Shown: positions 1 to 64,000 of the stretch, piece after piece
Position numbering within the stretch: the first letter of the stretch is position 1
Layout: each line of letters begins with the position of its first letter
Assembly: GCF_015351025.1 (NCBI RefSeq)
Contig: NZ_JADKRV010000007.1
Coordinates: forward strand, 1-64,000
Direction: 5' to 3'
DNA length: 64,000 bases
Origin: Curtobacterium sp. VKM Ac-1376
GTDB lineage: Bacteria > Actinomycetota > Actinomycetes > Actinomycetales > Microbacteriaceae
Program-made: the position numbers and the translations under genes
The notes under the pieces: model-generated
Told to the model about the DNA's origin: nothing
Databases searched by the model: none
What the model saw: the letters and a program-made list of their open reading frames with translations, nothing else

Positions 1-28
1 AGGCGCGGTGCCAGCAGGCACCGCGCCT
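1..28. terminator. Perfect hairpin, GGGAGGC-type extragenic repeat
   Basis: Twelve-base arms (AGGCGCGGTGCC and its exact complement) flank a 4-base loop, and the downstream arm continues into CCTCCCGTCCGTCC. This is the right half of a repeat seen many times in the window. It probably ends transcription of a gene that lies before the window; there is no clear U-tract. Confidence 0.6.
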
Positions 29-560
29 CCCGTCCGTCCGCGGCCCGCGTTCGCACCCGCCTGCCGCAGTCCGGCACACTGACTCCCTCGGTGCCCGTGG
101 CACGGAGGTCCCGGAAGCCGACCAGACGTGGATGCCACCGACACCGCCTCCTCCTGCGTCCGCTGTGGCGCTCTGCGCCGACCGGCAGCGCTCCGCGGCC
201 CGACGACTGTTCGGGCGACTCGGGTCCTCGCTGGCGGCGACGGAGTTCTGGGCGCGGGTCTGCGAGGCGGACTCGCAGGGGCGCGGGCCGGCCGCTGGCC
301 CGTCCCCGGCACGGCACTGATCCGCGGTGGCGCTCCGCGACGCTGCCGCCAGGCGGGTCAGGCTGTTCTCCGGGCGATCTCGTCGACGCCGGGGCGCGCG
401 TCTGGCTGCGCTGCGAGCGCAACGCACGCACCTGACGGACGGGAGGCGCGGGACCGGGCCGCCGCGCGCCTCCCGTCCGGCGCCTGGTCAACGGACGCGG
501 ACCTGGGTCCGCTCCCACGTGCACCAGGTCAGCGTGGGGAGACGAGCGAGAGGAGCGTAC
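29..560. other. Gene-free stretch upstream of the alcohol dehydrogenase
   Basis: Several frames are open here only because the DNA is GC-rich; their translations are Arg/Pro/Ala-rich, with no domain and no ribosome site. The stretch holds one palindromic repeat (434-480) and, at 540-556, a purine-rich ribosome-binding leader identical over 17 bases to the rbpA leader at 17782-17798. I see no RNA gene. Confidence 0.5.
434..480. repeat. GGGAGGC-type extragenic palindrome
   Basis: The arm 436-450 (CGGACGGGAGGCGCG) pairs perfectly with 465-479, with a 14-base loop. It has the same arm as the elements at 1-35 and 6711-6758. It lies about 80 bases before the dehydrogenase start, so it is either a terminator for an upstream unit or a dispersed repeat. 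Confidence 0.7.
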
Positions 561-1700
561 ATGCGCGCCATGACCTACCGCGGGCCCTACCGGATCCGCG
601 TCGAGGAGAAGCCGGACCCCCGGATCGAGCACCCGAACGACGCGGTCATCCGGGTCGAACGCGCCGCCATCTGCGGATCCGACCTGCACCTGTACCACGG
701 CTTGATGCCGGACACCCGGGTCGGCCACACCTTCGGCCACGAGTTCATCGGGGTCGTCGAGCAGGTGGGATCGTCGGTGGAGCGCCTCAGCGTGGGGGAC
801 CGCGTGATGGTCCCGTTCCACATCTCGTGCGGGACCTGCTGGTTCTGCGCGCGCGGCCTGTTCACGAACTGCCACAACGTCAACCCGAACGCCACCGCGG
901 TCGGCGGGATCTTCGGGTACTCGCACACCACCGGCGGCTACGACGGCGGCCAGGCCGAGCGTGTCCGGGTGCCGTTCGCCGACGTCGGGCCGCAGGTGAT
1001 CCCGGACTGGCTCGACGACGAGGACGCGCTGATGATGACCGATGCGCTCGGCACGGGGTACTTCGGTGCGCAGCTCGCCTCGATCCGCGAGGGCGACACC
1101 GTCGTGGTGCTCGGCGCCGGCCCGGTCGGCCTGTACGCGGCGAAGTCGGCGTGGCTGATGGGCGCTGGGCGGGTGATCGTCGTCGACCAGTTCGAGTACC
1201 GGCTCGAGAAGGCCCGGACCTTCGCGCACGCCGAGACGATCAACTTCGCCGAGGTGGACGACGTCGTGGTCGAGATGAAGAAGCAGACTGACTTCCTCGG
1301 TGCGGACAGCGTGATCGACGCCGTCGGTGCAGAGGCCGACGGCAGCTTCCTGCAGCAGGTCAGCGCCACGAAGCTCAAGATGCAGGGCGGGTCGCCGGTC
1401 GCGCTGAACTGGGCGATCGACGGGGTCCGCAAGGGCGGCACCGTCTCGGCGATGGGTGCCTACGGGCCGATCCCGAACCTGGTGAAGTTCGGCGACGCGA
1501 TGAACAAGGGCGTCACGATCCACATGAACCAGGCGCCCGTCAAGCGGCAGTGGCCCCGGCTCCTGGAGCACATCCAGGCGGGTCACCTGAAGCCGAACGA
1601 CATCGTCACGCACCGGATCCCGCTCGAGCACATCGCCGAGGGGTACCACCTGTTCTCGTCGAAGCTCGACGACTGCATCAAGACCGTCATCGTCCCGTGA
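561..1700 (+). CDS. Zinc-dependent alcohol dehydrogenase (MDR family)
   Basis: A 379-residue medium-chain dehydrogenase that should oxidise an alcohol or aldehyde adduct with NAD(H) in the cytosol. Catalytic zinc residues are visible as Cys38 (ICGSD) and His60-Glu61 (GHE). The structural zinc lobe has Cys90, Cys93, Cys96 and Cys104. The Rossmann motif GAGPVG is at 185-190, with Asp209 at the end of the second strand, which favours NAD over NADP. It resembles the glutathione-independent formaldehyde dehydrogenase-like subgroup; the substrate is not known. The ATG at 561 follows GAGAGGAG by 5 bases; longer in-frame extensions have no ribosome site. The next gene starts 12 bases after its stop, so the two are probably co-transcribed. 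Confidence 0.9.
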   Translation: MRAMTYRGPYRIRVEEKPDPRIEHPNDAVIRVERAAICGSDLHLYHGLMPDTRVGHTFGHEFIGVVEQVGSSVERLSVGDRVMVPFHISCGTCWFCARGLFTNCHNVNPNATAVGGIFGYSHTTGGYDGGQAERVRVPFADVGPQVIPDWLDDEDALMMTDALGTGYFGAQLASIREGDTVVVLGAGPVGLYAAKSAWLMGAGRVIVVDQFEYRLEKARTFAHAETINFAEVDDVVVEMKKQTDFLGADSVIDAVGAEADGSFLQQVSATKLKMQGGSPVALNWAIDGVRKGGTVSAMGAYGPIPNLVKFGDAMNKGVTIHMNQAPVKRQWPRLLEHIQAGHLKPNDIVTHRIPLEHIAEGYHLFSSKLDDCIKTVIVP

Positions 1701-1711
1701 AGGAGCCGACC

Positions 1712-2326
1712 GTGCCCGACAACGCCGTGCCCGACAACACCGCGGCCGATCACACCCCCTACGTCGCCGATCCGCCGCGTCGCGTGCCCTCGGCCGACGA
1801 GCTCCGTGCCCGGATCCCCGGGTGGGGGAGCGATCTCGACCCCGCCGACCGTCCCTCGGTGCCGAAGCTGTCGCGTGAGGCCGGTATGGCCACCGGTGCG
1901 CACTGGCACGTCCCACCGCAGCAGGACGGTGCGAGCGGCCGCGAGCGCTCCATCGAGCACGCACACGTCACCCCGGTGTTCGGCACGGCGCAGCCGCTGT
2001 CGGGCATCGCCGGGATCGTCCGTCGGTACGCCTACCGCCGTTTCGGCGAGGGGCGTCTGGCGCACTGGATGCTGCTCGTCGTCGGGGACCGCCTCGACGT
2101 GGCCACGCACCGGGTGACCGACGCGCTGCGCGGTCGCCCGGATCGGGTGATCCGTGAGACCGGCATCCGAGCGGAGCGAGGGAAGCACCCGGTGGCGTCG
2201 CGGCTCGGCTCGAGCCGGCGGGACTGGCGGCACCAGCTGCTCGACCCGCTCGTGGCGAACTGGGGGTGGCTCGCGGCGGTCAGCGCGGTCGTGTTGCTCG
2301 TGCGGCGGGCGCGGCGCTCGCGCTGA
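1712..2326 (+). CDS. Hypothetical protein with C-terminal membrane anchor
   Basis: A 204-residue protein I do not recognise. The start is GTG 1712, seven bases after AGGAG; a GTG overlapping the dehydrogenase stop (1697) is the alternative. The first 80 residues are Pro/Asp-rich and likely disordered. The middle contains an amphipathic stretch with YAYRRFGEGRLAHWML. A single hydrophobic segment near residues 182-198 is followed by an Arg-rich tail, so the protein should sit in the inner membrane with most of its mass on one side. It follows the alcohol dehydrogenase in the same direction, but no functional link is visible. Confidence 0.7.
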   Translation: MPDNAVPDNTAADHTPYVADPPRRVPSADELRARIPGWGSDLDPADRPSVPKLSREAGMATGAHWHVPPQQDGASGRERSIEHAHVTPVFGTAQPLSGIAGIVRRYAYRRFGEGRLAHWMLLVVGDRLDVATHRVTDALRGRPDRVIRETGIRAERGKHPVASRLGSSRRDWRHQLLDPLVANWGWLAAVSAVVLLVRRARRSR

Positions 2327-2384
2327 GCGCGCGCAGCGGGCGCGGCCCGTGGTCCGCGCGGTGCCGCGACTGCCGTGGTGCGGC

Positions 2385-2431
2385 GTTGCGCACTCGGTGG
2401 GAGCTTGTTTGCCCCGCACGGAGTGCGCAAC
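2385..2431. repeat. Extragenic palindrome, CGTGCGAGGTT family, copy 1
   Basis: Arms GTTGCGCACTC (2385-2395) and GAGTGCGCAAC (2421-2431) are perfect complements. The right side continues as CGCAACCTCGCACGG, which recurs at copy 2 and, with one change, at 58038-58052. Confidence 0.75.
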
Positions 2432-2536
2432 CTCGCACGGGGTTGCGGCGCGCGCACAGTGCGGCCTGGAGGCGCGTGGCGGCCGCGCCCCGCGCCTCCC
2501 GTCCGCACGGTGCCGGGTCCACCGCCCGGTGCGGCC

Positions 2537-2581
2537 TTGCGCACTCGGTGCGAGCTTGTACGCGCCGCACGGAGTCCGCAA
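2537..2581. repeat. Extragenic palindrome, CGTGCGAGGTT family, copy 2
   Basis: Arms TTGCGCACTC (2537-2546) and GAGTCCGCAA (2572-2581) pair with one mismatch. The spacer and both flanks closely match copy 1, which shows duplication of a whole element of about 60 bases. Confidence 0.75.
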
Positions 2582-2597
2582 CCTCGCACGGAGTGGT

Positions 2598-2704
2598 GAC
2601 GCCGGACGCACCGAGCGCAGCGAGGTGGCGGCGGCGACGCCGGACGCCCTGAGCGCAGCGAGGTGGCGCACGAGGCGGTGACGCCCTGAGCGCAGCGATG
2701 GCGG
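2598..2704. repeat. Imperfect tandem repeat with GAGCGCAGCGAGG core
   Basis: Three units start at 2598, 2636 and 2680. Each opens with GACGCC and contains GAGCGCAGCGA; units one and two also share GCCGGACGC and GAGGTGGCG. The copies are 38, 44 and about 25 bases. The role is unknown. Confidence 0.7.
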
Positions 2705-2730
2705 CACTCGCCGGGAAGACACAACAGAAG

Positions 2731-2760
2731 ATGCCCCCCGACCGACAGGTCAGGGGGCAT
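2731..2760 (-). terminator. Rho-independent terminator after tRNA-Leu
   Basis: A 13-base stem (ATGCCCCC..GACC, one G-T pair) with a GACA/TGTC loop. Read on the minus strand it lies just beyond the tRNA 3' end and is followed by the T-rich run CTTCTGTTGTGTCTT. Confidence 0.8.
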
Positions 2761-2770
2761 TCATTTTCTG

Positions 2771-2856
2771 TGTCCGAGAGGGGACTTGAACCCCTACGCC
2801 CTAATACGGGCACTAGCACCTCAAGCTAGCGCGTCTACCAATTCCGCCACCCGGAC
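2771..2856 (-). tRNA. tRNA-Leu (anticodon GAG)
   Basis: The 86-nt minus-strand sequence folds as a class II tRNA. The acceptor stem is GTCCGGG with CTCGGAC plus discriminator A. The anticodon stem is CTAGC/GCTAG around the loop TTGAGGT, giving anticodon GAG. A long variable arm and the T-loop TTCAAGT with stem AGGGG/CCCCT are present. CCA is not encoded. It reads CUC (and CUU) leucine codons. A candidate -10 TAGTGT lies upstream at 2911-2916. Confidence 0.95.
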
Positions 2857-3004
2857 AGGGTGTCTGGTGTCTGTTTCCCGGGTTGAACCCGGCGTTCCTG
2901 CCGAGAGAAGACACTAGCACGGGTCTGAACGCGCGATGAACACGGTTGCGCATCCCGGGCGAGTCCACTGCCATCGGCACCGGGATCGCTGCGGTACGGA
3001 CCGA

Positions 3005-3010
3005 TACCGT
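3005..3010 (+). promoter_or_regulatory. -10 hexamer TACCGT, leaderless start of M20 peptidase
   Basis: TACCGT ends six bases before the ATG at 3017, which places the transcript start on or next to the start codon. Confidence 0.5.
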
Positions 3011-3016
3011 GGAGCC

Positions 3017-4357
3017 ATGACGAACCCGGAGCCGACCGCGCTCGAGACCGACGCCGAGCGAGCACCCGAGCTCGAGGCCACCGCTGCGATCGCGCGCGAC
3101 CTCATCCGCATCGACACGACGAACTGGGGCGAGGGGAAGTCCCGCGGTGAGACGGAGGCGGCGCACTACGTCGAGGACAAGCTCCGCGGGCTGGGCCTCG
3201 AGCCGCAGCTGTTCGAGTCCGAGCCCGACCGGGTGAGCGTGGTGGCGCGGGTCCCTGGACGGAACCGCGACAAGCCGGCGCTCGTGGTCCACGGGCACCT
3301 CGACGTCGTCCCTGCGGACCCGACGAACTGGTCGGTGGACCCGTTCGGTGGCGTGGTCAAGGACGGCTCGTTGTGGGGTCGCGGTGCGGTGGACATGAAG
3401 AACATGGACGCGATGATGCTCACGTCGCTGGCCGACGTGATCGCGCAGCACGGTGCTCCCGAGCGGGACCTGGTGATCGCGTACTTCGCCGACGAGGAAG
3501 CCGGTGGAGTACTGGGCTCGCACCACGTCGTGGACCGGCACCCGGAGGTCTTCGCGGGCGCGACGGCGGCGATCAGTGAGGTCGGCGGGTACTCGATCTC
3601 GCTCGGCGATCGTCGGGCGTACCTGCTGCAGACGGGCGAGAAAGCGCTCATGTGGGTGAAGCTCATCGCCCGCGGCACGGCGGCGCACGGGTCGCACGTC
3701 ATCCGTGACAACGCGGTCACGAAACTCGCGGCGGCCGTCGCCCGGATCGGCAGCGAGGAGTGGCCGGTGCGGCTCTCCGCCACGACCGACGCCATGGTCG
3801 CCGAGGTCGCGCGGTTCCTCGGGGTCGATCCCACCGTGACGGGCCCGGACGAGGTCGCACTGGCCACCGGGTCGGCCTCGCGGTTCATCCACGCTGCATT
3901 GCACACCACCTCGAACCCGACGGTGTTGACCGCCGGGTACAAGCACAACGTCATCCCGGACACCGCCGAGGCCCTCGTCGACATCCGTTGCCTTCCCGGC
4001 GACGAGGAGACGGTGCTCGAGCGCGTGCGAGAGCTCGCCGGCGACGACGTCGAGGTCGTGATGTCGTTCCGCGACATCGGCCTCGAGCAGGACTTCGGCG
4101 GCCCGCTGGTGGACGCCGTCCGCGACGTCCTCGGCCGCCACGACCCGGGTGCGCCGGTTCTGCCGTACCTGTTGTCCGGTGGTACCGACAACAAGGCCCT
4201 CTCGACGCTCGGCATCGCGGGCTACGGGTTCGTGCCGCTGCAGTTGCCGGCCGGGGTCGACTTCCCCGCGATGTTCCACGGTGTCGACGAGCGGGTACCG
4301 CTCGAGTCCCTGGCGTTCGGCCGGCGGGTCCTCGCGGACCTGCTCGCGACGTACTGA
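3017..4357 (+). CDS. M20/M25/M40 family metallopeptidase (DapE/ArgE-like)
   Basis: A 446-residue dizinc hydrolase of the M20 family, which cleaves amide bonds of small peptides or N-acyl amino acids in the cytosol. Visible signatures are His94 and Asp96 in HGHLDVVP, bridging Asp126 in GRGAVDMK, and the Glu160-Glu161 pair in ADEEAGG. The dimerisation lid spans about residues 210-330, and a C-terminal SGGTDNK segment sits near residue 388. The start ATG 3017 follows a -10 hexamer directly and also has GGAG at 3011-3014. A homologue lies in the mshC/uppP neighbourhood of mycobacteria. The substrate is unknown. Confidence 0.9.
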   Translation: MTNPEPTALETDAERAPELEATAAIARDLIRIDTTNWGEGKSRGETEAAHYVEDKLRGLGLEPQLFESEPDRVSVVARVPGRNRDKPALVVHGHLDVVPADPTNWSVDPFGGVVKDGSLWGRGAVDMKNMDAMMLTSLADVIAQHGAPERDLVIAYFADEEAGGVLGSHHVVDRHPEVFAGATAAISEVGGYSISLGDRRAYLLQTGEKALMWVKLIARGTAAHGSHVIRDNAVTKLAAAVARIGSEEWPVRLSATTDAMVAEVARFLGVDPTVTGPDEVALATGSASRFIHAALHTTSNPTVLTAGYKHNVIPDTAEALVDIRCLPGDEETVLERVRELAGDDVEVVMSFRDIGLEQDFGGPLVDAVRDVLGRHDPGAPVLPYLLSGGTDNKALSTLGIAGYGFVPLQLPAGVDFPAMFHGVDERVPLESLAFGRRVLADLLATY

Positions 4358-4515
4358 CCGACTGTGCCCGACGGCGACCGTCCGGATCGCCCGACCGTTC
4401 CGGATCGCCCGACCGCGAGCGCGGTCGCGGCACCGCCGCAGCTGCCGACTGATATTGTGCATGGTCGCCGTCGTGGCGGTGCCCCTGACCGACCTCTCCC
4501 CGAAAGGCCCGTGCG

Positions 4516-5346
4516 ATGCACATCCTCGAGGCGATCTTCCTCGGCTTCGTCCAGGGGCTCACCGAGTTCCTGCCGGTGTCCTCCAGCGCGCACCTGCGCA
4601 TCGTCGGGCTGTTCCTGCCCGATGCGAAGGACCCGGGCGCGGCGTTCACCGCGGTGACGCAGCTCGGCACCGAGACCGCGGTGCTCATCTACTTCTGGCG
4701 GGACATCACGCGGATCATCGGTCGGTGGTTCCGTTCGGTGTTCCGTCGAGACGTGCCGAAGGGTGACCCGGACGTCCGACTCGGGTGGCTCGTGATCCTC
4801 GGCACGATCCCGATCGGCATCGCCGGCCTCCTGCTGAAGGACTCCATCGAGACCACGTTCCGGTCGCTCTGGATCGTCGCGATCGTGCTCATCGTCTTCG
4901 GCATCGTGCTGGGGGTGCTCGACGTCGTCGGCCGCAAGGAACGGCGGATCGAGCACATGACGTTCCGCGGCGGGCTGCTCATCGGTCTGGCGCAGATGCT
5001 CGCCCTCGTGCCGGGGGTCTCGCGTTCGGGCGCCACGGTGTCGATGGGGCTCGCGCTCGGCTACACCCGACCGGCGGCAGCGCGTTTCGCCTTCCTGCTC
5101 GCGATCCCCGCGGTGTTCCTGTCGGGGTTCTACGAGGCCGCGACGAGCCTCGGCGACCACGGTTCGCCGTTCGGACTCGCCGACACGCTCATCGCGACGG
5201 TCGTCGCGTTCGTGGTCGGGTTCGTCGTGATCGCGGCGTTCATGAACTACATCAGCAAGCGCAGCTTCATGCCCTTCGTGGTCTACCGGATCGCACTCGG
5301 TATCGTTCTGATCGTGTTGTTGTCGCTCGGAGTGATCCAGCCGTGA
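4516..5346 (+). CDS. uppP: Undecaprenyl-diphosphate phosphatase
   Basis: A 276-residue integral membrane enzyme that converts undecaprenyl pyrophosphate to the monophosphate carrier for peptidoglycan and wall polymers; loss usually gives bacitracin sensitivity. Both family signatures are present: Glu17 in GLTEFLPVSSSAH (14-26) and PGVSRSG (166-172). Seven to eight hydrophobic segments fit the family. ATG 4516 follows GAAAGG by 9 bases, and a possible -10 (TATTGT) is at 4453-4458, giving a leader of about 50 nt. The stop overlaps the mshC GTG by three bases, so the two genes should be translationally coupled. Confidence 0.95.
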   Translation: MHILEAIFLGFVQGLTEFLPVSSSAHLRIVGLFLPDAKDPGAAFTAVTQLGTETAVLIYFWRDITRIIGRWFRSVFRRDVPKGDPDVRLGWLVILGTIPIGIAGLLLKDSIETTFRSLWIVAIVLIVFGIVLGVLDVVGRKERRIEHMTFRGGLLIGLAQMLALVPGVSRSGATVSMGLALGYTRPAAARFAFLLAIPAVFLSGFYEAATSLGDHGSPFGLADTLIATVVAFVVGFVVIAAFMNYISKRSFMPFVVYRIALGIVLIVLLSLGVIQP

Positions 5347-6587
5347 GGGCCTGGCAGGCCCCATCCGTCCCCGACGTCGCGGGCGCCGCGCCGCGCCCGG
5401 TCGTCCACGACACCGCCACGGGCAAGCCGGTGGACCCTGCGCGCGACGAGGACCGCGCCGCGCTGTACGTCTGCGGCATCACCCCGTACGACGCCACGCA
5501 CCTCGGCCACGCCGCGACGTACCTGGCGTTCGACACCCTCGGCCGGGCCTGGCGGGACGCCGGACTCGACGTCGAGTACGCGCAGAACGTCACCGACGTG
5601 GACGACCCGCTGCTCGAGCGCGCCGCCCGCGACGGCGTCGACTGGCGTGAGCTGGCGGCGTCGCAGATCGACCTGTTCCGCCGCGACATGGAATCGCTCC
5701 GCATCCTGCCGCCGGACGACTTCGTGGCCGTCACCGACGAGGTCGAGCGCGTCGCCGCAGCCGTCTCGTTCCTGCAGGAGACCGGATACGCGTACGCGGT
5801 ACCGACCGACGGTGCCGAGGGCGACGACCTGTACTTCGACGTGCACCGTCCGACCGACGGCTGGACCCTCGGTGACGAGAGCGGCCTGGACCGCGACACC
5901 ATGCTGGCACTGGCCGCGGAGCGCGGGGGCGACCCGGAGCGACCGGGCAAGCGGGACCCGCTCGACCCGCTGCTGTGGCGTGCCGCCCGCGACGGCGAGC
6001 CGAGCTGGGACACCGAGATCGGACCTGGACGCCCCGGTTGGCACATCGAGTGCAGCGTCATCGCCGGTGATCGCCTCGGCCTGCCGATCAGCGTGCAGGG
6101 CGGCGGGAGCGACCTGGTCTTCCCGCACCACGAGATGAGCGCCGGGCACGCCGCTGCCCTGTCGCACCTGCCCCTCGCGAACGCCTTCGTCCACACCGGG
6201 ATGATCGCGTACCAGGGCACGAAGATCTCGAAGTCGCTCGGCAACCTCGTCACGGTGCGAGGGCTGCTCGACGGCGGCGCTGACCCCCGGGCCATCCGGC
6301 TCGCGCTGCTGTCGCACAAGTACTCCGACGACTGGGAGTGGTTCGACACCGAACTCACCAGCGCCGAGAAGCGTCTCGCCGGGTGGGACGCCTGGTCCTC
6401 CGGAGCGTCCGCGGGGCACGCGGACGACGCATCCGACGTCGCGGGACGCATCCGCGCGCGGGTCTCGGACGACCTCGACACCCCCGGCGCCGTCGCCGCG
6501 GTCGACACCGCGATCGCGGGTGGCACGGCGTGCACGTCCGAGCTCGTCGACCTGATCGACGCGCTGCTCGGCATCCGCCTGGCCTGA
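5343..6587 (+). CDS. mshC: L-cysteine:1D-myo-inositol 2-amino-2-deoxy-glucopyranoside ligase
   Basis: This 414-residue enzyme joins cysteine to GlcN-inositol with ATP, the third step of mycothiol synthesis. It is a class I CysRS-derived ligase. The HIGH-like THLGH is at 52-56 and the KMSKS-like KISKS at 294-298. Zinc ligands Cys44, Cys237 and His262 match the spacing known for mycobacterial MshC (Cys43, Cys231, His256). The GTG start overlaps the uppP stop; the N-terminus VRAWQAPSVP is typical of the family. The rest of the CysRS anticodon-binding region is absent, as expected. It is followed by a long palindromic terminator. Confidence 0.95.
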   Translation: MRAWQAPSVPDVAGAAPRPVVHDTATGKPVDPARDEDRAALYVCGITPYDATHLGHAATYLAFDTLGRAWRDAGLDVEYAQNVTDVDDPLLERAARDGVDWRELAASQIDLFRRDMESLRILPPDDFVAVTDEVERVAAAVSFLQETGYAYAVPTDGAEGDDLYFDVHRPTDGWTLGDESGLDRDTMLALAAERGGDPERPGKRDPLDPLLWRAARDGEPSWDTEIGPGRPGWHIECSVIAGDRLGLPISVQGGGSDLVFPHHEMSAGHAAALSHLPLANAFVHTGMIAYQGTKISKSLGNLVTVRGLLDGGADPRAIRLALLSHKYSDDWEWFDTELTSAEKRLAGWDAWSSGASAGHADDASDVAGRIRARVSDDLDTPGAVAAVDTAIAGGTACTSELVDLIDALLGIRLA

Positions 6588-6646
6588 CGCCGCGTGGCGG
6601 GCGCCGTCGCGCCCGCGCCGAGGGGTACCGAACTGTCGCCCGGGCA

Positions 6647-6679
6647 GGCCGCAGCCGACAGATCGCGACCACTCGGCGG
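6647..6679. repeat. 33-bp extragenic repeat, copy A
   Basis: It matches 43783-43815 at 30 of 33 positions. In both places it is followed about 30 bases later by a GACGG(A/G)CGGGAGGC arm, so the two loci carry a composite element of about 90 bases. It lies downstream of mshC. Confidence 0.75.
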
Positions 6680-6710
6680 AGGTGAGCGGGGTGTCGTGGC
6701 CCACGCGACC

Positions 6711-6758
6711 GACGGACGGGAGGCACGTGGCGGGCCCGCCACGTGCCTCCCGTCCGTC
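6711..6758. terminator. Perfect 48-bp palindrome between convergent genes
   Basis: The 24-base arm beginning GACGGACGGGAGGCACG is followed without spacer by its exact complement. It sits between mshC (plus) and the PAC2 gene (minus), 13 bases past the latter's stop, so it can end transcription from both sides. In RNA the loop would take 3-4 bases from the stem centre. No U-tract is present. Confidence 0.85.
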
Positions 6759-6770
6759 AGTGGGTGTCGG

Positions 6771-7706
6771 CTACTGCTGCGGCGGCTGCTGGGGCCGCCA
6801 CGGCCCCTCGCCGCCGGCGGTGCCGCCGTCCTTGCCGTCCTTGCGCTCACGACGGCGGAGGTACTGCTCGAACTCCTGCGCGATGGCATCGCCCGAGGCC
6901 TCGGGGGAGTCGACCGTGTCGCGCGCCTGCTCCAGCTGCCCGATGTAGGACGCCATGTCCTCGTCGTCGGCGGCGAGGGCGTCGATGCCCTCTTCCCACT
7001 CGGTGGCGTCGTCGAGCAACGTCCCGCGCGGCACCGTGACGTCGGTGAGCTCCTCGATCTTGTCGAGCAGCGAGAGCGTGGCCTTCGGCGAGGGCGAGTT
7101 GTGCACGTAGTGCGGCACCGACGCCCACAGGGACAGCGTGGTCAGCCCGGCCTTGTCCATCGCGTCGGCGAGGACCCCGAGGATGCCGGTCGGCCCCTCG
7201 TACGAGGACTTGTCGACGTCGAAGGCAGCGCGGACTCCGGCGTTCTCGCTCGAGACGAACACCGAGATCGGCCGGGTGTGCGGGACGTCGGCGAGCATGG
7301 CGCCGACGAAGACGACCGCGTCGATCGAGTAGACGTCCGCCAGATCGATGATCTCCGCACAGAACCCGCGCCAGGTGCGCGACGGCTCGGGGCCGACGAG
7401 CACGAACACGTCGCGGTCGGTGGGGGAGCCGGTCGCGCCGATGACCGGGCGGCCCTCGGCGCCGGGGCCGTACAGCACGATCCGGGGCCACTGCACGCCA
7501 CGCACGCCGCTCTCGTCCGAGCCGACGGAGGGTCGGTTGAACTGGTAGTCGACGTACCGCTCACCGTCGAGCTCGCGCAGCTCGTCCAGGCCGAGCGACT
7601 CGACGATGCGCCGGGCGAGGCCGCTCGCGGCTTCACCGGCGTCGTTCCAGCCCTCGAAGGCGACGACGAGCAACCGGCCGTCGCTGAAGGGGGAGTGCTG
7701 TGGCAC
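6771..7706 (-). CDS. PAC2 family protein
   Basis: A 311-residue soluble protein of the PAC2 (proteasome assembly chaperone 2-like) fold. The N-terminal VVAFEGWNDAG and the central VVFVGAMLADVPHTRP are typical of actinobacterial members. Gly/Gln-rich low complexity closes the C-terminus. Actinobacterial PAC2 proteins sit near the Pup-proteasome genes, but here no proteasome gene is nearby, so the role is open. The start GTG 7706 is eight bases after AGGAGG; an in-frame ATG at 7766 lacks that spacing. A candidate -10 (TACAGT) is at 7780-7785 on the minus strand. Confidence 0.85.
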   Translation of the reverse strand: MPQHSPFSDGRLLVVAFEGWNDAGEAASGLARRIVESLGLDELRELDGERYVDYQFNRPSVGSDESGVRGVQWPRIVLYGPGAEGRPVIGATGSPTDRDVFVLVGPEPSRTWRGFCAEIIDLADVYSIDAVVFVGAMLADVPHTRPISVFVSSENAGVRAAFDVDKSSYEGPTGILGVLADAMDKAGLTTLSLWASVPHYVHNSPSPKATLSLLDKIEELTDVTVPRGTLLDDATEWEEGIDALAADDEDMASYIGQLEQARDTVDSPEASGDAIAQEFEQYLRRRERKDGKDGGTAGGEGPWRPQQPPQQ

Positions 7707-7839
7707 GGAGCGGACCTCCTGGTGGTGGAGCGGAGCGGGGCGGGAGCGGAGCCCCCGGCCGGACACGATTCAGGCATCCACTGTAGGCCCAGCGTGTGTC
7801 CGCGCACGCGAGCGTCCGCGCCCAGCGGAACGGCCCCGG

Positions 7840-7845
7840 TAGACT
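7840..7845 (+). promoter_or_regulatory. -10 hexamer TAGACT, leaderless start of HAD phosphatase
   Basis: TAGACT ends eight bases before GTG 7854; no purine-rich ribosome site intervenes. Confidence 0.6.
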
Positions 7846-7853
7846 CGTCGCCC

Positions 7854-8612
7854 GTGACCGCGCATCCTCCTGTCCTCGTCCCGCCCGCAGCAGTGCTGTG
7901 GGACATGGACGGCACGATCGTCGACACCGAGCCGATCTGGCAGCGGTCCCAGGTCGACCTGACGAACCGGTACGGCGCGGAGTGGACGGAGGAGGACGGT
8001 CTGTCCCTGGTCGGCAGCGGTCTCGAGCGCTCCGGCGAGCTCCTGCGCGCCAAGGGCGTCGACATGGAGGTCGAGGAGATCATCGAGTGGATGACCGACT
8101 ACGTCATGGGCCACCTGCGCGCCGGTGAACTGCCGTGGCGTCCGGGTGCCCGCGAGCTCATCGAGGAGCTGCACGCCCGCGGCATCCCCACCGCGCTCGT
8201 GACGATGTCCCGTCGCAAGATGGCCCTCGTCACGGCTGAGGCCCTGGGCGAGCGCGGCTTCCGCGTCGTCGTGGCCGGCGACGACGTCGACCGCCCCAAG
8301 CCGTTCCCGGATCCCTACCTGTCCGCCGCCGCGCAGCTCGGCGTCGAGCCGACCGCCTGCGTCGCGATCGAGGACTCCGCCACCGGTGTCGCCTCAGCCG
8401 TCGCCTCCGGTGCCGTCACGGTCGCCGTCGAGCACATCGTGCCGCTGTCCGAGATCGCGGGCGGTGACGTGCACCTGACCACCCTGTCGGGCGTCGACGT
8501 CGACCGCCTGGTCGAGTTGACCGCGCCGGCCCTGGCTGCACGCGCGGCCGAGTCGGGAGGCCCGGTGCCGGACCCGGCGCACGCTGCGGACACCGAGGGG
8601 GTCACCCGATGA
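7854..8612 (+). CDS. HAD superfamily hydrolase (phosphoglycolate phosphatase/beta-PGM type)
   Basis: A 252-residue subfamily IA HAD phosphatase. The nucleophile and acid/base are Asp17 and Asp19 in DMDGT. Motif II is the Thr-Met-Ser after ALV, the motif III lysine is in DRPKPFPDP, and motif IV is IEDSATG. The helical cap lies between residues 30 and 100. It should remove phosphate from a small sugar or organic phosphate; the substrate cannot be read from sequence. The start GTG 7854 comes directly after a -10 hexamer. Its last four bases overlap the trmI start (ATGA), so the two are one operon. Confidence 0.9.
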   Translation: MTAHPPVLVPPAAVLWDMDGTIVDTEPIWQRSQVDLTNRYGAEWTEEDGLSLVGSGLERSGELLRAKGVDMEVEEIIEWMTDYVMGHLRAGELPWRPGARELIEELHARGIPTALVTMSRRKMALVTAEALGERGFRVVVAGDDVDRPKPFPDPYLSAAAQLGVEPTACVAIEDSATGVASAVASGAVTVAVEHIVPLSEIAGGDVHLTTLSGVDVDRLVELTAPALAARAAESGGPVPDPAHAADTEGVTR

Positions 8613-9739
8613 ACCACACCGACGACGCACGCGACGAGGCCAGCGTGAGCAGCGCCTCCGACGCGACGGCAGCGCTCCCGCACACCGTGGGTGGTGCCCC
8701 GCACACGCCGCCGCGCGGCCCGTTCCGGGCCGGTGACCGCGTGCAGCTCACCGGTCCGAAGGGCAAGCTCACGACGCTGTCCCTCGAGACCGCCGGTGAG
8801 TACCACACGCACCGCGGGGTGCTCCGGCACGACGACGTCATCGGCCAGCCCGACGGCTCCGTGATCCGGGCGAGCACCGGCGACGAGTACCTGGCGCTCC
8901 GTCCGCTCCTCAACGACTACGTCATGTCGATGCCACGTGGTGCGGCGATCGTCTACCCGAAGGACGCCGCGCAGATCGTGGCCTTCGCCGACGTCTTCCC
9001 GGGCGCACGCGTGGTCGAGGCCGGCGTCGGTTCCGGTGCGCTCTCGCTCTTCCTGCTCCGCGCGATCGGACCGACGGGCCAGCTGCAGTCGTTCGAGCGC
9101 CGCGAGGAGTTCGCGGCGATCGCCAGGGGCAACGTCGGCACCTTCCTCGGCGCTGTCCCGGACAACTGGTCCGTCACGGTCGGCGACCTGGTCGAGGCAC
9201 TGCCCGAGGCCACCGAGCCGCAGACCGTGGACCGCGTCGTGCTCGACATGCTCGCCCCGTGGGAGTGCGTCGACGCCGCCGCGGACGCCCTCGTCCCCGG
9301 AGGGCTCATCGTCTGCTACGTCGCGACCGTCACCCAGCTGTCCCGGACGGCCGAGGCCATGCGGGACACCGGACGGTTCACCGACCCGATGCCGAGCGAG
9401 ACGCTGGTGCGCACCTGGCACGTCGAGGGCCTCGCCGTCCGCCCGGACCACCGCATGGTCGGGCACACCGGGTTCCTCATCACGGCACGACGCCTGGCCG
9501 ACGGGACGGTGCTGCCGAACCTGAAGCGCCGCGCGGGCAAGGTCGAGTTCTCGGACGAGGACATCGAGGCCTGGACCCCCGGTGCCGTGGGCGAACGGGC
9601 GACGAGCGACAAGAAGCTCCGCAAGGTGGCCCGGCAGTCGGCGGCGCAGGCGCGCAAGGTCGCGGCGGCCGAGGCATCGTCGACGGCTCCGACGGACCCG
9701 GCTCCGTCCGCGTCCGGTGGCGTCGAGGACGAACGGTAG
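8609..9739 (+). CDS. trmI: tRNA (adenine-58-N1)-methyltransferase
   Basis: A 376-residue AdoMet methyltransferase that makes m1A58 in the T-loop of tRNAs as a tetramer. The first 40 residues are variable. The N-terminal beta domain is about 41-105, with GPFRAGDRVQL. The AdoMet motif I is EAGVGSG at 137-143, and the catalytic region contains VVLDMLAPWE. The conserved end of the fold is GFLITARRLADG. A charged Ala/Lys tail from about residue 335 is probably disordered. It overlaps the HAD gene by 4 bases. In mycobacteria the orthologue (Rv2118c) lies beside the proteasome ATPase gene, which is absent here. Confidence 0.93.
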   Translation: MNHTDDARDEASVSSASDATAALPHTVGGAPHTPPRGPFRAGDRVQLTGPKGKLTTLSLETAGEYHTHRGVLRHDDVIGQPDGSVIRASTGDEYLALRPLLNDYVMSMPRGAAIVYPKDAAQIVAFADVFPGARVVEAGVGSGALSLFLLRAIGPTGQLQSFERREEFAAIARGNVGTFLGAVPDNWSVTVGDLVEALPEATEPQTVDRVVLDMLAPWECVDAAADALVPGGLIVCYVATVTQLSRTAEAMRDTGRFTDPMPSETLVRTWHVEGLAVRPDHRMVGHTGFLITARRLADGTVLPNLKRRAGKVEFSDEDIEAWTPGAVGERATSDKKLRKVARQSAAQARKVAAAEASSTAPTDPAPSASGGVEDER

Positions 9740-9742
9740 GCT
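9737..9742 (+). promoter_or_regulatory. -10 hexamer TAGGCT built on the trmI stop codon
   Basis: The first three bases are the trmI TAG stop. The predicted transcript start falls at about 9749, where an in-frame GTG for the FKBP gene lies. Confidence 0.5.
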
Positions 9743-9781
9743 GACAGCGTGCCCGTCCTGCATCGAACGGAAAGAGGGTCC

Positions 9782-10705
9782 GTGCGCACCATCCCCGCAC
9801 TCCTGGTCACCATCGGTCTCGCTGCCTCGCTCACCGCGTGCGCCTCGAACGGTGCCGGCACCACACCCTCGAGCTGCGGCGCCCCCGGCGCCGCGTCCGA
9901 GGCGGTCACCGCCACCGGCACGTTCGGGTCGGAGCCCAAGATCTCGGTGCCGAAGGGCCTGACCACCAAGGGCACGCAGGTGTCCGTGCTCACGCAGGGC
10001 AACGGCCGTGCGATCGACGACGGCACCCCGGTGCTCGTCGAGTACACGCTCGTCGACGGCTCCACCGGCGAGGTCGCGCAGACCAGCGGCTACTCCGGCC
10101 AGACCGCCCCGATCACGGCCGGCGCGAGCAACTACGGTGCCCTCGGTGCCTCGCTCGAGTGCGCCCACGTCGGGGACCGGCTCGCCGTCGCCCTGCCGAA
10201 GAGCGCGCTGAGCAGCTCCGCCGACGGCACCACCGGCAGTGGTTCGTCCTCGAAGACCGAGGACGCCGTCATCGCCGTGATCGACGTGAAGCGCGCCTTC
10301 GACGCCCGCGCCACCGGTACCCCGCAGCTCGCCGGCGACCGGATGCCGGCCGTCGTGCTCGCCCCGTCCGGAGCCCCCGGCATCACGATCCCCTCGTGGA
10401 GCGCGCCCGAGTCGAACGAGACGCACCTGCTCCGCAAGGGCGACGGTCGTGCGCTCACCGCGAAGGACACCGCGGTCATCAAGTACACCGCCGTGACGTG
10501 GGGTGCCGACTCGTCGGTCGCCGGGTCGAGCTGGACCGACGGCTCCGGCGCACAGACGGTGCCGCTCGCCAAGGGCCAGATCGACGAGGGCGTCCGGAAC
10601 GCCATCGTCGGACACCGCGTCGGCGACCAGGTGCTCGCCGTCGTGAACCAGCAGGGCACCGCCTACGCGTACGTGATCGACGTGCTCGGGTCGATCCCCA
10701 GCTGA
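9782..10705 (+). CDS. FKBP-type peptidyl-prolyl isomerase, lipoprotein
   Basis: A 307-residue exported protein. The N-terminus MRTIPALLV with hydrophobic core and lipobox LTAC (Cys20) marks a lipoprotein for the outer face of the membrane. Two FKBP-like halves follow, about 40-165 and 185-305. The second contains GQIDEGVRNAIVGHRVGD and ends VVNQQGTAYAYVIDVLG. The catalytic aromatic pocket is only partly conserved, so isomerase activity is uncertain. GTG 9782 has AAAGAGGG five bases upstream; GTG 9749, in the same frame and at a leaderless position, is the alternative and would add 11 residues before the signal peptide. Lnt, needed for lipoprotein N-acylation, is encoded nearby. Confidence 0.85.
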   Translation: MRTIPALLVTIGLAASLTACASNGAGTTPSSCGAPGAASEAVTATGTFGSEPKISVPKGLTTKGTQVSVLTQGNGRAIDDGTPVLVEYTLVDGSTGEVAQTSGYSGQTAPITAGASNYGALGASLECAHVGDRLAVALPKSALSSSADGTTGSGSSSKTEDAVIAVIDVKRAFDARATGTPQLAGDRMPAVVLAPSGAPGITIPSWSAPESNETHLLRKGDGRALTAKDTAVIKYTAVTWGADSSVAGSSWTDGSGAQTVPLAKGQIDEGVRNAIVGHRVGDQVLAVVNQQGTAYAYVIDVLGSIPS

Positions 10706-10731
10706 CCCTGATCCACCGTCCACCGACCGCG

Positions 10732-10759
10732 GCGCGGGTGCACTCCGGTGCACCCGCGC
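10732..10759. terminator. Hairpin after the FKBP gene
   Basis: Twelve-base perfect arms GCGCGGGTGCAC and complement with loop TCCG. It lies 26 bases after the stop, and its right arm ends 5 bases before the pafB -10, so it may also affect that promoter. Confidence 0.6.
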
Positions 10760-10764
10760 TGCCG

Positions 10765-10770
10765 TAGGAT
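10765..10770 (+). promoter_or_regulatory. -10 hexamer TAGGAT, leaderless start of pafB
   Basis: TAGGAT ends six bases before GTG 10777. Confidence 0.6.
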
Positions 10771-10776
10771 CAGCTC

Positions 10777-11811
10777 GTGCCAGCGACCCGTGTGCCCCGT
10801 GTGCCCGCCGAGGAGCGGCTGTTCAGCCTCGTGCTCGCGCTGCTGTCCACGGAGTCCGGGCTGACCAAGGCGGAGATCCTGGCGAACGTTCAGGGGTACC
10901 GGCAGCGGTTCTCGCCCGGCGGGGACAACGCCTCGCTCGAGCGCCAGTTCGAGCGCGACAAGGACGACGTCCGCGAGCTCGGCATCCCGCTCGAGACGAT
11001 CGAGACCCCGGGCGCCGCCGGCAACAACCAGACGCTCCGGTACCGGATCCCCAAGGGTGAGTACGACCTGCCGGTCGACGTCCGCTTCACCCCGGACGAG
11101 TCGGCGCTGCTCTCCCTCGCGGCGATGGCCTGGCGCGAGGGTGCGCTGTCCGCCGACTCCCGCCGAGGCCTGCTCAAGGTGCGGTCCGCCGGGTCCGAGG
11201 ACGACGACGGTGCCCTGCAGCTCGGCGTCGACGCCTACGCGCCGCGGCTGCGCGCTCGGGACGCGGCGTTCGAACCGCTCCGTTCGGCACTCGACCGCGG
11301 TGCCGCCGTCCGGTTCGACTACATCACGCCGGGACAGCACGATGCCCGGCGCCGTGAGGTCGCCCCCCTCGCCCTCGTCCAGCACGGCGGGCGGTGGATG
11401 CTCGCGGCCCACGAGTTCGCCACGGACTCCGACAAGAACTACCTGCTGTCGCGCATCGTCGGACCGGTCACGCAGGACGAGGTCGGGCAGCACACGGCCC
11501 CGGTCGGCGCGGGGGAGCGTACGCTCGCCGAGCTCGAGCGGATCTGGGCCGAACGCACCGCACGCATCGCCGTGACGCCGGGGTCCGACGCCGAACGCCG
11601 GCTCACCCGCCGTCGGGACACCGAGACGGACGCCGAGGGCGCACTCGTGCTGCACCACGTCGACCCGCAGATCCTGGCCGAGGAACTCGCCGCCTTCGGG
11701 CCCGAGGTCCGCGTGCTCGAACCCGCCGACCTGCGCTCGCGCGTCGAGGAGCGACTCCGTGCCCTCGTGCGGGACCACAGCGATGCCGGAGAGGACACCG
11801 ACCATGGCTGA
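10777..11811 (+). CDS. pafB: WYL-domain transcriptional regulator PafB
   Basis: A 344-residue protein with an N-terminal winged helix (about 10-85, EERLFSLVLALLSTESGLTKAEIL), a WYL domain (about 150-250, with VRFDYI and WMLAAHEF) and a C-terminal WCX extension. In mycobacteria PafB and PafC form a DNA-damage activator of RecA-independent repair genes. The next gene overlaps it by 8 bases and encodes the partner. The name rests on the tandem pair and the adjacent tatC and helY. The usual upstream pupylation ligase gene pafA is missing; it would lie where the FKBP gene is. Confidence 0.85.
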   Translation: MPATRVPRVPAEERLFSLVLALLSTESGLTKAEILANVQGYRQRFSPGGDNASLERQFERDKDDVRELGIPLETIETPGAAGNNQTLRYRIPKGEYDLPVDVRFTPDESALLSLAAMAWREGALSADSRRGLLKVRSAGSEDDDGALQLGVDAYAPRLRARDAAFEPLRSALDRGAAVRFDYITPGQHDARRREVAPLALVQHGGRWMLAAHEFATDSDKNYLLSRIVGPVTQDEVGQHTAPVGAGERTLAELERIWAERTARIAVTPGSDAERRLTRRRDTETDAEGALVLHHVDPQILAEELAAFGPEVRVLEPADLRSRVEERLRALVRDHSDAGEDTDHG

Positions 11812-12775
11812 TTCACAGCCGCTGCAGGCGCAGGACAAGCTCGCCTTCCTGCTCGCCCTGGTGCCCTACCTGATCGACCGCGAACGCGTCTCGGTGGCCG
11901 AGGCCGCACGGCACTTCGGTGTACCCGAGGCCCGGATCCGCCGCGCCGTCGAGCTCATCGCGGTGTCCGGTGTCCCCGGCGAGACGATGCAGTACCAGCA
12001 CGGCGACCTGTTCGACATCGCCTGGGACGACTTCGACCAGAACGACATGGTCGTCCTGACGAACCTGGTCGCGATCGACGACTCGCCTCGGCTCTCCGCG
12101 CGTGAGGCCTCGGCGCTCATCGCCGGACTGCAGTACCTGAGCGCGCTGCCCGAGGCCGCCGACCGCGACGCCATCCGCGCACTGATGGCCAAGCTGTCCC
12201 GCGGCGCCGGGGGAGCGGCCTCGACGGTCGCCGTCGGCCAGGACCTGCACGACGTCGCCCTCGCCACCATCCGCCGTGCGATGTCCGGCGGCCGCGGGCT
12301 GACCTTCGAGTACGCCGGACCCCGGACCCAGGGCGGCACCCGCCGGGTCGACCCGCTCCGCGTGGAGTCGATCGACACCGACTGGTACCTCCGCGCGTGG
12401 GACCTCGACCGGCAGGCACTCCGCACGTTCCGACTCGACCGGATGTCCGAGGCGCGGGTCGACGACCGTCCTGCCGAGAAGACGATCGACCAGGTCGTGA
12501 TCCCGGACACGCTGTTCCAGCAGGCCGCCGACGACGTCATCGTCACCGTCGAGCTCGACTCGACCTCGCTGCCCCTGGTGGCCGACTTCCTGTCCGACAC
12601 CGCGGACGCGCCCGACGGCGATGGCCGAGTGCGCATCCGGCTGGCGGCGTCCCACGGCTTCGACGGCGTGGTCCGGCTCGTCGCCGGGCTGCCCGGACGC
12701 GCCGTGGTGCTCGACCCGCCCGCAGCCCGCGCCGCCGTGCGGGACTTCGCTGCCGCGGCCCTCGCTGCCCGCTGA
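11804..12775 (+). CDS. pafC: WYL-domain transcriptional regulator PafC
   Basis: A 323-residue second member of the PafBC pair: N-terminal helix-turn-helix (about 10-75, RVSVAEAARHFGV), WYL core (about 145-225, with LTFEYAG and RRVDPLRVE) and a C-terminal WCX domain. The ATG at 11804 has GAGAGG 8 bases upstream inside the pafB end and overlaps it by 8 bases, which couples expression. The pair senses DNA damage, in mycobacteria through bound single-stranded DNA; this is known of the family and not visible here. Confidence 0.88.
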   Translation: MADSQPLQAQDKLAFLLALVPYLIDRERVSVAEAARHFGVPEARIRRAVELIAVSGVPGETMQYQHGDLFDIAWDDFDQNDMVVLTNLVAIDDSPRLSAREASALIAGLQYLSALPEAADRDAIRALMAKLSRGAGGAASTVAVGQDLHDVALATIRRAMSGGRGLTFEYAGPRTQGGTRRVDPLRVESIDTDWYLRAWDLDRQALRTFRLDRMSEARVDDRPAEKTIDQVVIPDTLFQQAADDVIVTVELDSTSLPLVADFLSDTADAPDGDGRVRIRLAASHGFDGVVRLVAGLPGRAVVLDPPAARAAVRDFAAAALAAR

Positions 12776-12820
12776 GGCTCCGTCGCACGGACCCCCGTCC
12801 GACTGTCGGCCCTGACCCCG

Positions 12821-12826
12821 TAAGAT
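12821..12826 (+). promoter_or_regulatory. -10 hexamer TAAGAT, leaderless start of tatC
   Basis: TAAGAT ends seven bases before ATG 12834, with no ribosome site between. Confidence 0.65.
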
Positions 12827-12833
12827 CGTCGAC

Positions 12834-13655
12834 ATGGCTTCGACGACCGCGAGCGGGCGAGCGAAGCGGCAGGGGCGCCAGAAGACCGACGCCGAAGGCC
12901 GCATGTCGCTCGGGCAGCACCTCATCGAGCTGCGCAACCGTCTGTTCCGCGCAGTCGTGGCCATCGTCGTCGGTGCGATCGGTGGATGGTTCCTCACCCC
13001 GTGGGTGCTCGACTCGCTCCGCGCGCCGGTGACCGAGCTCGCGAAGGTCGGCGGCCACACGGCAGAGCTGAACTTCCCCATGATCACCGGGGCGTTCGAC
13101 CTCAAGCTGCAGATCGCCATCACCATCGGCGTCGTCATCGCGAGCCCGGTGTGGCTCTACCAGGTCTGGGCGTTCATCGTCCCTGCGCTCGTCCGTCGCG
13201 AGCGTCAGTACGTCTGGGGGTTCCTCGGCACGGCGATCCCGCTGTTCTTCGCCGGGTGCTACTTCGGGTGGTACATCCTGCCGCACGTGGTGGGGATCCT
13301 CGGCAGTTTCGTGTCGAGCGAGGACACCTCGATCGTCGATGCGAAGGCGTACTACGACTTCGTCATCAAGCTCATCGTCGCGGTCGGCATCGCGTTCGTG
13401 CTGCCGGTGTTCATCGTCCTGCTGAACTTCGTCGGCGTGCTGTCAGCGTCCGCGATCATCAAGTCCTGGCGCGTGGCGATCCTCTGCATCCTGGTGTTCT
13501 GTGCGATCGTCACCCCGAGCGCCGACGTCATCTCGATGTTCCTGCTCGCCGTCCCGATGGTCGTGCTGTACATCGCCGCGTGCTTCGTGGCGTGGCTCCA
13601 CGACCGGCGGGCGGCCAAGCGCCAGGCCAAGCTCGACGCGGAGTACGGCCTGTGA
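12834..13655 (+). CDS. tatC: Sec-independent protein translocase TatC
   Basis: A 273-residue polytopic core of the twin-arginine translocase, which binds Tat signal peptides. The first cytosolic loop holds the conserved HLIELRNRL (about 29-37). Six hydrophobic segments follow, the last two separated by the short CAIVTPSADV loop. The tail is Lys/Arg-rich. In mycobacteria tatA lies between pafC and tatC; here only 58 bases separate them, so tatA must be elsewhere. The stop overlaps the helY GTG start by three bases. Confidence 0.95.
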   Translation: MASTTASGRAKRQGRQKTDAEGRMSLGQHLIELRNRLFRAVVAIVVGAIGGWFLTPWVLDSLRAPVTELAKVGGHTAELNFPMITGAFDLKLQIAITIGVVIASPVWLYQVWAFIVPALVRRERQYVWGFLGTAIPLFFAGCYFGWYILPHVVGILGSFVSSEDTSIVDAKAYYDFVIKLIVAVGIAFVLPVFIVLLNFVGVLSASAIIKSWRVAILCILVFCAIVTPSADVISMFLLAVPMVVLYIAACFVAWLHDRRAAKRQAKLDAEYGL

Positions 13656-16090
13656 GCGGCGCCAGCGCAGCCGAGCGGTTCGCTGCGGCCAAGGCACGCA
13701 ACCGGTCGCGGAACCTCGAGCTCTTCCGGGCCGATCTGCGGTTCGACCTCGACCCCTTCCAGTTCGCTGCCTGCGACTCGCTCGACCAGGGCCGCAGCGT
13801 CCTGGTGGCAGCGCCGACCGGTGCCGGCAAGACGATCGTCGCCGAGTTCGCGATCTGGCTCGCGATGCGGCAGCCGACGGCGAAGGTGTTCTACACGACG
13901 CCGATGAAGGCGCTGAGCAACCAGAAGTACGCCGAGCTCGTCGACGTCTACGGCGAGTCCGAGGTCGGCCTGCTCACCGGTGACACCAACGTGAACCCGC
14001 GCGCCCGCGTCGTCGTGATGACGACCGAGGTCCTCCGCAACATGATCTACGCCGACTCCGACCTGCTCGACGACCTCGCCTGGGTGGTCCTCGACGAGGT
14101 GCACTACCTGGCCGACCGGTTCCGCGGCGCCGTGTGGGAAGAGGTGATCCTGCACCTCCCGACCGAGGTCCGCCTGGTCTCGCTCAGCGCCACGGTCTCC
14201 AACGCCGAGGAGTTCGGCGACTGGCTGCAGACCGTCCGCGGCGACACGGACGTCATCGTCTCGGAAGACCGTCCGGTCCCGCTCGAGCAGCACGTGCTGG
14301 TCGGCTCGAAGATGGTCGACCTGTTCGACTCCAGCGGTGCCGCGGCGACGAACCGCGTGAACCCCGAGCTGCTCCGGATGGTCGGTGGTGGCGCGCGCAG
14401 CGAGCGGAGCGGTGGGGGACACCGCGGACGTGGCGGTCGCGGAGGCTACCCTGAGCGCCGCGGGCCGCGCACCGAGAAGGTGCACCGCGAGAAGATCGCG
14501 CACATGCTCGACGAGCGGATGCTGCTGCCCGCGATCTTCTTCGTCTTCAGCCGCAACGGCTGCGACCAGGGCGTGCGCAACGTGCTGCGCTCCGGTCTGT
14601 CGCTCACCACGGTGCAGGAGCGGAACGAGATCCGCGAGACCGCGGAGTACCACTGCCGCACCCTCCTCGACGAGGACCTCGCCGTCCTCGGGTACTGGGA
14701 GTGGCTCGAGGGGCTCGAGCGCGGGGTCGCGGCACACCACGCCGGTCTGCTGCCCGCGTTCAAGGAGGTGGTGGAGAACCTCTTCCAGCGCAAGCTGCTC
14801 AAGGTCGTGTTCGCCACCGAGACCCTCGCGCTCGGCGTCAACATGCCGGCCCGCACGGTGGTGCTCGAGAAGCTCGAGAAGTTCAACGGCGAGGCTCGCG
14901 TCCCGATCACTCCGGGGGAGTACACGCAGCTCACCGGTCGTGCCGGGCGCCGCGGCATCGACGTCGAGGGGCACTCGGTCATCCAGTGGAGCGACGGGCT
15001 CGACCCGCAGGCGGTCGCCTCACTGGCGAGCCGCCGCACGTACCCGCTGAACTCCTCGTTCAGGCCGACGTACAACATGGCCGTCAACCTCATCGACCAG
15101 TTCGGCCGACAGCGCACGCGCGAGGTCCTGGAGACCTCGTTCGCCCAGTTCCAGGCCGACCGGTCCGTGGTCGACCTGGCCCGCAAGGTCCGCTCGCAGC
15201 AGGAGTCGCTCGAGGGCTACCGCGAGGCGATGCAGTGCCACCTCGGCGACTTCACCGAGTACTCAGCGCTCCGCCGCGAGCTCTCGGACCTCGAGCGGAC
15301 GAACGTCCCCGGCGGGCGCGAGGCCTCGCACGGTGCACGCCAGGAGCGTCAGGCCGCGATCACCGCGGTCCGACGTCAGCTGCAGCGGCACCCCTGCCAT
15401 GCCTGCCCCGACCGCGAAGCACATGCCCGGTGGTCGGAGCGCTGGTGGAAGCTCAAGCGCGCCAACGACAAGCTCGTCCAGCAGATCCGATCCCGAACGG
15501 GCGCGGTGGCCACGACCTTCGACCGTGTCACCGAGGTGCTCCTCGAGCTCGGCTACCTCGTCGACGCCGGCAACGGCGAGGCCACGGTGGCCGCGGGTGG
15601 CCGACGGCTGCAGCGCATCTACGGCGACCGCGACCTGCTCGTCGCTGAGTGCCTCGAGGCGGGTGTCTGGAAGGACCTCACCCCGGCGCAGCTCGCCGCC
15701 ATGGCCGCGACGATCATCTACCAGCCCCGCCGCGAGGACGCGCCCGGCACCGAGCACGCCCTGCCGCGTGGTGCGTTCCGTCCGGCGCTCGACGAGACCC
15801 TGACGATCTGGTCGCGCCTCGACGACATCGAGCGCGCGGCTCGCCTGGCCGGATCGCAGCCGCCGACGCCGGCGATGGCCGTCGGGATGTTCCGCTGGGC
15901 ATCGGGCTCCGCGCTCGACGACGTCCTCCGGACGCTCGACCTGCCGGCCGGAGACTTCGTGCGCTGGTCGAAGCAGGTCATCGACCTCCTCGACCAGATC
16001 CGCAACGCCGGCGACGCCGACCTCGCCCAGACCGCTCGACGTGCGACCGATGCGGTGCGCCGCGGCATCGTCGCCTACGCAGCGGTCTGA
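13652..16090 (+). CDS. helY: DEAD/DEAH-box superfamily 2 RNA helicase, HelY/Ski2-like
   Basis: An 812-residue Ski2/Mtr4-like helicase. Walker A APTGAGKT is at 54-61, motif Ia TTPMKALSNQK follows, the DEVH box is at 148-151, then SLSAT, and motif VI is QLTGRAGRRGID. Between the two RecA lobes is a Gly/Arg-rich insert near residues 245-270 (SGGGHRGRGGRGG) that looks like an RGG RNA-binding tract. The C-terminal third carries a CHACP...H cysteine cluster (about 583-590) and the helical region typical of HelY. It probably acts in RNA processing or decay. It is translationally coupled to tatC. Confidence 0.9.
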   Translation: MSGASAAERFAAAKARNRSRNLELFRADLRFDLDPFQFAACDSLDQGRSVLVAAPTGAGKTIVAEFAIWLAMRQPTAKVFYTTPMKALSNQKYAELVDVYGESEVGLLTGDTNVNPRARVVVMTTEVLRNMIYADSDLLDDLAWVVLDEVHYLADRFRGAVWEEVILHLPTEVRLVSLSATVSNAEEFGDWLQTVRGDTDVIVSEDRPVPLEQHVLVGSKMVDLFDSSGAAATNRVNPELLRMVGGGARSERSGGGHRGRGGRGGYPERRGPRTEKVHREKIAHMLDERMLLPAIFFVFSRNGCDQGVRNVLRSGLSLTTVQERNEIRETAEYHCRTLLDEDLAVLGYWEWLEGLERGVAAHHAGLLPAFKEVVENLFQRKLLKVVFATETLALGVNMPARTVVLEKLEKFNGEARVPITPGEYTQLTGRAGRRGIDVEGHSVIQWSDGLDPQAVASLASRRTYPLNSSFRPTYNMAVNLIDQFGRQRTREVLETSFAQFQADRSVVDLARKVRSQQESLEGYREAMQCHLGDFTEYSALRRELSDLERTNVPGGREASHGARQERQAAITAVRRQLQRHPCHACPDREAHARWSERWWKLKRANDKLVQQIRSRTGAVATTFDRVTEVLLELGYLVDAGNGEATVAAGGRRLQRIYGDRDLLVAECLEAGVWKDLTPAQLAAMAATIIYQPRREDAPGTEHALPRGAFRPALDETLTIWSRLDDIERAARLAGSQPPTPAMAVGMFRWASGSALDDVLRTLDLPAGDFVRWSKQVIDLLDQIRNAGDADLAQTARRATDAVRRGIVAYAAV

Positions 16091-16101
16091 CGGGAGGCAC
16101 G

Positions 16102-17694
16102 GTGCGGGTTCCGGAGACCGGTGTGCGCGGGCTGCCCGCGCGGGTGGGCCGCGGTGCGGTCGTGGACGGCCCGTTCGCCGCGCTGCCGCTGGACACCGCC
16201 GTGCCGCTGGCCGTCATCGGCGGGCTGCTCTTCGCGTTGGCGTTCCCCTCGCCCGGTTGGTGGTTCCTCGCCTACCCCGCACTCGCCTGCATGCTCCTCG
16301 CCGTGATGGGGCAGCGTGCACGCCGAGCCGCGTGGGTGGGCTACGTCGCCGGTGCCGCGTTCTGGATCCCGGCCATCTCGTGGGCCGGCCGCTACCTGGG
16401 CCCCGTCCCGTGGTTCGCGCTCGCGCTCCTGGAGGCCGCGTTCTTCGCCCTCGGCAGCGTCGCCATCGCGCTCGCGTACCGCTGGGTCGCGCGGGTGGTG
16501 CCCTCCACTGCCGGACGTGTGTGGGGCCTCCCGGCTGTGGTGGCCGCACTGTGGACCGGACGTGAGTGGTTCTCCGGAAGCTGGCCGTACGGCGGATTCG
16601 CGTGGGGTCGTGTCGGGCTGTCGCAGTCGCAGGGGCCGTTCACCCACCTGGCGGCCTACGTGGGCGTCCTCGGACTGACGTTCGTCGTCGTGTACTGCGT
16701 CGCGGTCGTCGTCTCGCTCGCCCTCGTCACCCCGCGCGCCACCGGCGCGTCGGTGCGGGTGGCGATGCGCGTGGCGACGGCCGGACTGCTCGTCGGGGCG
16801 GTCCTCGCGGTGCCGGCTTGGCCCACCGCGACGGACGGCACGATCCGGATCGAGTCGGTGCAGGGCAACGGCCCGGCCGGCTACTTCGACCGCGCGCAGC
16901 CCGGCGATGTCCTGGCTGCGCAGGTCGCGGCGACGGACGTCGACGCGACGGGCGTCGACCTGGTGGTGTGGCCGGAGGCCTCGGCGGAGTACGACCCGCG
17001 GCAGCAGCCCGTGATCAGCTCAGCGCTGGACTCGGTGGTCGACTCGGTCGACGCGCCGATCGTCGCCGGTGCGATCACGCAGACACCCTCGGGCGTGCTG
17101 CACAACACTTCCTTCGTGTGGACGGCCGACGGGTGGCAGTCCTCCTACGACAAGAAGCGTCCGGTGCCCTTCGGTGAGTACGTGCCGGACCGGTGGTTCT
17201 TCTCGAAGCTCGCGCCCTCGCTGATCGGGCTGCTGCAGCGTGACTACACCCCGGGTACCAAGCCGAACGTGCTCTCGGTCGCCGGGGTCCGGGCGGGGAT
17301 CTCGATCTGCTTCGACATCGTCGACGACGGGCTGACCGCCGACATGGTGCGTGGGGGTGCGCAGGTGATCCTCGCGCAGACGAACAACGCCGACTTCTCC
17401 GGCACGGACGAGAACCTGCAGCAGCTCGAGATCGCGCGGATGCGGGCGATCGAGACCGGACGGTCGCTCGTGAACATCTCCACCGTCGGGGCGTCGCAGG
17501 TCATCGACCCGAGCGGTCGGACGATCGACCGAGTGCCGGAGTACACCGCGACCTCGATGGTGACCGACGTACCGCTCGGCACCTCGACCACCCCGGCGAC
17601 GCTCCTGTCCGGATCCATCGCCCTGCTGCTCTCGCTCGCCGGGTTCCTCGTCCTCCTCGCCTGCGCGCCCTGGGGTCGTCGACCCCGTTCCTGA
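16102..17694 (+). CDS. lnt: Apolipoprotein N-acyltransferase
   Basis: A 530-residue membrane enzyme that adds the third acyl chain to the N-terminal cysteine of lipoproteins. Six to seven N-terminal membrane segments (about 35-240) precede a nitrilase domain. The catalytic triad is visible as Glu292 (WPEAS), Lys351 or Lys352 (KKRPVPFGEY) and Cys403 (ICFD). A final membrane helix spans about 498-520. GTG 16102 follows GGGAGG at only 4 bases, which is tight, so the true start could be a few codons later. The lnt-rbpA adjacency matches Rv2051c-Rv2050, but here there is no fused polyprenol-mannose synthase domain. Confidence 0.92.
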   Translation: MRVPETGVRGLPARVGRGAVVDGPFAALPLDTAVPLAVIGGLLFALAFPSPGWWFLAYPALACMLLAVMGQRARRAAWVGYVAGAAFWIPAISWAGRYLGPVPWFALALLEAAFFALGSVAIALAYRWVARVVPSTAGRVWGLPAVVAALWTGREWFSGSWPYGGFAWGRVGLSQSQGPFTHLAAYVGVLGLTFVVVYCVAVVVSLALVTPRATGASVRVAMRVATAGLLVGAVLAVPAWPTATDGTIRIESVQGNGPAGYFDRAQPGDVLAAQVAATDVDATGVDLVVWPEASAEYDPRQQPVISSALDSVVDSVDAPIVAGAITQTPSGVLHNTSFVWTADGWQSSYDKKRPVPFGEYVPDRWFFSKLAPSLIGLLQRDYTPGTKPNVLSVAGVRAGISICFDIVDDGLTADMVRGGAQVILAQTNNADFSGTDENLQQLEIARMRAIETGRSLVNISTVGASQVIDPSGRTIDRVPEYTATSMVTDVPLGTSTTPATLLSGSIALLLSLAGFLVLLACAPWGRRPRS

Positions 17695-17746
17695 TCCGCC
17701 CCGCCGCGCCCACCCACTGGGAACGGACTGTGAATGCGCCGGGACG

Positions 17747-17772
17747 GGAGTGATGGGCCGTGGGACAGTGTT
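17747..17772 (+). promoter_or_regulatory. Candidate SigR-type promoter of rbpA (GGAGT-N18-GTT)
   Basis: GGAGT at 17747-17751 and GTT at 17770-17772 are separated by exactly 18 bases; the Streptomyces SigR consensus is GGAAT-N18/19-GTT. The rbpA ATG lies 32 bases downstream with AGAGGAG before it. One base differs from consensus. Confidence 0.45.
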
Positions 17773-17804
17773 GGGGATGGCAGACGAGCGAGAGGAGCAC
17801 ACAC

Positions 17805-18155
17805 ATGGCTGATCGGAGTCTCCGCGGCATGCGGCTCGGGAGTCAGAGTCTCCAGAGCGAAGAGGGCGTCGAGCTCTCAGATCGCAAGCGCGCGGTCTAC
17901 CAGACGGAATCGGGTGAGACGTTCGACATCGTCTTCTCGGCCGATGCCGACGTTCCCCAGACCTGGTCGGAGCCCCGTTCCGGTCGCGAGGGCCGTCTCC
18001 TCGGCGACGACGGGATCCCCGTCGAGGTCGCCCAAGAAGACGTGAAGGCGCCCCGCACCCACTGGGACATGCTGCTCGAGCGTCGCTCTCGTGAGGAGCT
18101 CGAGGAGCTCCTCGAGGAGCGACTGAAGATCCTCCGCGCTCGACGCGGCGCCTGA
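17805..18155 (+). CDS. rbpA: RNA polymerase-binding protein RbpA
   Basis: A 116-residue actinobacterial general transcription factor that binds RNA polymerase and the principal sigma factor and stabilises open complexes. The flexible N-terminus is MADRSLRGMRLGS. The core domain (about 25-70) has RKRAVYQTESGETFDIVF, but the family's zinc-type cysteines are replaced, as in many members. The C-terminal sigma-interaction domain has THWDMLLERRS followed by an EELEELLEERL helix. ATG 17805 has AGAGGAG 7 bases upstream. A strong terminator follows. Confidence 0.95.
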   Translation: MADRSLRGMRLGSQSLQSEEGVELSDRKRAVYQTESGETFDIVFSADADVPQTWSEPRSGREGRLLGDDGIPVEVAQEDVKAPRTHWDMLLERRSREELEELLEERLKILRARRGA

Positions 18156-18172
18156 GACCACGACCTGACGAA

Positions 18173-18207
18173 ACGACGCCCGCTCCGGGATCCGGAGCGG
18201 GCGTCGT
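18173..18207. terminator. Bidirectional terminator between rbpA and the SPFH gene
   Basis: Sixteen-base perfect arms (ACGACGCCCGCTCCGG and complement) around a 3-base loop, followed by CGTTCCGTGCTGT. It sits between convergent genes. Confidence 0.85.
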
Positions 18208-18226
18208 CGTTCCGTGCTGTCGCGAC

Positions 18227-19381
18227 CTACTGCTCGTCCGTGTCCAGCTTGCGCTTCGTGGCGTCGTCGGCGGCGGCCAGACGCGCTTCGACGCTGCGGT
18301 TCGAGTCAGCGAGACGGGCGTCGAGGTCGGATTCCGGCACGATGTCGGACACCTTCGCGTCCGGTCGGGGCGGGGCCGCGTCGGCGGTCGCGGCCGATGC
18401 CGTCGTCGAGAGACTCTCGTTCGCGAGCTTCGAGATGCGCGACAGGAAGTCGGCGTTCGCGCCCGCGCCGGCGACCGGGCCGCTGCCGGTGCGTCCACCC
18501 GAGAAGCCCTTGGCGATGCCGGACAGGGCCTCGGTGAACTCACTCGGGATCATCCAGAGCTTGTTCGCGGTGCCCTCGGCGATCTTGGGCAGCATCTGGA
18601 GGTACTGGTACGAGAGCAACTTGTCGTCCGGGTCACCCGTGTGGATGGCCTCGAACACCGTGGCGATCGCGGACGCTTCGCCCTCGGCGCGGAGCACCTG
18701 GGCCTTCGCGTCGCCCTCGGCCTGGAGGATGGCGGCCTGTCGTGCACCCTCCGCCTCGAGGATCTGGGACTGCTTCGTGCCCTCCGCCTGGAGGATGGCG
18801 GCACGACGGTTGCGCTCGGCGCGCAGCTGCTGCTCCATGGCGTCGACGATCGACACGGGCGGCTCGATCGCCTTGAGCTCGACTCGACCGACGCGGATGC
18901 CCCACTTGCCCGTCGCCTCGTCCAGGACGACGCGGAGTTGGCCGTTGATGTTGTCGCGGCTGGTCAGGGCCTCTTCGAGGTTCAGACCACCGACGACGTT
19001 CCGGAGCGTCGTGGTGGTGAGCTGCTCGACGGCGCCCAGATAGTTCGCGATCTCGTACGTCGCGGCACGAGCGTCGGTGACCTGGAAGTAGACCACGGTG
19101 TCGATGGAGACCACGAGGTTGTCCTCGGTGATCACCGGCTGCGGCGGGAACGAGACGACCTGTTCACGCATGTCGAGCAGCGGCCGGAGACGGTCGATGA
19201 ACGGCACCAAGAGGTTCAAGCCCGGGTTGAGGGTCTTGTGGTACTTGCCGAGTCGCTCGACGACGCCCGCGGTGGCTTGCGGGACGATCCGGATGGCCTT
19301 CGACAGGACGACGATCACGAAGATGACGACGACGAGGATGAGCACGAGCAGTGCGATCGTCCCCGGTGAGATGCTGGTCAC
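18227..19381 (-). CDS. SPFH/Band 7 membrane protein (stomatin-like, QmcA family)
   Basis: A 384-residue protein with one N-terminal membrane helix (about 8-28) and an SPFH domain (about 30-190, with PGLNLLVPFIDRL). A long Ala/Glu-rich coiled coil of AEGxxQAxIL repeats (about 195-250) and a disordered tail follow. Such proteins form large ring assemblies that organise membrane microdomains. The start is GTG 19381, overlapping the NfeD stop by four bases (GTGA) with AGAAAGGG upstream. NfeD-stomatin gene pairs are a conserved unit; the precise role in actinobacteria is unknown. Confidence 0.9.
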   Translation of the reverse strand: MTSISPGTIALLVLILVVVIFVIVVLSKAIRIVPQATAGVVERLGKYHKTLNPGLNLLVPFIDRLRPLLDMREQVVSFPPQPVITEDNLVVSIDTVVYFQVTDARAATYEIANYLGAVEQLTTTTLRNVVGGLNLEEALTSRDNINGQLRVVLDEATGKWGIRVGRVELKAIEPPVSIVDAMEQQLRAERNRRAAILQAEGTKQSQILEAEGARQAAILQAEGDAKAQVLRAEGEASAIATVFEAIHTGDPDDKLLSYQYLQMLPKIAEGTANKLWMIPSEFTEALSGIAKGFSGGRTGSGPVAGAGANADFLSRISKLANESLSTTASAATADAAPPRPDAKVSDIVPESDLDARLADSNRSVEARLAAADDATKRKLDTDEQ

Positions 19382-19851
19382 GAGGTGGCCCTTTCTGCGA
19401 GGCGCACGACCGCGGTCGACCCCTCGATCGACTCGACGACCACGGGGGTGCCGAGTGGCGGTGTGCGGTCGACGGAGCCCGCGGCGAACCGTGCGCTCCA
19501 GGTCTCGCCGTTGGCCAGGCGGACCTGGCCGGGAGCGGAGGTGGTGAAGGCGACCGCGACGGTGCCGGGGAGCCCGATGAGTCCCTCGACGTTCGTGCGG
19601 TGCGGGTCGGCGTTGCGGCCGAGCGCCACGAGCAGTCGGGGCCGCACGAGCGACAGCAGCACCAGCGAGAGGACGGCGGCGACGATCGCCGACAGCCACC
19701 ACGGTGCGCCGAGCAGTGCGGCGACGAGCCCGCCGGCGGCACCGGCAGCGAGCATGATGAAGATGAAGTCGAGGGTGAAGATCTCGACCACGCCCAGGAG
19801 CAGCACCAGTCCGATCCAGACGATGCTCTGGATCCAATCGATCCCGTTCAC
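19378..19851 (-). CDS. NfeD family membrane protein
   Basis: A 157-residue protein with three or four hydrophobic segments (about 8-75) and a C-terminal OB-fold soluble domain (about 85-150, GLIGLPGTVAVAF ... VRLANGETWSARF). This is the short NfeD1b-type without the ClpP-like protease domain. The start is GTG 19851 behind GAGGGAGGGAG. It is the first gene of the NfeD-SPFH operon and overlaps it by 4 bases, so the two products probably work as a complex. Confidence 0.88.
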   Translation of the reverse strand: MNGIDWIQSIVWIGLVLLLGVVEIFTLDFIFIMLAAGAAGGLVAALLGAPWWLSAIVAAVLSLVLLSLVRPRLLVALGRNADPHRTNVEGLIGLPGTVAVAFTTSAPGQVRLANGETWSARFAAGSVDRTPPLGTPVVVESIEGSTAVVRLAERATS

Positions 19852-19956
19852 GCGATCTCCCTCCCTCGGTCGCGGGCGGCGGTTCGCTGCGTCGCGAACG
19901 CCGGTCCAACTCCGTTCAACATATCAGGGGCGTCCGGCACCCGTGCAGCCCATTGG

Positions 19957-19962
19957 TAGGCT
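19957..19962 (+). promoter_or_regulatory. -10 hexamer TAGGCT of the SDR gene
   Basis: Predicted transcript start about 19969, giving a leader of about 37 nt with CTGGAGAA before GTG 20006. It lies in the divergent gap with the nfeD gene. Confidence 0.45.
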
Positions 19963-20005
19963 CGGTGCGCCCGACCGGCCGGAACCAGACCTGGAGAACA
20001 CGACT

Positions 20006-20767
20006 GTGAGCAACCCCCTCGCCCCCGGATCCCTCACCGACAAGCGCGCCGTCGTCACCGGTTCCTCCCGCGGCATCGGAGCCGACACGGTCGGGTACCT
20101 GGCCGAGGCCGGCGCGAAGGTCGTCGTCAACTACCGCAACAAGGCGAAGCGCGCCGAGCAGATCGCCGAGAAGATCGTCGCCGCGGGTGGCTCCGCCTTG
20201 GCCGTCGGAGCCGACCTGACCGACCACGTGTCCGTGCAGGCCCTCGTCGACACCGTCGTGCGGGAGTGGGGCGGCATCGACCTGCTCGTCCTGAACGCCT
20301 CCGGCGGAATGGAGTCCGGCCTCGGGGAGGACTACGCACTGCGCCTGAACCGCGACGCCCAGGTCGACATGCTCCAGACCGCCGTGCCGCACATGCCGGC
20401 CGGGTCCCGCGTGGTGTTCGTCACGAGCCACCAGGCGCACTTCGTCGAGACCGCCGAGACGATGGACGAGTACGTCCCCGTCGCCAAGAGCAAGCGTGCG
20501 GGCGAACTCGCCCTGCGCGAGCTCATCCCGCAGCTCGAGGCCGCCGGCATCGAGTTCGTGGTCGTCTCCGGCGACATGATCGAGGGCACGATCACCGCCA
20601 CCCTGCTGAACCGCCTGAACCCGGGTGCGATCGAGGGGCGTCGGCAGGAGGTCGGCAAGCTCTACAGCGTGTCCGAGTTCGCGGCCGAGATCGCCCTCGC
20701 CGCCGTCGAGCCGATCCCCGCCGACCACACGAAGCTCGTCGGCGACGTCAGCGGCTTCGTCGGCTAA
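20006..20767 (+). CDS. SDR family oxidoreductase with atypical active site
   Basis: A 253-residue classical-length short-chain dehydrogenase. The cofactor motif TGSSRGIG is at 18-25 and the NNAG element reads LNASG (96-100). Ser141 is in place, but the usual Tyr-x-x-x-Lys reads Tyr156 ... Lys161/Lys163 (DEYVPVAKSK). A Val sits where the catalytic Tyr would be if Lys163 is the active lysine. The protein may use a shifted tyrosine or be a poor oxidoreductase. GTG 20006 has GGAG nine bases upstream. Its TAA stop forms part of the -10 of the next gene. Confidence 0.85.
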   Translation: MSNPLAPGSLTDKRAVVTGSSRGIGADTVGYLAEAGAKVVVNYRNKAKRAEQIAEKIVAAGGSALAVGADLTDHVSVQALVDTVVREWGGIDLLVLNASGGMESGLGEDYALRLNRDAQVDMLQTAVPHMPAGSRVVFVTSHQAHFVETAETMDEYVPVAKSKRAGELALRELIPQLEAAGIEFVVVSGDMIEGTITATLLNRLNPGAIEGRRQEVGKLYSVSEFAAEIALAAVEPIPADHTKLVGDVSGFVG

Positions 20768-20770
20768 CGT
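20765..20770 (+). promoter_or_regulatory. -10 hexamer TAACGT built on the SDR stop codon
   Basis: The TAA stop of the SDR gene is the first half of TAACGT, which ends seven bases before the Nudix GTG at 20778. Confidence 0.5.
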
Positions 20771-20777
20771 CGGGCGG

Positions 20778-21230
20778 GTGACCGCCAAGCCCGGCCTGCG
20801 CCGTACCTCCCGCATCCTGCTGCTCGACCCCGAGGGCCGCGTGTTCCTGATGGACACGAAGTCGCCGTCCTCGGACGGCGCCCATCGCTGGATCACGCCG
20901 GGCGGCGGCGTCGACCCGGGGGAGTCGCACCGCGACGCCGCCGTCCGTGAGCTCCGCGAGGAAACGGGCATCGTCATCGACGAACCGGGCGAGTCGGTCT
21001 GGTCGTGGGACTTCACGGTCGAGTGGGACCTCGCCGACCACGACCGCGGTCACGCCGAGTTCTACGTCGTCCGCACACCGGACTTCGAACTGTCCGACGC
21101 CGAGTGGACCGACGACGAACGCGTCGACATCCTCGCCTCGCGCTGGTGGACCGCGGACGAACTCGACGCCACGGACGAGGAGTTCGAGCCGGCCGAGTTG
21201 CCGGACTTGGTCCGGCGCCACGGCGCCTGA
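20778..21230 (+). CDS. Nudix hydrolase
   Basis: A 150-residue Nudix protein. The full box G-x5-E-x7-REUxEExGU runs from Gly43 to Ile65, with Glu58, Glu61 and Glu62 as metal ligands. It should hydrolyse a nucleoside diphosphate linked to another moiety; the substrate is unknown. The RWITPGGGVDPGES stretch is typical of MutT/ADPRase-like single-domain members. GTG 20778 has no ribosome site but lies at leaderless distance from TAACGT. A gap of 165 bases to the next gene shows no other feature. Confidence 0.9.
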   Translation: MTAKPGLRRTSRILLLDPEGRVFLMDTKSPSSDGAHRWITPGGGVDPGESHRDAAVRELREETGIVIDEPGESVWSWDFTVEWDLADHDRGHAEFYVVRTPDFELSDAEWTDDERVDILASRWWTADELDATDEEFEPAELPDLVRRHGA

Positions 21231-21395
21231 GCACCGGACCACGCCGCCGCCGGGCGGTCGGCCGACCGCCTGACAACCGGACCACCGCCGGACGTGCAAG
21301 CTGGGCATTTGCCGTGTGCGAGGACTATCGTTCCGAATGACGCTCATGATCGGCTACCCGGCCTGGATCGGCGTCCTGATCAGAATGGAGCTTCA

Positions 21396-21695
21396 ATGTC
21401 CACGAACGGCTACCCGCCCGCCCAGAACACCACCGCTGCCAGTGGCGGCAACGGCCTCGCGGTCGGCTCGCTGGTCCTCGGCATCGTCGGGGTCGTCTTC
21501 GCGTTCCTCTTCTCGATCGTCGGGCTCATCGCGGGCATCGTCGGCCTGGTCCTCGGCATCATCGCCCGCCGCCGCGCCGTGGGAAGCCGCGGTATGGTGC
21601 TCGCTGGCATCGTCCTCAGCATCATCGCCATCGTGATCGCGGTCATCTTCATGATCATCGGCGCGGTCGTCGCGACGCAGATGCTCAACAGCTGA
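21396..21695 (+). CDS. Small DUF4190-like membrane protein
   Basis: A 99-residue protein: a short Pro/Asn/Gly-rich N-terminus (STNGYPPAQNT), then two Gly/Ile/Val-rich hairpin membrane segments separated by a basic loop (ARRRAVGSRGM). The pattern GLAVGSLVLGIVG...GMVLAGIVLSII is characteristic of DUF4190. The role is unknown. ATG 21396 is preceded by ATGGAG at 5 bases. A hairpin terminator follows at 21730. Confidence 0.75.
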   Translation: MSTNGYPPAQNTTAASGGNGLAVGSLVLGIVGVVFAFLFSIVGLIAGIVGLVLGIIARRRAVGSRGMVLAGIVLSIIAIVIAVIFMIIGAVVATQMLNS

Positions 21696-21729
21696 CGAGC
21701 CCTCGGGCTCACGCCCACATGGTGAGCGG

Positions 21730-21762
21730 AATGGTCGGGTCCCTTCGGGGGAGCCGACCATT
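21730..21762 (+). terminator. Hairpin, AGAAATGGTCGG-type repeat
   Basis: Nine-base arms AATGGTCGG and CCGACCATT with an internal GTCCC/GGGGA extension, then TTCTGCTCT. The left and right flanks match the perfect palindrome at 36730-36780 (GTGAGC...TTCTGCTC). Confidence 0.75.
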
Positions 21763-21839
21763 TCTGCTCTCGATGGTCCGCTCGGGGGACGACGACGCGG
21801 TCGCGCACAGCAGCCGGAAGCGTCCTCAGGGCCGCGGCG

Positions 21840-21845
21840 TACCGT
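21840..21845 (+). promoter_or_regulatory. -10 hexamer TACCGT, leaderless start of the 51-residue gene
   Basis: TACCGT ends seven bases before ATG 21853. Confidence 0.5.
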
Positions 21846-21852
21846 CCCGCGC

Positions 21853-22008
21853 ATGAGCTACAGCCAGCCTGACCCCGCAGAAGAGACCACGCAGAGCGAG
21901 ACGCCGGAACAGCCCGACACCGACCAGGGTGACCTGCAGGAACAGGGCGGCGAGCCGGCGGCGCTCGAGATCGACGCCGACGACGTCCCGACGGAGCCTG
22001 CGGACTGA
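21853..22008 (+). CDS. Small acidic protein, 51 residues, unknown function
   Basis: Begins MSYSQPDPAEETTQ and ends DADDVPTEPAD; about a quarter of residues are Asp or Glu and there is almost no Lys/Arg, so it should be disordered and strongly acidic. Support for a real gene is the ATG at leaderless distance from TACCGT, a composition unlike GC-shadow frames (no Arg), and a perfect 19-base terminator stem 18 bases after the stop. I recognise no family. Confidence 0.65.
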   Translation: MSYSQPDPAEETTQSETPEQPDTDQGDLQEQGGEPAALEIDADDVPTEPAD

Positions 22009-22026
22009 CACCACCGTCGTTCGTGG

Positions 22027-22069
22027 GCAGAAGAGGTCGAGTCCGGGCGTCGGACTCGACCTCTTCTGC
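22027..22069 (+). terminator. Perfect 19-bp hairpin terminator
   Basis: The arm GCAGAAGAGGTCGAGTCCG pairs perfectly with 22051-22069 around the loop GGCGT. It is organised like the GCAGAAATGGTCGGGTCC palindrome at 36730-36780, with compensating changes on both arms. Confidence 0.85.
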
Positions 22070-22096
22070 TGACGGAGCCTCCCAGTCAAGGCGCCG

Positions 22097-22110
22097 ATAA
22101 TGCATATTAT
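22097..22110. promoter_or_regulatory. AT-rich inverted repeat upstream of the CopC-like gene
   Basis: ATAAT-GCAT-ATTAT is an island of low GC in an otherwise GC-rich gap, 61 bases before the -10 of the CopC-like gene. It could be an operator for a metal regulator or a promoter UP-like element. Confidence 0.35.
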
Positions 22111-22170
22111 GTCAACTCAGCGGTCCGTCCCTGGCCCCGGTCGCTGACGCGACGCTCGGGATCGCCTCCG

Positions 22171-22176
22171 TAGCGT
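22171..22176 (+). promoter_or_regulatory. -10 hexamer TAGCGT, leaderless start of the CopC-like gene
   Basis: TAGCGT ends seven bases before GTG 22184. Confidence 0.5.
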
Positions 22177-22183
22177 CTCGTGC

Positions 22184-22813
22184 GTGCACGACGGACGACA
22201 TGACCAGCGCCACTGCCTCGTGGTGACCACTCGACTCCTGTTCGCCGCGGTGCTGGCTGCGTTCCTCGTGATCGCGGGAGCCACGTCCGCCTCGGCGCAC
22301 GCCGCGATGACCGCGAGCGATCCGGCCGACGGCGCGACCGTTGCCTCGAATCTCGAGCGAGTGACCCTCACGTTCAACGAGGCGCCGCTCGCCGGACTCG
22401 AGGCCGGCCTCCGCATCGAGGTGCGAGGCGACGACGGCGCGGACGAGTCCTCGGGATCGGTGGCCGTCGAGGGCACCTCGCTGTCGAAGGCGGTGTCGCT
22501 CTCCCCCGGACCGCACACGGTCGTCTGGCGGTACGTCTCCCCCGATGGCCATCCGATCGAGGGGCAGTTCGCGTTCACGGTGGAACCGGCCGCGTCGCCG
22601 ACCGCTCCGACCACGACGACGAGCCCGATGGCCGCGCCCACGCCGTCCTCGGCACCCACGGCCGCGGCGGCCCCGTCGAGCACCGGCACCCACGCCCACG
22701 GGCACGGCGGCCAAGCGCTCCTGCTCGGCGTCGTCGGGATCGCCGCCGCAGTGGTCATCGGCACGGTCGTCGTGCGCATCCGCCGGCACGCGGACACCCG
22801 CCCACAGGACTGA
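22184..22813 (+). CDS. CopC domain-containing exported protein
   Basis: A 209-residue protein. A signal peptide (hydrophobic core LLFAAVLAAFLVIAG, cleavage after SASAH-type Ala) leaves a mature N-terminus with the copper-ligand style HAAMTASDPADGA. The CopC beta-barrel follows (about 38-135, with VTLTFNEAP and YVSPDGHPIEGQF). A Thr/Pro/Ala linker, a His-rich patch (THAHGHGG) and a C-terminal membrane helix (about 178-198) end in a basic tail. It probably binds copper outside the membrane. No CopD or DUF1775 partner is adjacent. GTG 22184 is supported by its -10; GTG 22223 would trim a long n-region. Confidence 0.85.
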   Translation: MHDGRHDQRHCLVVTTRLLFAAVLAAFLVIAGATSASAHAAMTASDPADGATVASNLERVTLTFNEAPLAGLEAGLRIEVRGDDGADESSGSVAVEGTSLSKAVSLSPGPHTVVWRYVSPDGHPIEGQFAFTVEPAASPTAPTTTTSPMAAPTPSSAPTAAAAPSSTGTHAHGHGGQALLLGVVGIAAAVVIGTVVVRIRRHADTRPQD

Positions 22814-22934
22814 TCGGGACGCTGGCCCTCAGAACACCGCGACCGTCACGCCCGACGAGCCCGCCCACGGGAGCGGGCCACCGCGACCCGATCGGCCGTT
22901 GCCGTGGGAGCGGGCCTGCCGGTTGACTCGGCGC

Positions 22935-23375
22935 GTGACCGATCTGCGCTTCTCCGCCGACCCCGCCGACCTCGACGTCGACCGCGTCCACCGCTGGCTC
23001 AGCGAGGAGTCGTACTGGGCCCGCGGGCGGGACCGTGCGACGCAGGAGGCGATCATCGCCGGCTCCCGGAACTTCGGCGTGTTCGACGCGACGACCGGCG
23101 AGCAGCTCGGCTACGCGCGGGTGATCACGGACGGGGTGACGTTCGGGTGGCTCGCCGACGTGTTCGTGGACCCCGACGCCCGGGGTCGCGGTGTCGGTGT
23201 CGCACTCGTGCGCGGCGTGACCGAGGCGGTCGAGCCGCTCGGCCTGAAGCGCTTCGCCCTGTTCACCGCGGATGCCCACGGGCTGTACGAGCGGTTCGGG
23301 TTCCGCCCGCTGCCCGACCCGGACGGCTGGATGATGCGCCCCGGGCCGGGGTTCGGTGCCGACGTGCACGACTGA
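22935..23375 (+). CDS. GNAT family N-acetyltransferase
   Basis: A 146-residue acetyltransferase. Motif A reads ADVFVDPDARGRGVGVAL, with the acetyl-CoA pyrophosphate loop RGRGVG at 83-88. Motif B contains LYERFGFRPL. The N-terminal RWLSEESYWARGRDR is typical of a subgroup of small uncharacterised GNATs. The acceptor is unknown. GTG 22935 is chosen from the conserved N-terminus; no clear ribosome site is present. It ends 14 bases from the convergent SDR gene. Confidence 0.88.
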   Translation: MTDLRFSADPADLDVDRVHRWLSEESYWARGRDRATQEAIIAGSRNFGVFDATTGEQLGYARVITDGVTFGWLADVFVDPDARGRGVGVALVRGVTEAVEPLGLKRFALFTADAHGLYERFGFRPLPDPDGWMMRPGPGFGADVHD

Positions 23376-23389
23376 CGGGGTGCCGTCCC

Positions 23390-24070
23390 TCAGTACTCGA
23401 TGCGGCCCTCGCGGTTGTGGAACTCCCCCGTCGGCCCGTCGGTGCCGATCGTCGCGAGCATGACCGTCGCGTCCGTGCCCTCGGTGATCGTCTGGTGCCC
23501 GCCGAACCCGTTGAACTCAGTCGCGGTGTAGCCCGGGTCGCTGGCGTTCACGCGGAATCCGGGCAGGTTCTTCGCGTACTGCACGGTCAGCGCGATCACG
23601 GCGGCCTTCGACGCCGCGTACGGCACGGCGGGCACCCCGTACTCGTCGTGCCCCGGGGTCGTCAGCCAGCGCGGGAAGCCGACGCCCGACGCGACGTTCA
23701 CGATCACGGGCGCGTCCGAGCGGCGCAGCAGGGGCAGTGCGGCCCGTGTGACCCGGACGATGCCGGTGACGTTGGTGTCGAGGACGGTCGCCATCGCGGT
23801 CGCGTCGAGGTCGTCGACCCCGAACGAGGTGCCGAGGACCCCGGCGTTGTTCACGAGCACGTCGAGGGACGGGATCGTCCCGATCGCCGCGTCGATGCTC
23901 GACTGGTCGGTCACGTCGAGCTGCACCACGTGGGCGCCGAGTGCGCGGGCGTCGTCGCCGCTGGCCGGGTCGCGCATGCCGGCGTACACGGTGTGGCCGG
24001 CGTCGATCAGTCGGCGTGCGGTCTCGAGTCCGAGGCTGCGGTTGGCCCCGGTGATCAGTGTCGTTGTCAT
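23390..24070 (-). CDS. SDR family NAD(P)-dependent oxidoreductase
   Basis: A 226-residue classical SDR with all key residues: TGANRSLG (7-14), NNAG (75-78), Ser129, Tyr152 and Lys156 (YAASK). The substrate is unknown. It is divergent from an XRE/MmyB-type regulator across a 90-base gap. This regulator-SDR arrangement is common in actinobacteria and suggests that the regulator controls this gene. ATG 24070. Confidence 0.9.
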   Translation of the reverse strand: MTTTLITGANRSLGLETARRLIDAGHTVYAGMRDPASGDDARALGAHVVQLDVTDQSSIDAAIGTIPSLDVLVNNAGVLGTSFGVDDLDATAMATVLDTNVTGIVRVTRAALPLLRRSDAPVIVNVASGVGFPRWLTTPGHDEYGVPAVPYAASKAAVIALTVQYAKNLPGFRVNASDPGYTATEFNGFGGHQTITEGTDATVMLATIGTDGPTGEFHNREGRIEY

Positions 24071-24160
24071 GCCCCCACCCTGCCCCCACCGCCTCGGCTC
24101 CCCCAGGCACGCTGCGACGGTGGGACCAGCAGTACCAGGACGATCGGGAGGCGCGGGGCG

Positions 24161-25006
24161 ATGATGGTGGGCATGAGCGAGTTCGCGAACGTGCTGCGTT
24201 CCTGGCGCGACCGGGTGCGTCCGGAGGAGGTCGGCCTGCCGGCCGGTCCCGGCAGACGGACACCCGGGCTCCGGCGCGAGGAGCTCGCCGCCCTCGCGGG
24301 CTTGAGTGTCGACTACGTGGTCCGCCTCGAGCAGGGCCGCGCGACGAACCCGTCGCCGCAGTTGCTCGCGTCGCTCGCCACGGCGCTCCGTCTCACGGCC
24401 GAGGAGCGGGACCACCTGTGCCGCGTGGCCGGCGTGGCACCGCCGTCGCGGCAGGTCGTGCCGCGGCACATCACGCCGGGCGTCCAGCGCCTGGTCGACC
24501 GGCTCGGCGACGTCCCGCTCGCGGTGTTCACGGCGACCCACGACATCGTGCTCTGGAACGACCTGTGGGCAGCGGTGAACGGCGACCCCTCGCGGTACGT
24601 CGGGCTCGAGCGGAACCTGGTGTGGCGGCACTTCATGCAGGAGCACAACGGCGTGGACTGGGACGACGAGCACCAGGAGGAGTTCTCCAGCGACCTCGCG
24701 GCCGACCTGCGGCAGGCGTACGGCCGCTACCCGGCCGACCGCGACCTCGCCGAGCTCGTCGCACGCCTGCAGCGGGAGTCCCCCGAGTTCGCACGCCGTT
24801 GGGACACCGGTCGGGTGGCCGAGCACCGGGCGAGCCGGAAGCTCGTGCACACGCCGGTCGGCCCGATCGACATCGACTGCGACGTGCTGAGCGTGCCCGG
24901 CGGCGACCTGCGGATCGTCGTCTACACGGTGGTGCCGGGGTCCGAGGCCGCCGCGAAGCTCGAGCTGCTCCGGGTCACCGGCCTGCAGGAACTCACGGTC
25001 CGCTGA
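24161..25006 (+). CDS. XRE-family regulator with MmyB-like ligand-binding domain
   Basis: A 281-residue protein. An N-terminal Cro/C1-type helix-turn-helix (about 35-85, LRREELAALAGLSVDYVVRL) is followed by an MmyB-like PAS-type domain (about 105-275) with ATHDIVLWNDLWAAV and the final SVPGGDLRIVVYTVVPGSEA. Family members bind a fatty acid-like ligand. ATG 24161 has GGGAGG nine bases upstream; ATG 24173 (MSEFANVL) is the alternative by family alignment. It is divergent from the SDR gene it probably controls. Confidence 0.85.
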   Translation: MMVGMSEFANVLRSWRDRVRPEEVGLPAGPGRRTPGLRREELAALAGLSVDYVVRLEQGRATNPSPQLLASLATALRLTAEERDHLCRVAGVAPPSRQVVPRHITPGVQRLVDRLGDVPLAVFTATHDIVLWNDLWAAVNGDPSRYVGLERNLVWRHFMQEHNGVDWDDEHQEEFSSDLAADLRQAYGRYPADRDLAELVARLQRESPEFARRWDTGRVAEHRASRKLVHTPVGPIDIDCDVLSVPGGDLRIVVYTVVPGSEAAAKLELLRVTGLQELTVR

Positions 25007-25033
25007 CCGCCGGTGCCTCGCCCGGGGGCAGCA

Positions 25034-25768
25034 TCATTCGCCGAAGCCCGCCCGCACCAGTTCCACGAGGGCGTCGACCGCGGCCCGTGCGTCCTGCCCG
25101 GTCGCCTCGATCGACACCGTCGCACCCTTGGGCAGCGCCAGCGCCATGATCGCGAGCAGGCTCTTGGCGTCCACGCCGTTCACGCGCACGGCGGCGTCGT
25201 ACTTCGCCGCCGTCTTCACGAACTCCGCGGCAGGCCGGGCGTGCAGCCCGGTCTCGTTCACCAGCTCGACCGACGCGCTGAGGCGGTCGGACCCGGCCAC
25301 GTCGTCGACGGCGCCTGCCCAGTCGGCCGGCCCCGTGCCTCCAGGTTGGTCACCGGGCGGACGGGAGGCGGTGCTCGCGTCCGCCTCGGAACCCACGGCC
25401 GACGCCGCAGCGGCCAGAACCGCGTCGGCGCCACCGCCCGTCTGGGCGGCGACCGCCGCGGCCACCGTCCCCTCGACCAAGGGTGCCTGCGAGACGTGGA
25501 CGCGGCCGCGGAGGTCGTCGTCGAGGAAGTCGAGCGCGGTGTCGGTCGTCAGGTAGGCGGAACCGAGGTCGCAGAGGACCACGACTGCGTCCGTGTCGGC
25601 GAGCTCCTCGATCCCGGCGGTGATCGCTTCGAACGAGGTTCCGATGCCGCCGTCGTCGGTCCCGCCGGCGGCGACCAGCGGGACGTCCGCCGCCATCTGC
25701 CGGGCGAGCTCGACCGTGCCCGTCGCGATCGCCGCGCTGTGCGAGACGACCAGGATGCCGACGGTCAC
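25034..25768 (-). CDS. dhaM: Dihydroxyacetone kinase phosphotransferase subunit DhaM, EIIA-HPr fusion
   Basis: A 244-residue phosphoryl-transfer protein. The N-terminal EIIA-Man-like domain (1-125) has active His10 in VVSHS. A Pro/Gly linker (about 130-160) leads to an HPr domain (162-244) with active His176 in GLHARPA and a regulatory serine in DAKSLLAIM. E. coli DhaM has a third, enzyme I-like domain; this one lacks it, so phosphate must come from a separate PtsI. The GTG start overlaps the dhaL stop (GTGA). The linker-coding DNA contains a GGGCGGACGGGAGGC block matching the extragenic repeats. Confidence 0.9.
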   Translation of the reverse strand: MTVGILVVSHSAAIATGTVELARQMAADVPLVAAGGTDDGGIGTSFEAITAGIEELADTDAVVVLCDLGSAYLTTDTALDFLDDDLRGRVHVSQAPLVEGTVAAAVAAQTGGGADAVLAAAASAVGSEADASTASRPPGDQPGGTGPADWAGAVDDVAGSDRLSASVELVNETGLHARPAAEFVKTAAKYDAAVRVNGVDAKSLLAIMALALPKGATVSIEATGQDARAAVDALVELVRAGFGE

Positions 25769-26391
25769 GCTGCATCCACCGCGGCGCGCAGGATGTACGC
25801 CGTCGATTGGGCGCCGGGATCGCGGTGCCCGATCGCGCGGTCGCCGAGGTAGCTCGCGCGGCCCTTGTGGGCGACGAGCGGCTCGGTGTCGGCCGCTCCC
25901 TGTGCGGCGGCGTCGGCGGCCGCGGTGAGCACGGCCTTCGGGTCGTCGCCGGCACCGGCAGCCGCTGCTGCGGCGTCGACCGCGGGGCTCCACGCGTCGA
26001 CCATCGTCTTGTCGCCGACCGCGGCCTTGCCACGGGACACGACCCCGTCGCGGGCGGCGGTGAGGACGGCGACGAGGATGTCCGCATCGAGTTCGGCCGC
26101 GTCACCGGCGGCCTGTGCCGCCTTCAGGTAGGCGGTGCCGAAGAGCGGGCCGGCCGCACCTCCCACGGTCGAGATGAGCTTCGTCGCGACGGTCTTGAGC
26201 ACGGCACCCGGGGTGTCGAAGGACCCGGAGTCGACGGCCTCGAGCACGGCCCGGAACCCGCGGTCGAGGTTCTCTCCGTGGTCGCCGTCGCCGATCTCCC
26301 GGTCGAGCGTGACGAGCTCGGCCCGGTGCTCGTCGATCGTCGCGGTGGTGCGACGGACCCAGTCGATGGCCCATGCGGTGTCGAGCGCCAA
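25765..26391 (-). CDS. dhaL: Dihydroxyacetone kinase ADP-binding subunit DhaL
   Basis: A 208-residue all-helical subunit that holds ADP and passes phosphate from DhaM to dihydroxyacetone on DhaK. The metal-binding aspartates Asp30, Asp35 and Asp37 stand in TLDREIGDGDHG, exactly as in E. coli DhaL. The nucleotide loop has STVGGAAGPLFG, and the C-terminus carries DPGAQSTAYILRA. The start appears to be TTG 26391, seven bases after GGAAGGG; no ATG or GTG fits better. It is the middle gene of dhaKLM, 32 bases after dhaK. Confidence 0.93.
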   Translation of the reverse strand: MALDTAWAIDWVRRTTATIDEHRAELVTLDREIGDGDHGENLDRGFRAVLEAVDSGSFDTPGAVLKTVATKLISTVGGAAGPLFGTAYLKAAQAAGDAAELDADILVAVLTAARDGVVSRGKAAVGDKTMVDAWSPAVDAAAAAAGAGDDPKAVLTAAADAAAQGAADTEPLVAHKGRASYLGDRAIGHRDPGAQSTAYILRAAVDAA

Positions 26392-26423
26392 TTCGTGTCC
26401 CTTCCTGGATGGTGAGCGATGGT

Positions 26424-27425
26424 TCAGCGGCCCCAGCGCAGTGCCGGGGTCTCCACCGGCGCGTCCCAGAGGGCGGTGAGATCGTCGTCGAGCACCGTGA
26501 CGGTGAGCGAGAACCCCTGCATCTCGAGGGACGTGACGTAGTCGCCGACCAGGCTACGCGCGACCTCGTAGCCACGGTCGGAGAGGACCTCGGCGGCGCG
26601 TCGGTAGGCGATGTAGAGCTCGGACAGCGGCGTGCCCCCCATGCCGTTCACCAGGAGCAGCAGCGAGGAGCCGGCGGGGGCGTCGAGGTCCGTGAGGATC
26701 GGTTCGAGCACCCGGTCGACGAGCTCGTCGGCCGGGGCCATCGCGATGCGTTCGCGACCCGGTTCGCCGTGGATCCCGATGCCGAGCTCGACCTCGTCGT
26801 CGGCGAGGACGAAGGAGGGCTCCCCCGCGTGCGGCACCGTGCCCGAGGCGAGGGCGAGTCCCATCGACCGCGTGACGGCGTTGACGTGGCGGGCGACCGC
26901 GGCCACGGTGTCCAGGTCGTCGCCCCGCTCGGCGGCCGCCCCGGCGCACTTCTCGACCACGACGGTGCCGGCGACGCCGCGACGGCCGGCGGTGAAGAGC
27001 GAGTCCTGCACGGCGACGTCGTCGTCGACCACGACCGACTCGACGCGGACCTCGTCCATGGCGGCGAGTTCCGCGGCGGTCTCGAAGTTCAGGACGTCGC
27101 CGGTGTAGTTCTTCACGATGTGGAGCACGCCCGCGCCACCGTCGACAGCCTTCGTGGCGGCGAGGATCGGGTCGGGGGTCGGACTCGTGAACATCGGACC
27201 GGGGACCGCGGCGTCGAGCATGCCGTGGCCGACGAACCCGGCGTGCAGGGGCTCGTGGCCGCTGCCGCCACCGCTGACGATGCCGACCTTGCCGGCGACC
27301 GGAGCGTCGGCGCGGTGCAGGTGGATCGGGTCCTCGACCAGGACCACGTGTCCGGCGTGCGCGCGGGCGAATCCCCGGACGGTCTCGTCGACCACGGCCT
27401 GCGGGTCGTTGATGAGCTTCTTCAT
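26424..27425 (-). CDS. dhaK: Dihydroxyacetone kinase substrate-binding subunit DhaK
   Basis: A 333-residue subunit that binds dihydroxyacetone covalently as a hemiaminal. The substrate histidine is His219 (GIGIHGEPG). His57 in GGGSGH and Asp110 in NYTGD match the catalytic pair of E. coli DhaK. ATG 27425 follows GGAGG. It is the first gene of the minus-strand operon dhaK-dhaL-dhaM, divergent from glpF. A -10 candidate TAGATT lies at 27497-27502 on the minus strand, giving a leader of about 65 nt. Together with glpFK it lets the cell use glycerol through both phosphorylation routes. Confidence 0.95.
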   Translation of the reverse strand: MKKLINDPQAVVDETVRGFARAHAGHVVLVEDPIHLHRADAPVAGKVGIVSGGGSGHEPLHAGFVGHGMLDAAVPGPMFTSPTPDPILAATKAVDGGAGVLHIVKNYTGDVLNFETAAELAAMDEVRVESVVVDDDVAVQDSLFTAGRRGVAGTVVVEKCAGAAAERGDDLDTVAAVARHVNAVTRSMGLALASGTVPHAGEPSFVLADDEVELGIGIHGEPGRERIAMAPADELVDRVLEPILTDLDAPAGSSLLLLVNGMGGTPLSELYIAYRRAAEVLSDRGYEVARSLVGDYVTSLEMQGFSLTVTVLDDDLTALWDAPVETPALRWGR

Positions 27426-27533
27426 GCGGTGCCTCCACGGGTTCGGGGTCGAGCCGTGGGCGGTCACACCGCGCGTCGTCGACCGGAGTGCGCCCAATCT
27501 ACATCGACGGCGCGGCGGGTCGTCCGATGCCGA

Positions 27534-27547
27534 TGCACGTTCGTGCA
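27534..27547. promoter_or_regulatory. Operator-like palindrome, copy 1
   Basis: TGCACG-TT-CGTGCA. An identical 14-mer lies 65 bases away, about six helical turns. Probable binding site of a regulator of glycerol genes. Confidence 0.6.
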
Positions 27548-27598
27548 GCAGACCGGGGATGCGTCGCCGGCTCCCGATCGTGCTGGGGACAGTCGGCC

Positions 27599-27612
27599 TG
27601 CACGTTCGTGCA
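27599..27612. promoter_or_regulatory. Operator-like palindrome, copy 2
   Basis: TGCACG-TT-CGTGCA, identical to 27534-27547 and extended on the right by CGATC. It lies 52 bases upstream of the glpF -10 candidate. Confidence 0.6.
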
Positions 27613-27743
27613 CGATCCCGCACTTCGCTCCCGAATTCATCGCCCGGCCGTGAGCGGCGTCACTATGCTCGGCGTCAATCACTCAACGGGGAGTGCCGGC
27701 GCAGCACCACCGGACCCCCACCCTCACGCACTGGAGGTCACCG

Positions 27744-28469
27744 ATGGACGGCATCGGCGTCAATTTCCTGTCCGAGCTCGTCGGCACGGCGATGCTCATC
27801 ATCCTGGGTGGCGGCGTCGTCGCCGCTGTCTCGCTGGCGAAGTCGAAGGGCTTCGGAGCCGGGTTCCTCATGGTCACGATCGGCTGGGGCTTCGCGGTCT
27901 TCGCCGGCGTCACCGTGTCGTACAAGTCCGGTGGACAGCTCAACCCCGCGGTCAGCCTCGCGCAGGCCATGCTCGGCAACATCACCGTCGGCGAGATGTT
28001 CCTCTACTGGCTCGCCCAGCTGATCGGCGCGATCATCGGTGCGGTCATCGTCTGGCTCGCCTACAAGCAGCACTTCGACGAGGAGCCCGACGCGGCCGCC
28101 AAGCTCGGCGTGTTCTCCACCGGCCCCGCGATCCGATCGTACGGCTGGAACCTCGTCACCGAGATCATCGGCACCTTCGTCCTGGTCTTCGTCGTGATCG
28201 CCTTCACCAACGGCCAGACGCCGTCGGAGCTCGGCGCGATCCCCGTGGCCTTCCTCGTGATCGCGATCGGTGTCAGCCTCGGTGGCCCGACCGGCTACGC
28301 CATCAACCCCGCCCGTGACCTCGGTCCGCGCATCGCGCACGCCCTGCTGCCCATCAAGGGCAAGGGCTCGAGCGACTGGGCCTACGCCTGGGTGCCGGTC
28401 GTCGGACCGCTGATCGGTGGCGCCATCGCCGCCGGTCTGTCCTACGCCCTGCTGCCCGTCGTCAGCTGA
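27744..28469 (+). CDS. glpF: Glycerol uptake facilitator
   Basis: A 241-residue major intrinsic protein with six membrane segments. The two half-helix signatures are LNPAVS (Asn67-Pro-Ala) and INPARDLGPR (Asn188-Pro-Ala-Arg191-Asp192). The Asp after the second NPAR is typical of glycerol facilitators rather than water channels. Start ATG 27744 is seven bases after GGAGG. glpK follows 74 bases later in the same direction; uptake and phosphorylation are coupled this way in many bacteria. Confidence 0.95.
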   Translation: MDGIGVNFLSELVGTAMLIILGGGVVAAVSLAKSKGFGAGFLMVTIGWGFAVFAGVTVSYKSGGQLNPAVSLAQAMLGNITVGEMFLYWLAQLIGAIIGAVIVWLAYKQHFDEEPDAAAKLGVFSTGPAIRSYGWNLVTEIIGTFVLVFVVIAFTNGQTPSELGAIPVAFLVIAIGVSLGGPTGYAINPARDLGPRIAHALLPIKGKGSSDWAYAWVPVVGPLIGGAIAAGLSYALLPVVS

Positions 28470-28543
28470 ACCAACCCCACCCCGGGGTGTGCGGTCTCCG
28501 TCCGGTGATCGCCCACCGCACCGAACACCCGTAAGGAGCACCA

Positions 28544-30055
28544 ATGGCCGACTACATCGTCGCCATCGACCAGGGCACGACCTCCACCCGAGCGATCGTG
28601 TTCGACCACTCCGGTTCGATCATCTCGACCGGGCAGAAGGAACACGAGCAGATCTTCCCGCGCGCCGGGTGGGTCGAGCACGACCCCGCCGAGATCTGGG
28701 ACAACACCCGCGAGGTGATCGGTCAGGCACTGTCGCGTGCCGACATCACGCGCCACGACGTCGCAGCGGTCGGCATCACCAACCAGCGCGAGACCGCGGT
28801 GGTCTGGGACAAGACGACCGGCAAGCCGATCTACAACGCCATCGTGTGGCAGGACACCCGCACGCAGGCGATCGTCGACAAGCTCGCCGGCGGGGACACA
28901 GACAAGTACAAGGCCATCGTCGGTCTCCCGCTCGCGACCTACTTCGCCGGCACCAAGATCATGTGGATCCTCGAGAACGTCGAGGGCGCTCGTGAGAAGG
29001 CCGAAGCGGGCGACCTGCTCTTCGGCACCACCGACACCTGGGTCCTCTGGAACCTGACCGGTGGCGTCGACGGCGGCGTGCACAAGACCGACGTCACGAA
29101 CGCGTCCCGCACGCTGTTCATGGACCTCGAGACGCTGCAGTGGCGCGACGACATCCTCGCCGACTTCGGTGTCCCGAAGTCGATGCTCCCCGAGATCGTC
29201 AGCTCGTCCGAGGTCTACGGCCACGTCGAGTCCTCCAGCCTGCTCCGCGAGGTCCCGATCGCGGGCATCCTCGGCGACCAGCAGGCCGCGACCTTCGGCC
29301 AGGCCGCGTTCGACCAGGGCGAGTCGAAGAACACCTACGGCACCGGCAACTTCCTGATCTTCAACACCGGTACCGAGATCGTGCGCTCCGAGAACGGGCT
29401 GCTCACCACCGTCGGCTACAAGCTCGGCGACCAGGAGACGCACTACGCCCTCGAGGGCTCGATCGCCGTCACGGGCTCGCTCATCCAGTGGCTCCGCGAC
29501 AACCTCGGCCTGATCGGCAGCGCCCCGGAGGTCGAGGCCCTGGCCAAGACGGTCGAGGACAACGGTGGCGTGTACTTCGTGCCGGCGTTCTCGGGCCTCT
29601 TCGCACCGTACTGGCGTCCCGATGCCCGCGGTGCGATCGTCGGCCTGACCCGCTACGTGAACAAGGGCCACATCGCGCGTGCGGCCCTCGAAGCGACGGC
29701 GCTGCAGACCCGCGAGGTCCTCGACGCGGTGAACGCCGACTCCGGCGTGGACCTCACCGAGCTCAAGGTCGACGGCGGCATGACCGCGAACAGCGAGCTC
29801 ATGCAGTTCCAGGCCGACATCCTCAACGTGCCGGTGGTCCGTCCGGTCGTCGCCGAGACGACGGCCCTCGGTGCGGCCTACGCCGCCGGTCTCGCGGTCG
29901 GCTTCTGGGCCAACCTCGACGAGCTCCGTGCCAACTGGCAGGAGGACAAGCGCTGGGAGCCCCAGCTCGACGCTGCCGAGCGCGAGCGCACGCTCCGTCT
30001 GTGGAAGAAGGCCGTCACGAAGACCTTCGACTGGGTCGACGAGGACGTTCAGTAG
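28544..30055 (+). CDS. glpK: Glycerol kinase
   Basis: A 503-residue FGGY-family kinase that makes sn-glycerol 3-phosphate. The N-terminal [14 protein letters not shown] phosphate loop, the substrate residues in [11 protein letters not shown], the RETAVVWDK segment and the late ADGG-like [18 protein letters not shown] are all intact, and the length is normal. ATG 28544 follows AAGGAG at 6 bases. No PTS-phosphorylation histidine region of the Firmicute type is apparent. A long palindromic terminator shared with convergent trpD follows. Confidence 0.97.
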
Positions 30056-30076
30056 TCCGCCCTGACGCGACGCACT

Positions 30077-30117
30077 GGAGGCCCGGTGCCGGTTCTGAGA
30101 ACCGGCACCGGGCCTCC
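30077..30117. terminator. Perfect 20-bp hairpin between glpK and trpD
   Basis: The arm GGAGGCCCGGTGCCGGTTCT and its exact complement are separated by a single G. It belongs to the GGGAGGC repeat family (right flank CCTCCCGTCG) and serves two convergent genes. Confidence 0.85.
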
Positions 30118-30190
30118 CGTCGTTGCCCGGGCGCCACACGCGCAGGGTGCGGACCTGTCCGCTGAGTGCTGTGCGCGGCGATGCTGGGGG

Positions 30191-31246
30191 CTACGCAGCG
30201 GGCGCTGCGCCGACCCAGTCAGCCAGTTTGCGCGCACCGGCGCCGCAGTCGATGGCCTCGGCGGCGACCACGAGTTGCTCGCGGAAGCGTTGCAGGATCG
30301 GCCGGTCGGACTCGTTCGGGTCCTGCGCGAGCCGGAACGACACCAGGCCAGCCGCAGCGTTGAGCAGCACGATGTCACGGACAGAGCCGGTCTCGCCCGC
30401 CAGCACCCGGTGCACGACGCCGGCGTTGTGCTCCGGGTCGCCGCCGAGCAGGTCCTCGGTCCGGGCGCGTGGGATGCCGAGGTCGCGCGGATCGAGATCG
30501 TGCTCGGTGACCCTGCCACCGGTGACCTCCCAGATGTGGCTGTGCCCGGTGGTGGTCAACTCGTCGAGCCCGTCATCGCCGCGGAACACCAGCGCCGTCG
30601 CACCGCGGGTCTGGAACACGCCCGTGATGATCGGCACGAGGTCGAGCTGGGCGACGCCGACGGCGTTCGCCTCGCACCGCGCGGGGTTGACGAGCGGGCC
30701 GAGGAAGTTGAACACCGTCGGCACACCGATCTCGCGCCGGACCGGTCCCGCGTGCGCGAACCCGGGGTGGAACGCGTTGGCGAACGCGAAGGTCAGTCCG
30801 ACACGCCGGAAGGTTTCTGCGACACGCGCGGCGTCCATCGTGAGATCGAGTCCGAGTGCGGCGAGCACGTCGCTCGACCCGGACTTCGACGAGCTGGCCT
30901 TGTTGCCGTGCTTGACGACGGGCACGCCGGCAGCCGCGATGACGATGGCAGCCATCGTCGACACGTTCACGGTGCCGACGACGTCACCACCGGTCCCGAC
31001 GATGTCGAGGGCCATCGGGTCGACGTCGAGCGGGACGGCGGCGTCGAGGATCGCGTCACGGAACCCGACGACCTCGTCGACCGTCTCGCCCTTCGCGCGG
31101 AGCGTCACGGCGAACGCGGCGATCTGCGCCGACGTCGCGCGTCCGTGCACGATCTGCTCCATGGCCCATGTGGATTGCCTGATCGTCAAGTCCTCGCGCG
31201 CCATGAGCGCGCTGATCACCGCTGGCCAAGAAAGTGCATCAGGCAT
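30191..31246 (-). CDS. trpD: Anthranilate phosphoribosyltransferase
   Basis: A 351-residue enzyme that joins anthranilate to PRPP in tryptophan synthesis. The PRPP-binding signature is DIVGTGGDVVGTVNVST, followed by KHGNKASSSKSGSSDVL and the metal/anthranilate region NAFHPGFAHAGPVRREIGVP. No other trp gene is nearby; a lone trpD divergent from ctaE also occurs in mycobacteria (Rv2192c). ATG 31246 has no ribosome site but lies six bases after TACGAT, so it is probably leaderless. Confidence 0.95.
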   Translation of the reverse strand: MPDALSWPAVISALMAREDLTIRQSTWAMEQIVHGRATSAQIAAFAVTLRAKGETVDEVVGFRDAILDAAVPLDVDPMALDIVGTGGDVVGTVNVSTMAAIVIAAAGVPVVKHGNKASSSKSGSSDVLAALGLDLTMDAARVAETFRRVGLTFAFANAFHPGFAHAGPVRREIGVPTVFNFLGPLVNPARCEANAVGVAQLDLVPIITGVFQTRGATALVFRGDDGLDELTTTGHSHIWEVTGGRVTEHDLDPRDLGIPRARTEDLLGGDPEHNAGVVHRVLAGETGSVRDIVLLNAAAGLVSFRLAQDPNESDRPILQRFREQLVVAAEAIDCGAGARKLADWVGAAPAA

Positions 31247-31252
31247 GGGTCG

Positions 31253-31258
31253 ATCGTA
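31253..31258 (-). promoter_or_regulatory. -10 hexamer TACGAT, leaderless start of trpD
   Basis: On the minus strand TACGAT ends six bases before ATG 31246. Confidence 0.6.
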
Positions 31259-31312
31259 GTGAATTCGAGAGACCCGCCAGTCTCCTGCGAAAACACTGTC
31301 CGTGGTTTCGGC

Positions 31313-31318
31313 CATAAT
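31313..31318 (+). promoter_or_regulatory. -10 hexamer CATAAT of ctaE-qcrCAB
   Basis: CATAAT ends seven bases before GTG 31326. The intervening GGAGGAC could also serve as a ribosome site, so the start may be leaderless or have a very short leader. Confidence 0.5.
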
Positions 31319-31325
31319 GGAGGAC

Positions 31326-31955
31326 GTGACTAGCACCTCTCTCTCCAGATCAGCCAGCGGTCCGGCCCTCAACAGGCCGAACGCCGTGGCCGTGGGGACG
31401 ATCGTGTGGCTGGGCAGCGAGGTCATGTTCTTCGCCGGCCTGTTCGCGATCTACTTCACGTTGCGCAGCACGTCCCCCGAGCTCTGGGCGACCGAGACCT
31501 CCAAGCTCGCGGTGCCCTTCGCGTCCGTGAACACGATCATCCTGGTGCTGTCCAGCTTCGCCTGCCAGTTCGCAGTGTTCGCCGCGGAGCGCTTCCAGGT
31601 GCACCGCACGAGCTGGAACCCACGCCACTGGGGCATGACGGAGTGGTTCTTCGTCACCTACGCGATGGGTGCGATCTTCGTCTGCGGCCAGATCTTCGAG
31701 TACGCCAACCTCTGGCACGAGGGCGTGACGCTCTCCTCCAGTGCCTACGGTTCGGCGTTCTACATGACCACCGGGTTCCACGGCCTCCACGTGACCGGTG
31801 GCCTCATCGCCTTCCTGCTGACGCTCGGCCGCGGGTTCGCCGCGAAGAACTTCGGCCACAAGGAAGCGACCACCGCGATCGTCGTGTCGTACTACTGGCA
31901 CTTCGTCGACGTCGTGTGGATCTTCCTCTTCGCCGTCATCTACCTTCTCAAGTAG
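31326..31955 (+). CDS. ctaE: Cytochrome c oxidase subunit III (aa3 type)
   Basis: A 209-residue membrane subunit of the aa3 terminal oxidase. Five membrane segments and the conserved [11 protein letters not shown]...[24 protein letters not shown] fingerprint are present. GTG 31326 (VTSTSLS) is preferred to the in-frame GTG 31302. ctaC and ctaD are not in the window. Placement before qcrCAB is the conserved actinobacterial order and fits the bc1-aa3 supercomplex. Confidence 0.95.
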
Positions 31956-31976
31956 GAACTGGACACCCCCCAGCAC

Positions 31977-32786
31977 ATGTTCAACAGAACCAAGTCCAAG
32001 AAGGGCCGCCGCTCCCCGATGGCGACCGTGTCGCTCATCGTCGTGGGTCTCATGACCACCGGTGGCGCGTACGCACTGTTCAGCTCCACGGCGAACGCCG
32101 ACGACAGCACGAGCACCGTCGCCGCCTCGAGCCAGTCGCAGGTGAACGAGGGCGAGAAGCTCTTCGCGTCGAACTGCGCCACCTGCCACGGTCTCTCCGC
32201 GCAGGGCACGAGCGAGGGCCCGTCCCTCATCGGAGTCGGAGCTGCGTCGGTCGACTTCCAGGTCGGCACCGGCCGCATGCCGATGGCCGCACAGGGCCCG
32301 CAGGCCGAAGAGAAGCCGGCGCAGTTCACGGACGAGCAGGTCGATGCTCTCGCCGAGTACGTCGCCTCCCTCGGCCCCGGCCCGTCGGTCCCGTCCACCG
32401 AGCTCACCGACGGTGAGAAGGGTGACGCGGCCGAGGGCGCCGAGCTCTTCCGTATCAACTGCGCCATGTGCCACAACGTGGCCGGCGCCGGCGGTGCGCT
32501 GACCGAGGGCAAGTACGCCCCGAGCCTCGAGACGGTCTCCGGTAAGCACATCTACGAGGCCATGCTCACCGGCCCGCAGAACATGCCGGTCTTCAACGAC
32601 CTGAACCTGACGCCGGAGCAGAAGGCCGACATCATCACGTACCTGAAGTACGTGCAGGACAACAAGTCCCCCGGTGGCTTCGCACTCGGCTCCCTGGGGC
32701 CGGTCGCCGAGGGTCTGTTCATCTGGATCTTCGGACTCGGCGCGGTCGTCGCGATGACCGTCTGGCTGACCGCGAAGTCCAACTGA
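31977..32786 (+). CDS. qcrC: Diheme cytochrome c subunit of the bc1 complex
   Basis: A 269-residue membrane-anchored dihaem cytochrome. It has an N-terminal membrane helix (about 16-36), two haem c sites at Cys67-x-x-Cys70-His71 (CATCH) and Cys162-x-x-Cys165-His166 (CAMCH), and a C-terminal membrane helix (about 240-262). It carries electrons directly to the aa3 oxidase, replacing a soluble cytochrome c. ATG 31977 lies 21 bases after the ctaE stop. Confidence 0.96.
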   Translation: MFNRTKSKKGRRSPMATVSLIVVGLMTTGGAYALFSSTANADDSTSTVAASSQSQVNEGEKLFASNCATCHGLSAQGTSEGPSLIGVGAASVDFQVGTGRMPMAAQGPQAEEKPAQFTDEQVDALAEYVASLGPGPSVPSTELTDGEKGDAAEGAELFRINCAMCHNVAGAGGALTEGKYAPSLETVSGKHIYEAMLTGPQNMPVFNDLNLTPEQKADIITYLKYVQDNKSPGGFALGSLGPVAEGLFIWIFGLGAVVAMTVWLTAKSN

Positions 32787-32819
32787 TCGTCCGTGTCGAA
32801 CGACACTGAAGGGAACACC

Positions 32820-33884
32820 ATGGCAGAGCACGACGACGAGACGCTGAACTCGTCCTCGGCTGTCGAGAAGCACGGCACGACCACCTCCCCCGGGATCGCG
32901 GTCCTCCCCGCCGACCCGTTCGAGAACCCGGGCGAGCCGCCGCACCGCCCGCGTCGTACCGACGTCGACCCGAAGAAGCAGCGTCTGGCCGAGCGCCAGG
33001 TCGCCGGGTACTTCTACCTGTCGATCGTCGGCAGCGTTCTGTCGGTCGCGGCCTACGTCGCCTTCCCGATTGACTCGAACGACTTCGGCACGGTCCGCAC
33101 CGCGAACCTCTTCCTCGGCCTGTCGATCGCACTCGCGCTCCTCGCGCTGGGTCTCGGCGCCGTGTACTGGTCCAAGTCGCTCGTCGTCGATCGCGAGATC
33201 ACCGAGCTCCGCCACGGTACGCGCGGTACCGACGCGACCCGCGCCAAGGCGGTCGAAGCCTTCCAGCTGGCCGACAAGGAGTCCGGTTTCAGCCGTCGCA
33301 AGCTGATCCGCAACTCGATGATCGGTGCGCTGGCTGCGTTCCCGCTCCCCGGCATCGTCCTGGTGCGCGACTTCGCCCCGGCGGAGGACCCGAACGAGCT
33401 GCTGCGTCACACCTTCTGGAAGCAGGGGCTCCGCCTGACGAAGGACCCGACCGGTCTCCCGATCAAGGCGTCGGACGTGACCATCGGTTCGGTGTTCCAC
33501 GTCATCCCCGAGGGCATGCTCGAGTCCGAGCACATGCTCGAGGAGAAGGGCAAGGCCGCCGTTCTGCTGATGCGTCTCGACCCGAAGGACCTCAACCCGT
33601 CCAAGGGTCGCGAGGACTGGGGCTACGACGGCATCGTCGCGTACTCCAAGATCTGCACCCACGTCGGGTGCCCGGTCGCGCTCTACGAGCAGCAGACGCA
33701 CCACCTGCTGTGCCCGTGCCACCAGTCGACGTTCGACGTCTCGAACAACTGCGAAGTCATCTTCGGCCCGGCCGCACGTCCCCTCCCCCAACTTCCGATC
33801 ACGATCGACGACGACGGCTACCTGGTCGCGAAGAGCGACTTCCACGAGCCCGTCGGACCGTCCTTCTGGGAGCGTGAACGCTGA
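32820..33884 (+). CDS. qcrA: Rieske iron-sulfur subunit of the bc1 complex
   Basis: A 354-residue actinobacterial-type Rieske protein. A long disordered N-terminus is followed by three membrane segments (about 62-82, 95-117, 165-183). The [2Fe-2S] site is CTHVGC (279-284) and CPCH (298-301), with Cys279, His281, Cys298 and His301 as ligands. ATG 32820 has GAAGGGA upstream; GTG 32793 is the alternative. Its TGA stop overlaps the qcrB ATG (TGATG). Confidence 0.96.
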   Translation: MAEHDDETLNSSSAVEKHGTTTSPGIAVLPADPFENPGEPPHRPRRTDVDPKKQRLAERQVAGYFYLSIVGSVLSVAAYVAFPIDSNDFGTVRTANLFLGLSIALALLALGLGAVYWSKSLVVDREITELRHGTRGTDATRAKAVEAFQLADKESGFSRRKLIRNSMIGALAAFPLPGIVLVRDFAPAEDPNELLRHTFWKQGLRLTKDPTGLPIKASDVTIGSVFHVIPEGMLESEHMLEEKGKAAVLLMRLDPKDLNPSKGREDWGYDGIVAYSKICTHVGCPVALYEQQTHHLLCPCHQSTFDVSNNCEVIFGPAARPLPQLPITIDDDGYLVAKSDFHEPVGPSFWERER

Positions 33885-35572
33885 TGACCAGCACCACCAC
33901 CACCGCCCCGAACACGTCGACGAACAAGCCGGCACCGGAGCGCGGGTCCCGCATCATCGGCGGGGTCGCCAACTACATCGACGAGCGCACCAGCATCTCG
34001 GGCCTCGTCAAGGAAGTCGGCCGCAAGATCTTCCCGGACCACTGGAGCTTCATGCTCGGCGAGGTGGCGCTGTACAGCTTCGTCGTCGTGCTGCTCTCCG
34101 GGACCTTCCTGACGTTCTTCTTCCAGGCGTCCATGACCGAGGTCGTCTACAACGGCTCGTACGTCCCGCTCAAGGGCGTCGCGATGTCGACGGCACTGCA
34201 GTCCACGCTGGACATCTCGTTCGACATCCGCGGTGGGCTCTTCGTCCGTCAGATCCACCACTGGGCAGCCCTGCTGTTCGTGGCGTCGATCATGCTGCAC
34301 ATGGCCCGTGTGTTCTTCACCGGCGCCTTCCGCAAGCCGCGCGAGCTCAACTGGGTCTTCGGCTTCCTGCTCTGGGTCCTCGCCATGGCCGAGGGCTTCA
34401 CCGGCTATTCGCTCCCCGACGACCTGCTCTCCGGAAACGGCCTGCGGATCATCGTCGGCATGATCGAGGGTGTCCCGGTCATCGGCGTCTGGATCGCCTA
34501 CCTGCTCTTCGGTGGCGAGTTCCCGGGTACCGACATCGTCGGCCGCCTGTACACGCTGCACATCCTGCTGCTGCCGGCGATCCTCGTCGCGGTGCTCGGT
34601 GTCCACCTCGTGCTCGTCGTGATCAACAAGCACACGCAGTTCGCCGGTCCGGGCAAGACCAACGAGAACGTCGTCGGTGTCCCGATCCTCCCGGCGTTCG
34701 CCGCGAAGGCCGGTGGGTTCTTCTTCATCGTCGCCGGCATCCTGGCCCTCATCGCGTCGCTGTTCACGATCAACCCGATCTGGAACTACGGCCCGTACGA
34801 CCCCTCCCCGGTGTCCGCCGGTACCCAGCCCGACTGGTACATCGGCTTCGCCGACGGCGCGCTCCGTCTGGTGCCGCCGCACTGGGAGGTCGTGTGGTTC
34901 GGCTACACGGTGTCGTTCAACATCCTGGCGCCGATCGCGGTCCTGGTGTTGCTCATCCTGGCGATCCTGCTCTACCCCTTCATCGAGGCGTGGGTCACGG
35001 GCGACAAGCGTGAGCACCACATCCTCGACCGCCCGCGCAACGCGCCGACCCGTACGGCGTTCGGCGCCGCCGGGATCACGCTCTACGCGAGCCTCTGGGC
35101 GGCCGCCTCGTCGGACATCATCGCGACGCACTTCCTGGTGTCGATCGAACACGTGATCCACGTGATCCAGGCAACGACGGTCCTCGGCCCGTTCATCGCC
35201 TTCTGGATCACGAAGCGCGTGTGCCTCGCCCTCCAGAAGAAGGACCGCGAGATCGTTCTGCACGGCTACGAGTCCGGTCGCATCGTCCGACTCCCCCACG
35301 GTGAGTACATCGAGGTGCACGAGCAGCTCGACGAGTACGAGCGCTGGAAGCTCCTGCAGTTCAACGAGTACAAGCCGCTGATGATCCGTCCGAACGCGAA
35401 GGGCAAGATCACGGGTCTGCAGAAGGTCCGCGCCGGTGTCTCCCGCTTCTTCTTCGAAGACCGCATCGAGCCGGTCTCGAAGGCCGAGCTCGAGGCAGCG
35501 CACGCAGCGCATCACGGCCCGGACCTCGAGGGTGGCCACCAGGCACCTCAGGTCGGCCCTGGCGATCACTGA
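33884..35572 (+). CDS. qcrB: Cytochrome b subunit of the bc1 complex
   Basis: A 562-residue polytopic subunit carrying both b-type haems and the quinol sites. The haem histidines are within QIHHWAALLF...MLHMARV and the matching later pair (LHILLLPAILVAVLGVHL). The quinol-oxidation PDWY motif reads QPDWYIGFADGA. The C-terminal extension of about 130 residues with YEXIXVHE-like hydrophilic sequence is typical of actinobacteria. This subunit is the target of Q203/lansoprazole-type inhibitors in mycobacteria. It overlaps the qcrA stop by one base, and a strong terminator follows. Confidence 0.97.
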   Translation: MTSTTTTAPNTSTNKPAPERGSRIIGGVANYIDERTSISGLVKEVGRKIFPDHWSFMLGEVALYSFVVVLLSGTFLTFFFQASMTEVVYNGSYVPLKGVAMSTALQSTLDISFDIRGGLFVRQIHHWAALLFVASIMLHMARVFFTGAFRKPRELNWVFGFLLWVLAMAEGFTGYSLPDDLLSGNGLRIIVGMIEGVPVIGVWIAYLLFGGEFPGTDIVGRLYTLHILLLPAILVAVLGVHLVLVVINKHTQFAGPGKTNENVVGVPILPAFAAKAGGFFFIVAGILALIASLFTINPIWNYGPYDPSPVSAGTQPDWYIGFADGALRLVPPHWEVVWFGYTVSFNILAPIAVLVLLILAILLYPFIEAWVTGDKREHHILDRPRNAPTRTAFGAAGITLYASLWAAASSDIIATHFLVSIEHVIHVIQATTVLGPFIAFWITKRVCLALQKKDREIVLHGYESGRIVRLPHGEYIEVHEQLDEYERWKLLQFNEYKPLMIRPNAKGKITGLQKVRAGVSRFFFEDRIEPVSKAELEAAHAAHHGPDLEGGHQAPQVGPGDH

Positions 35573-35593
35573 CCCCGCGACATTCCTCGGCAA

Positions 35594-35644
35594 GAAACAG
35601 GGAAACCCCTCGTCCACTTCGTGGTCGGGGGGTTTCCCTGTTTC
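35594..35644 (+). terminator. Terminator after qcrB
   Basis: Sixteen-base perfect arms (GAAACAGGGAAACCCC and complement) around a 19-base loop, 21 bases after the qcrB stop. Confidence 0.9.
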
Positions 35645-35756
35645 GCCTCAACACGCCGCCCCCAGTTCACGACTGGTTCACTGTGACGTGCTGGACTCGT
35701 CCAGGACGGTGTGGCAACGTGTTGCACCACGCATCCGCCAACGGAATGAGACCCCG

Positions 35757-36716
35757 ATGGACAGCCGGACGGCCGAACACCCCAGGCCGAACCACTTCCT
35801 CCTCCACCTCAGCGACACGCACCTGGTCTCCGGAGACCGGGACCTGTACGGCGACGTCGACTCGGCCGCGCGACTCGCCGAGATCGTCGCCGACATCGAA
35901 GCCTCCGGCACCCGGCCGGAAGCGATCGTCGTGACCGGCGACGTGGCCGACAAGGGCGAGCCGGGCGCATACGCTCGGGTTCGCGAGATCCTCGAGCCAG
36001 TCGCCAACCGCATCGGCGCCCAGGTCATCTGGGCGATGGGCAACCACGACGAACGCGGCGCCTTCCGTCAGGAGCTCTTCGGCCTGCAGCCGACGGACCG
36101 TCCGGTCGACTTCGTGTACGACGTCAACGGCCTCCGCGTGATCACCCTCGACACGAGCGTGCCGGGCCACCACCACGGCGAGGTCTCACCCGAGCAGCTC
36201 GACTGGCTCGCCGAGGTCCTGTCCGAGGCCGCCCCGCACGGCACGATCCTGGCGATGCACCACCCGCCGGTGCCGAGCGTGCAGGACCTCACCGTCCTGG
36301 TCGAGCTGCGCGATCAGCTGGCCCTGGCCGAGGTCATCGAGGGCAGCGACGTCCTCGCGATCATCGCCGGACACCTGCACTACTCGACGAGCGCAGTGTT
36401 CGCCGGCGTCCCGGTCTCCGTCGCCAGCGCGACCTGCTACACCCAGGACCTCACCGAGTACCAGGGCGGTACCCGCGGGCGTGACGGCGCCCAATCGTTC
36501 AACCTGGTGCACGTGTACGGACGCAACGTCGTCCACTCGGTCGTACCCATCGGGCACTACTCGACCGTCGGTCAGCCCGTCTCCGCCGTCGAGACCGAGG
36601 AACGCCTCGCCGCACACGGTGTCACCATCCCAGCAGCAGTCGAGCCGGCACCGGTCACCTCGAGCATCCCGGTCTTCACGCTCGACTCGGTGCCCGTCTC
36701 CCCCATCCACCGGTAG
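35757..36716 (+). CDS. Calcineurin-like metallophosphoesterase (CpdA-like)
   Basis: A 319-residue class III phosphodiesterase-type protein. Dimetal signatures in order are SDTH (19-22), GDVADKG (61-67), GNHD (95-98), LDTS and AGHLHYS, the last with the final histidine ligands. Relatives hydrolyse cyclic nucleotides or phosphodiesters. The C-terminal 70 residues are family-specific. The ATG at 35757 lacks a strong ribosome site (GGAATGAG upstream). It stands alone, bounded by two strong hairpins. Confidence 0.88.
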   Translation: MDSRTAEHPRPNHFLLHLSDTHLVSGDRDLYGDVDSAARLAEIVADIEASGTRPEAIVVTGDVADKGEPGAYARVREILEPVANRIGAQVIWAMGNHDERGAFRQELFGLQPTDRPVDFVYDVNGLRVITLDTSVPGHHHGEVSPEQLDWLAEVLSEAAPHGTILAMHHPPVPSVQDLTVLVELRDQLALAEVIEGSDVLAIIAGHLHYSTSAVFAGVPVSVASATCYTQDLTEYQGGTRGRDGAQSFNLVHVYGRNVVHSVVPIGHYSTVGQPVSAVETEERLAAHGVTIPAAVEPAPVTSSIPVFTLDSVPVSPIHR

Positions 36717-36729
36717 TCCGCCGCACTTC

Positions 36730-36780
36730 GTGAGCAGAAATGGTCGGGTCCGCACCAGGGACCCGACCATTTCTGCTCAC
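36730..36780. terminator. Perfect 22-bp palindrome, AGAAATGGTCGG family
   Basis: The arm GTGAGCAGAAATGGTCGGGTCC pairs perfectly with 36759-36780; the spacer is seven bases. It is 13 bases after the phosphoesterase stop and closely related to 21721-21770 and 22027-22069. Confidence 0.85.
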
Positions 36781-36846
36781 CATGCGGGGTGGGAGCGCGC
36801 TGAGGGCGCATGGCTGGTCTCCGGCGCCGGACTCGCAGGCTCGCCC

Positions 36847-36893
36847 GGAGCGCCCCGGCAGGACGCTTCGCGTCCTAAGCGCCGGGGCGCTCC
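36847..36893. terminator. Hairpin overlapping the stop of the Stealth gene
   Basis: Outer 13-base arms (36847-36859 with 36881-36893) and an inner AGGACG/CGTCCT stem. The right arm includes the last codons and the TAG of the minus-strand gene, so the terminator begins inside the coding sequence. Confidence 0.65.
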
Positions 36894-38428
36894 CACGGTG
36901 CGGGGAACGGGAAGTACCGCTCGAGGAAGTCGGTGACGCGCTGCGTGCGTTCAGCGTCGCTGACCTCCGGGAAGCTGCCGTCGTTCAGGCAGAAGAAGTC
37001 GGCGTTCCGCTTCTTGAGCAGCTCGTCGAGGGATCGCAGCCCGGACTGCATCGTGGTGTCGATGTACCGGACCTCCGCGTTCTCCTGCACGATCGCCCGC
37101 CCGGTGAGCAGCGAGTAGTAGTGGTACAGCGAGTTGGTCACCGAGATGTTGTCGGCTGCCCGGAACCGCGACGCCGCGGTCGAGGCGAACTCGGCGGCGA
37201 ACTCGTGCTCCATCTCGGTCATGATCGAGGAGCGGAGGGGCGTCGGCGCGTGCTCGAGGTGCCGAGTGGTCACGGCGCCGAACCGCTGCTGCAGGAGGCG
37301 ACGGTTGACCCGCGCTGAGTTCTCGAATCCGCTGCGCTCCGGGTTGTTCGATCCGAGCCCGATGCGGGTGGTCGCGAGGATGAACTTCGTCACCGACCCC
37401 GGGCTGAAGAACATCGACGGGTCGACCATGCGGCCGAAGAACATGTCGTCGTTCGAGTAGATGAAGTGCTCGCTGATCCCCGGGATGTGGTGCAGCTGCG
37501 ACTCGACGGCCTGGGAGTTGTGGGTCGGCAGCACGGACGGGTCGGCGAAGAACTCCTCGCTGCGGACGATCCGGACCTTCGGGTGCTCGGCGAGCCAGTG
37601 CGGCGCCGGCGAGTCCGTGGCGATGTAGATCTGGCGGATCCACGGTGCGAAGGTGTGCACCGAGCGGAGCGCGTACTTCAGCTCGTCGATCTGCCGGAAC
37701 CGGGCCGGGGCGTCGTCGCCCTCACCCAGGACGGCGTTCGACTGCGCGGCCTGGCGGGCGCGCTGGTACTCGATGGCGTTGCCGTCGACCCACGAGAAGA
37801 CGATGTCGATCGGGAACCGGATGTCCGAGACGTGGTCGTCGAACATGTGCTCGACGGTGCGCCAGGTGCGGCCGTACCGCTCGATGTCGACGAGTACGAA
37901 CTCGTCGACAGGTAGGCTGCGGCGCATCAGGGCGTTCTCGACGGGGGCGAGGACCTCGGTGTCGGTGACCCGCCAGAACTCCAGCTGCACGCTCGTCTCA
38001 GCGCCGTAGCGAAGGCGTCCCAGCGGCTCGAGGCGCGGCCGGAAGACCCGGAGCACGGGTTCGTCGACGGAGCCGAGCCCGTCGTCCTGCACGAGCACGG
38101 CCGGTTCACCCGGCGGCTTGGCGTAGAAGGGCTCGTTCACCGCGGCGGCCATGACGGCGCTCTCGGCACGCTGCCGGTCGCGCTCGTCGACCGCGATCAC
38201 GGGTCGCTGGTCGTTGCCGCGGATGAGCAGATGGTCGACGTCGGCCGCCGTGAGGGCGTCATCGAGGAACAGCAGGTCCTCGATCATCGACTGCTGTGGC
38301 GTGAGGTGCCCGTTCAGCAGCGTGAGGCGGCCCTTGCGGACGACGACGTCGGACCGGTCGAGACCGCCGGAGGACGGTCGAGGGGTCAGCAGAGGACTCT
38401 CGGTCACCGGCTCGGTCTCGTCGTTCAT
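36875..38428 (-). CDS. Stealth family sugar-phosphate transferase
   Basis: A 517-residue protein of the Stealth family, which transfers hexose-1-phosphate to make phosphodiester-linked capsular or exopolysaccharide. Conserved region 1 is IDIVFSWVDGN (207-217), region 2 covers about 243-345 with QIDELKYALRSV and YSNDDMFF, region 3 lies around 395-440, and region 4 at the C-terminus ends with RVTDFLERYFPFPAPWE. The first 200 residues are a lineage-specific extension. ATG 38428 follows GAAGGG; a -10 (TAGGAT) is at 38475-38480 on the minus strand. No glycosyltransferase or capsule genes adjoin it. Confidence 0.88.
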   Translation of the reverse strand: MNDETEPVTESPLLTPRPSSGGLDRSDVVVRKGRLTLLNGHLTPQQSMIEDLLFLDDALTAADVDHLLIRGNDQRPVIAVDERDRQRAESAVMAAAVNEPFYAKPPGEPAVLVQDDGLGSVDEPVLRVFRPRLEPLGRLRYGAETSVQLEFWRVTDTEVLAPVENALMRRSLPVDEFVLVDIERYGRTWRTVEHMFDDHVSDIRFPIDIVFSWVDGNAIEYQRARQAAQSNAVLGEGDDAPARFRQIDELKYALRSVHTFAPWIRQIYIATDSPAPHWLAEHPKVRIVRSEEFFADPSVLPTHNSQAVESQLHHIPGISEHFIYSNDDMFFGRMVDPSMFFSPGSVTKFILATTRIGLGSNNPERSGFENSARVNRRLLQQRFGAVTTRHLEHAPTPLRSSIMTEMEHEFAAEFASTAASRFRAADNISVTNSLYHYYSLLTGRAIVQENAEVRYIDTTMQSGLRSLDELLKKRNADFFCLNDGSFPEVSDAERTQRVTDFLERYFPFPAPWERPGA

Positions 38429-38523
38429 CCATGCCCTTCGGGTCGTGCTGCCGGGTCCTGTACCCGACTTTGCGATCCTACCGTCCGCCCGCCCGCTCGG
38501 TTCTCCGCGGCTGAGGCGGCCGG

Positions 38524-38961
38524 TCAGGAGGCCCGGGGCGCGTCCGTCTCGCGGGGAACCTTGACGACGAGGCCCACCACCACGAACAGGACGGCGGCCA
38601 CGAGCTGCAGCGCGGCCCAGACCTGCCCGGGTACCGGCACGGTTGCGAGGGGGTTCCAGCAGACGGCGACGGCTGCCATGAGCACGGATGCCCACCAGGT
38701 CTTCCCGCGGATCGAGAAGACGAGCACGATGAGGGCGAGGACCGTCACCCCCCAGCGGGCGAACACGAACCCGGACGAGTCGACGATCGCGACGCAGGCG
38801 AGCAGCACGATCGCGGCGATGAGGGACGGAGCGAGGGCCGGTCGGGTGAACAGCGGTGTCTCGCGGGTGCGACTCGGGGAGCCGGCAGCCGGACGCACGG
38901 GCGCTGCGGGCACACCGTGCTGGGACGACCCCAGCGGGGGCCGTCCCTTGCGTGCGGCCAT
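38524..38961 (-). CDS. Four-helix membrane protein of unknown function
   Basis: A 145-residue protein with a 38-residue polar N-terminus and four hydrophobic segments. A WNPL motif stands at the start of the last loop (VCWNPLATV). It resembles DUF6804-type small membrane proteins, but I am not certain. Its ATG overlaps the SGNH hydrolase stop by one base (TGATG), making it the last gene of a three-gene operon. The function is unknown. Confidence 0.75.
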   Translation of the reverse strand: MAARKGRPPLGSSQHGVPAAPVRPAAGSPSRTRETPLFTRPALAPSLIAAIVLLACVAIVDSSGFVFARWGVTVLALIVLVFSIRGKTWWASVLMAAVAVCWNPLATVPVPGQVWAALQLVAAVLFVVVGLVVKVPRETDAPRAS

Positions 38962-39545
38962 CAGGCCGAGGCGCCGTCGAGGTCGATCGCCTGGATCGAC
39001 CGCGACATGGGCGGGAGGTCACGGACGCGCTCCAGCGCCGGAACCAGTTCACCGACCAGCGCGCGGTAGCCCTCTTCGGTCAGGTGCAGGCCGTCCTCGG
39101 TGAAGCGGTCGTCCAGGTGGTCGCCATCCGCCAGTGCCGGCCAGGCGTCGAGGTACTGCGCGTGGCAGGTCGCGACGAACTGCCGGAGGTGCCGGTTCGC
39201 CTGCTCGATCTTCGTGGCGTAATCGGCCTGCCGCGGCAGGATCGACACGAGGAGGAGTCGGACGCCCGGCAGTTCACGCCGGAGCGTGACGAGGATCGTC
39301 TCGGTGTTCCTGACCACGTGTTCGGCACTCGCTCGGTGGTTGCCGAAGTCGTTCGTGCCGATGAGGAGCACGATCACCTCGGGCTGCTCGGCGATGACGG
39401 CGTCGAGGCGCGTCAGCACGCCATCGGTCGTGTCGCCACCGATCCCCTGGTTCAGGGTGTGCTCGTCGGGGAGCCAGGTGTCCCAGGTTCCCTGTTCGGT
39501 GATGCTGTCCCCCAGGAAGAGGACGGGACTGCGGTCGTCGGTCAT
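38961..39545 (-). CDS. SGNH/GDSL hydrolase
   Basis: A 194-residue cytosolic esterase-type hydrolase. Block I is FLGDSITE with Ser14, block II has Gly in GIGGDTTDG, block III is GTNDFGNH with Asn65, and block V is DGLH with Asp151 and His154. There is no signal peptide. It may act on acyl esters; the substrate is unknown. It is the middle gene of the SDR/DUF2867-SGNH-membrane protein operon and overlaps both neighbours. Confidence 0.9.
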   Translation of the reverse strand: MTDDRSPVLFLGDSITEQGTWDTWLPDEHTLNQGIGGDTTDGVLTRLDAVIAEQPEVIVLLIGTNDFGNHRASAEHVVRNTETILVTLRRELPGVRLLLVSILPRQADYATKIEQANRHLRQFVATCHAQYLDAWPALADGDHLDDRFTEDGLHLTEEGYRALVGELVPALERVRDLPPMSRSIQAIDLDGASA

Positions 39546-41074
39546 GCTGCCTCCTCGTGCGCCGGCTCAGGGGTCCCATTGTGCTGGGTCCTGTTGTGCT
39601 GGGTCGACTCGGTGTGGTCGGACTCCCGCTCGGCCGCCGCCGTGATGCGCTCGACCATACCCGGGAAGATGATGCCGTGGAACGGCAGGATGCCGTACCA
39701 GTACAGACGCCCGGCGAGTCCGTGCGGGAAGTAGATCGCCCGCTGGTGGTAGTCGCTGCCACCCTCGGGGTCCGGGGTGACCGTCATCTCGAGCCACGCG
39801 CGCCCCGGCGACTTGAACTCGGCGCGGAGCCGCAGGGAGCGCCCACGTTCGAGCCGCTCGACGCGCCACCAGTCGAGCGCGTCGCCCTGTTCGAGCCGCT
39901 GCTGGTCGCGCCGGCCGCGGTTCAACCCGACGCCGCCGGCGAGCTTGTCCAGCCAGCCCCGGGCCACCCAGGCGAGCGGGAAGGAGTACCAGCCGTTCTC
40001 GCCGCCGATGGACTCGACGACGCGCCAGACGTCCTCGGCGGAGGCGGTCGAGTGCCGCTTCCGGTCGTCGACGTAGACCGTGTGCCCGGCCCAGTCCGGG
40101 TCGTTCGGCATCGGGTCGGCCGAGGCACTGGAGAGCGTCGCACTCCGCCAGCTCGTCTGCACCTGCCCACTGCGCATCTTGTTCAGGGCCAGGCGGACGG
40201 CCCGGCGGTACGTGGTGAGCCCGCCGTCGGGCTGCGGGACGACGTCGTCGATGTCGTGCTCGCGCTGGACGCACTCGAACTGCAGCGACTCGATGATCGG
40301 CGTCGCGAGCTTGCGCGGGATCGGGGTGACGGCGTTGAACCAGTGCGCGGCGAGGCGCGGGGTGAGCACCGGCAGGACCGTGATGGGGCGCTGCGGCAGC
40401 TTCGCCTCGACCGCGTAGCCGTTGAGCATCTGGCCGTAGCGCAGGACGTCGGGTCCGCCGATGTCGAAGGTGCGGTTGACGCCCGCGGGGACGTCGAGAG
40501 CTGCGACGAGGTAGTACAGGACGTCGCGCACGGCGATCGGCTGGATGTGGTTGCGGACCCAGCGCGGCGCGGGCATCCACGGCAGGACGTCGGTCAGGTG
40601 CCGGATCATCTCGAACGAGGTGCTGCCGGACCCGATGACGACGCCGGCCTGGTAGGCGACCGTCGGCACGCCGGAGGCGAGCAGGATCTCCCCCACCTCC
40701 TTCCGGCTGCGCAGGTGCTTCGACAGCTCGCCGTCCGGGTGCAGGCCGCCCAGGTACACGAAGCGACCCACGCCCGCCCGCTTCGCCTCGCGCGCGATGG
40801 TCTCGGCGGCCTCGCGCTCGGCCGACTCGAAGTCGCCGTCGGCACCCATCGCGTGCGCCAGGTAGTAGACGGCCTCGACGCCGTCGACGGCGCGACGCAC
40901 CGCCTCGGCGTCCTGGAGGTCGCCCTCGGCGATCTCGACGTCGCTGCTCCACGGGACGTCCTGGAGCTTGCGGGGGTTGCGGACGAAGACGCGGACGGAG
41001 TGGCCGGCTTCGAGGAGACGGGGGACGAGGCGGCCACCGATGTAGCCGGTGGCGCCGGTGACGAGGACCTGCAT
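39542..41074 (-). CDS. SDR family oxidoreductase fused to DUF2867
   Basis: A 510-residue fusion. An extended SDR/NmrA-like domain (1-300) opens with the cofactor motif VTGATGYIGG. A DUF2867 domain (about 330-490) follows, containing GENGWYSFPLAWVARGWLD and AIYFPHGLAGRLYWYGILPFHG. The cellular role is unknown. ATG 41074 has no ribosome site but is seven bases after TAGCGT (minus), so it is probably leaderless. It overlaps the SGNH hydrolase start (ATGA). It is divergent from deoC with only 43 bases between start codons. Confidence 0.88.
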   Translation of the reverse strand: MQVLVTGATGYIGGRLVPRLLEAGHSVRVFVRNPRKLQDVPWSSDVEIAEGDLQDAEAVRRAVDGVEAVYYLAHAMGADGDFESAEREAAETIAREAKRAGVGRFVYLGGLHPDGELSKHLRSRKEVGEILLASGVPTVAYQAGVVIGSGSTSFEMIRHLTDVLPWMPAPRWVRNHIQPIAVRDVLYYLVAALDVPAGVNRTFDIGGPDVLRYGQMLNGYAVEAKLPQRPITVLPVLTPRLAAHWFNAVTPIPRKLATPIIESLQFECVQREHDIDDVVPQPDGGLTTYRRAVRLALNKMRSGQVQTSWRSATLSSASADPMPNDPDWAGHTVYVDDRKRHSTASAEDVWRVVESIGGENGWYSFPLAWVARGWLDKLAGGVGLNRGRRDQQRLEQGDALDWWRVERLERGRSLRLRAEFKSPGRAWLEMTVTPDPEGGSDYHQRAIYFPHGLAGRLYWYGILPFHGIIFPGMVERITAAAERESDHTESTQHNRTQHNGTPEPAHEEAA

Positions 41075-41081
41075 GCCCTGC

Positions 41082-41087
41082 ACGCTA
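41082..41087 (-). promoter_or_regulatory. -10 hexamer TAGCGT, leaderless start of the SDR-DUF2867 gene
   Basis: It ends seven bases before ATG 41074. The opposing deoC -10 begins only 19 bases away, so the two promoters overlap. Confidence 0.55.
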
Positions 41088-41105
41088 CGCGGCACGCCTG
41101 ACGGG

Positions 41106-41111
41106 TAGGCT
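41106..41111 (+). promoter_or_regulatory. -10 hexamer TAGGCT, leaderless start of deoC
   Basis: It ends six bases before GTG 41118. The two transcription complexes here would occlude each other. Confidence 0.6.
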
Positions 41112-41117
41112 TGCCGG

Positions 41118-41849
41118 GTGGACAACGCAGCCTTCCCCGTCACCGCCGATTCCGTCCGCGGCCTCATCGACCACGCGATCCTGAAGCCCGAGCTCACCCG
41201 CGCGGACGTCGACGCACAGCTCGACGAAGCCGCCGCCTACCGCGTGTTCAGCGTCTGCGTCCGTCCGAGCGACGTCGCCCACGCCGTGGAGCGCCTGCAC
41301 GGCACCGGGGTCGGGGTCGGCACCGTCATCGGGTTCCCGCACGGCACCACCTCGACCGAGGCGAAGGTCGCCGAGTCGCTGCAGGCGTTGGCCGACGGTG
41401 CCTTCGAGCTCGACATGGTGCAGAACGTCGGCGCCGCGAAGTCCGGCGACTGGGAGCGCGTCGAACGGGACGTCCGTGCGGTGGTCGACGCCGCCGGCTC
41501 CACCGTCGTCAAGGTGATCCTCGAGACCGCGTTCCTGACCGACGACGAGATCGTCGCCGCGTCCCGCGCCGCACAGCGTGCCGGCGCCGCCTTCGTGAAG
41601 ACCTCGACCGGGTTCGCCGGCGGGGGCGCAACGGCCGAGCACATCGCCCTCATGCGCCGCACGGTCGGCGACGACACCGGCGTGAAGGCCTCCGGTGGTG
41701 TCCGCGGCCTCGACACCCTGCTCGAGATGGTCGAGGCGGGCGCGAACCGCATCGGCACGAGCGCGTCGGCCCGCATCCTCGACGACGTCGCACACCGCGC
41801 CGAGACCGGGGCCGCGTCGTCGCTCGGCGACGACACCTCGTCCTACTGA
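41118..41849 (+). CDS. deoC: Deoxyribose-phosphate aldolase
   Basis: A 243-residue class I aldolase that splits 2-deoxyribose 5-phosphate into glyceraldehyde 3-phosphate and acetaldehyde. The Schiff-base lysine is Lys161 (FVKTSTGF). Asp100 (ELDMVQNVG) and Lys190 (GVKASGGVR) complete the site. The GTG start lies at leaderless distance from TAGGCT. No other deoxynucleoside catabolic gene adjoins it. Confidence 0.96.
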   Translation: MDNAAFPVTADSVRGLIDHAILKPELTRADVDAQLDEAAAYRVFSVCVRPSDVAHAVERLHGTGVGVGTVIGFPHGTTSTEAKVAESLQALADGAFELDMVQNVGAAKSGDWERVERDVRAVVDAAGSTVVKVILETAFLTDDEIVAASRAAQRAGAAFVKTSTGFAGGGATAEHIALMRRTVGDDTGVKASGGVRGLDTLLEMVEAGANRIGTSASARILDDVAHRAETGAASSLGDDTSSY

Positions 41850-41959
41850 CCCGGCACCAGCCCACCAGTACGACCCACCAGACCAGGCCGGCTCCCACCG
41901 GACGCGACGACGCGTCGGTGACCCGCACCGGGCCTCCCGACCGCCGCATCGGAGCGCGC

Positions 41960-42913
41960 ATGTCCAGCACCGCACCCCAGTCCCCCGCCCTCGCCCTGGC
42001 CGTCGACCTCGGCGGCACGAAGGTCGAGGCGGCACTCGTCACCGACCAGGGGGTCGTGCTGCCGGCGACCCGGTTCCGGAGCCCCACCGGACCCGAGCGG
42101 ACCTCCGACGAACTGCAGGCCGCCGTGGACGAGGTCGTGACGGCCGCGCTCGGCGCCCTGCCCGCCGACGCGACACTCGTCGGTGTCGGGGTCGGCTCGG
42201 CCGGACCGGTGGACGAGGAGCACGGACTTGTCTCCCCGCTCAACATGCCGGTCTGGCGCGGACACCCGCTGCGCGACCGGATCGCGGCCCTCGTGCCCGA
42301 GGGCGTCCCCGTGACGCTCCGGATGGACGGCCTGGCGATCACGCTCGCCGAGCACTGGGTCGGAGCGGCGCAGGGGTACGACCACGTGATGGGCATGATC
42401 GTCTCGACGGGTGTCGGCGGCGGGCTCATCCTGCACGGCCGCACCGTCAGCGGACCGACCGGGAACGCCGGCCACATCGGGCACGTCGAGTGCGGGGGCT
42501 TCGACGACCCGTGCGCCTGCGGGGGCACCGGCTGCCTCGAGGCGATCGCGAGCGGCCCCAAGACCGTTGCCTGGGCTCGCCGACAGGGCTTCGCCGGCAC
42601 GACCGGCGAGGAGCTCTCGGCCGCCTACGCCGCCGGGGACGAGATCGCCGTCGCCGCGGTCCAGCGGAGCGGTCGTGCCCTCGGACAGGCCATCGCCGCG
42701 GCGACCAGCTTGGTCGACCTCGAGATCGTCGCCATCGGTGGCGGGTTCTCGCACGTCACGCCCGACCTGTTCGAGTACGCCCGGCGGGCCGTGGCGGAGC
42801 GCGTCGAGTTCGGGTTCGTCACCAAGGTGCAGATCGTCCCGACGGGGCTGTCCCAGGACGGCCCGCTCATCGGGGCCGCCGCGCTCGTGCACCGCGCCGA
42901 CGTCCTGCGCTGA
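41960..42913 (+). CDS. ROK family protein (sugar kinase-like) with altered substrate motif
   Basis: A 317-residue ROK protein without a DNA-binding domain. The ATP phosphate loop is DLGGTK (16-21). The zinc motif is complete: His175, then CACGGTGCLE with Cys185, Cys187 and Cys192. The catalytic base Asp123 is present, but the usual Asn-Asp-Ala-Asn reads MDGL, so sugar-binding asparagines are lost. It may phosphorylate an unusual substrate or be inactive. ATG 41960 is five bases after GGAG. A 110-base gap separates it from deoC. Confidence 0.88.
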   Translation: MSSTAPQSPALALAVDLGGTKVEAALVTDQGVVLPATRFRSPTGPERTSDELQAAVDEVVTAALGALPADATLVGVGVGSAGPVDEEHGLVSPLNMPVWRGHPLRDRIAALVPEGVPVTLRMDGLAITLAEHWVGAAQGYDHVMGMIVSTGVGGGLILHGRTVSGPTGNAGHIGHVECGGFDDPCACGGTGCLEAIASGPKTVAWARRQGFAGTTGEELSAAYAAGDEIAVAAVQRSGRALGQAIAAATSLVDLEIVAIGGGFSHVTPDLFEYARRAVAERVEFGFVTKVQIVPTGLSQDGPLIGAAALVHRADVLR

Positions 42914-42984
42914 GCGCGCTCGCCCGGCAGGCGGGTGGCGCGACGGGCGCGTTTCGCGCCGTGGACGCGACCAGGGACGCCACG

Positions 42985-43015
42985 GGAGGCCCGGTGCGGG
43001 CCCGGCACGCGCCTC
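42985..43015. repeat. GGGAGGC-type extragenic repeat
   Basis: GGAGGCCCGGTGC...GCACGCGCCTCC, an imperfect palindrome flanked by ACGG and TGG. It lies in the gap after the ROK gene. Confidence 0.55.
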
Positions 43016-43071
43016 CTGGTCTCGGTCCGTCGTCCTGTCCACAGGGGTGACGGTCGCGCCTGTCGGTCGGG

Positions 43072-43077
43072 CAGGAT
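43072..43077 (+). promoter_or_regulatory. -10-like hexamer CAGGAT, leaderless start of the AbiEi-like gene
   Basis: It ends six bases before GTG 43084, matching the spacing at pafB and deoC. The first base differs from TANNNT. Confidence 0.4.
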
Positions 43078-43083
43078 GTGCGG

Positions 43084-43689
43084 GTGCCCCGCCCACGACT
43101 CCTGACCAGCGACGACTGGCCCGAGGCAGAGCTGCGGGCGGCGGTGCTCGCGGGCGAGCTGGTGCCCGTCGGAGCCTGCTGGGCCTCCCCCGCAGAGCCG
43201 CAGACGCCGTCGCTGCGTGCCGAAGCGGCTGCGTTCGTGCTGCGAGACCCACGACTCATCGCCAGTACGCGGACCGCCGCATGGATCTGGGGGGCCGTCT
43301 CGCGCCCGCCGGCACCGCTCGAAGCATGCATCCCACCGCAGGTCCGCGTCCACGTGTCCGCCGACGTCCGTCTGCGCGAGGTCCGGATCGCCGAGGACGA
43401 CACGGTCGCACTCGGCCTGCTCCGGGTGACGCTGCCGGCGCGGACCGCGGTCGATCTGCTCCGGACGCCGGGGCCGACGGCGGGTGCGTTCGGGGCGGCC
43501 GAGGCGGCTGCGGTGCACGGGCTGCTCGGGATCGGAGCGGTCACCGCCGGTGAGCTGCAGGCACGCCTGAGCGCCCTCGGGACGATCCCCATGGTCCGGC
43601 AGGCCGAACGACGGTTGCGCGGGTTGCAGGGGCCCGCTGAGGGGGCCCGGCACCGCGCTCGCGACGCCGAGCACCGGCCTGCCAGCTAG
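43084..43689 (+). CDS. AbiEi-like (type IV antitoxin-type) protein, solitary
   Basis: A 201-residue protein. A short N-terminal region is followed by a segment resembling the actinobacterial AbiEi_4/DUF559-associated fold: LRDPRLIASTRTAAWIWGA, then a strand-rich stretch ending LRVTLPARTAVDLLRTPG. No nucleotidyltransferase toxin partner lies next to it, and the C-terminus lacks the Vsr-like nuclease core (no PDxxE seen). The assignment is by general pattern only. GTG 43084 is chosen from its -10; GTG 43078 is the alternative. Confidence 0.55.
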   Translation: MPRPRLLTSDDWPEAELRAAVLAGELVPVGACWASPAEPQTPSLRAEAAAFVLRDPRLIASTRTAAWIWGAVSRPPAPLEACIPPQVRVHVSADVRLREVRIAEDDTVALGLLRVTLPARTAVDLLRTPGPTAGAFGAAEAAAVHGLLGIGAVTAGELQARLSALGTIPMVRQAERRLRGLQGPAEGARHRARDAEHRPAS

Positions 43690-43782
43690 CCGGCGGGCGT
43701 CCGGTCCGCGCCTGGCCGCGTCGCGAGTGGTCACGACGCCTCGCTCACGTCTGCCGGGTCGTCGCGACCCGTCGGTCGGCAC

Positions 43783-43815
43783 GGCCGCAGCCGACAGTTC
43801 GTGACCAGTCGGCGG
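43783..43815. repeat. 33-bp extragenic repeat, copy B
   Basis: It matches 6647-6679 at 30 of 33 positions. A GACGGGCGGGAGGCGCG half-arm follows at 43849-43865, as in copy A. It lies between the AbiEi-like gene and the convergent rel gene. Confidence 0.75.
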
Positions 43816-43870
43816 CGCCCGCGTGACGAGTCGTGACCGGTCGACGGGCGGGAGGCGCGGGGCCGGACTG

Positions 43871-46195
43871 CTACCCGGCGCTGACGCGGTAGACGTCGTA
43901 GACGGCGTCGATACGGCGCACGGCGTTCAGCACACGGTCGAGGTGGATCGTGTCACCCATCTCGAACACGAACCGGCTGAGCGCCAGCCGGTCGGACGAG
44001 GTCGACACCGTCGCGGACAGGATGTTCACGTGGTGGTCGGTCAGGACGCGGGTGACGTCGCTGAGCAGGCCCGACCGATCGAGCGCCTCGATCTGGATCT
44101 GCACGAGGAACACCGACTTCGACGACGGGGCCCACTCGACCTCGATCATCCGGTCCGGTTCGTTCATGAGCGACTTCACGTTGGTGCACGACGACTGGTG
44201 CACCGAGACACCCTGACCCCGGGTGATGAAGCCCACGATCTGGTCGCCCGGCACGGGCGTGCAGCACTTGGCGAGCTTCACGAGGATGTCGGGCGCGCCA
44301 CGCACGAGCACCCCGCTGTCGCTGGTGCGCAGCTGCCGACTCGTCACCTGGCGGGGGAAGGCGAGGTCGGGCTCGTCGGTCTCCGTCTCGGTCTGGACGT
44401 TGCCCAGGACCTTCTCGATCACCGACTGGGTCGAGACGTGGCCCTCGCCGATGGCGGCGTACAGGGCGGAGACGTCCTCGTACCGCATCGACGAGGCCAC
44501 CTCGGCGATGCTGTCCTGGCTCATGATCCGCTGGAGTGGCAGGTTCTGCTTGCGCATCGCACGGGCGATGGCGTCACGGCCCTGTTCGATCGCCTCTTCG
44601 CGGCGTTCCTTGGTGAACCACTGCTTGATCTTGTTGCGCGCACGGGGGCTGCGGACGAACTGCAGCCAGTCCTGCGAGGGGCCGGAGTCGGGGTTCTTCG
44701 ACGTGAAGATCTCGACGACGTCACCGCTCGACAACTGGCTCTCGAGCGGCACGAGCCTGCCGTTGACCTTGGCACCCATCGTGCGGTGGCCGATCTCGGT
44801 GTGCACGGCGTACGCGAAGTCGACCGGGGTGGCTCCGGCGGGGAGGCCGATGACCTTGCCCTGCGGCGTGAAGACGTAGGTCTCCTTCGCACCGATCTCG
44901 TAGCGCAGCGAGTCGAGGAATTCGCCCGGATCGCTGGTCTCGGCCTGCCAGTCCGTGATGTGGGCGAGCCACGCCATGTCCTGGTCGTCCGCGGTCGACG
45001 AGGTCCCGGCGTCGCGACCAGCTGCGCGCTGCTTGTACTTCCAGTGGGCGGCGACACCGAACTCGGCGCGCTGGTGCATCTCGTGCGTGCGGATCTGGAT
45101 CTCGACCGCACGCCCCTGCGGACCCAGCACGGTGGTGTGCAGCGACTGGTACAGGTTGAACTTCGGGGTCGCGATGTAGTCCTTGAAGCGACCGGGCAGG
45201 GGGGTCCAGCGCGCGTGGACGGAGCCGAGCATCGCGTAGCAGTCGCGGACCGTCGGCACGAGCACCCGGATGCCGACGAGGTCGTAGATCTCGTCGAACT
45301 CACGCCCCCGAACGATCATCTTCTGGTAGATCGAGTAGTACTGCTTCGGCCGGCCCATGACGTCACCGCGCACCTTGGCGGCCTTCAGGTCCTTCTTCAG
45401 GGTGCCGATGACGTTCTGGACGAACTGCTCGCGCTTGGGCTGCCGTTCCTTGACCAGGCTGTCGATCTCGACGTAGAGCTTCGGGTGCAGGACCGCGAAC
45501 GACAGGTCCTCGAGCTCCAGCTTGATCATCTGGATGCCGAGTCGGTGCGCCAGGGGCGCGTAGATCTCGAGCGTCTCCTTCGCCTTGCGCGTGGCGGAGG
45601 TGGACTCGACGAAACCCCACGTTCGAGCGTTGTGCAACCGATCGGCGAGCTTGATGACGAGGACCCGGATGTCCTTCGACATCGCGATGACCATCTTGCG
45701 GACGGTCTCGGCCTGCGCGCTGTCGCCGTACTTGACCTTGTCGAGCTTCGTGACGCCGTCGACGAGCATGGCGATCTCGTCGCCGAAGTCCGCCCGCAGC
45801 TGGTCGAGCTGGTAGTCGGTGTCCTCCACCGTGTCGTGCAGGAGCGCGGCGGCGATGGTGATCGTGCCGATGCCGAGGTCAGCGAGGATCTGCGCGACCG
45901 CCACCGGGTGCGTGATGTACGGCTCGCCGGACTTGCGCTTCTGGCCGTCGTGGGCGCGCTCGGCGACCGAGTAGGCACGCTCGATGAGCGTGACGTCGGC
46001 CTTGGGGTGGTGCGAGCGGACCGTGCGGATCAGGGTGTCCACTGCTCCGGCCGGCTGCGCGCGGGAGAAGAGCCGCGGCAGCAGGGACCGGAGCGAACCG
46101 AGGTTGCCGGTGGTGTTCGGGCCGATGGGGCTCGACGGCTGCTGGGCGGAGCCGGGGCGGCTCGGCGCGGACGGCTCTTCTCGGGTGTCCGTCAT
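43871..46195 (-). CDS. rel: Bifunctional (p)ppGpp synthetase/hydrolase
   Basis: A 774-residue long RSH protein that makes and degrades (p)ppGpp in the stringent response. The HD hydrolase domain (about 55-205) is intact, with His96 and His120-Asp121 in LLHDTVEDT. The synthetase domain (about 260-375) carries GRPKQYYSIYQK (281-292). TGS (about 425-490), a helical/zinc-finger region with KCCTPVPGD, and a C-terminal ACT domain follow. The intact HD motif makes it bifunctional. ATG 46195 is seven bases after GGAGG. A -10 (TAGTCT, minus) at 46248-46253 gives it its own promoter downstream of secF-rhodanese. Confidence 0.97.
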   Translation of the reverse strand: MTDTREEPSAPSRPGSAQQPSSPIGPNTTGNLGSLRSLLPRLFSRAQPAGAVDTLIRTVRSHHPKADVTLIERAYSVAERAHDGQKRKSGEPYITHPVAVAQILADLGIGTITIAAALLHDTVEDTDYQLDQLRADFGDEIAMLVDGVTKLDKVKYGDSAQAETVRKMVIAMSKDIRVLVIKLADRLHNARTWGFVESTSATRKAKETLEIYAPLAHRLGIQMIKLELEDLSFAVLHPKLYVEIDSLVKERQPKREQFVQNVIGTLKKDLKAAKVRGDVMGRPKQYYSIYQKMIVRGREFDEIYDLVGIRVLVPTVRDCYAMLGSVHARWTPLPGRFKDYIATPKFNLYQSLHTTVLGPQGRAVEIQIRTHEMHQRAEFGVAAHWKYKQRAAGRDAGTSSTADDQDMAWLAHITDWQAETSDPGEFLDSLRYEIGAKETYVFTPQGKVIGLPAGATPVDFAYAVHTEIGHRTMGAKVNGRLVPLESQLSSGDVVEIFTSKNPDSGPSQDWLQFVRSPRARNKIKQWFTKERREEAIEQGRDAIARAMRKQNLPLQRIMSQDSIAEVASSMRYEDVSALYAAIGEGHVSTQSVIEKVLGNVQTETETDEPDLAFPRQVTSRQLRTSDSGVLVRGAPDILVKLAKCCTPVPGDQIVGFITRGQGVSVHQSSCTNVKSLMNEPDRMIEVEWAPSSKSVFLVQIQIEALDRSGLLSDVTRVLTDHHVNILSATVSTSSDRLALSRFVFEMGDTIHLDRVLNAVRRIDAVYDVYRVSAG

Positions 46196-46264
46196 GATGC
46201 GCCTCCCAGGACTCGGTCCGAGAGCTCGATCCGAGCTCGATCCGACAAGACTACGCGTCCCCGG

Positions 46265-46612
46265 TCAGTGCCCGTGCCGCGGTTCGCCGTGGGCGTCGCG
46301 CTCCACCGGGCCCCCCGCCTGCTCCCAGGCGACCATGCCGCCGGTCAGGTTCACGGCGGGGACACCGGACTGCTCGAGCGCCGCCACGATGCGGGCGGAC
46401 CGGGCACCGGAGTGGCAGACGATGATGGCCGGCTCGTCGCCGCCGTCGATCTCCTGCCAGCGGTTCACGAACTCGGACATCGGCACGAGCGTGGCGTGGG
46501 GAGCGTGGACCTCGTCCCACTCCCCCTGCTCGCGGACGTCGAACAGTCGGGCCCCGGCGTCGATCCGCCGACGGGCCTCGGCGACGTGGATCTCCTGGAT
46601 CTCGATCGGCAT
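46265..46612 (-). CDS. Rhodanese-like domain protein
   Basis: A 115-residue single-domain rhodanese with catalytic Cys66 in VCHSGARS and the CH2A motif LFDVREQGEWDEVH. It should transfer sulfur or act as a sulfide/persulfide carrier in the cytosol. Its ATG overlaps the secF stop by one base, so it is translated with the secretion operon. A functional link to secretion is not obvious. In mycobacteria apt occupies this place between secF and rel. Confidence 0.88.
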   Translation of the reverse strand: MPIEIQEIHVAEARRRIDAGARLFDVREQGEWDEVHAPHATLVPMSEFVNRWQEIDGGDEPAIIVCHSGARSARIVAALEQSGVPAVNLTGGMVAWEQAGGPVERDAHGEPRHGH

Positions 46613-47616
46613 CAGGCGTTCGCCGCCGCTGCGTCGACTTCGCGCCGGCGCTTCTCTGCCGCCTGGGTCTTCTTGGCGTCCGACGCCTTGATCTTCGGCT
46701 CGCTCTCACGCAGGTGCGCGTACATCGGCGAGGCGATGAAGATCGTCGAGTACGTGCCGACGATGATGCCGATGAACAGCGCGAGCGAGATGTCGCGGAG
46801 GGTGCCGGCACCCAGCACGTACGACCCGATGAACAGGATCGCCGCCACCGGCAGCAGCGCCACGACCGAGGTGTTGATCGAGCGGACGAGGGTCTGGTTG
46901 ACCGCGAGGTTGACCGACTGCTTGAAGGTGCGGATCGATTCCTGCGCGGTGTTCTCGCGGACCTTGTCGAACACCACCACGGTGTCGTAGAGCGAGTAGC
47001 CGAGGATCGTCAGGAAGCCGATCACCGCCGCGGGCGTGACCTCGAGCCCGACGATGCCGTAGACACCGGCCGTGATGAGCAGGTCGTGCAACAGCGCGGC
47101 CATGGCGGACAGCGACATCTTCCAGGTGCGGAAGTACAGCGTCATGAACACCGCGGCGAGGGCGAGGAAGATGACCAGACCGCGGATGGCCTGCGCGAGC
47201 ACGTCGGCACCCCAGGTGGCGCCGATGAAGGTCGCGGCGACCTGGCTCTCCGGCACGTCGTACGCCTCGGCCAGGGCGTCCTGCACCTCGGTCGTCTGGC
47301 GGTCGGTGAGCTGTCCGGTCTGGACACGGATGCCGTGCGTACCGAGCTGCGAGACGCGCGGGAGCTCGTCGGAGACCACGCTCTCGACGGTCTCGGTCGC
47401 GATGCTCTGGTCGAGCGACTCGACGTCCGAGATCGTGAACTCGGAACCACCGGTGAACTCGATCCCGAGCTGGTACCCGCCGCGCAGCCACGGGGTGGCG
47501 AGCGAGATCACGATCATGATGAGCGCGATGAGGTACCAGGTCTTGCGTCGTCCGATGATGTCGTACGACCGCTTGCCCGTGTAGAGGTCGCTGCCGAACT
47601 GGCTGAAGCTGGCCAT
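46612..47616 (-). CDS. secF: Protein translocase subunit SecF
   Basis: A 334-residue SecF with six membrane segments and a periplasmic-type domain (about 60-145). The family signature VIGFLTILGYSLYDTVVVFDKVREN is intact. The C-terminal tail is Lys/Ala-rich. With SecD and YajC it uses proton motive force to pull preproteins across the membrane. Its start overlaps the secD stop by one base. Confidence 0.96.
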   Translation of the reverse strand: MASFSQFGSDLYTGKRSYDIIGRRKTWYLIALIMIVISLATPWLRGGYQLGIEFTGGSEFTISDVESLDQSIATETVESVVSDELPRVSQLGTHGIRVQTGQLTDRQTTEVQDALAEAYDVPESQVAATFIGATWGADVLAQAIRGLVIFLALAAVFMTLYFRTWKMSLSAMAALLHDLLITAGVYGIVGLEVTPAAVIGFLTILGYSLYDTVVVFDKVRENTAQESIRTFKQSVNLAVNQTLVRSINTSVVALLPVAAILFIGSYVLGAGTLRDISLALFIGIIVGTYSTIFIASPMYAHLRESEPKIKASDAKKTQAAEKRRREVDAAAANA

Positions 47617-49367
47617 CAGTCGTCCTTCCCGTCCGGCGTCGAGCCGTTGTCGCCGGAGGCCTGCTGGGCCTTCCGCTCCGCGATCGTCTGTCGGCGCTGG
47701 GCCTCACCGGCACTGCGCTGGCGCTTGCCGTCCACCACGGGCGCGCGGAACTGTGCACGCCCCCGGTAGACCGCGCCGAGTGCCGCCGGGTCGAGGCCGC
47801 TGATCCGGTGCCCGTCACCGAAGAACCGGGTGCGGGCGATGAGTTGCATCATCGGGTGGGTGAAGAGCGTGACCACCACGATGTCGATCAGGGTCGTGAG
47901 GAGCAGCGTGAACGCGAAACCCTTCACGTCGGCGACCGCCAGCACGTAGAGCGTCACGGCGGCGAGGAAGTTCACCGCGTCGGACGCCAGGATCGTGCGG
48001 AGCGCGCGCTTCCAGCCGGACTCGACCGCGCTCTCGAGGGCGCGTCCGTCACGGAGTTCGTCACGGATGCGCTCGAAGTACACGATGAACGAGTCCGCCG
48101 TGATGCCGATCGCGACGATCAGACCCGCGACACCCGCCAGCGAGAGGCGGTAGTCGACGCGCCAGGACATGATCGCGATCACCAGGTAGGTGAGCACCGC
48201 GGCGATCCCGAGGGACAGCACCGTGACGAACGCCAGCGCCCGGTACTGGATGACCGAGTAGATGATCACCAGGATGAGGCCGATCAGGCCGGCAACGAGA
48301 CCGCCGATGAGCTGCGCGGTACCGAGGGTCGCCGAGATGTTCTCGTTCGACTGCACCTGGAAGTTGATCGGCAGCGCGCCGTACTTGAGCTGGTCGGCGA
48401 GGGTCTTCGAGGAGTCGGCGGTGAACGAGCCGGTGATCTGCGCCTTGCCGTTCGTGATCGCGGAGTTCGTGGTCGGCGCGGTGATGACGGAGCCGTCCAG
48501 GACGATCGCGAACTGGTTCTGCGGCTCGGTCAGCGAGACGAGCCGGTTCGTGACGGTGCGGAAGTCCTTGGTGCCGTCACCGTCGAAGGTCAGGTTGACG
48601 GCCCACTGACCGGTCGACGTTCCCTGCGAGTCCGTTGCGAGCCCGGAGGTCGCGTTGCTGATGTCCGCGCCGGAGACCTCGACGGGGCCGAGGATGTACT
48701 TCGCCGCGCCGTCCTGGTCGCACGTGACGAGGGGTTCGTCGTCCGGTGCCGCGGTGACGTCGTCGGGGGCCGCGCAGTTGTAGTTGGTGTACAGGTCCTG
48801 CAGCTTCGGCGTGATCCAGTTGAGGTCGCTCGCGTTCGACGGTTTGGCACTCGGTGTCGCCGCGAGCGACGCCGGCGGGGAGTACGGCGTGGCTGACGCC
48901 GTTGCCTTGCCGTCGTCGCCGACCGCGGTGTTGGTCGCGGCCTCGGTGTAGAGGACCGGGCGGAAGGTCAGCTTTGCCGCGGCTTCGATGCGGTCGATGG
49001 TCGCCTTGTCGGGGCGGCCGGGGATCGAGACGACGATGTTGTTCGCGCCCTGCGTGTTGATCTCCGACTCGGAGACTCCGGTGGCGTCGATGCGCTGGCG
49101 GATGATGTTCACCGCCTGCTGCAGCTGCTCGGAGGTGACGGAGTCGCCCTCGGTGTCTTGCGCGGCGAGGGTCAGCTGCGTGCCGCCCTGGAGGTCAAGG
49201 GCGAGCTCGGGGACCCAGCTCGCGCCCTGGTACCACTTGTCGGTGTCGTCCTTCGAAGAGCCGGCGAGGATCGACGCGGCGGTGTTCAGGCCGGCGAGGA
49301 TCGCCATCAGGATCACCAACCAGGTGAGCGAGCGCAGCGCCTTCTTGACGGGTGTCGATCGTGCCAC
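47616..49367 (-). CDS. secD: Protein translocase subunit SecD
   Basis: A 583-residue SecD with one N-terminal membrane helix, a large P1 domain (about 50-370, starting GLDLQGGT-like ALDLQGGTQLTL) and five C-terminal membrane segments with VAIGITADSFIVYFERIRDELR. A Ser/Thr-rich insertion lies at about 150-200. GTG 49367 (VARSTPVKKALRSLTWL) matches the usual family N-terminus and follows AGAAAGACGAG; GTG 49403 is the longer alternative without a ribosome site. Confidence 0.93.
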   Translation of the reverse strand: MARSTPVKKALRSLTWLVILMAILAGLNTAASILAGSSKDDTDKWYQGASWVPELALDLQGGTQLTLAAQDTEGDSVTSEQLQQAVNIIRQRIDATGVSESEINTQGANNIVVSIPGRPDKATIDRIEAAAKLTFRPVLYTEAATNTAVGDDGKATASATPYSPPASLAATPSAKPSNASDLNWITPKLQDLYTNYNCAAPDDVTAAPDDEPLVTCDQDGAAKYILGPVEVSGADISNATSGLATDSQGTSTGQWAVNLTFDGDGTKDFRTVTNRLVSLTEPQNQFAIVLDGSVITAPTTNSAITNGKAQITGSFTADSSKTLADQLKYGALPINFQVQSNENISATLGTAQLIGGLVAGLIGLILVIIYSVIQYRALAFVTVLSLGIAAVLTYLVIAIMSWRVDYRLSLAGVAGLIVAIGITADSFIVYFERIRDELRDGRALESAVESGWKRALRTILASDAVNFLAAVTLYVLAVADVKGFAFTLLLTTLIDIVVVTLFTHPMMQLIARTRFFGDGHRISGLDPAALGAVYRGRAQFRAPVVDGKRQRSAGEAQRRQTIAERKAQQASGDNGSTPDGKDD

Positions 49368-49458
49368 CGGTCGTCTCGTCTTTCTGTTCAGGACCGTCGG
49401 CACACCGTGCGACGGCAGAGGGGAGCCGCCGGGTCAGACGACCCGGCAGCCGAGTGCG

Positions 49459-49848
49459 TCAGTCGTCGGACTTGCTGCGCTTCGTGGCGTCGGTCTCGTC
49501 GACCCGCTCGCCGTAGACGGGTTCTCCGTTGAGCTCGGCCAGCGGCGTCGGCTCGGCCTCGGTGGTCGTGGTGGTCTCGATGTCCGACGCGCTGTCGTCG
49601 ACGACACGCGACAGGGTCTGGCGGTGCACGGTGACGATGGTCCCCGGTGCGATCTCGACGTCCGCGGTGACCTTCTCGTCGTTCACGGAGAGGAGCGTGC
49701 CGTAGAGGCCGAAGGACAGCATGACCTTGGCGCCCGGGACCATCTTGTCCACGAGTTCGGCCTGCTGCTTCTTGCGCTTGCGGCTGTTGTAGAACATGAA
49801 GGCCGCGAACGCCACGACGATGACGATGAGGATGACTTCTTGACCCAT
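49459..49848 (-). CDS. yajC: Preprotein translocase accessory subunit YajC
   Basis: A 129-residue protein with one N-terminal membrane helix and the core FMFYNSRKRKKQQAE...GAKVMLSFGLYGTL. A Thr/Glu/Asp-rich tail follows. ATG 49848 is preceded by GAGAAGG. A -10 (TAGACT) at 49890-49895 on the minus strand gives a leader of about 35 nt; this is the likely promoter of yajC-secD-secF-rhodanese. Forms a complex with SecDF. Confidence 0.94.
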   Translation of the reverse strand: MGQEVILIVIVVAFAAFMFYNSRKRKKQQAELVDKMVPGAKVMLSFGLYGTLLSVNDEKVTADVEIAPGTIVTVHRQTLSRVVDDSASDIETTTTTEAEPTPLAELNGEPVYGERVDETDATKRSKSDD

Positions 49849-49938
49849 GATGCGATGCCTTCTCTGGTTGCTCGGTTTCGGGCCGTAGCAGTCTAGGGCA
49901 CGCCACTGTACGTGGCATGTCGCTCGACCGCTGGGCTG

Positions 49939-50982
49939 TCAGTCTGTGGTGTCGGCGTCGTCGAAGAGCCCGGGCTGCCCGCCAGCGGCCTGCCCCGGCA
50001 CCAGGCCGAGGTGCCGCCAGGCCCGCGGGGTCGCGATGCGGCCGCGCGGGGTGCGGGTGACGAGCCCGACGCGGACGAGGAACGGTTCGACGACGGACTC
50101 GATGGTCTCGGACTCCTCGCCGACCGACACCGCGAGGGTGTTCAGCCCGACGGGCCCACCGTCGAAACGGGTCAGCATGATCTCGACCACGGCCCGGTCG
50201 AGCCGGTCGAGTCCGAGTTCGTCGACGTCGTACAGGTCGAGCGCACCCTGCACGGCGGTCATGCCGTCGGTCGTGCGGTGGACGAGGGCGTAGTCGCGCA
50301 CCCGTCGGAGCAGCCGGTTCGCGATGCGGGGGGTCCCCCGGGAGCGCCCCGCGATCTCGCGGAGTGCGGTGCGGTCGATGTCGAGCTCGAGCAGGTGCGC
50401 CGCACGGATCAGGACCTGTTCGAGCTCGTCCTTCTCGTAGAACTCGAGGTGGGCGGTGAACCCGAAGCGGTCGCGCAGCGGGTTCGGCAGCAGGCCGGCG
50501 CGGGTGGTCGCCCCGACGAGCGTGAACGGGGCGAGGTCGAGCGGGATGCTCGTCGCACCGGCGCCCTTGCCCACCATCACGTCGATGCGGAAGTCCTCCA
50601 TCGCCAGGTAGAGCATCTCCTCCGCAGAGCGGGCCATGCGGTGGATCTCGTCGATGAACAGGACCTCGCCCGGCACGAGCGACGACAGCACCGCCGCCAG
50701 GTCTCCGGCGTGCTGGATGGCCGGACCGCTCGACATGCGCAGCGGCCGGCCTGTCTCGTGGGCGACGATCATCGCGAGCGTGGTCTTGCCGAGGCCGGGA
50801 GGGCCGGCCATCAGGATGTGGTCCGGCGTGCGGTCCTGCATCCCCGCGGCCTTGAGGAGCAGGTCGAGCTGCCCGCGGACCTTGCGCTGCCCGACGAACT
50901 CGTCGAGCGACCGGGGACGGAGCGCCCCCTCGAACGCGAGTTCCTCCGGCGACTCGGCGCCGGCGGAGGTGATGCCGCTCAC
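49939..50982 (-). CDS. ruvB: Holliday junction branch migration ATPase RuvB
   Basis: A 347-residue AAA+ motor. Walker A is GPPGLGKT (60-67), Walker B DEIH (111-114), and sensor 1 and the arginine finger are in [18 protein letters not shown]. The C-terminal winged helix contains [15 protein letters not shown]. The GTG start overlaps the ruvA stop (GTGA). It drives branch migration together with RuvA. Confidence 0.96.
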
Positions 50983-51599
50983 CGGCCGGCAGCCGCGGGT
51001 CGGAGCGCACCGAGGGCGGCGCGGAGCAGCGCCTGGGTACCCATGGCGGCGGCACCGGGCTCGTTCGCGATGGTCTCGTCGACGGCCGTCTGTGCGGCGT
51101 CCTCCCGCCAACCGAGGCCGATGAGCGCCGAGACGACGTCGGTCGCGGCCGGATGCGCCGCGGTGTCCCTGGCAGCGGCGACCAAGGCGACCTGCTCGAA
51201 CGCGCCCAGCTTGCCGGACAGCGCGACGATGATGAGCTTGGCGGTCTTCGGGCCGATGCCGGAGACCTTGCGGAAGGCGCCGTCGTCCTCGTGCGCCACG
51301 GCGTTCGCGATCTGTGCGGGCTCCATGTGGGCCAGGACGCCCATAGCCGACTTCGGACCGACGCCGGAGACGCCGCGGAGCAGGTCGAACACCTGCAGCG
51401 CGTCGGTGGACTCGAAGCCGAACAGCAGGTGCTCGTCCTCGCGCACGATCATGGCGGTCCGCACGAACACCTCGGACCCGTGGCGCATGGTCAGCGCGTG
51501 CGCGGGCGTGACCGTCACGGCGTACCCGACTCCCCCGACCTCGATCACCACGCCCGACCCGGCGATGTCGATGCAGGTGCCCCGGAGACTCGCGATCAT
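50979..51599 (-). CDS. ruvA: Holliday junction branch migration protein RuvA
   Basis: A 206-residue junction-binding subunit. The N-terminal OB fold is 1-62. Two helix-hairpin-helix motifs are in [14 protein letters not shown] and [15 protein letters not shown]. The C-terminal RuvB-binding domain (about 150-200) has a [11 protein letters not shown] motif. It overlaps the ruvC stop by four bases and the ruvB start by four. Confidence 0.96.
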
Positions 51600-52243
51600 G
51601 CTCCGAGCCTAGGGCCGGCCACCGACGATGCCGACCTGCCACGCTGCGCCCGGGTCGCCGCCGCGGCGGCCCGCGCGAGCGGGGAGTCGACGGTCCCGCC
51701 CTGGGCGTCCCGCCAGGCACGCTGTGCGGGGGTGAGGTTCGTGGCACGCGAGCCGGCGGCGTCGGGTGATCCGAGCCTCCAGGCATGGCACACGGCCAGC
51801 GCGAGCGCGTCCGCGGCGTCGGCTGGTTTCGGGGCCTCGTCGAGACCGAGCACGCGCGCGATCATCGTCTGCACCTGGCGCTTGTCGGCGTTGCCGTAAC
51901 CGGTGACGGCCGCCTTCACCTCGGACGGGGTGTGCAGCCCGACGGGCAGGCCACGGGCAGCCGCGGCGTGCAGCGCCAGGCCGGCCGCCTGCGCGGTGCC
52001 CATCACGGTGCGGACGTTCGCCTGCGCGAAGACCCGCTCGACGGCGACCGCGTCGGGCTGGTGCTCATCGATCTCGGCGGCGATGCCGTCCGCGATCCGG
52101 AGGAGCCGCAGTTCGAGCGGCATGTCCGGCGGTGTGCGCACGACCGTCACGTGGACGAGTCGTGCGCGCCGGTTCGGTGCGACCTCGACGACGCCGACGC
52201 CGCACCGGGTGAGCCCGGGGTCCACCCCGAGCACACGGAGCAC
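51596..52243 (-). CDS. ruvC: Holliday junction endonuclease RuvC
   Basis: A 215-residue resolvase. Catalytic acids are Asp8 (GVDPGLT), Glu69 (AVERVF) and the Asp142/Asp145 pair in [11 protein letters not shown] basic Ala/Arg tail of about 40 residues extends the usual length. GTG 52243 begins two bases after the yebC stop; the codon three residues upstream is GTA and cannot start. It is part of yebC-ruvC-ruvA-ruvB. Confidence 0.95.
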
Positions 52244-52245
52244 GG

Positions 52246-53013
52246 TTACTCGCCCTCGTCCTCGTCGAGCTCGGCCTGGACGTCCGCGGGGATGTCGAAG
52301 TTCGAGTAGACGTTCTGCACGTCGTCCGAGTCCTCGAGCGCGTCGATCAGGCGGAACACCTTGCGGGCGGTCTCGGCGTCGACCGGGACCTTGAGGCCGG
52401 GGACGAACTCGGCGTCGGCCGAGTCGTAGTCGATGCCGGCGTCCTGCAGCGCGGTGCGGGCAGCCACCAGGTCGCTCGCTTCGGTGATGATCTCGAAGCC
52501 GCCGCCCTGGTCGATGACGTCCTCGGCGCCGGCGTCCAGCACCGCGGCCATCACCGTGTCCTCGTCGAGGCCGTCGGTCTTCGTGACCGAGATGACGCCC
52601 TTGCGCGAGAAGTTGTAGGCGACGCTGCCCGGGTCGGCCATGGTGCCGCCGTTGCGGGACATCGCGGTCCGGACCTCGGCCGCCGCGCGGTTCTTGTTGT
52701 CCGTGAGGCACTCGATGAGCATCGCGACGCCGTTCGGACCGTAGCCCTCGTACATGATCGTCGTGTACTCGATGGTCTCGCCTGTGAGGCCGGCACCGCG
52801 CTTGACGGCGCGGTCGATGTTGTCGTTGGGGACCGAGGTCTTCTTGGCCTTCTGGACGGCGTCGACCAGCGTCGGGTTGCCGGACATGTCAGCGCCGCCC
52901 ATCTTCGCGGCGACCTCGATGTTCTTGATCAGCTTGGCGAACGACTTGGCACGTCGCTGGTCGATGACGGCCTTCTTGTGCTTGGTCGTTGCCCACTTGG
53001 AATGCCCGGACAC
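52246..53013 (-). CDS. yebC: YebC/PmpR family (TACO1-like) regulator
   Basis: A 255-residue protein with the conserved N-terminus [13 protein letters not shown] and the three-domain TACO1 fold. Family members regulate transcription or help ribosomes past proline stretches. The start is GTG 53013, five bases after AAGGAG. A -10 (TAAACT) at 53047-53052 on the minus strand gives a leader of about 28 nt. It leads the yebC-ruvCAB unit, as in most actinobacteria. Confidence 0.95.
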
Positions 53014-53060
53014 GGTTCTCCTTGCGTATTGCGGAAAGTCGGGCTCAGTTTACCGGCCTG

Positions 53061-53089
53061 GGAGGCGCGGTGCGGCTCCGCCCCGCCGG
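53061..53089. repeat. GGGAGGC-type element with hairpin, downstream of pdxT
   Basis: GGGAGGCGCGGTGC begins as in the element at 1-28. The hairpin GCGGTGCGG/CCGCCCCGC (53067-53086) has one mismatch. It lies between pdxT and the yebC promoter and may end pdxST transcription. Confidence 0.5.
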
Positions 53090-53113
53090 TTCGACCCGCG
53101 CGGCGGTCGCGCC

Positions 53114-53725
53114 TCAGGCGGTGCGCACCAGGTCGAGGAAGCGACGGTGGAAGCGGTCCTCCCCCGCGACCTCGGGGTGGAAGGCACTCGCGATGACGTT
53201 GCCCTGCTGCACCGCGACGACCTGACCGTCGGGCAGCGCTCCGAGGACGTGGACGTCGTCGCCGCGCTGCTCCACGACGGGCGCCCGGATGAACACCGCG
53301 TGCACCGGGGCCTCGCCGAGGTCGGGCATCGGGATGTCGATCTCGAACGAGTCGTTCTGCGCACCGAACGCGTTGCGCCGCACGGTGGTGTCGAGGACGT
53401 CGAGGGTCCGCTGCCCGCTGATGCCGTCGGTGATCCGCGACGACAGCATGATCATGCCGGCGCAGGTGCCGTAGGTGGGCAGGCCGGCGCGGATGGCGTC
53501 GGCGAGGGGCTCGGCGACCCCGAACGCCCGGGACAGCTTGTCCATGACGCTCGACTCGCCACCGGGGATCACGACGCCGTCGAGGGTCTCGATCTCCTCG
53601 GGGCGACGGAGCGGCACCACGTCGGCGCCGAGCTCCGTCAGCGAGGCGATGTGCTCGCGGAAGTCACCCTGCAGCGCCAGTACCCCGATGCGGGGACGAG
53701 CGCCGCTCGTCGGACTACCAGCCAC
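53114..53725 (-). CDS. pdxT: Pyridoxal 5'-phosphate synthase glutaminase subunit
   Basis: A 203-residue class I glutaminase feeding ammonia to PdxS. The triad is Cys88 (YGTCAGM), His183 and Glu185 (FHPE). GGESS (56-60) is the oxyanion region. GTG 53725 overlaps the pdxS end by 11 bases; no better start is seen, though the first 12 residues are not conserved, so the exact start is uncertain. Confidence 0.93.
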
Positions 53726-54635
53726 GCTCGGCGAGGCGGTGCGGTGCGGGGACGTCGGCGACGTTGATGCCGACCATCGCCTCGCCCAGACCGCGGGAGA
53801 CCTCGGCGATGACCTTGGGGTCGTCGTGGAAGGTGACCGCCTTGACGATCGCGGCGGCACGCGCGGCCGGGTCGCCGGACTTGAAGATGCCCGAGCCGAC
53901 GAAGACACCGTCGGCGCCCAGCTGCATCATCATCGCGGCGTCGGCCGGGGTGGCGACACCACCGGCGGTGAAGAGGACCACGGGCAGCTTGCCGGTGCGG
54001 GCGACCTCCTGCACGACGTCGATCGGGGCCTGGAGCTCCTTGGCGGCGACGTAGAGCTCGTCGTCGCGCAGGTGGCGGAGCGCCGCGATCTCCTTGGTGA
54101 TCGTCCGGATGTGCTTGGTGGCCTCGGACACGTCACCCGTGCCGGCCTCGCCCTTGGAACGGATCATGGCCGCGCCCTCGGTGATGCGACGGAGCGCCTC
54201 GCCCAGGTTGGTGGCACCGCAGACGAAGGGGGTGGTGAACTTCCACTTGTCGATGTGGTTGACGTAGTCGGCCGGCGACAGCACCTCGGACTCGTCGATG
54301 TAGTCGACGCCGAGCTCCTGCAGGACCTGGGCCTCGACGAAGTGGCCGATGCGGGCCTTCGCCATGACCGGGATCGACACGGCGGCGATGATCTCCTCGA
54401 TCATCGACGGGTCGGACATGCGGGCGACGCCGCCCTGCGCACGGATGTCGGCGGGGACGCGCTCGAGTGCCATGACGGCGGTCGCGCCGGCCTCTTCCGC
54501 GATGCGGGCCTGCTCGGCGTCGACGACGTCCATGATCACGCCGCCCTTGAGCATCTCGGCGAGGCCGCGCTTGACGCGGTCGGAGCCGGTGATCGAGGTG
54601 CCAGGGGTGCCGGAGGTGCTGGTGCTGTCGCTCAT
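53715..54635 (-). CDS. pdxS: Pyridoxal 5'-phosphate synthase lyase subunit
   Basis: A 306-residue (beta/alpha)8 subunit that makes PLP from ribose 5-phosphate, glyceraldehyde 3-phosphate and ammonia. The Schiff-base lysine Lys93 is in MAKARIGH, and the second lysine Lys161 is in [12 protein letters not shown] 54635 is ten bases after a TAGACT -10 that contains the HIT gene stop codon. It is followed by overlapping pdxT. Confidence 0.96.
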
Positions 54636-54645
54636 GATGCCGGCC

Positions 54646-54651
54646 AGTCTA
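54646..54651 (-). promoter_or_regulatory. -10 hexamer TAGACT of pdxST, built on the HIT stop codon
   Basis: The TAG stop of the HIT gene (54649-54651) is the first half of TAGACT. It ends ten bases before the pdxS ATG, which would leave a leader of about 3 nt. Confidence 0.5.
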
Positions 54652-55301
54652 GTGCGCCTGCGGCCACCCGTCGGCGACGAGTCGACGGGTCTCGCCGAGC
54701 AGCTGCGACATGGACTTCGTCCGGGCGATGATCGGGAAGAAGTTCGCGTCGGACTGCCACCGCGGCACGATGTGCTGGTGCAGGTGCGCGGCGACCCCGG
54801 CGCCGGCGACCTCGCCCTGGTTCATGCCGATGTTGAAGCCGTCGCAGTGCGAGACCTCGCGCAGCACCCGCATCGCCGTCTGGGTCAGCTCGCCGATCTC
54901 ACGCAGCTCGTCCGGGGTCGCCTCGTCGTAGAGCGGGACGTGCCGGTAGGGGCAGACGAGCAGGTGCCCGTTGTTGTACGGGAACAGGTTGAGCAGCACG
55001 TAGGCGTGCTCGCCGCGGGCCACGATCAGGGCGTCCTCGTCGGACATCCGCGGCGCCGCGCAGAACGGGCAGTCGTCGTCGTGTCCGCGGCCGCGACCCT
55101 CGCGACCGGCGTCGATGTACGCCATCCGGTGGGGGTTCCAGAGTCGCTGGAACGCGTCAGGGACGGCTGCGCCGGTGGCCGCGTCGCGGATCACCAGCGG
55201 ATCAGTGTCCGCGCCTTCGGAGCCCGCGGCGGCGGTGGGACCGGCCACGTCGTCGACGTGACCGGTCCCCGCGGCCTGCTCCGGGCCTCCCGACTGTGTC
55301 A

Positions 55302-55302
<1 letters not shown>
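54649..55302 (-). CDS. HIT family hydrolase (Ap4A phosphorylase-like)
   Basis: A 217-residue HIT protein. The triad [10 protein letters not shown] is at 173-182, and a zinc-type CPFC pair is at 78-81. The first 50 residues are an acidic/Ala-rich extension. It should hydrolyse or phosphorolyse a dinucleoside polyphosphate or AMP-linked substrate, as Rv2613c does. It overlaps the thrS stop by one base. The next gene is pdxS at 13 bases; the phosphatidylinositol-synthesis genes that follow Rv2613c in mycobacteria are absent. Confidence 0.92.
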
Positions 55303-57323
<2,021 letters not shown>

Positions 57324-57377
57324 GATGATGGGACTCCTCGATCGAAATGGTGCGTCAAGACTAGTGCGCGCGCGGGC

Positions 57378-57920
57378 TCAGGCGGGCACGGCACCGAGGG
57401 TGGCGACGGGCAGCCGCGGCTCGAGTCGCTCGCGTCCGTGCAGGCCGTCGAGCTCGAGGAGCGCGGCGAAGCCGATTGCCTGGTAGCCGGCTCGCTCGAG
57501 CAGCGTGATCGTGGCGGCGCCGGTGCCCCCGGTGGCGAGGACGTCGTCGACGACGAGGACACGGGTCCCGGCGGGCAGTTGGCCCGGGCGGAGCTCGAGC
57601 TCGGCCTCGCCGTACTCCAGCGCGTACTGCTCGCTGAGGACCTCGCCGGGGAGCTTGCCGGCCTTGCGCACGGTGAGCACGCCGACCTGGTGCTGAGCGG
57701 CGATGCCGCCGGCCAGAGCGAAGCCGCGGGCCTCGATGCCGGCGACGGCGTCGAACCCGGCCCCGATCGCGAACGGCGCGACGAGTGCTTCGCACACGCG
57801 GCCGAACGCGACGGCGTCGGAGAACACCGGCGTCACGTCGCGGAACAGCACCCCCGGCTTCGGGAAGTCCGGGACGAGGGCGGTGAGGCGTTCGACGAGT
57901 GCAGCTGCGGTTTCGGTCAC
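57378..57920 (-). CDS. apt: Adenine phosphoribosyltransferase
   Basis: A 180-residue salvage enzyme converting adenine and PRPP to AMP. The PRPP loop is VLVVDDVLATGGT (121-133), and the N-terminal FPKPGVLFRDVTPVF is characteristic. GTG 57920 is six bases after TACCGT, so it is probably leaderless; the longer frame upstream runs through a palindromic repeat. Mycobacteria carry apt between secF and rel, so this gene has moved relative to that order. Confidence 0.95.
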   Translation of the reverse strand: MTETAAALVERLTALVPDFPKPGVLFRDVTPVFSDAVAFGRVCEALVAPFAIGAGFDAVAGIEARGFALAGGIAAQHQVGVLTVRKAGKLPGEVLSEQYALEYGEAELELRPGQLPAGTRVLVVDDVLATGGTGAATITLLERAGYQAIGFAALLELDGLHGRERLEPRLPVATLGAVPA

Positions 57921-57926
57921 CCGCCA

Positions 57927-57932
57927 ACGGTA
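57927..57932 (-). promoter_or_regulatory. -10 hexamer TACCGT, leaderless start of apt
   Basis: On the minus strand TACCGT ends six bases before GTG 57920. Confidence 0.55.
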
Positions 57933-57988
57933 CGGGAGGCCCGGGACGCATCCGGACGCCCCGCACCGTGCGAGGGGCTTCCGGAACG

Positions 57989-58049
57989 GTGCGAGGTTCC
58001 GTACGTGGTGCCACCCGGAGGGGCGGTCACCGAGTACGGAACCTCGCAC
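57989..58049. repeat. Extragenic palindrome, CGTGCGAGGTT family, copy 3
   Basis: The 16-base arm GTGCGAGGTTCCGTAC (57989-58004) is perfectly complementary to 58034-58049, with a 29-base spacer. The same GGAACCTCGCACGG core occurs, with G/C variation, at 2427-2440 and 2577-2590. Two further GTGCGAGG half sites lie at 57969 and 58082. Confidence 0.8.
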
Positions 58050-58093
58050 GGCCGCTGCACGAGGTCGCTCCCCTTGCACGGTGCGAGGACCGG

Positions 58094-58327
58094 TCAGCGC
58101 CACATCCGCATCGCGGCGCCCTGGGTGAGCCAGTCGATCTCGCGCTGCCGGCGCTCCCGATCGAGGCGGGCCAGCGTTGCGACGTCGATCTCGGGGCGCT
58201 CGCTGCGGGTGCGTCGGCTCCAGATGATGAGCGACATCCCGATGCGGAGTGCGATGCGGTCGGCGAGTGAGACCCGGCAGCGCAGCGCGCGGGTATCGGG
58301 TGGGCGGGTGGTGGTCTTCGTGGACAC
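58094..58327 (-). CDS. Small basic protein with one hydrophobic segment, 77 residues
   Basis: It begins VSTKTTTRPPDTRALRC, has an amphipathic/hydrophobic stretch LADRIALRIGMSLIIW, then a charged helix (RLDRERRQREIDWLTQG). GTG 58327 follows AAGGGG at seven bases. Similar small proteins are annotated as hypothetical across Microbacteriaceae; I do not know the function. A -10 candidate GATAAT lies at 58505-58510 on the minus strand, giving a leader of about 170 nt with the palindrome at 58416. Confidence 0.65.
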   Translation of the reverse strand: MSTKTTTRPPDTRALRCRVSLADRIALRIGMSLIIWSRRTRSERPEIDVATLARLDRERRQREIDWLTQGAAMRMWR

Positions 58328-58635
58328 GGTGTTCCCCTTCAGGGCATGGCAGAGCTGCCCGGGTGTCGGGCGTGACGAATCCGCCCGGGTTGCGGGCAGC
58401 AGGAATTGAAGGCGTCGGAATGCATTCCGGGATGGTCCGGAAAATGTGCGGACAACGATCGCGGAATGCTCGTCGAAACCGGGAGCGTCGCAGTGTCCAC
58501 CGACATTATCCGGACGCGCGCGCACGGACTGCACCGCACGTCGGAACGAGCCATCGAGTCGTTCGAATCGAACGAACCGGTGATGCACGCGCGGTGCCCG
58601 TGGGCACCGGTGTCAGGAGAGTGGGACGCCCCGGA
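58328..58635. other. Gap with palindrome, upstream of the 77-residue gene
   Basis: No convincing gene. It contains CGGAATGCATTCCG (58416-58429), a minus-strand -10-like GATAAT (58505-58510), and several CCGGA/TCCGG half repeats. Local GC is lower than in the surroundings. Confidence 0.45.
58416..58429. promoter_or_regulatory. Perfect 14-bp palindrome CGGAATGCATTCCG
   Basis: A near copy, GGAATTGCATTCC, lies at 58829-58841 just upstream of the next small gene, so each of the two small genes has one such site in its upstream region. Possible operator. Confidence 0.45.
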
Positions 58636-58707
58636 TCAGCGGACGCGGAACGGGGTACCGACGCGGCCACGGATTCCACGGAACGGAGTGGTTGCGGAGA
58701 TGATCAT
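58636..58707 (-). CDS. 23-residue peptide with strong ribosome site
   Basis: Translation MIISATTPFRGIRGRVGTP then FRVR; six arginines and no acidic residue. The ATG is preceded by GAAAGGGGG at 7 bases, one of the strongest ribosome sites in the window. A promoter-like TTGCGC-N18-TAGTGT lies upstream on the minus strand. Evidence is only the signals and the unusual Arg/Gly/Phe composition; it could also be a leader peptide or chance. Confidence 0.45.
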   Translation of the reverse strand: MIISATTPFRGIRGRVGTPFRVR

Positions 58708-58828
58708 GGTCGGCCCCCTTTCGGTCTCGAGCTGGCGGAGTCGTCTCGGTCGATTGTTCGACCGTTCGCGACGAGTGAACACTATCGGCCCCACAATTGC
58801 GAGCGCAACCCTTTTCCGCGATTTCTTC

Positions 58829-58841
58829 GGAATTGCATTCC
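58829..58841. promoter_or_regulatory. GGAATTGCATTCC, near copy of the 58416 palindrome
   Basis: Differs from GGAATGCATTCC by one inserted T. It lies about 120 bases upstream of the 23-residue gene and 26 bases from the Clp terminator. Confidence 0.35.
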
Positions 58842-58866
58842 CGAACACCTCGATGGCGCGCACGAC

Positions 58867-58899
58867 GAAGGCCCGGTACCGAATCGGTGCCGGGCCTTC
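58867..58899 (-). terminator. Terminator after the Clp ATPase gene
   Basis: Fifteen-base arms (GAAGGCCCGGTACCG with 58885-58899, one G-T pair) and a 3-base loop, 14 bases past the stop. Confidence 0.85.
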
Positions 58900-58913
58900 C
58901 GGTGGGCGACGGG

Positions 58914-61535
58914 CTACAGCGCGGCGTGCTCCGCGACGGTCGCCGTCAGGGTGTCGTCCTCGTCCTCGACGTCGATCCGCACGGTGTCGCCGGCGGTGAT
59001 CCCGCCCTCGACCACCAGGGTCGCGATCCGGTCGTCGACCTCGCGCCGGATGAGTCGACGGAGCGGGCGTGCGCCGTACTCCGGCTCGTACCCGTGCTCG
59101 GCGAGCCAGTCGACCGCGGCGTCGGACACCGACAGGAGCATGTCCTGTGCGACGAGCCGGAGCGCGGTGTCCTGCAGGAGCAGGGACACGATCGACGCGA
59201 TCTGGGACCGGTCGAGCTTGCGGAACAGCACGATCTCGTCGATGCGGTTGATGAACTCAGGCCGCATCGCCTCGCGCAGCTTGCCCATCACGCGGGCCCG
59301 CAGGTCGTCCTCGGCGTACCCACCGGCGGCACCGACGGGCGCGAACCCGAGCGCTCCCGAGCGGGAGGCCAGGAACTCCGAGCCGATGTTGGACGTCATG
59401 ATGACGACCGTGTTGCGGAAGTCGACCGTCCGCCCCTGCCCATCGGTGAGCCGGCCGTCGTCGAGCACCTGCAGCAGCAGGTTGAAGACGTCCGGGTGGG
59501 CCTTCTCGACCTCGTCGAGCAGGATCACCGAGTACGGGTTGCGGCGGACACGCTCGGTGAGCTGGCCTGCCTCGTCGTAGCCGACGTACCCGGGAGGGGC
59601 ACCGACCAGGCGGGACACGGTGTGGCGTTCGCCGAACTCGCTCATGTCGAAGCGGAGCATGGCCGACTCGTCACCGAACAGCGACGACGCCAGGGCCTTC
59701 GCGAGCTCGGTCTTGCCGACACCGGTCGGGCCGAGGAACAGGAAGCTGCCCACCGGACGACGCGGGTCGCCCATGCCGGTCCGGCTGCGCCGCACCGCCT
59801 TCGCGATCGCTCGCACGGCGTCGTCCTGGCCGACGACACGGTCGTGCAGCTCGGACTCGAGCGCGGCGAGCCGTGTCTTGTCAGCCGAGCCGATTCGGGT
59901 CACCGGGATCCCGGTGGCACGTGACACCACCGCGGCGATGTCGGCTTCCGTGATCGACGCGTCAGCGGCGTCGCGGCCGTGCCGGTGGGGAGCGCGGCTG
60001 GCGTCCGCCGACGAGGCGGCGGTGATCCGGGCCTCCAATCCGACGATCTCGTCACGCAGGTCGGAGGCCTCCTCGTAGTGCTCTTCTGCGACCGCGCGGT
60101 CCTTGCGGGCCGTCAGGTCGGCGACCTGGGCGCGCAGTGCGTCGACGTCGACGTCGCCCGAGAGGGCAAGGCGACGGCGCGCACCGGCCTGGTCGATGAG
60201 GTCGATGGCCTTGTCCGGCAGGTGCCGGTCGGTCACGTAGCGGTGCGAGAGCTCGACCGCCGCGCGGAGTGCCTCGGGCGTGTACACGACACCGTGGTGC
60301 GACTCGTAGCGGGAGCTGAGCCCGGTCAGGATGGCCACGGCGTCCTCGACGCCGGGCTCTCCCACCGTGACCGGCTGGAACCGGCGCTCGAGCGCGGCGT
60401 CCTTCTCGATCCGGCGGTACTCGTTGAGCGTCGTCGCGCCGACCAGGTGCAGGTCGCCGCGGGCGAGCCGGGGCTTGAGGATGTTGCCGGCGTCCATCGA
60501 GCCGCCCTCCCCGCCGCCACCGGCGCCGACGACGGTGTGGAGCTCGTCGACGAAGACGATGAGCTCGTCGGAGTGGGCGGCGATCTCGTCCATCGCCTTG
60601 GTCAGACGCTCCTCGAAGTCACCGCGGTAGCGGGTGCCGGAGAGCATGCCGGGCAGGTCGAGCGCGACGACCCGCTTGCCCTGCAGCAGGGCGGGGACGT
60701 CGCCGTCGACGATGCGCTGGGCGAGGCCCTCGACGATCGCGGTCTTGCCGACGCCGGGCTCGCCGATCAGCACCGGGTTGTTCTTGGTGCGACGGAGCAG
60801 GATCTCGACGGTCTGCTCGATCTCGTCGGCGCGGCCGATCACCGGGTCGATGTGTCCGTCACGGGCGCGGGCCGTGAGGTCGGTGCCGAACTGGTCGAGC
60901 GTCGGGGTGTCGCTGTCGGTGGCCTGCTCGGCGCCGACGGCGTCGGGTGTTCCGGGCATCGGGCGCCCCTCTCGTGCTGCTGCCGCGGCCTGCTGGGCGT
61001 AGTCCTGCATGACCTGCGGGGTGATGCCGGCGCTGGCGAGCAGCTGGCCGGTCACGGTCTCCTGGTCCATCACGAGCGCGAAGAAGACGTGCTCGGGGTC
61101 GGTGTAGGTGCTGCCGAAGCCCCGGGCGGCCTGCGTCGCCTCGACGAGGATGCGCTGCGCCGTGGGGGTGAGCGCGGGACGGCCGGTCTGCTCGGCCTGG
61201 GGCTCGCGCGCCATCGGCAGGCGCTGCTCGATCTCGTCGGCGAGGCGCTCGGGGTCGACCCCGGCTGAACGCACGACGGCGTCGAACGGTTCGGTGCGGA
61301 CGAGCACGTGCAGGATGTGCAGTGCGTCGATCTCGCGCTGCCCCTGCGCGACCGCGTACTCGGCGGTGTGCTGGAGCAGCTCGTGGGTCCGGCGGCTGAG
61401 CAGCCGGGTGATGTCGACCGGTCGACCGAACGCGCGGATGCGCTGCTGGTCACCGGTGCGCTGTGCCGCGAGCAGGCGGGCGAGGAACTCGTCGAACGAG
61501 TCGTTGCTACCGGTCGGGCCGAACGTCTCTGGCAA
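58914..61535 (-). CDS. Hsp100 AAA+ unfoldase, ClpC/ClpA-like, HspR-type control
   Basis: An 873-residue double-ring ATPase. The N-domain (about 40-185) is followed by D1 with Walker A GEPGVGKT (258-265), a short middle domain (about 455-530) with a UVR-like helix [14 protein letters not shown], and D2 with Walker A GPTGVGKT (602-609). The short middle domain and the LGF tripeptide (729-731), where ClpC has its ClpP-docking VGF, favour a protease partner over a ClpB disaggregase. The N-terminus differs from housekeeping ClpC. The start is TTG 61535, five bases after AGGAGG. A HAIR operator lies just upstream, so it should be heat-induced. Confidence 0.88.
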
Positions 61536-61551
61536 AGGGACCTCCTGGGGA

Positions 61552-61572
61552 CTTGAGTGCCTTCGACTCAAT
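61552..61572. promoter_or_regulatory. HAIR element (HspR operator) of the Clp gene
   Basis: CTTGAGT-GCCTTCG-ACTCAAT matches the HspR consensus CTTGAGT-N7-ACTCAAG at 13 of 14 defined bases. It ends 17 bases before the TTG start, on the upstream side of AGGAGG. Confidence 0.85.
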
Positions 61573-61650
61573 GCAACGCAGGAGGGGCCGGGCCATTCCC
61601 GAGGCCGGAAAAAAGTTGCGCGGAATCGACTCAGGTCTGCGGGGGCCGCG

Positions 61651-62136
61651 TCAGGTCCGCGCGATCGGCGCCGCGACGGCCTCGGTGATGCGCGCCAGGT
61701 CCGTCGGCGCCACCTCGATGTCGAAGCCGCGACGGCCACCGGACACGAAGATGCTCGCGTACGACAGCGCGGTCTCGTCGAGGACCGTCCGGAGCCGGGT
61801 CTTCTGGCCGACCGGGCTGATGCCGCCGACGACGTACCCGGTGCGCTTCTCGGCGAGTGCGGGGTCTGCCAGTGTCGCCTTCTTGCCGCCGACCGCCGCG
61901 GCGATGGCCTTGAGGTCGAGCCGGTTCGCCACGGGCACGATCGCGACGGCGAGGGTGCCGTCGACCGACACGACGAGGGTCTTGAAGACCTGCTCCTCGC
62001 GCAGCCCGAGGGCCGCTGCGGCTTCTTCGCCGAAGTTGGTGGCGCTCTCGTGGTGCTCGTACAGGTGGGGCGTGTACGGAACCCCTGCCGCCTCGAGCGC
62101 GACGGTCGCTGGGGTGCTCGGCGAACCTGCGGTCAT
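61651..62136 (-). CDS. ybaK: Cys-tRNA(Pro)/Cys-tRNA(Cys) deacylase, YbaK/EbsC type
   Basis: A 161-residue YbaK-fold editing protein that hydrolyses mischarged Cys-tRNA(Pro). The family lysine is in QVFKTLV and the GGISPVGQKTRL motif is intact. A typical N-terminal YTPHLYEHHESATNFGEEAA precedes them. ATG 62136 is eight bases after GGAGG. It lies upstream of the Clp gene in the same direction, with 115 bases and the HAIR element between. Confidence 0.93.
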   Translation of the reverse strand: MTAGSPSTPATVALEAAGVPYTPHLYEHHESATNFGEEAAAALGLREEQVFKTLVVSVDGTLAVAIVPVANRLDLKAIAAAVGGKKATLADPALAEKRTGYVVGGISPVGQKTRLRTVLDETALSYASIFVSGGRRGFDIEVAPTDLARITEAVAAPIART

Positions 62137-62202
62137 GTGGCGATCCTCCCCCGCGGCACCTTCCGGGCCTCGACGGCACGCGGGCGTTACGCTGAACGGA
62201 CC

Positions 62203-62496
62203 ATGACCGCCGCACTGCTGATCCTCCGCGCCATCGCCGCGCTGGTGCTCGGCGACCCCGCCGCGGGGGTCCTGCCCCTGCTCGCCGTGGCGGCCCTCGG
62301 ACTGACGGCGGTCGCGGTGGCGGTCGTCGTCGCACGACTGCTCGCAGCGGTGCTGGCGGCCGTGCTCGGCCTGGGGTCGACAGGTGTGTCGGACCGGACC
62401 ACGGTCCCCGACCTCGTCGCGCGGATCGGCTGGAGCCATCCGGACGCCGACGGGCACGTGCGGTCGCGGGCACCGGGAGCCATGACCCCGGCCTGA
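62203..62496 (+). CDS. DUF6412-like small membrane protein
   Basis: A 97-residue protein with two hydrophobic segments (about 3-24 and 27-55) and a polar tail with PDLVARIGWSHPDADGHVRSR. Such a protein is commonly found next to the short YidC paralogue in actinobacteria, as here (60 bases apart). The family name is from memory of this arrangement. ATG 62203 follows a -10-like TACGCT by nine bases, so its leader would be about 3 nt. Confidence 0.65.
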   Translation: MTAALLILRAIAALVLGDPAAGVLPLLAVAALGLTAVAVAVVVARLLAAVLAAVLGLGSTGVSDRTTVPDLVARIGWSHPDADGHVRSRAPGAMTPA

Positions 62497-62556
62497 CCAC
62501 CGATCGGTGGCCGGGCCCCTCGTGCACCCCGGCAACCCTCCACCGATCGGAACACC

Positions 62557-63294
62557 TTGGACCTCTCCACCCTGCCCCTCGTCGGCCCGCTGCTGCACGG
62601 CGGCGCTGACCTCGTCGCCGCCCTCACCGCGGCGCTCTCCCCCGTCGTCGGCTCGTTCGCCGCCGCGACCGCGGTCGTGCTCCTCACCCTGGCCGTCCGC
62701 GTCGTGCTGGTCCCGCTGTCCGTCCTGCAGGTGCGGGCCGAACGGGACCGACGGCGCCTCGCACCACAGCTCGCGGCGCTGCGGAAGCGGTACGAGCGCG
62801 ACACCCAGCGCCTGCAGCGGGCGGTCCAGCAGCTGTACACCGACGAGAAGGTCTCGCCGCTGGCCGGTTGCCTGCCCGTCCTGGCGCAGGCGCCGGTGGT
62901 GTCGCTCGTGTACGCGCTGTTCACGCACGCGTCGATCGGCGGCACCGCGAACACCCTGCTGGAGGCCACGCTCGTCGGGGTCCCGCTCGGGCACTCCCTG
63001 ATCGTCACCCTGACGTCGCCGCTCTGGGCGCACGCGTGGGTCGTGCTGGTCCTGCTGGCCGTGCTCGCGCTCGTCGTGGAGCTCAGCCGTCGGTCGAACG
63101 CCCACTGGAACCCGACCCCGGCTCCGGAACCGGGCGTGCCCGGAGCCGCCGCGACGACCGCCGTGGGTCGGTACGTGCCGTTCGTCACGGTCGTGTTCGC
63201 CGCGACCGCACCGCTCGCCGCCGCACTGTACGTCGTCACGAGTGCGGTCTGGACGGCCGGCGAACGCGCCGTGCTGCGACGGGTGGTCCGCTAG
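62557..63294 (+). CDS. Short YidC/Oxa1-family insertase paralogue
   Basis: A 245-residue protein with five membrane segments and the Oxa1 core: the groove arginine in VRVVLVPLSVLQVRAE, then LRKRYERDTQRLQRAVQQLYTDEKVSPLAGCLPVLAQAPV. It is shorter than housekeeping YidC and lacks a basic C-terminal tail, so it is a specialised second copy. The start is TTG 62557 with only a weak GGAA site upstream. Its TAG stop and that of the convergent gene share the palindrome CTAG. Confidence 0.88.
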   Translation: MDLSTLPLVGPLLHGGADLVAALTAALSPVVGSFAAATAVVLLTLAVRVVLVPLSVLQVRAERDRRRLAPQLAALRKRYERDTQRLQRAVQQLYTDEKVSPLAGCLPVLAQAPVVSLVYALFTHASIGGTANTLLEATLVGVPLGHSLIVTLTSPLWAHAWVVLVLLAVLALVVELSRRSNAHWNPTPAPEPGVPGAAATTAVGRYVPFVTVVFAATAPLAAALYVVTSAVWTAGERAVLRRVVR

Positions 63295-63506
63295 CCGCCC
63301 TGGCCCTCCTGCTGCGGCCCCTGGTCGACCGGGTCGTACTCGGAGTCGCGCCCCTGCTCCTCGTCGGCGGTGGGCACGTGACGCTCGGTGCCGGCCCCGC
63401 CGGGGCTCGTCGCGACGTAGTCGGCCGCGCCGGACTGCGTGTCGTGGCTCAGCGGCTCGAGGGTCTCGGGGTCGGCGTCGTGCCGCGGCTCGGATTCGGT
63501 GCTCAT
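63291..63506 (-). CDS. Small acidic disordered protein, 71 residues
   Basis: A Glu/Asp/Gln/Gly-rich protein (for example DTQSGAADYVATSPGGAG and RHVPTADEEQGRDSEYDP) with no hydrophobic segment. The composition differs from GC-shadow frames, and ATG 63506 has GAGGGAGTAGG upstream. The function is unknown; Microbacteriaceae often carry hypothetical proteins of this style. It converges on the YidC paralogue, with a four-base overlap. Confidence 0.7.
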   Translation of the reverse strand: MSTESEPRHDADPETLEPLSHDTQSGAADYVATSPGGAGTERHVPTADEEQGRDSEYDPVDQGPQQEGQGG

Positions 63507-63599
63507 GCGTCACGCCTACTCCCTCGTTCTGGGTGCGCGCGCACGGGTGCCCGGTGCCACGATGGACGGGTCCACACGACCGGCGGAGCTGGGGTGCGC

Positions 63600-64000
63600 A
63601 TGGCCCACGACGACGTGGCAGCGGAACGGGCACGGCTCGAGGCCGTGGCCTGGGGAGCGGGATCGAGCCCCGCCGACGCGGCGCGCGCCCGGATCGCGCT
63701 GCAGGACCTGGAACGCCGGCGGCGGTCGCGGGTGCGTCCGGTCCGGCCGGTGCGGGATCCGCGGCCGGGAGGCACGGCTTCGGTCGGCACGCCCGACCCG
63801 TCCTCGACCCGGTCGCGTCCAGGGCGCGGTTCGACTCCGGCGCGTCCGGCCAGCCGGTCGGGGAACGCGCCCGCAAGCGCGGCCGCGCAGGACCACGAGT
63901 CCGTGTCGGCCGGTGCGCTCATGTCGGACGGCGCGACCGCGCGGGCCGCGGCCGGGGTGTCGGGGGCGACCGACGGCGGTGGGGGCGACCGCGTCGATGG
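63600..64000 (+). CDS. Unknown protein, 3' end beyond the window
   Basis: An open frame from ATG 63600 to the window edge without a stop, at least 133 residues. It begins MAHDDVAAERARLEAVAWG, has an Ala/Arg helix (about 8-45, ARARIALQDLERRRRSR), then a long Pro/Ser/Arg/Gly-rich low-complexity region. GGAG lies 10 bases before the ATG. Only the N-terminus is visible, so no family can be assigned. Confidence 0.5.
   Translation, partial: MAHDDVAAERARLEAVAWGAGSSPADAARARIALQDLERRRRSRVRPVRPVRDPRPGGTASVGTPDPSSTRSRPGRGSTPARPASRSGNAPASAAAQDHESVSAGALMSDGATARAAAGVSGATDGGGGDRVD

Follow-up and report, generated by a model that had tools for sequence, protein, structure and literature searches.

A candidate SorC-family regulator and helically phased twin operators at the divergent glycerol promoters of Curtobacterium

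The GlpF-GlpK-GlpD and DhaKLM routes of glycerol metabolism both yield DHAP, and the genes involved are controlled by different kinds of regulator in different bacteria. In Escherichia coli the scattered glp operons are governed by a single regulator of the DeoR family, GlpR, acting through several operators. GylR, which is also the case described for Mycobacterium, belongs to the IclR family. The bridging of two operators by one protein is a separate and well-studied theme: the lac and gal repressors connect two operators located on one face of the helix, in a manner that depends on their phase. For the actinobacteria, a published account has GylR controlling the glycerol genes of Streptomyces (PMC9732521). 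The SorC family offers the closest structural parallel to the system described here. According to the structural report, both SorC proteins with a solved DNA complex bind as tetramers, with one dimer per half-operator, and the family member CggR is released by FBP and DHAP (PMC11229326). A literature search, with most subscription journals outside its reach, found no SorC-family glycerol regulator in actinobacteria.

The window, i.e. the whole 64,000-nucleotide stretch of Curtobacterium DNA that was analysed, carries the divergent dhaKLM and glpFK operons (Table 1). The gap of ~320 bp between dhaK and glpF houses two exact copies of TGCACGTTCGTGCA, a perfect inverted repeat with 6-bp arms and a TT centre, separated start to start by 65 bp or 6.19 turns at 10.5 bp per turn. 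This agrees with the earlier note on this DNA, which had reported two identical 14-mers some six turns apart. The same note placed the pair between the -10 elements of dhaK and glpF, and -10-like hexamers are indeed found on both sides and are partly conserved. However, a consensus scan returned no promoter at its thresholds anywhere in the dhaK/glpF region, these two hexamers included, and the promoters of both genes are consequently putative ones, assigned by eye. The identification of dhaM is strengthened by a score above the cut-off of NCBIfam TIGR02364; its exact start codon is putative. Immediately past operator 2, at 27609-27622, lies a weak operator-like extra copy, TGCACGATCCCGCA, beginning 10 bp after the start of that operator; 9 of 66 genus genomes have an extra site here, matching 10 or more of the 12 arm bases. 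A GTGA-N6-TCAC palindrome at 27650-27663, CRP/GlxR-like and beside the candidate glpF -10, was dropped as a conserved element, as it is found in the gap of only 9/66 genus genomes.

Table 1. Features of the dhaK/glpF control region and the flanking operons (window coordinates)
Feature	Position	Strand	Basis
Operator 1, TGCACGTTCGTGCA	27534..27547	+	Exact sequence; immediately upstream of inferred dhaK promoter
Operator 2, TGCACGTTCGTGCA	27599..27612	+	Exact sequence; upstream of inferred glpF promoter
Inter-operator spacer	27548..27598		Poorly conserved sequence; large length changes in the genus approximate whole helical turns
Candidate dhaK -10 (TAGATT)	27496..27501	-	Inferred from sequence and partial conservation
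Candidate glpF -10 (TATGCT)	27664..27669	+	Inferred; conserved patch
dhaK, dihydroxyacetone kinase subunit K	26424..27425	-	Pfam Dak1 PF02733, 2.4e-128
dhaL, dihydroxyacetone kinase subunit L	25765..26391	-	Pfam Dak2 PF02734, 1.1e-51
dhaM, EIIA-man and HPr domains (phosphoryl donor)	25034..25768	-	Pfam PF03610, PF00381
glpF, glycerol facilitator (MIP family)	27744..28469	+	Pfam PF00230, 8.7e-41
glpK, glycerol kinase (FGGY family)	28544..30055	+	Pfam PF00370, PF02782

The earlier note saw no regulator gene adjacent to the operons, which, taken literally, does not stand. An XRE-type regulator with an MmyB-like ligand domain is encoded at 24173-25006, just beyond dhaM and 27 bp from it, where it adjoins an apparent divergent short-chain dehydrogenase gene; in two relatives (L023, L033) an apparent TetR-type gene is found beyond dhaM instead. 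Nothing ties the XRE/MmyB-type gene to the operator sites.

A search of both strands of the whole 3.77-Mb genome recovered TGCACGTTCGTGCA exactly three times, compared with zero hits for the reversed-pattern control. The third copy is where the earlier note proposed to look: it is located upstream of glpD, between this gene and a divergent gene for a SorC-family regulator. The same gap contains a second site 75 bp from the exact copy, with perfect arms and a TC centre. Both of these sites thus adjoin the divergent SorC-family gene, and a candidate regulator can be named with good confidence. A copy with one mismatch was found upstream of cydA (L042:1501-1514; G000:C61:45926). A cydA match is present in 63/66 genus genomes, and in 30/30 genus loci examined a site matching 11 or more of the 12 arm bases starts 157-163 bp ahead of the gene; cytochrome bd oxidase hence appears to belong to the glycerol regulon. 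The remaining one-mismatch copies (C1:422721, C4:21639 and C6:63841) have no clear link to glycerol genes and were rejected as regulon sites, while two-mismatch copies in the same genome were treated as background.

The candidate regulator gene (L021:9023-9985, G000:C1) comprises 320 codons and is located on another contig than the window. Its product carries the SorC-family effector (sugar-binding) domain PF04198 at residues 63-317 of the 319 searched (1e-58, 199 bits against a cut-off of 27), preceded by an N-terminal helix-turn-helix region recognised by models at residues 16-62. The protein aligns with DeoR (8r7y) and SorC (2w48), N-terminal part included. Among solved structures the nearest is 3nze, represented by the effector domain of a putative sugar-binding regulator (E 1.8e-88), followed by B. 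subtilis DeoR (residues 9-318), SorC and LsrR in near full-length alignments. The scores are well under the NCBIfam cut-offs for both the B. subtilis DeoR equivalog (NF053881, 217 bits against 420) and the LsrR equivalog (NF011947, 93.8 bits against 486), and the protein is therefore assigned to the SorC family and filed neither as DeoR nor as LsrR. Neither an IclR model nor a DeoR-type sensor domain is among its six Pfam matches (E 0.001). The lysine of the DeoR motif QLKGG, which we take to be the covalent lysine of that protein, aligns with Asn in the regulator. Covalent binding of the DeoR effector is described in the structural report (PMC11229326). Within the genus the regulator is at least 88% identical in 65/66 genomes, the exception being G022, an assembly 73% complete. 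A second SorC-family gene (L021:2590-3480, PF04198) is located ~5.5 kb away from it in the same genome and has counterparts in most genus genomes, with matches of ~27-32% identity; in this genome no match to 9 or more of the 12 arm bases occurs in the stretch upstream of it.

The association between regulator and operator was followed through other genomes. A neighbourhood scan covered 61 loci at which the regulator has a relative, 45 of these at 88-99% identity. In two Amnibacterium genomes (L106, L121) a relative 64-71% identical is placed between glpKF and dhaKL, and the same arrangement, in the same identity range, is observed in a bin labelled Acidobacteria (L105) and in a Microbacteriaceae bin (L114). 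The operons surrounding the regulator in these four loci are those between which the window has its twin sites. This is one of three concordant lines tying the regulator to the operator, the others being the order-wide distribution of the 14-mer and the presence of the regulator in the genus. In L107, L108 and L111 the relative adjoins glpD, followed by glpF and glpK. Relatives 47% identical also occur in two Spirochaetaceae bins (L119, L120), in loci that gave no match to the glycerol genes tested.

On the scale of the order, the exact 14-mer is present in 85 of 396 genomes (own genome included), as compared to 2/396 for the reversed control. It marks 89 loci outside our own genome, and in 64 of these it precedes, by no more than 500 bp, a relative of glpD, the regulator, glpF, glpK or dhaK. 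The genes concerned are glpD together with the regulator (48 loci), glpF (5), glpD alone (3), glpK with the regulator (3), dhaK (2), glpK (2) and the regulator alone (1), leaving 25 loci with none of these. Gene names were assigned by tblastn with the Curtobacterium proteins, and orthology is assumed, since identity is 28-32% for many of the glpD matches and 41-57% for many of those to the regulator. Reading frames were inspected in 19 of the 25 loci without a glycerol gene nearby, and the recognisable ones were unrelated genes. Four order-wide loci (L277, L284, L285 and L338) are clipped by contig ends, so that a neighbour could be missing there. The sites, the regulon and the tie to the regulator gene are thereby legible in the genome sequences themselves.

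Within Curtobacterium the paired arrangement is almost invariant. The genus sample consisted of 66 genomes, our own and 65 others, and in 65 of them both sites of the dhaK/glpF gap retain 11 or more of the 12 arm bases; in the remaining genome, G077, both sites are degraded (10/12 and 9/12), with the spacing still at 65 bp. Likewise, 65/65 genus genomes have a pair in the glpD/regulator gap, each site matching 10 or more of the 12 arm bases. The operator arms are conserved amid variable surrounding sequence. Together with the site at glpD, these retained pairs lend support to the proposal of the earlier note that the operators of one regulator serve both directions. Outside the genus, a scan of 330 bp upstream of the regulator gene gave 51 regions with an exact site (L294, L329 and L333, which lack one there, are outside this count), and 44 of the 51 show no second site. 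Control as such therefore does not require pairing, and the doubled, spaced arrangement seems largely specific to Curtobacterium. Each of the other seven regions has an additional site matching 10 or more of the 12 arm bases, in four cases 31 bp, or about three turns, from the main one. These 31-bp pairs (L299, L300, L304 and L311) belong to another family of the order and are located at the regulator gene. In 50/51 of the upstream regions the TT centre reads away from the regulator, and L105 and L114 display several weaker sites.

The spacing within the pairs was compared between species. For the dhaK/glpF pair it is 65 bp in 56, 67 bp in three, 75 bp in three, 64 bp in one and 99 bp in one of the 64 genomes that are on the tree with both sites; G022 (65 bp, no regulator) and G077 (degraded sites) were left out. 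The glpD/regulator pair is spaced by 74-76 bp in 40, 84-86 bp in 19, 96 bp in three and 108 bp in three of 65 genomes. Reconstruction of the length changes by parsimony on a two-gene tree yielded few events, of which ten between the sites were of at least 4 bp: +32, +10, +10, +10, +23, -22, +21, -11, +11 and +8. Nine of these ten deviate by no more than 2 bp from multiples of 10.5, against 7/31 for changes in the flanks. The corresponding mean cosine was 0.80 at 10.5 bp (0.60 at 10.0 and 0.82 at 10.7), with p ~4e-5 for a uniform phase as determined by simulation. The 31 flank changes, measured from site to start codon with the start codon in place of the transcription start, gave a mean cosine of -0.37, and the 26 of at least 8 bp gave -0.27. 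This flank control rests on three flanks, because the glpF side has 0/21 changes of at least 4 bp, and the flanks show a recurrent 15-bp step. Removing the two deepest changes left 8/8 within 2 bp of whole turns, and across 20 bootstrap trees the mean cosine ranged from 0.76 to 0.86 between the sites versus -0.22 to -0.40 in the flanks. Departures from the phase are seen at 67 bp (6.38 turns, three genomes) and 99 bp (9.43 turns, one genome), in the most divergent species. Otherwise, same-face spacing is largely kept when the length changes, as expected of operator pairs that form DNA loops, and the same-face arrangement suggested earlier is borne out in so far as the spacing evolves in helical steps.

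In combination, these observations make it probable, in our judgement, that the twin 14-mers are operators of the SorC-family regulator encoded beside glpD, with one tetramer most likely looping each pair. The regulator would bind the twin dhaK/glpF sites, the two sites 75 bp apart at glpD and its own gene, and the single site upstream of cydA. The predicted regulon would thus unite glycerol uptake (glpF), both entry routes to DHAP (glpK-glpD and dhaKLM) and a quinol oxidase (cydA). One tetramer would grip the two operators of each pair on one face of the helix, with some six to ten turns of DNA in the loop, and would so control the two divergent promoters together. A tetramer on two palindromes would need them on one face, and this requirement would account for the phased spacing; looping by the regulator accordingly counts as likely at the level of sequence. 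A phosphorylated intermediate may then release or reshape the regulator. As the regulon converges on DHAP, either glycerol-3-phosphate or DHAP is our best guess for this effector. Binding, tetramer, loop and effector are what we infer from the comparisons. The dimeric looping repressor proposed in the earlier note survives in part: the phased pair fits bridging, but the SorC proteins with described DNA complexes are tetramers, and repression is only somewhat favoured. The fuller account, in which a Curtobacterium SorC tetramer loops two divergent glycerol promoters, a single ancestral operator has been doubled in this genus, and glycerol use is coupled to cytochrome bd oxidase, is one on which we are evenly divided.

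Repression is somewhat favoured as the sign of control, given the habit of the family and an operator inside the putative promoter of the regulator gene. More precisely, the regulator-side operator is located between the by-eye -35 and -10 hexamers of that gene, which suggests self-repression. The other operators are at ~-50 (glpD, dhaK) and ~-70 (glpF) from start sites placed by eye, and not over the core promoters. Since the glpD operator lies ~6 bp upstream of a conserved hexamer taken by eye as its -35 (TTGCCC), and the dhaK operator is similarly positioned, activation also fits. The regulator could then be an activator or a dual regulator that aids polymerase at glpD and dhaK with glycerol phosphates and represses its own gene, the loop being optional. 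No good -35 is found for glpF, in keeping with such a role. Conversely, the structural report presents the SorC proteins in its DNA complexes as repressors (PMC11229326), the glpF site is rather distant at ~-70, and the promoters concerned are by-eye assignments. We regard activation or dual control as a genuine possibility, albeit a doubtful one.

It is rather unlikely that the same SorC-family regulator acts from each operator independently, on its own promoter and with no DNA loop. Such independence would be in line with the 44/51 upstream regions in other genera that lack a second site, with the position of each operator near its own putative promoter, and with the one strong site at cydA. 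Independent sites would need no phasing, yet 9/10 large between-site changes, as against 7/31 flank changes, are within 2 bp of whole turns, and the pattern persists on the 20 bootstrap trees. The ~10-bp steps might instead reflect a mutation bias, namely slippage of ~10-bp repeats rather than selection on phase. Repeats of this length do exist in the region, as evidenced by the weak copy 10 bp after site 2 in 9/66 genomes, and the flanks have their own recurrent 15-bp step. The steps of +21, +23, -22 and +32 are, however, also near whole turns, while the flank changes of the same regions are not, and slippage is accordingly judged quite improbable. Least credible, and very improbable indeed, is binding of the sites by another protein, be it an unknown one or the SorC-family paralogue encoded ~5.5 kb from the regulator gene. 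The paralogue has PF04198 and matches of ~27-32% identity in most genus genomes, but has no such operator, down to 9 of 12 arm bases, in the stretch upstream of its own gene in this genome, and the 14-mer lies beside a relative of the first regulator in 52/89 loci of other genera.

On the preferred reading of a tetramer looping each operator pair, glycerol use in an order of actinobacteria gains a candidate regulator together with its operator and regulon, the regulator being of a known family and the regulon new. The two separate operator pairs, with their near-whole-turn spacing changes between species, constitute a natural record of helical phasing, and the natural promoters make DNA looping by a SorC protein directly testable. 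If the reading is correct, the loop would extend across 6 to 10 turns, unlike the adjacent half-operators known for the SorC family, and the near-whole-turn spacer changes across 66 genomes would amount to a natural phase experiment.

The nearest described relatives, B. subtilis DeoR and CggR, are of the same family as the regulator, and one tetramer binds two half-operators (PMC11229326). In that account the halves are adjacent within an operator of 39-45 bp, whereas here two full palindromes are 64-108 bp apart; the target genes differ as well, and probably also the effector. The weaker site at 31 bp in L299, L300, L304 and L311 recalls the adjacent half-operators of CggR and DeoR. GylR, the glycerol regulator of other actinobacteria, belongs to another protein family, and no IclR domain is among the Pfam matches of the regulator described here. 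The likeness to E. coli GlpR consists of one regulator presiding over scattered glp operons, while the effector domain and the operator of GlpR are different. The lac and gal repressors, finally, are of yet another family, and the phasing of the Curtobacterium operators is read from natural variation between species.
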